Source of the DNA: a virus
DNA: 20,875 bases
Virus record (IMG/VR): IMGVR_UViG_3300046313_000278
Span: 1 to 20,875 of that record
Direction: 5' to 3' (one strand)
The position numbers were made by a program, and so were the translations under genes. Shown here in pieces: positions 1 to 20,875 of this stretch; the stretch's first letter is position 1; the number at the start of each line of letters is the position of its first letter. Below the pieces are notes generated by a model. The model worked only from the letters and a program-made list of their open reading frames with translations. It was not told where the DNA came from and searched no databases.

Positions 1-1610
1 CTCCACGGTTCAAACGAGAATTGCTGGAGAAGAACGGATTCACATCTTTGATTCAAGCAATTGAGTCGGAGTGTGAATCTGTTGGTCTTGGAGACGCGCC
101 TTTGACGGACAAGATTCGAGCTTATTGTAAGAATCAAATGTTTTCTCCAATGTGCAAGATGTGTTCAACCCCATATCGGCTTTGGTCAAACAAACATCAA
201 GCATGGGCCAAATATTGTTCTCAGAAATGTATTCAGAGTGACCCAGAAGTCAAATCTAAAAACTTCTGTGAAGATTATTCCGAACTGGTCAAAAAGCGAG
301 AATCAACCATGTTGGAAAAATATGGCGTGAGTTCTTGGTCACAGACCGAAGAACATAAAACAGCATTTGCAAAACGCACAAAGGAAGCGTGGTCAGACAC
401 TGAGCGTCGGGAACAACGACTTGAGGTTAGAAAGGAAACGAATTTAAAAAGATATGGAGTTTCTGTCGTTTCTCAAGTTCCTGACGTAAAACAAAAACAA
501 CTTGAGACTAAACGTAAGAATAGAGAAAGTTTGTCTGAAGAAGACCGAGAAGTGGCAGATATTGCCAGAAAAAATGCATATCGTAAATCGAGACTTACTC
601 CAGAAGCGCATGCAAAACTGACTTCCTTTGAATTCATGCATGACCTTTACGTGGTCAAGAAGACTCCTGTTATAAGTTGTGCAACTGAGATTGGTTGCTC
701 ACAAGGTTCGATCATAACAGCATTGCGAGAGCTTGGAATTCCTTACGTGCCATATGTCCATAACCAAGAATCTTGGGACGAAATTAAGCTATTTGAGTTC
801 ATCAAATCAATCTGTCCAACAGCCATTAGGACTTACAAGATAGGAAAGCATCTTGACATCTTCGTCCCAGAATTGAAACTTGGATTTGAGTATAATGGTG
901 TTTACTGGCACTCTGATGTGAAGCGTGCCCCAGATCATCATAAGAAAAAAGTAGAACATTTTTACAATCACGACATTCGATACGTTCAAATATGGGAAGA
1001 CGACTGGAAAAATCGACAGGATGTAGTCAAGAAGTTCATCATAAACTTGATCGGAAAGACCAAACGGATTGGGGCCAGAAAAACGACCATTGTTGAATTG
1101 TCTCAACCAGAATTTACAAAATTCATGGATTTGAATCACATGCAAGGTTCGACAGTTTCTTCAGTTAGACTCGGGTTGGTATACGATGGAGAAATTGTTG
1201 CAGCAATGGGGTTTAAAGAAACGGCATCGAACACAAAAATGAAAAATGGGTTTGAGTTAAATCGGTTTGCGAACACAAACGTCAATGGAGCATTTGCAAA
1301 ATTGTTCAAACATTTCGTATCGCTGCGAAACCCACAGTTTGTGTCATCTTTTGGCGACCTCGAAATAATTGATAAACGTAAAAATGTTTACCTATCAAAC
1401 GGATTTGTTCAACATGCGGTCATTGATCCAGACTACCGATACTATGATTATCGAACGAAGATGCGCGAGCATAAGTTTGGTTATAGAAAATCAAAATTTG
1501 CCAAGATTGGTCTTGATATTAAAGGAAAAACTGAACGAGAATTGGCTATTGAATACAAATTGATTCGATGTTATGATTCCGGTAAAATCCAATATATCTG
1601 GAACCAATAA
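1..1610 (+). CDS. Vsr-like / homing-type endonuclease, 5' partial
   Basis: The reading frame is open to the left window edge (codons from base 3), so the true start is outside; at least 535 residues are visible. Numbering from the TTG at base 21, a C45-x2-C48...C66-x3-C70 zinc-finger-like cluster is followed by two repeated modules with a KYGV/RYGV...SQ core (about 96-124 and 140-167) and a helix-turn-helix-like segment (217-241). A Vsr/DUF559-like PD-(D/E)XK core lies at 273-330: LDIFVP with D279, GFEYNGVYWHS with E290, then HHKKK and a QIWEDDW strand. The remaining 180 residues (LGLVYDGEIVAAMGF, ELNRFA) look GNAT/Mom-like, a weak call. Such zinc finger, DNA-binding module and nuclease combinations are typical of phage homing-type endonucleases. 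It points toward gp23, opposite to all neighbours except gp17, which fits an inserted mobile gene. DNA cleavage and homing are inferred. Confidence 0.75.
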   Translation, partial: PRFKRELLEKNGFTSLIQAIESECESVGLGDAPLTDKIRAYCKNQMFSPMCKMCSTPYRLWSNKHQAWAKYCSQKCIQSDPEVKSKNFCEDYSELVKKRESTMLEKYGVSSWSQTEEHKTAFAKRTKEAWSDTERREQRLEVRKETNLKRYGVSVVSQVPDVKQKQLETKRKNRESLSEEDREVADIARKNAYRKSRLTPEAHAKLTSFEFMHDLYVVKKTPVISCATEIGCSQGSIITALRELGIPYVPYVHNQESWDEIKLFEFIKSICPTAIRTYKIGKHLDIFVPELKLGFEYNGVYWHSDVKRAPDHHKKKVEHFYNHDIRYVQIWEDDWKNRQDVVKKFIINLIGKTKRIGARKTTIVELSQPEFTKFMDLNHMQGSTVSSVRLGLVYDGEIVAAMGFKETASNTKMKNGFELNRFANTNVNGAFAKLFKHFVSLRNPQFVSSFGDLEIIDKRKNVYLSNGFVQHAVIDPDYRYYDYRTKMREHKFGYRKSKFAKIGLDIKGKTERELAIEYKLIRCYDSGKIQYIWNQ

Positions 1611-1612
1611 TG

Positions 1613-1640
1613 AAAAAACCCGCCGAAGCGGGTTTTATTT
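1613..1640. terminator. bidirectional rho-independent terminator
   Basis: A GC-rich hairpin (ACCCGC, loop CGAA, GCGGGT) is flanked by an A6 run on the left and TTTTATTT on the right, so each strand reads stem, then a T tract. On the minus strand the loop is a TTCG tetraloop followed by T6. It starts three bases after the stop of the plus-strand endonuclease gene and lies beyond the gp23 stop on the minus strand, so it can end both converging transcripts. Confidence 0.92.
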
Positions 1641-1644
1641 GGTG

Positions 1645-1671
1645 AACTATTCAATACAGTATTGAATAGTT
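1645..1671. repeat. 27-bp perfect palindrome after gp23
   Basis: Two 13-bp arms, AACTATTCAATAC and GTATTGAATAGTT, are separated by a single central A. The palindrome sits 11 bp beyond the gp23 stop codon, between gp23 and the bidirectional terminator. The one-base spacer and AT-rich stem with no adjoining T tract are unlike a terminator. The symmetry suits a homodimeric protein site, a cruciform, or an mRNA 3'-end stem. No function is established. Confidence 0.85.
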
Positions 1672-1682
1672 TGCTATCAAAA

Positions 1683-3008
1683 TCACAGCAGGTTAGTGAT
1701 TTTGATACGACGATAGAACGCATTGGAGTTAGCTGCCATACCATCGCCAGCAACGGTAGTCGTTGCATAGGGGTGGGCAACGATACCATAGCGGCTCTTG
1801 AACGCAATGCGAGGCTGCATAGAAGCAGGATCAACAGCGCGGAACAGTTGCAGAGGCTGATATGGGCAGTAGAACATACCGGCTTCGTAAGGAGTAGCAC
1901 CTTTACGACCAATGATGGCATAGTGCTCGTTAGCAGCGCCGTTGGCGAGGTAAGGATCGACATACACCTTGAAGCGACCATTCAGGATACCAGCAAAGGT
2001 AGTAGAAGAGTCATCAACGACGTTCACGCCACCGATAGCGGGGTTGTAGTCCAGTTGACCAGTCATTGCCAGAGCAGCAGCCACATCGCTGGAGCAGATG
2101 ATGAAGTTACCACGACCCATACGGGTATCGTGGGAGACGACGTTCGCATCGCGTTCGCAAGCAAACATCAAACCTTTGAACTTTTCCACAGACCAACGGC
2201 CACCGGCATCTTGATCCATGTCAAACAGACCGGGGGTGGTGGTGTATTGTGCGCCAACCTTAGCAGACACGGCAATCGAACGCACAACTTCACGGTTCAT
2301 CTCAGCAGTGATCTCGGTGGAGAGCATGTTGATCAGTTCTTGTTCGGCATCCAGACCATGCAGAGCCTTCAGGTCTTGCACCAGTTCCACAGAGTATTCA
2401 GCACGCAGCGCACGGGTCTTGGCTTCAACGGCTTTCTTCTCAATGGTCAGAGCCATTTGACCGAAAGCATTGCCACCAGCAGAACCCAGAGCTTCGCCAA
2501 CAGCGGTAGACATACCAACGCCATAGGTGAAATCGGTTGCAGGGCTGTTCACGGTATCGTTCAGAACGCCGGGGTTGGTACCACGTTGGGTATCATCTGC
2601 ACCTTGGGTACCAGAACGGGCAGTCTTGTCGCCAGAGAAGGAGCTATCGGCTTCACTGAACAGAGCTTCTTGGCCGGTTTGGTTGCCATAGCGAGCTTTG
2701 GCAGCAAAGATCAAGCCGGTAGGTTGGGTCAGAGGCTGAACACCACACACATCGTATGCAATCAGTTGGGGAGCAGTGCGACGAACCAGACCAATCAGAA
2801 TGGGGTCATACTTGGCAATACCGTTCGAGTCTGCATAGCCACCAACGGAGTTGGTAGGAGCATCTTCAAACAGAGCTTGACGGGATTCCATGTTGGCTTT
2901 TTCTTGGTTTTCCAACAGGATAGCGGTTACCTTACGGCGATAGTCTTCGGTGATAGGGGTCTCACCGGCATCCAGGATGGGAGCCCATTTTTGAACGAGA
3001 GAAGTCAT
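1683..3008 (-). CDS. 23: major capsid protein gp23
   Basis: This 441-aa protein (T4 gp23 is 521 aa; marine relatives are shorter) forms the hexamers of the head shell. The N-terminus has the family signature KWAPIL...ETPITEDYRR...TAILLENQE, followed by conserved blocks such as YDPILIGLVRR and QPLTQPTGLIFA. L46-F47-E48 matches the L/I-x-E consensus of the gp21 protease, so removal of about the first 48 residues is predicted; L31-L32-E33 also fits. The start is supported by an AAGGA ribosome site 7 bases upstream. It is last in the head operon, after gp22, with its own promoter-like box and 5' hairpin at 3033-3062, and it ends before the palindrome and terminator. Its sequence is visibly GC-richer (about 53% in a sampled 60-base stretch) than gp22 (about 33% in a similar sample), consistent with codon selection in the most abundant protein. 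Confidence 0.97.
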   Translation of the reverse strand: MTSLVQKWAPILDAGETPITEDYRRKVTAILLENQEKANMESRQALFEDAPTNSVGGYADSNGIAKYDPILIGLVRRTAPQLIAYDVCGVQPLTQPTGLIFAAKARYGNQTGQEALFSEADSSFSGDKTARSGTQGADDTQRGTNPGVLNDTVNSPATDFTYGVGMSTAVGEALGSAGGNAFGQMALTIEKKAVEAKTRALRAEYSVELVQDLKALHGLDAEQELINMLSTEITAEMNREVVRSIAVSAKVGAQYTTTPGLFDMDQDAGGRWSVEKFKGLMFACERDANVVSHDTRMGRGNFIICSSDVAAALAMTGQLDYNPAIGGVNVVDDSSTTFAGILNGRFKVYVDPYLANGAANEHYAIIGRKGATPYEAGMFYCPYQPLQLFRAVDPASMQPRIAFKSRYGIVAHPYATTTVAGDGMAANSNAFYRRIKITNLL

Positions 3009-3032
3009 TTTAATTCCTTAAAGATTGAATGA

Positions 3033-3049
3033 ATTGGCAATATGCCAAT
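3033..3049 (-). other. 5'-UTR hairpin before gp23
   Basis: ATTGGCA, a 3-base loop and TGCCAAT form an inverted repeat just downstream (minus strand) of the late-promoter-like box and before the ribosome site of gp23. It would form near the 5' end of a gp23 transcript, and a role in mRNA stability is plausible. gp19 has a comparable hairpin in the same relative place. Confidence 0.55.
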
Positions 3050-3062
3050 ATAATTATTTACC
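3045..3062 (-). promoter_or_regulatory. late-promoter-like box for gp23
   Basis: The minus strand reads GGTAAATA (3062-3055), sharing the TAAATA core of the T4 late promoter TATAAATA. It continues as ATTATATTGG, giving a 16-17 base match to the element upstream of gp18. It lies 47 bases before the gp23 start, leaving a leader that holds the hairpin and the AAGGA site. Confidence 0.6.
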
Positions 3063-3074
3063 TAACTTTGTTTT

Positions 3075-4133
3075 TCACAAAGCCCTGAGATATGATTGCA
3101 TACGGGGAGACACATTGTCTTCTGTTTCATGGCTTTCCGTAATGGTCACACTCTTTTTCGCAAATTCCTCGGTAATGCTATTCCGTTTGGATTCTTTGCT
3201 AAAAAATGATTCTTTAATGGAATCAAGTTTCTTAACAAATTCTCTTTCGGATTCAAAGACAAATCCTTCGATAAGTGTTTTGAATTTGGCTTTATCAATA
3301 ACCGTGAAATCTTTGACCGTTTCTTCAATGATTTTTTCGCGCTTCATTTCGGCAAGCATTTCATTGGCTTCATCCAATTTTTGCTGAAGTGAACTGAGTT
3401 TGTCGCTCAATTCAGTTTTATCTTCTTGCAATTCAGATACCAACTTAACACCAGCTTCAGGGAGATCAATGCTATGTGCCTCGAATACTCCTTTGATGCC
3501 CATAATAAAAGATTCTGCAATATCGGTCTTGATGCCGCTATCAACGGCAACAATATTATCTGTCATCCACTGTTCGGCCACTTGGGACAAACAACCATCA
3601 ATCTTTTCGCTCAGAACATTTTCCATCTCTGCAATTCGTTCTTCAAAAATTGCAGTCTGATCTTTTGTTTTTGCTTCAAACTCTTCAATGAGAAGTTGTT
3701 CTTTTTTATGGAACTCTTCTTCAATTACTTTGCGAGCATCAACAAGTTTTTCTTCCAAAGCAGCTTCAAAAAGAGCCGTTGCTTTGGTTTTAAATTCTTC
3801 ATTGAATTCTTCAGACAAAACGGAGTCAATCGTATCTTCCTTGACTTCTTTTTTATCTTCGTCTTCGTCTTCTTTTGTTTCCACTTCTGGTTCGGCAGGA
3901 GCTTCTGTTGGCTCTTGTGGAATCAGTGTGGGGTCAATTGGGTTTTCAATTGACACAGGAGGCTCTTCTGGTTCTGCTTCGGCCTCTGGAGCAGTTGCGG
4001 TGGGTGCGGGAGTATCGGCAGCAACAGGTTCTTCATCTTCCATCTTTTTCTTGATGGCTTCCAAGAGACTTTGTTCTTCAGTTTGTTTACCTTCCAGCAA
4101 TGCCTTCAGGTCTTTTTCGAGTTTGGTTGTCAT
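3075..4133 (-). CDS. 22: prohead core scaffolding protein gp22
   Basis: At 352 aa this is longer than T4 gp22 (269 aa). gp22 is the main core scaffold inside the prohead, and gp21 later cuts it to small peptides. The protein is very Glu/Lys-rich with long predicted helices (about 104-180 and 235-325). Family-like blocks include AEQWMTDNIVAVDSGIKTDI, IMGIKGVFEAHSIDLPE and the C-terminal SPRMQSYLRAL. The extra length is a Pro/Glu/Ala-rich, then acidic segment at about residues 35-100 (PAPTATAP, EPEEPP, EDEDEDKKE), likely disordered. Many L/I-x-E tripeptides are present, as expected of a gp21 substrate. It follows gp21 after 17 bases, with TAGGGAA as the ribosome site, and precedes gp23, the T4 order. 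Confidence 0.92.
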   Translation of the reverse strand: MTTKLEKDLKALLEGKQTEEQSLLEAIKKKMEDEEPVAADTPAPTATAPEAEAEPEEPPVSIENPIDPTLIPQEPTEAPAEPEVETKEDEDEDKKEVKEDTIDSVLSEEFNEEFKTKATALFEAALEEKLVDARKVIEEEFHKKEQLLIEEFEAKTKDQTAIFEERIAEMENVLSEKIDGCLSQVAEQWMTDNIVAVDSGIKTDIAESFIMGIKGVFEAHSIDLPEAGVKLVSELQEDKTELSDKLSSLQQKLDEANEMLAEMKREKIIEETVKDFTVIDKAKFKTLIEGFVFESEREFVKKLDSIKESFFSKESKRNSITEEFAKKSVTITESHETEDNVSPRMQSYLRAL

Positions 4134-4150
4134 TAGTATTCCCTATCGGC

Positions 4151-4816
4151 TTACCGAATCTTATTGAGGAAGTCTTGAAATGCTTCCAGTTTTGCTTCTT
4201 GAAGTTTTGCAAGAGGAGCAGACAAAATAATCTGCTGTGCCTCAAATACTTCTCGCTCCATATACATACCATCAACAAAAATGTAGCTTGCTGATTCCAT
4301 CAAATGGTCAACAAACGCATCTGCCACTGATGGGTCATATACACAATCAGCAGCCACTGACAACCGAAAATCGGGTTGAACAATTGTGGTAGAACCTTGT
4401 TTACTGACGGAAGCCAATCCTCGACTGGATACGCCCAATCGAACACCATCTTCGAGCAAATTCTGAAGAATCTTCCCAAGTGGAGTTGACAGAACTTTTG
4501 CTTTTCCATAGAAATGATTTTTGCCATCATTTTCGAGCATTGTTGTCAGAATACATGCGCGTTCTGGATCGACATGAGTGCGCGATCCGGGATGATTCAT
4601 TTCACCGAGTGCCCGTGCAGTTTTGATGTATTCTTTGTCGTATTCTTTGACTGCTTCTTCCATGACCTTTTTTGGATAAATTCGGCCATTGCGGTTCTTT
4701 TTGTCATACATCAAAAATGGACCACTGATATACATCCGTTTTTGTCCATCGGAATCAACGTCACTGGAGATTTCTGCATTGTTTACAGCAATGTTCTGTT
4801 CAAAAATTAGTTTCAT
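4151..4816 (-). CDS. 21: prohead core maturation protease gp21
   Basis: This 221-aa protein (T4 gp21 is 212 aa) is a serine protease of MEROPS family U9/S77 that cleaves scaffold and capsid proteins after L/I-x-E during head maturation. Visible features are the SGPFLMYDKKNRNGRIYP block near residues 31-48, GEMNHP with catalytic H75, LGVSSRG with the serine at 130 or 131, and D157 in SVAADCVYDP as the likely third residue. The H-S spacing (55) equals that of T4 (H85, S140). The ATG overlaps the stop of the upstream 131-aa gene as TAATG, with AGGGG upstream, indicating translational coupling. Confidence 0.95.
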   Translation of the reverse strand: MKLIFEQNIAVNNAEISSDVDSDGQKRMYISGPFLMYDKKNRNGRIYPKKVMEEAVKEYDKEYIKTARALGEMNHPGSRTHVDPERACILTTMLENDGKNHFYGKAKVLSTPLGKILQNLLEDGVRLGVSSRGLASVSKQGSTTIVQPDFRLSVAADCVYDPSVADAFVDHLMESASYIFVDGMYMEREVFEAQQIILSAPLAKLQEAKLEAFQDFLNKIR

Positions 4817-5211
4817 TAGCTAATCCCCTGTTCTGGACGGAAATTAGGCATGTAACCAGCAACCTTCAACAGACGCAAAGAAAGCATACCCTCGCCTGTA
4901 AAGGTAACAACGATGTCTTGATCATTTCCTTGACTATCGGCACTGAACTCATTGGTCAGACTTTCAGTTTCAGAAAACAACATTGTGGTCGTCACTCCAC
5001 CACGAGAAATCGTCAATTTAGACCCAGCAGCAATTGACAGTTCCATGCTACTGACATTGACTCTTGGGGTCACTCCGGGTCTTTGTGTCTCGTTGTTCTT
5101 CAGAAGATCGGTCAACAAGCCAATGGTGGTTGATGCACCACCACCTTCATTGACTACTTTAACCACAGCATCTAAGTGTGTGTTCTTCTGGATGTATTTG
5201 GTAATTGCCAT
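4816..5211 (-). CDS. unknown small head-cassette protein (131 aa)
   Basis: I do not recognise this protein. It starts MAITKYIQKNTHLDAVVKV and is rich in alternating Ser/Thr/Val with predicted beta strands (VSSMELSIAAGSKLTI, QDIVVTFTGEGMLSLRLL), no membrane segment and no cysteine. Its place between the 107-aa gene and gp21 and its TAATG overlap with gp21 suggest a role in head assembly or a small virion protein; a decoration or vertex protein is possible but unproven. The ribosome site AAAAAGGA is strong, and a GGTAAATA box lies just before it. Confidence 0.85.
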   Translation of the reverse strand: MAITKYIQKNTHLDAVVKVVNEGGGASTTIGLLTDLLKNNETQRPGVTPRVNVSSMELSIAAGSKLTISRGGVTTTMLFSETESLTNEFSADSQGNDQDIVVTFTGEGMLSLRLLKVAGYMPNFRPEQGIS

Positions 5212-5226
5212 AGAAATCCTTTTTAT

Positions 5227-5234
5227 TATTTACC
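5227..5234 (-). promoter_or_regulatory. possible late-promoter box GGTAAATA
   Basis: The minus strand carries GGTAAATAAT, identical to the first ten bases of the gp23 box, between the 107-aa gene and the 131-aa gene. It is only 16 bases from the ATG and almost touches the AAAAAGGA ribosome site, so a transcript from it would have a very short leader. It may be chance in AT-rich DNA. Confidence 0.3.
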
Positions 5235-5239
5235 AAAAG

Positions 5240-5563
5240 TTATTCATTCGTAAGAACCATTGAAATGACTTTGGAAAAATTCTCATACGACTCATTCATG
5301 AATGTCGTCAATTTTTCTTTATCAATTTCAAGGGAACGAATCTTCTCAATGGTATCTTCGTTGACAAGAACCAGCTTCCCATCCTTCAATCGGAATGGGA
5401 TTTTTTCATAAACAGACTCGGCGTTCTTATACCCAATCACATGTTCATTGAGAGTAAATTGTTCATTCTCAATTGATTCTTGAATGGAAGTGAACTCGCT
5501 CTCAGTGAGCCGAACACCGTGGTCAAAAATTACGTTCGATAGTCGAGGAAAATCAATTGCCAT
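5240..5563 (-). CDS. unknown protein at the gp68 position (107 aa)
   Basis: This is an acidic 107-aa protein with no clear family match. T4 has gene 68, a prohead core protein, at this place between 67 and 21. Sequence similarity to gp68 is not evident, so the link rests on order alone. The C-terminal half is a predicted helix rich in Glu/Lys (EDTIEKIRSLEIDKEKL), fitting a core component. The ATG lies 11 bases inside the end of the 67-like gene, in another frame, so translation is probably coupled. A tail completion or head-neck role cannot be excluded. Confidence 0.75.
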   Translation of the reverse strand: MAIDFPRLSNVIFDHGVRLTESEFTSIQESIENEQFTLNEHVIGYKNAESVYEKIPFRLKDGKLVLVNEDTIEKIRSLEIDKEKLTTFMNESYENFSKVISMVLTNE

Positions 5564-5696
5564 TTTTACGTTCTTTCAGAATTTGTTCTCGTCTTTTTGC
5601 AATGACTTCACTCGCCTTTTGGCGCAGAACGTCGGTTAGGACTTTTTTGGCTTGCTTGGGGTTGTTCTGAATCAGTTGAACCAGCGTTGGGGTCAT
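5553..5696 (-). CDS. 67: gp67-like prohead core peptide (47 aa)
   Basis: This small gene overlaps the last 89 bases of gp20 in another frame. The chosen ATG (5696-5694) is 6 bases after a perfect AAGGAG; an adjacent ATG at 5699 would add one Met. The peptide begins MTPTLVQLIQNNPKQAKKV and continues with LRQKASEVIAKRREQI. This follows the pattern of T4 gp67/Pip (LI-x2-I-x-N-D-L..ARKLF..A...K..ELI...), a small prohead core protein encoded directly after gp20. T4 gp67 (about 80 aa) has an acidic tail that is missing here. Order, ribosome site and pattern agree; the short length is the reason for caution. Confidence 0.75.
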   Translation of the reverse strand: MTPTLVQLIQNNPKQAKKVLTDVLRQKASEVIAKRREQILKERKNGN

Positions 5697-7164
5697 CATA
5701 TACTCCTTGTTGTTGCTCTTCAGCAATTTCTTCATCCATGCTATCGACTTCTTCATCCGACAGACGGAACACATTGCGCTTGATATAGTTTTGTGAAAAT
5801 ATGCTACCAACAAATGGTTGCATTGCTTCGGCAAGACCAATTCGACCTTGCATAATTTCGCTTTCTTTCAATTCAGCAAAGAAGTTATCCTTTTGATACT
5901 GAACTTTAAGTTTTGACCGAACAAACGTCCAATCTTCTGGAGCAATGATCCCCTTGAGAATCAACTGAACTCTAAGTGCCTGTAGTGGGATTTCTGCAAA
6001 TTTGATACGAAGTCTATTTACAAATTTTGAGAATTTAACTTCGTCTCTTGTGATTTCCGATGCTCTACCCAAATTAAACCCACTTTGATCTGCCTTGACC
6101 CGAGATTGAGGAAGGTTTAGAGATGCATAGAGTTTATTCATGAAATACATGATGTTGTCCATATTGGACATGACAGAATCGCCGGGGAGGGTTGTTATCT
6201 CGGTAGTTCTACCATTGGACCTTCTGGGCAACCAATAATCTTCCAACATGCTGGTATGGACTCGATCATCTGAAATTTCACCAGTTGAATTGTTATATAC
6301 AACTTTGTTTTTGTAGCGATTCATCACATCTTGAATATACTGTTCTGCCTTTTGTTTTGGCATATCAGCAACGTCGATATAGAAAACTCTACGTTGTGGC
6401 GCACGAGACAATGTATAAATCAAACAAGCATCTTCCATATACCGAAGTTGGTTATATGGTTTGATTGATTTATGGATATGACTGATAACCGTTCCAGCTT
6501 CGTCCATCAATCCAGATGGAGCATACAACAACACATCAGGAGACAATCTCAATGCCGTTGATTCAGTCGAGGCAAGGCCTTTGTCGTTATAGATGAAATA
6601 CTCTTCTGTACCAGAAACAACTTCAACACCGTCAGGAGTTTTAGACTTGATGATTTCTCGAATTTTTTTGGTTTTGCGAGAATCGAGTTGTCTAATATCC
6701 TTGATGCCTTCAGCGACGTTAGATTCGTCTACAACGATGTGTGCGTAGTATCGACCATCAACATACCACCGACGAAATAAATCGTGTCCATCGGTGTTTA
6801 AACGCAGCAGAGACACCACGTTATCAAACTCATCGGTGATGGACTTGCGAACCGCATCTGGAATTTCGTTTTTCTCGGCAAATACCGACAATGACATTGG
6901 TGGCTTGTCGTCCTCAATGACAATGGCTTCTGACGTAATTTCTTCAATTGCCATGTCAATTTCGGGAGACATTGCCATTGAGCGATATTTTTGGATTCTC
7001 TCAGATTCGCTACGATACCGACCTTCAATATCGAATGAGTATCCATACATGGCCGCACCAGAACCATAGGAAACCTGATCGTGGGTTCCGTCTTCTGTTT
7101 TTGGTGGCACAAGCGCACCAAGTTCGGTCTGTTGTTTACGAATCTCAAATCCAAAAATCTTCAT
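5608..7164 (-). CDS. 20: portal vertex protein gp20
   Basis: At 518 aa this matches T4 gp20 (524 aa). It forms the dodecameric portal at the head vertex, nucleates the prohead core, and is the channel through which gp17 drives DNA. Diagnostic blocks are the N-terminal MKIFGFEIRK and YGSGAAMYGYSFD, YKSMAMSPEID-type helix (here YRSMAMSPEIDMAIEEI, 60-76), SRAPQRRVFYIDV (253-265), EDYWLPRRSNGRTTEITTLPG (308-328), and NLPQSR (350-355). The C-terminus is a Gln/Ser/Pro-rich tail that overlaps the 67-like gene. The ribosome site is weak (AGAGA, 8 bases upstream). A terminator between gp19 and this gene implies that reduced read-through or an unrecognised promoter sets its expression. Confidence 0.97.
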   Translation of the reverse strand: MKIFGFEIRKQQTELGALVPPKTEDGTHDQVSYGSGAAMYGYSFDIEGRYRSESERIQKYRSMAMSPEIDMAIEEITSEAIVIEDDKPPMSLSVFAEKNEIPDAVRKSITDEFDNVVSLLRLNTDGHDLFRRWYVDGRYYAHIVVDESNVAEGIKDIRQLDSRKTKKIREIIKSKTPDGVEVVSGTEEYFIYNDKGLASTESTALRLSPDVLLYAPSGLMDEAGTVISHIHKSIKPYNQLRYMEDACLIYTLSRAPQRRVFYIDVADMPKQKAEQYIQDVMNRYKNKVVYNNSTGEISDDRVHTSMLEDYWLPRRSNGRTTEITTLPGDSVMSNMDNIMYFMNKLYASLNLPQSRVKADQSGFNLGRASEITRDEVKFSKFVNRLRIKFAEIPLQALRVQLILKGIIAPEDWTFVRSKLKVQYQKDNFFAELKESEIMQGRIGLAEAMQPFVGSIFSQNYIKRNVFRLSDEEVDSMDEEIAEEQQQGVYDDPNAGSTDSEQPQASQKSPNRRSAPKGE

Positions 7165-7186
7165 TGTAAAATCTCTGTTCAGTTAG

Positions 7187-7208
7187 AAAAACGGGAACCG
7201 AAGTTCCC
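7187..7208 (-). terminator. rho-independent terminator after gp19
   Basis: On the minus strand GGGAAC, a TTCG tetraloop and GTTCCC are followed by GTTTTT. It lies 11 bases beyond the gp19 stop and 22 bases before the gp20 start. It should lower transcription from the very abundant tail tube gene into the portal gene, which is needed in only 12 copies per head. Confidence 0.9.
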
Positions 7209-7219
7209 TTGTTCTTTAC

Positions 7220-7750
7220 TTAGGAGTTGACTGACGAAGAAATGTAATAATCGTACACGAAAGTGACTTCAAACATTTCAACTTGGTTGTTTGCTTCCCA
7301 ATCCAATTGAATAGGGCTGAGTTCAATTGGGAAAGCATTGATCATAGTAACTTCTTTGAGAATGGTACCATTGCGATCCAATTGTTTAACACGAAGGTCT
7401 GATGTGTATGATGCTGGTTGAATGATACCGCTGTTATCAGCGATATTGTTCATTCCGTTTGACCAACGCTCAAACGTATCACGAATCAGGAAGTTTTCGT
7501 TGTAAACAACAATGTTCCAAGGTTGGAAGTCTCGTTCACCAGCCACGTTAATAGACCGACCCTGATAGAACACTGGAACCGGAGCAACATTGCTTGCTGG
7601 CAGAGATGCAGACTTGCAATGGAATTGAGCCAGTGCAGAAGACGCAGTGCTGTTTGTCACAAACAGCGGAAAGTTAAGGTCAACCCTGAATTGGTTTGGA
7701 CGAACCAGACCGTCTGAAATAGAAGCCCGAAAAGCTGTCAAATTTGCCAT
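7220..7750 (-). CDS. 19: tail tube protein gp19
   Basis: This 176-aa protein (T4 gp19 is 163 aa) stacks in hexameric rings as the inner tube of the contractile tail. The N-terminal SDGLVRPNQFRVDLNFP, the central FYQGRSINVAGERDFQPWNI, and the C-terminal ELSPIQLDWEANNQVEMFEVTFVYDYY are the family's conserved blocks; the last ends in a beta strand typical of tube proteins. The start is supported by AAAGGAAAA 6 bases upstream. It follows gp18 with an intergenic of 78 bases holding a hairpin, a TGTAAATA box and a 5' hairpin, and it is followed by a terminator. Confidence 0.95.
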   Translation of the reverse strand: MANLTAFRASISDGLVRPNQFRVDLNFPLFVTNSTASSALAQFHCKSASLPASNVAPVPVFYQGRSINVAGERDFQPWNIVVYNENFLIRDTFERWSNGMNNIADNSGIIQPASYTSDLRVKQLDRNGTILKEVTMINAFPIELSPIQLDWEANNQVEMFEVTFVYDYYISSSVNS

Positions 7751-7765
7751 TTTATTTTCCTTTAT

Positions 7766-7781
7766 ATGTTCAATCGAACAT
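7766..7781 (-). other. 5'-UTR hairpin before gp19
   Basis: ATGTTC and GAACAT pair across a 4-base loop. The hairpin lies between the TGTAAATA box and the ribosome site of gp19, as in the gp23 leader. A stabilising role for the transcript is inferred. Confidence 0.5.
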
Positions 7782-7788
7782 CTTATTT

Positions 7789-7796
7789 TATTTACA
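7789..7796 (-). promoter_or_regulatory. late-promoter-like box for gp19
   Basis: The minus strand reads TGTAAATA, sharing TAAATA with the T4 late promoter. It lies 39 bases before the gp19 ATG, immediately after the strong hairpin that follows gp18. Together these would give gp19 a separate late transcript. Confidence 0.5.
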
Positions 7797-7798
7797 TA

Positions 7799-7822
7799 TG
7801 ACGGGGAGATGTCTCCCCGTCA
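7799..7822 (-). terminator. strong hairpin between gp18 and gp19
   Basis: Two 11-bp arms (TGACGGGGAGA and TCTCCCCGTCA) flank two bases, forming a very stable GC-rich hairpin 6 bases after the gp18 stop. No T tract follows on either strand, so it is not a classical intrinsic terminator. It may protect the gp18 mRNA 3' end, pause polymerase or attenuate transcription. Confidence 0.55.
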
Positions 7823-7828
7823 GGTTTA

Positions 7829-9751
7829 TCAGAGTTCGATTTCAGTGAAGTCCACGTTTCCGCGAACAGCAATGAAATTCAAGTTAATGAATCGAACAGC
7901 CCGAGTTGGCTTAATGAAGATATTTGCTCGCAACTCATTACCGTCAATTGCTTCAGCAGTGTTCACAGAAGGACCAGCATCAACCAAGAAGTCAACGATA
8001 CCCTGCTTACCCTGAACGTCGCGGAGATATGGTGTAATCATTGCAACGAACATTTGACGGGTCAAGTCGTTGTTCAATTCAAACAAGAAATACTTGGATG
8101 CAGTTGCAATGGCTTTTTCCACAACAATAAACAACCGACGCACGTTGATTGCATCAAATGCAGAAGCCCGAGACAACAGAGTCTTATCGCCAAAGAGAAC
8201 GGTTCCTTCTCCGGGGAAAGTAACAACGCTGTTGATTCCAACTTTGAACAATTCATCCCGCATGAATTTGTTTGGGTTAACTGCCAGCTTAGTTACGTTT
8301 TTCAATTGACCACGAGTCATACCACTTGGAGAATGCCAAGGTGTTGCAATTGATTCAGTCCGAGCACAGAGACCAGCAATATCAGCACTCATTGCAATCC
8401 AGCGATAAACATCATTGTATGCATCATACTGATATTTGTATCCAGAATCCATAACGGCATAGCTTGTAGACACTGCCAGTTCATTTCTGTATTCAATCAT
8501 CGCTTCAACGGATTCAGATGTATCGCCAATAATAGGAGAACCATCAGCGATGTTGTTTGGCGAAACGAATGCCATGCAATCCATTCGAGAATCTGCAATG
8601 TTTTGAATAATCCAACGAGCAACATCAACGGAAACGTGACCAGCAATTACCAATGAAACATCATGCAATTCTGGATTCGAGAACAGACTATAAGCCGCAA
8701 TAAGCTCATCACGAGATGCGCCGAAACCATCTGCGCCACCACTCAAAGATACGGATTTGTTAGTCATCAGACTACGATATGCTCCGGCAACTGTTTCCGT
8801 CCCCCAATCGTGCCCAGTGCTTGTCAGTGCAGTTGACAATGGCATGTCCATCCAATATACATAATTGGAACGGTTATTGAGAACAGTTTTAAAGTATGCT
8901 GTATTACCATCAAAAGATTTTCCGTTCAGAGATTTACTGACGTTTGCAAATTTCTCCAAAATGGTTCCAGCAACGCCGGTAAACCGACCATCTTCATCCA
9001 CAATCACAATGTGCAAACCGTCACCACTTGCACCAACAGTTTCTGCAGTTACTGTGTCATATGGAGCCTTGTCAAAAAATGATGCATATTCCCATTTTGT
9101 GATTGCTGTAAGACCAGTTGCTGTTGCAGAAAAAACACTATCAACTGACAAGTGAGTGTTGTCGGTGATTGAAACAACTTTTTTGATTGTTCGGATACCA
9201 AGAATGGTTGTCTCGAACGTATCTCCGATAGAAACTTCAGTTGTGAATGCGGTTCCAGTTCCAACAATGTCATCCGAACCAGTCGTAGTTTCAACCGTAC
9301 CAGTCAGTGTGCGAGAGAACGTCTTTGCATCGCTCATCGACACTTTCAATGAGTTTCCTTTGGAACCGGGATACTTGGATGCAAACATGCCAAAAGAGCC
9401 ACTATTTCCATTGATGTGGGTGTTTTCATATACACCGACGTTGGCAATTTTCACTGGAGTTCCTGAAGCAACAGCGTTCAATTGTCCTACTGTCGATACT
9501 CGAACCAGTTTGAGTGCGGAACTGTATCCCAAGAAGTTTGCTGCTTGGAAGAATCCGGTATAAGTGTCAATGGTTGGTTTACCAAACCGAGAAACAAGAG
9601 TTGTTTCAGATGAAATTGAGGTTACGTCCAACACTGGACCCCAATCAAATTCACCAGCAACAGCACCAATAGAGTTACCAAATGCAGGAATGATAGAAGT
9701 GAGGTCAGTTTCTTTGTACGTGACAGCAGGACTGATGGAAAAAGATGCCAT
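7829..9751 (-). CDS. 18: tail sheath protein gp18
   Basis: At 640 aa this is close to T4 gp18 (659 aa). It polymerises around the gp19 tube and contracts to drive the tube through the host envelope. The start has the family pattern SPAVTYKETDLTSIIPAFGNSIGAVAGEFDWGP, and the C-terminus ends with FIKPTRAVRFINLNF and FTEIEL. The middle contains GVNxVV-type sheath-core blocks (KVGINSVVTFPGEGTVLFGDKT). Residues 150-220 look like an inserted beta domain of the GTVxTTxGSxxVxGTGTAFTT type, seen in many phage surface and tail proteins, probably at the sheath exterior. AAAGGCG precedes the ATG. It heads the minus-strand head-tail operon, divergent from gp17. Confidence 0.97.
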   Translation of the reverse strand: MASFSISPAVTYKETDLTSIIPAFGNSIGAVAGEFDWGPVLDVTSISSETTLVSRFGKPTIDTYTGFFQAANFLGYSSALKLVRVSTVGQLNAVASGTPVKIANVGVYENTHINGNSGSFGMFASKYPGSKGNSLKVSMSDAKTFSRTLTGTVETTTGSDDIVGTGTAFTTEVSIGDTFETTILGIRTIKKVVSITDNTHLSVDSVFSATATGLTAITKWEYASFFDKAPYDTVTAETVGASGDGLHIVIVDEDGRFTGVAGTILEKFANVSKSLNGKSFDGNTAYFKTVLNNRSNYVYWMDMPLSTALTSTGHDWGTETVAGAYRSLMTNKSVSLSGGADGFGASRDELIAAYSLFSNPELHDVSLVIAGHVSVDVARWIIQNIADSRMDCMAFVSPNNIADGSPIIGDTSESVEAMIEYRNELAVSTSYAVMDSGYKYQYDAYNDVYRWIAMSADIAGLCARTESIATPWHSPSGMTRGQLKNVTKLAVNPNKFMRDELFKVGINSVVTFPGEGTVLFGDKTLLSRASAFDAINVRRLFIVVEKAIATASKYFLFELNNDLTRQMFVAMITPYLRDVQGKQGIVDFLVDAGPSVNTAEAIDGNELRANIFIKPTRAVRFINLNFIAVRGNVDFTEIEL

Positions 9752-9805
9752 GTTATATCGCCTTTAATGTTGTTAGGAATAACGGATGGCGCAGAACACG
9801 CACAA

Positions 9806-9822
9806 CCATATAATTACTTACG
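9806..9822 (-). promoter_or_regulatory. late-promoter-like box for gp18
   Basis: The minus strand reads CGTAAGTA (9822-9815) followed by ATTATATGG. It matches the gp23 element over 16 bases as GTAARTAATTATATKG. It lies about 64 bases before the gp18 start. The sharing of bases well beyond the eight-base box argues against chance. Confidence 0.55.
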
Positions 9823-9841
9823 GAAGTCTGATGTTCAAAAT

Positions 9842-9849
9842 CATAAGTA
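9842..9849 (+). promoter_or_regulatory. late-promoter-like box for gp17
   Basis: The plus strand reads CATAAGTA, six of eight matches to TATAAATA, 19 bases before the gp17 ATG. A start about six bases downstream would give a very short leader with the AGGAG ribosome site (9858-9862). It is the only plus-strand candidate facing gp17. Confidence 0.4.
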
Positions 9850-9867
9850 TTTGATTTAGGAGTCGTT

Positions 9868-11487
9868 ATGGCAGAGAAGATTGGGTTTAATGGAAATAAA
9901 TTTTTACGCAGAGCACATGAGGAGATTGAGTACACTGACGAACAGTTGGATGAGTTAGAACGGTGTAAGAACGATCCGATTTACTTCATTGAAAATTATG
10001 CAAAAATCGTATCCTTGGACAAGGGTATCGTTCCATTTAAAATGTTTGAGTATCAAAAAACATTTGTAAGAACCGTTCACTCTTCAACCAGAGTCATCTC
10101 AAAATGGTTTCGTCAAAGTGGAAAATCAACATCTGCCGCTGGGTATATCGCATGGTTGGTTCTTTTTAGTAAAGAAAAAAAGACTGCCTGTATACTTGCA
10201 AACAAGCTAACGACAGCAAAGGAAATATTTGGAAGAACTCAATTCATTGTAGAAAATTGCCCAAAATGGATGCAGCGCGGAGTCAAGGAGTGGTCAAAGA
10301 CTTCGTTTAAATTTGAGAATGAATCAACTGTATTTTGTGCAGCAACTTCGCCATCGGCTGTTCGTGGACAGAGTTTAAACTTTTGTCTATGTGATGAGTT
10401 TGCTTTCTTGAGTCCAAATCTTGCAGAAGAATTCATTGCATCTGTTTTCCCAACACTTTCATCATCAGAGTCTTCAAAGCTGATTATCGTTAGTACCCCA
10501 AAAGGGATGAATCATTACTACAAAATCTGGAGAGAAGCAGAAGCTGGTATCAATGGATTCATTCCAATAGCTGCGAAATGGCAAGATCATCCACATCGAA
10601 CACAAACATGGGCAGACGAACAATTACGAGAACTTGGTGACCTAAAATACAATCAGGAGATTTTGTGCGAATTTCTTGGAAGTAGTCTTAGTCTAATTTC
10701 CGGTTCTGCAATAAGCTCAATTCCTCTTGGTATTGGGACAGTTATTTTTGATGGGTATACCGAATATCATCAACCAATCCCCGGACATTCCTATGTCATC
10801 ATGACCGATGTTGCAAGAGGCGCAGAACTTGACTATTCCGCATTCATTGTTCTTGATATAACATCACTCCCATACAAAATTTCGGCAGTTTTTCGCAACA
10901 ACAAAATTGACCCACAGATGTATCCAGATGTGATTTATCGGATTGGGATGAAGTACAATGAAGCCTTTGTTTTGGTTGAAACAAACGATATTGGTCAACA
11001 GGTTGCTGACATTTTGTTCTATGACTTGGAGTACGAGAATGTATACTTGTCTTTTAGAGAGAAGATCAATGAGGGTGCTGGTAAAAAGATTCCCGGACTG
11101 AGAACGACCAAAAAGACAAAATCAATTGGCTGTTCAAACCTAAAGACATTGGTTGAGAACAAAGCCATTGAAATCAATGACCCAACCATTGTTGATGAGA
11201 TGTCAACTTTTGTGAGGGTTGGAAATAGCTATAAGGCAGAGGAAGGAAAAACAGACGACTTGATGATGTGTCTGGTGATGTTTGGTTATCTGTCAGCACA
11301 ACCTATATTCAAAGAGTTGTTTGATTACAACCTAAGAACGGTTTATCTGCAAAACCAAAAGAAAGAATGGGACGACTGGATGGAGCCGATTGGGTTCGTT
11401 GATCGTGGAGAGTCGTTTGTTCAATTGACTCCAGATAAGCCATATATTGAAGCAACTGACTCTTGGGCAGATTTCCCAATGCTTTGA
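9868..11487 (+). CDS. 17: terminase large subunit gp17
   Basis: This 539-aa protein (T4 gp17 is 610 aa) is the ATP-driven packaging motor and headful nuclease that docks on gp20. The ATPase domain shows an adenine-binding FEYQ motif (60-63), Walker A FRQSGKST (81-88), Walker B LCDEF with D176 and E177, and a C-motif IVST (207-210). The RNase H-like nuclease domain shows D314 in IMTDVARG, E371 in LVETND, and D463/D464 in KTDDLMM, matching the T4 acidic triad D401/E458/D542. AGGAG lies 5 bases before the ATG. It is inverted relative to gp18, unlike T4, where 16-17-18-19 run together. No gp16-like small subunit lies beside it. Its stop directly abuts the stop of the converging 108-aa gene. Confidence 0.97.
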   Translation: MAEKIGFNGNKFLRRAHEEIEYTDEQLDELERCKNDPIYFIENYAKIVSLDKGIVPFKMFEYQKTFVRTVHSSTRVISKWFRQSGKSTSAAGYIAWLVLFSKEKKTACILANKLTTAKEIFGRTQFIVENCPKWMQRGVKEWSKTSFKFENESTVFCAATSPSAVRGQSLNFCLCDEFAFLSPNLAEEFIASVFPTLSSSESSKLIIVSTPKGMNHYYKIWREAEAGINGFIPIAAKWQDHPHRTQTWADEQLRELGDLKYNQEILCEFLGSSLSLISGSAISSIPLGIGTVIFDGYTEYHQPIPGHSYVIMTDVARGAELDYSAFIVLDITSLPYKISAVFRNNKIDPQMYPDVIYRIGMKYNEAFVLVETNDIGQQVADILFYDLEYENVYLSFREKINEGAGKKIPGLRTTKKTKSIGCSNLKTLVENKAIEINDPTIVDEMSTFVRVGNSYKAEEGKTDDLMMCLVMFGYLSAQPIFKELFDYNLRTVYLQNQKKEWDDWMEPIGFVDRGESFVQLTPDKPYIEATDSWADFPML

Positions 11488-11814
11488 TTATTTTCTTGAC
11501 AGCAAGTCTTCAAGTTCTTGGATTCGCTTTGTCGAATCCCGGACTTGTTGCATCAATAGGACGTTTTGATCGTGAATTTCTTTGAGTTGAGCACGAGCCA
11601 ATGTCAGTTCTTCGGACAACAGCGTCACTTGCTTGATTAAGCTATCAATTTGTTGTGTGTGTAATGCACCAGCAGAGGTTACTTCTTCAATGGAAGTTTT
11701 GCGAATAAACAAGTAACCAGCAATCCCAAGCACACCAAATGCAATGATGGCAGAAATCATCTCCGACGTTCCAAGACCAATAATCTTTAGCAGTTCCAAG
11801 AAAAAATCAAACAT
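11488..11814 (-). CDS. small membrane-anchored coiled-coil protein (108 aa)
   Basis: A short N-terminal region is followed by one hydrophobic segment (about residues 18-37, ending in GYLFIRK) and then a long predicted coiled coil (about 52-105) with regular Leu/Ile/Val spacing. By the positive-inside rule the C-terminal coil would be cytoplasmic, which argues against an inner-membrane spanin, though topology from sequence alone is uncertain. GGAG precedes the ATG. It is last of three consecutive membrane-protein genes. A lysis role (holin or accessory) is possible only from size and clustering. Confidence 0.8.
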   Translation of the reverse strand: MFDFFLELLKIIGLGTSEMISAIIAFGVLGIAGYLFIRKTSIEEVTSAGALHTQQIDSLIKQVTLLSEELTLARAQLKEIHDQNVLLMQQVRDSTKRIQELEDLLSRK

Positions 11815-11817
11815 CTG

Positions 11818-12204
11818 TCACTCCAATTTTGATTCTGTTTTAGTCTCCCACATAAACTTCAGAATGTGGATGTTGATAATGAATGCAACGTAATTTGACA
11901 CCGACAGAATCACACAGATCGAGGTCATTGCAATTGATGTTGGGAAGAACAGCGAAGCCATCCAAAACCAGCAAGTTCCATTGATCCATGCCATGAGAAT
12001 TCGAGACAATTCAAGTCTTGGATGGGCAAGTATGGATACAAACTGAATCAGTCCGAACATAATACTTACCATACCAACAACAATCATGGTTTGGAATTTT
12101 ATGACGTCATCGAACATGAAACCAATTCCAAACACAATCATGGCAGCAGCAGATATAAGTTCAGATGAACGTGTATCTTGGGGAAAGAGATTTTTGAGTC
12201 TCAT
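11818..12204 (-). CDS. unknown multi-pass membrane protein (128 aa)
   Basis: About four hydrophobic segments are visible (roughly 17-35, 40-60, 68-87 and 90-112), with a basic start (MRLKNLF) and a charged end (KTESKLE). No family is recognised. The ATG overlaps the stop of the 87-aa gene as ATGA, so the two are probably translated together. Candidate roles include a holin-like or host-membrane-modifying protein. Nothing in the sequence decides between them. Confidence 0.8.
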   Translation of the reverse strand: MRLKNLFPQDTRSSELISAAAMIVFGIGFMFDDVIKFQTMIVVGMVSIMFGLIQFVSILAHPRLELSRILMAWINGTCWFWMASLFFPTSIAMTSICVILSVSNYVAFIINIHILKFMWETKTESKLE

Positions 12205-12464
12205 CGCTTAAATCCAAACAAAGATAATGCACAAAGGAAAGCAATTTCAATTCCGGCTCTAATAGATAGAAGTTCTGGGTCAACGTGATTCATCAAATGA
12301 TACCCAATGATCCAAGAGGACTCCGCGAAAATTAACAACACAGAAGAAATAATTGCCAAGGTCAATACTTGATTATCTCGTCGTCGTCTTTTAAGGGTAT
12401 ATCCAGACGAACAGATAAAAATACAACACATGGCAGTTACCAAGACCAAAACATCGAGTATCAT
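12201..12464 (-). CDS. unknown small membrane protein (87 aa)
   Basis: Three hydrophobic segments (about 2-22, 34-54 and 67-84) are separated by a strongly basic loop (KRRRRD at about 25-30), which should be cytoplasmic. The ATG overlaps the stop of the 637-aa gene as ATGA, and its own end overlaps the 128-aa gene in the same way. No family is recognised. Size and partners are compatible with a lysis or membrane-defence cassette, which remains a guess. Confidence 0.78.
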   Translation of the reverse strand: MILDVLVLVTAMCCIFICSSGYTLKRRRRDNQVLTLAIISSVLLIFAESSWIIGYHLMNHVDPELLSIRAGIEIAFLCALSLFGFKR

Positions 12465-14374
12465 TTCTTAAACGCCCTCAGATAGCGTTCCATGTCTGTC
12501 TGTTCAGCAACATGGAAGTTATGATTTGCCTTCAGACCAGCATGAACGTCTGGGTGATCGAGGTCTGATGTAGATCGAGCCTTGATTTTGTCATAGACAG
12601 ATTTGAACTTGGTCAGTTTGGCAACATGCATATGCAGTTGAACATGACTATCAGACAAATCATTTCCTTCGTTGTCATGCCCACCAGTCAATAGCATTTG
12701 TGAAGTCAATTCGTGTTGAATTGCTTCGCCATTTTTGTTTTCATTGGTTCCATTTATCAAACTTGCTGCGTGACCATATCCCAAGTCTGGGTGATGATAG
12801 ACTTCATGGGCCAACTTTGCATCGGCATATTTTCCCATATGTTCCATGACTGGATGTGATTGGAAAGTGGAGTCTCGCTCGTCCTCATTGTTATTGAGAA
12901 TCGTATGCATCAATCGCGGATTTTTGGTGTGGTTCAACAGATACCGAGACTGTCCGGGATTCAAGTCGCTATAATAGTCTTCGTGGCTTGGTGTTGCAAT
13001 GTGTCCAAGAGCAACATCACCAGCAGCATCCCATTCTTTTGATTTGCCGGTATGTGACAAAACATGGTCAATCAAGTCGTGATGAGCATCTCCCATCAAT
13101 GATCTTGTTTTGGACTCATAGTCGGCTCCTTGATAGTCCTTGGCTTCATTGTGCAGCTTTCCAAGGAGTTCAATTGACTCGCCGGGGCCAAAATCCTTGA
13201 ACGGACTTTTCCTTCGACCAAACATCTTATCTGCATTCTCTGCAGCGTAACTGTGCAACATCTTATCCTCGACATTATTGTCGTGGATGTCTCGATAATC
13301 CAAGTCTTCATCGGCATTCTTAATCAAATGATGTACAATTGAATGAACCTTATCCTTTTCTGAAATTTTGTCATGGATGTCGGCAATCTTTTGTTGGATT
13401 CCATCTCCATCATCATCAGGCCCATCGGGATGTTTGTCCCATTCCCAATTGTCGTGTGTGTTTCGAGCAGCCTTTACTGCATGATATACAGCAGATTCAA
13501 TATCTCTATGCATCTTTTCGGAATCACTGTGTGATTTTTCCATCAACAGATTTTTCCCATCATCATTGTAGAGTTCTGGGTTTTTTTGATAAAATCCTTC
13601 TTTGGAGGGATACTTTTCATCTGCCCATGAACTAACTTGTGAATGGAATCCCCTTGGAGCAGCCCCATACACTCCATTTTCAGGTCTCCAAATTTTGTGA
13701 CCTTCGTTATAGAATTGTTTGATGCTTATTCGACCAAGAGGATTTTTGTCAGGGTCTTCTCCCTTTTTGACCAAATATGCAGCAAGTGTGTGATTTGCAA
13801 TATCTTTTGGGAGATAGTGTTTATTACTTCCACCATCCATATCCATACAAGATGACCAACCACGGTCAGTTGATACACCAGCAACATCATATTTGTTTTT
13901 GCTGATAACAATTTCTTTTGGAGTCTTGGCTGCACCGCGAACTGGGTCAGCAGCATACACTTGAGACAAAGACATTGGCTTACCTTTATTGGCTCCAGTC
14001 ATTGTCAGTTTTCTTGTCCATTTATCATGTTCTCCAGTCAACAGAGAACCAATGCGATATTTCCGCTTCGGATCGGATTCGTGATATGCTGTTCCCGATA
14101 CATAATCGTCGGTCTTATATCCACGGTCAGAAAGAGCATTTAAGACGATATTGTGATGTGCATCCCAACGACCAGTTTGACCGGACCGAGTAATCGGTTC
14201 ATCTTTAGAGTCATCATATGGGATGCGAATTCGGTCAGTGTCTCCAAAGACTTCTTTGTGCGGATTACCATACTGATACCAACTGTCAACTTTTTTCTTT
14301 TGTTCGTCAGTCAATGCTTCGGACAAAAGTTCAATTGATTCGGCAATAAATTCTGGACTAAAATCTTCTTCCAT
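12461..14374 (-). CDS. unknown 637-aa protein, possible packaged internal protein
   Basis: I do not recognise a characterised function. Residues 1-25 (PEFIAES then LLSEA) resemble the capsid-targeting segment of T4 internal proteins (which begin MKTYQEFIAEA), with L/I-x-E sites. Residues 160-245 hold a compact block with TDRGWSSCMDMDGG (C176), NHTLAAYLVKKG and GRISIKQF; from memory, similar W-x-S-C-M blocks occur in other uncharacterised phage proteins. The middle and C-terminal parts are His/Asp/Asn-rich, with helical segments (about 430-600) that could be HEAT-like repeats. It is about the size of T4 Alt (682 aa), an injected enzyme, but I see no ADP-ribosyltransferase motif. It begins after an AAAGAAAGAG stretch and heads the membrane-protein genes. 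Confidence 0.85.
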   Translation of the reverse strand: MEEDFSPEFIAESIELLSEALTDEQKKKVDSWYQYGNPHKEVFGDTDRIRIPYDDSKDEPITRSGQTGRWDAHHNIVLNALSDRGYKTDDYVSGTAYHESDPKRKYRIGSLLTGEHDKWTRKLTMTGANKGKPMSLSQVYAADPVRGAAKTPKEIVISKNKYDVAGVSTDRGWSSCMDMDGGSNKHYLPKDIANHTLAAYLVKKGEDPDKNPLGRISIKQFYNEGHKIWRPENGVYGAAPRGFHSQVSSWADEKYPSKEGFYQKNPELYNDDGKNLLMEKSHSDSEKMHRDIESAVYHAVKAARNTHDNWEWDKHPDGPDDDGDGIQQKIADIHDKISEKDKVHSIVHHLIKNADEDLDYRDIHDNNVEDKMLHSYAAENADKMFGRRKSPFKDFGPGESIELLGKLHNEAKDYQGADYESKTRSLMGDAHHDLIDHVLSHTGKSKEWDAAGDVALGHIATPSHEDYYSDLNPGQSRYLLNHTKNPRLMHTILNNNEDERDSTFQSHPVMEHMGKYADAKLAHEVYHHPDLGYGHAASLINGTNENKNGEAIQHELTSQMLLTGGHDNEGNDLSDSHVQLHMHVAKLTKFKSVYDKIKARSTSDLDHPDVHAGLKANHNFHVAEQTDMERYLRAFKK

Positions 14375-14398
14375 GATACACTCTTTCTTTGTTATCTA

Positions 14399-14818
14399 TT
14401 ACTTAGCAAAACGAATACAATCAGCCGGAAAATAATCTTCGGGACATTCTGCTCCCAATGCACCAGCAACAATCTCTGAGCAAAATTCTTGACCGTTCTT
14501 TTGTGGGACAAATGGGATGATGAATCGAACGATTCCCCACCAATCGTAACTGTTTCCGAGTCGCTCAATCATATAAGCCAATGCAAACTGTTCGTCCCCT
14601 TCAACATCAACCACATCCCATTTGCCGGAATTCAAGTCAATTATTTTTGAACGAACTCCACCATCACGGGAAGAACTTGAGTAGCATTGTCCATCAATAA
14701 CCAATTCAACATGAGAGTATTTGCTAAACGATCTGGCACAAATTGCCCAATGAGAAATCCAATGGACAAAATCTTTGTTGATTGAAGGTGGGCCTTTGTA
14801 TAGAGCTATTTTCATCAT
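14399..14818 (-). CDS. permuted papain-like (NlpC/P60 superfamily, YiiX-type) protein
   Basis: This 139-aa protein has the layout of circularly permuted NlpC/P60 enzymes. A His-containing strand YSHVELVIDG (H36, E38) comes first, and a later helix carries the nucleophile in EFCSEIVAGALG (C113). Between them is an ARLGxxYDWWGI-like segment (here ERLGNSYDWWGI), typical of the family. Members are thiol amidases, esterases or acyltransferases; in phages the substrate is generally unknown. It has no signal peptide or membrane segment. Its first ATG overlaps the 2H phosphoesterase stop as ATGA. A cell-wall or lipid-directed role in infection or lysis is possible. Confidence 0.8.
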   Translation of the reverse strand: MMKIALYKGPPSINKDFVHWISHWAICARSFSKYSHVELVIDGQCYSSSSRDGGVRSKIIDLNSGKWDVVDVEGDEQFALAYMIERLGNSYDWWGIVRFIIPFVPQKNGQEFCSEIVAGALGAECPEDYFPADCIRFAK

Positions 14819-15321
14819 TCGTTCCAGTCCTCTTTGACAGTAGTTGAATCAAAACCAGACAAAACAACAGGCTTTCCGATAACATCAGAAGCATTCAATT
14901 TCTCAATAAGAGATTTTGCTTCATCGGTATTCACATCATAGAACAAGGTTAGATGTGGTTTGAAATCATTGTACGAGTGTTTCAACCCTTCCATCTTGAG
15001 GTATTCGTGGATTTTACTCAATCCCGAATCTTCCAACTCCAAAACGATACACGTCACTCCATCTTCTTCTGAATCAAATCCAGACGCATGTGAGATTTTT
15101 GTTTCGATTTTGTTCGGAAACTTCTTTTCAACATTTCTCTTGATGGTATTTGGGTTTCGAGTCGATTCTTTTGAATACATCAATGTTACGTGAAACTCTT
15201 TTGAAATCTTTCCTGTTTTTGGTTCAATTTCAATTTTAGGCATGGAAGAAACACCAATAGAAACGTAGTTTCCTTTCTTGGTGTCAGTTGCTTCTTTGAG
15301 GTAATTGAGAAATATGTTCAT
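14815..15321 (-). CDS. 2H phosphoesterase (LigT/cyclic phosphodiesterase-like)
   Basis: This 168-aa protein carries two H-x-T motifs in the expected strands: EFHVTLMY (H44, T46) and KPHLTLFY (H123, T125). This pair defines the 2H superfamily, whose members hydrolyse cyclic phosphates or 2'-5' linkages in RNA, NAD-derived metabolites or cyclic oligonucleotides. T4 Acb1 (57B), an anti-CBASS enzyme that degrades cyclic nucleotide messengers, belongs to this superfamily. The N-terminus MNIFLNYLKEA resembles the T4 capsid-targeting sequence and has L-K-E before Ala, a possible gp21 site, so packaging in the head is conceivable. Both ends overlap neighbours as ATGA. The substrate cannot be read from sequence. 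Confidence 0.85.
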   Translation of the reverse strand: MNIFLNYLKEATDTKKGNYVSIGVSSMPKIEIEPKTGKISKEFHVTLMYSKESTRNPNTIKRNVEKKFPNKIETKISHASGFDSEEDGVTCIVLELEDSGLSKIHEYLKMEGLKHSYNDFKPHLTLFYDVNTDEAKSLIEKLNASDVIGKPVVLSGFDSTTVKEDWNE

Positions 15322-15596
15322 CCGAGCGCAATCGCTAAAGCCAGCGCATCAGATGTGTCGCTGGGTATTGTTATGTCTTGGGTTCCATCAAAAGCAACGC
15401 CGTTGATGGTTCTTGCTGTTGCCAATTTTGTTGCCGAAGCCACGTTCCAGTTATATCCAACAACACGGATGGTATTTCCAGTGTCTTTGTAGAACATCTT
15501 ACCATCTGCGTAGTTAATCGCAACTTCGCCATACTGAAGAGAGTTAGGAGCAGCACCAGCCACTCCTGATCGTTTCGATAAGATTGTATTCGCCAT
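15318..15596 (-). CDS. short tail-fibre-type protein (92 aa)
   Basis: The start MANTILSKRSGVAGAAP and YGEVAINYADGKMFYKDTG is the N-terminal module common to T4-like and cyanophage fibre proteins. It is followed by ATKLATARTINGVAFDGTQDITI, a repeat unit of long fibres. The protein stops after only 92 aa with AIALG. Its N-terminus is paralogous to the 481-aa fibre, its middle to the 95-aa module and its last residues to the 60-aa module. A small fibre, a fibre-network connector or a remnant of a longer fibre is possible. No good Shine-Dalgarno is seen before its ATG. Confidence 0.8.
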   Translation of the reverse strand: MANTILSKRSGVAGAAPNSLQYGEVAINYADGKMFYKDTGNTIRVVGYNWNVASATKLATARTINGVAFDGTQDITIPSDTSDALALAIALG

Positions 15597-15604
15597 TTAA
15601 TCAC

Positions 15605-17050
15605 TTAGAATGTTCCACCATCAATAACGATATTATCGAAAGTCGTTAGACCAACAATACTACCACCAGTGATATTTACGTTGGATGCGTCCTGTGTGGA
15701 GATGGTACCAAGCCCAAGCGTCGCTCTTGTCGTAGTAGCATCAATGTCATCAATGATAGACCTACCAAAAGAAGTGATTGTTGCCAATGCTGCTGTTGTT
15801 GCGCCAGTATAATACGCCAGTCTGTCAGCAGCAGGAGTCAGTCCACCAATAGAAGACAATGCAGCAGACAGAGAGTATGTGACGTTACCTGCAACACCAT
15901 CTGCGTTTGTTACCGAAATTCCTGAGCCAGAAACAGCAAATGACCGGGCAGCAACTGTCCCAGCAGCAGTTCGAGCAGAGAATCCGTTGGTCGCCAAGTT
16001 ATGGAAAGCCAATGCTTGTCCGGTCAACTGAAAGTCATTACCAACCTTTGTTACACCATTAGATGCTGTGAATGAGCCAGCACCAGAGAATTGAGTAAAC
16101 GTAAGAGATGTTGTTCCGAGTGTGATTGGAGCATTGGTGGAAAGTGTCCACCCAGAGTCGGCATTGACCGTTCCTTCTTCAACGAACGTAAACATTCCGG
16201 GAGTAACTTCAGCGGAAATTTCTGCATCACTTGAGCGAGCCCATGCCCCAGCAGCAACGACATAAATTCCATTATCAGCCGCAGTTGTTTGATTCTTAAC
16301 CAAAACCCGGTCACCTGCAATCAGAACCACTCCATCAATAGTTTGGGTTCCAGACAGCGTGATGTTGGCGGTTGTTGCTACTCTAACGGATTCTTTAATA
16401 TCCAATCCCGCTGCTTTGGAATCAACATACAGCTTCGTTGCAGCATCAGCATCAGCCGTTGGTGCTGCCAAGTTTGTGATTCGTTGACTGTTCATTGAGA
16501 CCGCAGCAGTTGGTACCGCCATTTGATCCAAACGAGACGTGCGAACTCTTGTGTCGAAGTCGGAAATGTCGGCAGCAACCATCTGTGTTCCAGATGTTAC
16601 TCGACCCTTAGCATCCACTGTCAGTTTCGTGTATGTTCCGGCAGTTACGCCACTATTCGCCAAGGTGAGTGCTACTGTGGTTGAGCCAGAACCAGTTGCA
16701 TCTCCGGTAAAAGTGATGGACTGGTTTCCAGTGATATAGTTCTGTGCTTTAACAAATGCAGTTGATGCTGCCTTGACAGAGTTATCTGAAGTTGCAACTG
16801 TTGGTACTTCTGGCGAACTGGAAAATGTTTTAATCCCAGCAATCGTTTGGTTCCCTGTTAGCATTGTTACTGCACCGCGACCACCGATAGCATCTACCGT
16901 AGTTGCAGTGCCACCAGCCCCACCAGTACCGTTACCGTAATACAGCGTGTTGTCTGCTTCGTTGAATGCCAATTCGGCATTCTGCAATGAAGCTGGTGCT
17001 CCAACTGCTCCACCAGAACTGCGTCTTTTGATTCTAATCGTATTTGCCAT
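15605..17050 (-). CDS. tail fibre protein (481 aa)
   Basis: The N-terminal module (MANTIRIKRRSSGGAVGAP, ELAFNEADNTLYYGNG) marks a virion-attached fibre. It is followed by beta-rich, Gly/Thr/Ala-rich repeats (GNQTIAGIKTF, FTGDATGSGSTTVALTL, VDAKGRVTSGT). Residues about 205-330 hold a widespread phage fibre domain: ATKLYVDSKAAGLDIKESVR, GDRVLVKNQT, DNGIYVV and a WTLSTNAPITLGTT strand. The C-terminus ends IVIDGGTF. No peptidase or chaperone domain is seen, so the receptor-binding tip may be on another protein. It begins as TAATG overlapping the 95-aa module, whose terminal codons supply GGAGGA as ribosome site. Confidence 0.88.
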   Translation of the reverse strand: MANTIRIKRRSSGGAVGAPASLQNAELAFNEADNTLYYGNGTGGAGGTATTVDAIGGRGAVTMLTGNQTIAGIKTFSSSPEVPTVATSDNSVKAASTAFVKAQNYITGNQSITFTGDATGSGSTTVALTLANSGVTAGTYTKLTVDAKGRVTSGTQMVAADISDFDTRVRTSRLDQMAVPTAAVSMNSQRITNLAAPTADADAATKLYVDSKAAGLDIKESVRVATTANITLSGTQTIDGVVLIAGDRVLVKNQTTAADNGIYVVAAGAWARSSDAEISAEVTPGMFTFVEEGTVNADSGWTLSTNAPITLGTTSLTFTQFSGAGSFTASNGVTKVGNDFQLTGQALAFHNLATNGFSARTAAGTVAARSFAVSGSGISVTNADGVAGNVTYSLSAALSSIGGLTPAADRLAYYTGATTAALATITSFGRSIIDDIDATTTRATLGLGTISTQDASNVNITGGSIVGLTTFDNIVIDGGTF

Positions 17051-17337
17051 TAAAAGTTTCCTCCGTCAACTATTTCTTGTTTGTTAACATCAACCCATGC
17101 TCCGATTGATGCATTAAAAACAAGAACGTCATTGTCATTTGCTTGTGTTATGTTTACTGGAAATCCACCGATCGTCCCAGAACCTGTTGCTGCTATAGTG
17201 ATGTCCTGTGAGCCATCAAACTCAATGCCATTGATATGAACAGGCGTGGCTAACTTTTCGGTTGTGTGATTCTTCTTTTGAATGTCACTCAACCGCTGCT
17301 CGATATATTCCTTTTCGATACGAGCATCAAGTCTCAC
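17050..17337 (-). CDS. short fibre module (95 aa, GTG start)
   Basis: The first 22 residues are charged and helical (MRLDARIEKEYIEQRLSDI). They precede EKLATPVHINGIEFDGSQDIT, a fibre repeat also found in the 92-aa protein, and the C-terminal EIVDGGNF, similar to the end of the 481-aa fibre. Only an ATT codon separates its GTG from the in-frame TAA of the preceding 60-aa gene, so the two could be halves of one interrupted gene or be joined by read-through. GGGA 6-7 bases before GTG may serve as a ribosome site. Confidence 0.75.
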   Translation of the reverse strand: MRLDARIEKEYIEQRLSDIQKKNHTTEKLATPVHINGIEFDGSQDITIAATGSGTIGGFPVNITQANDNDVLVFNASIGAWVDVNKQEIVDGGNF

Positions 17338-17340
17338 AAT

Positions 17341-17523
17341 TTATCCCAATGCAATTGCCATTGAAATTGAATCTGCTTCAATAACTGTGATTGTTTGTTC
17401 AATGGTTGTTGTTGCGTCTTTTAACGCAATGAAGTTATCATCAACTTGTTCCATAGTTAGTGGAACCGCTATGGTAGTGTCCCCTGCATGGGTTCTAACG
17501 CGAAGTGTCAGTGGAGCAGTCAT
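17341..17523 (-). CDS. short fibre-cassette protein (60 aa)
   Basis: The 60-aa product starts MTAPLTLRVRTHAGDTTIAVP and contains TMEQVDDNFIALKD, a motif found near the N-termini of fibre-associated phage proteins. A helical end (ADSISMAIALG) follows; the last five residues are identical to the end of the 92-aa protein. Its ATG overlaps the preceding 68-aa gene as ATGA. The same frame continues past the TAA into the 95-aa module. No independent function is known. Confidence 0.72.
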   Translation of the reverse strand: MTAPLTLRVRTHAGDTTIAVPLTMEQVDDNFIALKDATTTIEQTITVIEADSISMAIALG

Positions 17524-17726
17524 TTTTCTTCCAATTTAGTTATTAATTGTTGAACAAGTTTTTCAAGAGAGTCAACTTTTTTATTCAATGAATGGACTTC
17601 TCTTACTCTATCCAGTTCTTTCATATATTTACCATGAGCTTCTGGGTCATATATTGAAATCGCCCCAGCATCTGTTCTAAATGCTCCTTGAACGATTTCT
17701 CCCATTTGATCCTTGATTCTAATCAT
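17520..17726 (-). CDS. small coiled-coil structural-cassette protein (68 aa)
   Basis: The N-terminal half is beta-like (MIRIKDQMGEIVQGAFRTD, GAISIYDPEAHGKYMKE) and the C-terminal half a predicted coiled coil (about 45-67, SLNKKVDSLEKLVQQL). Proteins of this form accompany large baseplate/fibre proteins in T4-like marine phages. Its ATG overlaps the 810-aa gene stop as ATGA, and its end overlaps the 60-aa gene the same way, suggesting assembly with those products. Function is unknown. Confidence 0.78.
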   Translation of the reverse strand: MIRIKDQMGEIVQGAFRTDAGAISIYDPEAHGKYMKELDRVREVHSLNKKVDSLEKLVQQLITKLEEK

Positions 17727-20155
17727 GCTAATGTGATTGCTCTGTATTTTTTAATGAATGGCATCTTAGTGGATACGCTTGACGACGGAACCATTTTCAA
17801 GTCATATACATCAAATGGCGAAATGTTGTTCAGATAAAAGACAAATTCATGAAAATCTGTGCTGTTCGTTGATTTGTTCCGTAATGTGTCACATTTCATC
17901 AATTTCCATTCGTTTTCAGTATGGATGCTTGAATCAGAACTCAACGATGTCCTGATATACCAATCAACATTAGTTTCAGGCATAGATGAAAGTGTACAGA
18001 ACAGCTTGATTGAATCGGATACAGTTTTAAGCTGAATCTTTTTTGTGATGTATCGAGAATATGCATTTCCCTTCGTCTTAATTTCCGTATTGATAGGGAA
18101 AATCGAACAATATGCTGTCGCAGCAACACCTGATTGTGGAGGCTCAATCACAATCATTGGTGGCTGTGTCAAACCATATCCACTATTGATTATAGTCAAC
18201 CCAGTCACTTCCCCTGACGAAATTGTTGCAGTGATTGTTGGCAAAATGTAGTCTGTTGATATTTCAATCTCAGAAACAGAAACGGTGACGTTTGGTGCAG
18301 TTGTGTATCCGATTCCACCAAATGTAATCGTCGTTCCACTAATCCCAGAACTGGAAATCGTTGATGTTAAGTCATCCGTCCTTGATTGATTATTGATGGC
18401 GTTTGTGTATCCAAAGAAATTAACACCAGTCCTCATGTCAATAATTGGAGACAAGTTTTCATTTGTCGTTGACATGACTACCCCGATTTCCATGCTATTT
18501 GAGTTATTCATCATTGAAAACTCATTATCTCGGGATGCGAGCAGAACTGGATTATTCAACGAGATGTTGGCATCCACTTGGAGTTCTATTGTTTCACCAA
18601 CACCATATCCTTCAGTTGTAGTCTTGACTGAAGTTTTAACCTCGGTGTCTTGAAAAGTTTTTGTTAAAAATTGAGGTGAAATATGATGTAGCTTTTTATT
18701 TGTTGTGATAACAAAGTTCGGTTCAACAGTAGTCCTGATTTGGGCTCCAGTTCCGGCTCCAATAATACTGATTGTTGGGGTGCTCGTGTATCCAGAACCT
18801 TTATTGGTGATTTCTACACGAGAAATCTTCCCATTGATGACTACTGGAACAGCCGTTGCCGTTACTCCGTTTGGAGGAGAAGATATAGTAATGGTTGTGG
18901 CGTTTGTGTAATTTCTACCACCATCTGCAACGTGAATTCCTCGAATGATGTTACTGGATTCTATTTTTCCAGATACAGTTGCTGCTGCTCCAACAATAAA
19001 CTCCACGACATAATCAGACAAAACTCGATAAACATTCCATGTTCCATGTAGATTTTGTCCGGGAATGCCGTTATATTCCCCATCAACATCCACATCAAGT
19101 TTTAGTTTGGAACCAACAGTCAATCCATGCTGTGCCGTTGACGAAAACTTAACAATGTCCGATCCCGCTGTTGTCGTAAACATTTTACCAGAAACAGTAT
19201 GTGGAGTTGCGTTCGCAATAAAGGTCAAATCGCTTGGGGTCGATGTGTCAAATTTTGCTATATTCAGCTTAAATTTAATGTCTTCAGACTGTTCCGGCGT
19301 CCACGTGTAGTTGTTTTGCGACTTGAACATCGACCCAACGTGAGGTTGTGAGAAAATTGTTCTACCATTCTCAATGGACTTCTCTCCCATTCTTGACGTC
19401 CAAAGATTATATTTGTTTGAGTTGGACATGACAACAAAACAGTAATCTCTATCTTCTTCAAGATACACTGGAGCATTGAACACAAATCGAGTTGGGACAA
19501 ATGCATTATTGGATACGAAAATATGTTCTGGGTTTCTCGTTGCAAAAGCATCCACGTTCCAATCAGAAAATTCTGTTGGAAATCCATTCTCCATTTTACG
19601 AATCTCTACTCTAACTGGAATAGTGTCATCTTTTGATTGGAAATATAAATCAACCGAAGTCAAGAAGCACCCCCCAGTAACTCCATGTGTAAAGAATGAC
19701 TGAGCGAGTGGATCACTTCTGGCAGGGGGAACTTCGCTCGTAAATTGCGTTACGGTTGTTGTTATTGTCCGAGTGTTGTCATATACTTCAAGCGTCCCCT
19801 TCGTACCATATACTGCCCTTGCTGTGCCATATACGTTTCCATGAACAAGCAACATTGACTGATCGGAAACATCGCTTACAATAATCTCCCTGTCGCCCGA
19901 CAACCAACGATTAGCAATGATATTGAATACAAAATAACATTCACCAATGCCATTACTAATGATGTCGCCGTTTAGAGCACCGGCAGTGTTGGTATTGTCA
20001 ATTGGTTGACAATACTCATTGACGTTTTCTCCATCAAAGAAAACGAACATTTTGGTGTTTGGTCGAGCATTCCGAAGTCTTACGGTAACGGATGATGGTC
20101 GGATATACGTAATAGAATTTCGTGATGCGAGGGTTCGAGAAATTGAAGTTGCCAT
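17723..20155 (-). CDS. baseplate/fibre-network structural protein (810 aa)
   Basis: Residues 145-300 contain a conserved block of large T4-like phage structural proteins: DPLAQSFFT, GVTGGCFLTSVDLYFQSKDD, PVRVEIRKMENGFPT, PVYLEEDRDYCFVVMSNS, and PHVGSMFKSQNNYTW. Relatives are annotated as baseplate or tail-fibre attachment proteins, some compared with gp10. Residues 405-475 and 610-685 hold G-x-G/N-Y-T...P modules (DGGRNYT, NKGSGYTSTP, FGGIGYTTAP, NSGYGLTQPP), beta repeats also seen in other phage fibres. No membrane segment or signal peptide. AGGA lies 7 bases before the ATG, and GATAAATA precedes it. It heads a tightly coupled operon of small fibre modules. The exact T4 counterpart is uncertain. 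Confidence 0.85.
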   Translation of the reverse strand: MATSISRTLASRNSITYIRPSSVTVRLRNARPNTKMFVFFDGENVNEYCQPIDNTNTAGALNGDIISNGIGECYFVFNIIANRWLSGDREIIVSDVSDQSMLLVHGNVYGTARAVYGTKGTLEVYDNTRTITTTVTQFTSEVPPARSDPLAQSFFTHGVTGGCFLTSVDLYFQSKDDTIPVRVEIRKMENGFPTEFSDWNVDAFATRNPEHIFVSNNAFVPTRFVFNAPVYLEEDRDYCFVVMSNSNKYNLWTSRMGEKSIENGRTIFSQPHVGSMFKSQNNYTWTPEQSEDIKFKLNIAKFDTSTPSDLTFIANATPHTVSGKMFTTTAGSDIVKFSSTAQHGLTVGSKLKLDVDVDGEYNGIPGQNLHGTWNVYRVLSDYVVEFIVGAAATVSGKIESSNIIRGIHVADGGRNYTNATTITISSPPNGVTATAVPVVINGKISRVEITNKGSGYTSTPTISIIGAGTGAQIRTTVEPNFVITTNKKLHHISPQFLTKTFQDTEVKTSVKTTTEGYGVGETIELQVDANISLNNPVLLASRDNEFSMMNNSNSMEIGVVMSTTNENLSPIIDMRTGVNFFGYTNAINNQSRTDDLTSTISSSGISGTTITFGGIGYTTAPNVTVSVSEIEISTDYILPTITATISSGEVTGLTIINSGYGLTQPPMIVIEPPQSGVAATAYCSIFPINTEIKTKGNAYSRYITKKIQLKTVSDSIKLFCTLSSMPETNVDWYIRTSLSSDSSIHTENEWKLMKCDTLRNKSTNSTDFHEFVFYLNNISPFDVYDLKMVPSSSVSTKMPFIKKYRAITLA

Positions 20156-20178
20156 AGAATGTTCCTAATGTGTTATCA

Positions 20179-20186
20179 TATTTATC
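20179..20186 (-). promoter_or_regulatory. T4-type late promoter GATAAATA
   Basis: The minus strand reads GATAAATA followed by TGATAAC, seven of eight matches to TATAAATA and the best late-promoter match in the window. It lies 24 bases before the 810-aa gene, directly after a strong hairpin. Transcription would start about 18 bases before the ATG. Confidence 0.65.
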
Positions 20187-20193
20187 ACTCGTA

Positions 20194-20225
20194 TAGGAGA
20201 CCGTCTTGCTCAAGACGGTCTCCTA
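20194..20225. terminator. strong hairpin before the 810-aa gene
   Basis: Two 15-bp arms (TAGGAGACCGTCTTG and its complement) enclose two bases. It lies 35 bases beyond the stop of the proline-rich gene. On the minus strand it is followed by TATACGAG, not by a T tract; on the plus strand AAATTTTATAG follows. It probably ends or stabilises the upstream transcript, as the similar hairpin after gp18 may do. Confidence 0.65.
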
Positions 20226-20260
20226 AAATTTTATAGATCAGTTGGATCTTTACCTTTTGG

Positions 20261-20875
20261 TTAATTTATGCCAACAGAGTTTTGGGTTTGAACTGTTTGT
20301 GTTGGTATAACTGGAGGAACTGACACTGGAATTGCATTTATAGGGTTTGTTATTGGTGTTTGGATAGCTCCGGGCAACAAAGCTGCTGGCATCGTCTCAA
20401 ATCTGGTTTGGAAAAGCGGCAAGTCTATTCCCAAAATTTGTTCAGCTTGTTCCAATGTATACCCACCAAATGCGCCAACTGCAATAATTTGCTGAATTGT
20501 TCCTCCAGCCGAAATGTGTTCTGCTGCACCTTCTTGGGCTGCTGTTCGAGTGAACGTCTGTCCTGACGAAGTTGTTCCAACTCCAGTTGGAATATAGAAT
20601 GCTGCTCCTCCAGTTCCATATATCCACAAATCAGTCTCTGTGGGCACAGGTGCAGGACTTGGTGCAGGACTTGGTGCAGGTGCAGGACTTGGTGCAGGAA
20701 CATCAATCGTGATGGTAACAACTGGGGGCTCTGGTGCAGGTGCTGGTGCAGGTGGCGGTGAAACTACAACCGGAACTGGCGGGACAAAAATCCATTCGAT
20801 GTTAGTTGCATGAACAACTGTTTCTGGGTTATCCAAAACCTCTACCCAAACGTCGCCGGGAGGAGTCAGTGTCAG
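20261..20875 (-). CDS. proline-rich structural-type protein, 5' partial
   Basis: The frame is open to the right window edge, so the start is outside; about 204 residues are visible. An N-terminal visible part (TPPGDVWVEVLDNPETVVHATNIEW by position, read in pieces) leads into a Pro/Ala-rich linker of about 50 residues with PAPAP and PSPAPAPSPAP repeats. A small globular part follows (WIYGTGGAAFYIPTG, YTLEQAEQILGIDLPLFQTRF), then a Pro/Ile/Thr-rich tail ending NSVGIN. The linker suggests a flexible connector in a virion protein. No family is recognised. It lies immediately upstream of the 810-aa baseplate-type gene but is separated by a strong hairpin. Confidence 0.78.
   Translation of the reverse strand: MTLTPPGDVWVEVLDNPETVVHATNIEWIFVPPVPVVVSPPPAPAPAPEPPVVTITIDVPAPSPAPAPSPAPSPAPVPTETDLWIYGTGGAAFYIPTGVGTTSSGQTFTRTAAQEGAAEHISAGGTIQQIIAVGAFGGYTLEQAEQILGIDLPLFQTRFETMPAALLPGAIQTPITNPINAIPVSVPPVIPTQTVQTQNSVGIN
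20649..20699. repeat. 12-bp tandem repeat coding for PSPAPA
   Basis: The plus strand repeats GGTGCAGGACTT (20649-20660, 20661-20672, 20679-20690, plus partial units). On the minus strand it encodes alternating Pro-Ala/Pro-Ser residues in the linker of the proline-rich protein. A related stretch occurs at about 20733-20760. The identical units favour slippage and length variation. Confidence 0.85.

What the first reader, a model, noticed from the sequence alone, without database searches (positions are those of the whole stretch)
12461..14374. 637-aa unknown protein with a capsid-targeting-like start and a W-x-S-C-M block
Residues 8-20 (EFIAES then LLSEA) strongly recall the T4 internal-protein signal EFIAEA and offer two L/I-x-E sites. 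The size is near that of T4 Alt, which is injected. A compact block around C176 (GWSSCMDMDGG) looks like a conserved, possibly catalytic domain. Together with the 2H protein this suggests a cluster of packaged effectors near the fibre genes.
Basis: partly seen in the sequence, partly recalled or inferred. Interest (0 to 1): 0.65.

Follow-up and report, generated by a model that had tools for sequence, protein, structure and literature searches.

The report
Phage protein with probable packaging tag
A T4-like virus of bacteria encodes a 637-residue protein of an undescribed, widespread phage family whose N-terminus looks like the removable address tag that T4 uses to load proteins into its head and deliver them with its DNA; unrelated neighbouring enzymes carry matching tags, so it is probably a packaged effector, although no one has looked for it in virus particles.

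Summary
The ORF and both features are real. Residues ~20-280 form a conserved domain (…HPYDIAGMSTDRGWTSCM…GTLvAYLI…P.aR..KPF; C176 in 71/71 relatives) of unannotated proteins in jumbo and T4-like phages, joined to varied C-termini (HEAT, DUF4116, WG, kinase-like). Profile, PDB-sequence and fold searches found no known family. Directly before the domain, 38 relatives outside the Lu11/JA/Erwinia jumbo group keep the T4 gp21-type site: I/L at P3 (33/37), anything at P2, E at P1 (32/38). Unrelated ORFs share such leaders in phages with a gp21-like protease (27/1353 starts versus 32/7801 internal windows). They include the window's own 2H phosphoesterase and, elsewhere, Nudix, Acb1-like, nitrilase and nucleotidyltransferase enzymes. 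Jumbo phages lacking a detectable gp21-like protease use a different shared leader (MKIQLAVA-/MEIxVSLS-type), again on both this family and unrelated proteins such as ADP-ribosyltransferases. Best reading: a packaged, N-terminally trimmed, DNA-co-delivered effector. Packaging, cleavage, injection and biochemical activity are all inferred; no virion data were available. This copy lacks the otherwise near-invariant HP before YD, so 'catalytic' is unsupported for it.

The parts
12461..14374 (-). 637-aa protein: leader + conserved 'STxRxWxSCM' domain + helical C-terminus
14318..14374 (-). N-terminal leader, residues 1-19, candidate capsid-targeting propeptide
   Evidence: alignment of 71 relatives; low model confidence before residue ~19
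14339..14347 (-). candidate protease site IAE12|S13 (T4-like EFIAE), not aligned across relatives
   Evidence: sequence
14318..14326 (-). candidate protease site LSE19|A20, the position conserved as (I/L)xE in relatives outside the Lu11/JA/Erwinia group
13535..14317 (-). conserved domain, residues ~20-280
   Evidence: AlphaFold2 model pLDDT 83.5 over residues 1-296
13844..13903 (-). signature block, residues 158-177 (SKNKYDVAGVSTDRGWSSCM)
   Evidence: S158, D163, S168, T169, W173, C176, M177 identical in 71/71; N160 and K161 replace H and P of 70/71
12464..13531 (-). C-terminal module, residues 282-637, probably helical repeats; no relative found outside this virus
14815..15321 (-). 168-aa 2H phosphoesterase (Acb1 / 2'-5' RNA ligase superfamily), probable second leader-bearing cargo
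   Evidence: Pfam Acb1 4.7e-13; leader match
15292..15321 (-). leader of the 2H protein, MNIFLNYLKE before A11
4151..4816 (-). gp21-like prohead protease (Peptidase_S77), presumed processing enzyme
   Evidence: PF03420 1e-39 in the sibling contig of the same virus
1683..3008 (-). gp23-like major capsid protein
   Evidence: PF07068 9e-132 in the sibling contig
3075..4133 (-). gp22-like head scaffolding protein
   Evidence: phrog_237 3.1e-49

Best explanation
The protein is a head-packaged, DNA-co-delivered effector of a T4-like phage. Its ~19-residue leader directs it into the scaffold core; the phage's gp21-type protease trims it, most likely after LSE19 (possibly also IAE12); the mature protein is stored in the head and enters the cell with the genome. 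There the conserved STxRxWxSCM domain, joined to a helical-repeat targeting module, would act early against host defence or metabolism, as T4 IPI-III and Alt do. Shown: ORF, domain family, conserved (I/L)xE position, shared leaders on unrelated proteins, and a gp21-like protease, scaffold and capsid gene in the same virus. Inferred: targeting, cleavage, packaging, injection and the biochemical role.
For: In 38 relatives outside the Lu11/JA/Erwinia group the residues just before the domain read I/L (33/37), any, E (32/38), mostly A (24/38); the P2 column has high entropy (3.3 bits), as expected for a protease site. E19 is invariant in the 20 full-length relatives. Unrelated ORFs share the leader: pooled over six S77-positive records 27/1353 starts versus 32/7801 internal windows (p=1e-8); in records examined after the pattern was fixed, G016 p=3e-4, G014 p=0.01, G021 p=0.045. 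In G016 the family member (M.IYKDFYSDIVE) and three unrelated proteins (MKYKEFYKDILTE, MKYKDFYSYLFE, MKYKDFYKQLLNE) share one genome-specific leader, two of them a Nudix and an Acb1/2H protein. T4 control: the strict pattern hits 8 of 244 ORFs, among them ipII, ipIII, gp24 and the injected DNA-end protector gp2; the loose one adds Alt, gp68, gp21 and gp22. In a 1552-aa relative the domain is internal and still preceded by SIYE-E. Jumbo phages without a detectable S77 protease put their own different leader on this family and on neighbours including an ADP-ribosyltransferase (PF18760 2.4e-27) and a Nudix. T4 internal proteins share only their packaging leader (PMC12373910).
Against: No virion proteomics exists for this virus, and none that could be read names a relative. 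The protein itself matches only the loose leader pattern. Patterns were framed after looking at some of the data. P1=E versus presence of an S77 protease (labels read by hand) gives 12/14 versus 4/13, p=0.006, but exact (L/I)xE versus S77 was not significant (p=0.24, in which one record was mis-scored; corrected by hand 9/14 versus 4/13, still unlikely to be significant), and relatedness is not corrected for. Two S77-positive records have no E at that position (LLAK). S77-negative Yoloswag shows a small excess of the E-type leader (4/304, p=0.003). The segment could partly be the first turn of the domain's N-terminal helix.
Confidence: 0.62

Rival explanations
1. An intracellular late protein, neither packaged nor injected; the (L/I)xE-A stretch is only the start of the domain's first helix and the shared leaders reflect recombination between gene starts.
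For: Helix predicted just after residue 22 and weakly at 7-17; the L21 column is hydrophobic in both groups; no virion evidence.
Against: P2 is random while P3 and P1 are fixed; in Lu11-group phages P3 and P1 change together to S/A, so neither residue is needed for the fold; the same leaders sit on proteins with unrelated domains.
Confidence: 0.22
2. A head or core structural component (like gp67/gp68) that is packaged and trimmed but has no role in the new host.
For: T4 core proteins gp22, gp68, gp21 and gp24 match the same leader patterns; the helical repeat C-terminus could be structural.
Against: Patchy distribution, up to four copies per record, changing C-terminal modules and enzyme neighbours with the same leader look like accessory cargo.
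Confidence: 0.1
3. A phage-borne relative of the PcfJ domain or of GNAT acyltransferases acting in the cytoplasm.
For: Order of conserved elements (C, Y, G.tlI, P, W) resembles PcfJ by eye; weak Foldseek hits to PcfJ-like proteins (E~0.1) and GNATs (best E 0.16).
Against: Profile comparison with PcfJ is at chance: 32 of 100 column shuffles score as high; PF14284 finds nothing in the window and no member of the family lists it.
Confidence: 0.06

Closest known systems
T4 internal proteins IPI-IPIII with capsid-targeting sequence (MKTYQEFIAEA)
   Same: Short N-terminal leader with (I/L)xE-A/S near residues 9-19, same kind of head genes and gp21-like protease, leader shared by otherwise unrelated proteins
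   Different: Leader sequence differs; protein is 637 aa instead of about 95-193; no homology after the leader; packaging not demonstrated
T4 Alt (packaged, injected ADP-ribosyltransferase)
   Same: Comparable size; head-associated effector idea; ARTs occur among leader-bearing neighbours of relatives
   Different: No ART domain detected here; different domain and different N-terminus
Polyvalent proteins (Iyer et al. 2017, PMC5512222)
   Same: Modular phage proteins thought to enter with DNA; a 1552-aa relative joins this domain to several others; ART-PolyVal proteins are neighbours
   Different: I did not find this domain named in the passages read; the window protein has at most two recognisable modules
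PHROG families 17056 / 18912 (unknown function)
   Same: Same conserved domain in jumbo phages (hits up to 8e-169 for some relatives)
   Different: No function known; the window protein is too divergent to match them directly

Membership tests
T4-type CTS-bearing internal proteins | Leader of 10-20 residues ending in a gp21 site (L/I)xE | tested here: met
   IAE12 and LSE19; position of LSE19 conserved in relatives
T4-type CTS-bearing internal proteins | Leader shared with unrelated proteins of the same phage | tested here: inconclusive
   In this virus only the 2H protein clearly shares the type (1/36 ORFs, p=0.098); clear in G016 and G002
T4-type CTS-bearing internal proteins | gp21-like protease, gp22-like scaffold and gp23-like capsid in the same genome | tested here: met
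T4-type CTS-bearing internal proteins | Presence in heads, trimmed N-terminus, delivery into the cell | not testable with these tools
   needs virion proteomics and infection assays
Alt / ADP-ribosyltransferases | ART catalytic domain | tested here: not met
   no Pfam or PHROG ART match; no ART among the structure hits listed
PcfJ (PF14284) | Profile match to the PcfJ domain | tested here: not met
GNAT acyltransferases | GNAT fold with acyl-CoA-binding loop | tested here: inconclusive
   only weak Foldseek hits, E >= 0.16, TM (query) <= 0.27
STxRxWxSCM domain family of jumbo and T4-like phages | Invariant S158, D163, S168, T169, W173, C176, M177, Y200, P212, R215 | tested here: met
   but the HP of the HPYD signature is NK here

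The most novel reading that the evidence does not exclude
Large phages mark effector cargo with lineage-specific N-terminal address tags: an (L/I)xE-ending tag where a gp21-like protease is present, and in the Lu11/JA/Erwinia jumbo group a different tag (M[KE]Ix[LV][AS]x[AS]) with no glutamate, on about seven non-family proteins per genome including ADP-ribosyltransferases and Nudix hydrolases. The second would be a new type of capsid-targeting signal, and the STxRxWxSCM domain a cargo family that acquires whichever tag its host phage uses.
Probability: 0.4. Interest if true: 0.78.

Novelty: new variant of a known kind. Interest (0 to 1): 0.6.

Why it matters
If right, packaged effectors of non-model phages could be read directly from gene starts. 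It predicts specific head-stored enzymes (2H/Acb1-like, Nudix, ART, nitrilase, nucleotidyltransferase and this unannotated family) that would act before any phage gene is expressed, for example against cyclic-nucleotide or NAD-based defence, and it predicts exact mature N-termini that one proteomics run on cultured phages such as Lu11, JA13 or Yoloswag could confirm or deny.

Tried and rejected
Pfam, PHROG and PDB-sequence searches for a function: none. PcfJ membership, suggested by an eye-level motif match, rejected by profile comparison and a shuffle test. GNAT relationship left open. Relatives of the C-terminal half: none outside this virus. Cellular relatives: the one pattern scan of GTDB genomes found none. 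Virion proteomics of relatives in the literature: the Atu_ph07 study reports 131 virion proteins but its list could not be read; the PaBG virion table shows no leader on the two unknowns whose N-termini were checked, gp261 and gp263; the Dickeya JA text holds no proteomics; the Lu11 announcement is not held. Correlation of exact (L/I)xE with S77 presence was not significant; only P1=E was.

Full report
What is there. The window is part of a T4-like phage: its terminase is closest to cyano- and pelagiphage-type T4-like phages (49% to Synechococcus phage BUCT-ZZ01), and gp23-, gp22- and gp21-like genes are present. The 637-aa ORF is as described. It lies two genes from a 2H phosphoesterase (Acb1 family, 4.7e-13) whose product begins MNIFLNYLKEA, between fibre-like genes and three small, apparently membrane or coiled-coil, proteins.

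The domain. tblastn finds residues ~39-305 in 40 annotated phage records, all of them large (254 kb or more) and nearly all labelled 'hypothetical protein' or unannotated. A profile scan of IMG/VR gives 93 matching stretches, of which 76 distinct loci were returned. Across 71 aligned sequences R48, S158, D163, S168, T169, W173, C176, M177, Y200, P212 and R215 never vary. The window copy departs from near-invariant positions at N160 (H in 70/71), K161 (P), V167 (M), and also at H195 and E206. Up to four copies occur per record. C-terminal parts vary: HEAT/LRV repeats in L015, L021 and L035, a polynucleotide-kinase-like part in L027, DUF4116 and WG repeats in others. The window's own C-terminus has no relatives and is modelled as helical repeats with low confidence. 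AlphaFold2 folds the N-terminal 296 residues well (pLDDT 83.5), but Foldseek finds only its own family plus weak GNAT and PcfJ-like hits, and PcfJ is not supported by profile comparison. A scan of 84,980 bacterial and archaeal genomes found no cellular relative (pattern-based, so not exhaustive).

The leader. Relatives begin almost directly at the domain, so the N-terminus is short. In 33 members of the Lu11/JA/Erwinia group the same columns are S/A, L/T/V, S/A, A. The four annotated phages of that group that were searched lack a detectable Peptidase_S77 and gp23.

Unrelated proteins share these leaders. Using a T4-like pattern, 27 of 1353 non-family ORFs in S77-positive records match at the start versus 32 of 7801 internal windows; the Lu11-type pattern gives 21 of 1120 versus 7 of 7224 in the S77-negative set. 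The patterns were fixed; G016, G014, G021 and W04 were fetched afterwards and confirm them individually (p 3e-4, 0.01, 0.045 and 1e-5), while G006 does not. An anomaly is that Yoloswag (S77-negative) also has 4 E-type leaders (p=0.003). In G016 a genome-specific leader (M.YK[DE]FY...) is common to the family member, a Nudix hydrolase, an Acb1/2H protein and a 269-aa protein without a Pfam match; elsewhere leader-bearers include a nucleotidyltransferase, a nitrilase-like enzyme, ART-PolyVal ADP-ribosyltransferases and another Nudix. In Lu11 and JA13 many of these genes are adjacent to the family genes.

Control. In T4 the strict pattern picks 8 of 244 ORFs, of which four are packaged or gp21-processed (ipII, ipIII, gp2, gp24); the loose one picks 17, adding Alt, gp68, gp21 and gp22. 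Roughly half of matches in T4 are therefore head, core or injected proteins; ipI was not recovered. The window protein matches only the loose pattern, the 2H protein also the strict one.

Interpretation. The most economical reading is that this family is accessory cargo that carries the packaging leader of whichever phage it lives in. T4 precedent: internal proteins share only the leader, are injected, and block host restriction (PMC12373910; PMC3012670); giant phage SPN3US also has paralogues with identical N-termini carrying AxE/SxE sites (PMC5694885). A leader ending in S/A has no precedent that I know of among prohead-protease sites, so whether the Lu11-type leader is cleaved at all is open. 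The biochemical role of the domain remains unknown; the company it keeps (NAD-, ADP-ribose- and nucleotide-handling enzymes) makes counter-defence or host takeover likely, as inference only.

Limits. ORFs were called mechanically and starts taken as the first ATG; relatedness among phages was not corrected for in the tests; the P1=E versus S77 labels were set by hand; one record was mis-scored in the exact-site test. No virion data were available.

Noticed in passing
W02 (Pseudomonas phage Lu11) 154-170 kb; W01 (Dickeya phage JA13) 152-165 kb; W04 (Erwinia phage Yoloswag): Clusters of unrelated proteins beginning MKIQLAVA-, MEIxVSLS- or similar, including ADP-ribosyltransferases and a Nudix hydrolase; a shared leader without glutamate.
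   Followed up: partly
L022:4174-8832: 1552-aa multi-domain protein with a YunG-like segment (PF24585, 1.4e-4, below cut-off), this domain internally, LRV/HEAT-like repeats, and (L/I)xE at two inter-domain junctions (IKE-A, IYE-E).
   Followed up: partly
window 14399-14818 (-): 139-aa protein between the target and the 2H gene, matching phrog_1128 (2.7e-32; labelled enoyl-CoA hydratase-like, doubtful); by eye it resembles a NlpC/P60-like cysteine hydrolase.
   Followed up: no
window 11488-12464 (-): Three small genes after the target; the 108-aa one weakly matches Rz-like spanins (phrog_739, 3e-4), the other two look like membrane proteins: possible lysis cassette.
   Followed up: no
window 3-1610 (+): ORF open at the window's left end, matching DUF7487 (4.6e-8) and resembling a homing-endonuclease-like protein, on the strand opposite to the capsid gene.
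   Followed up: no
G006:C1:87208-87778; G014:C1:68091-68700; W03:C1:84396-85149: Proteins of 190-251 aa that look related and start MKKFEQFLAES, MKNFKEYLAES, MKTLQDYLTES: close look-alikes of the T4 targeting sequence in three different phages.
   Followed up: no
KF147891 (PaBG) PaBG_00228: LigT/2H protein starting MQIKVAMYSAEAANK close to the prohead protease gene; another 2H protein with a possible leader.
   Followed up: no
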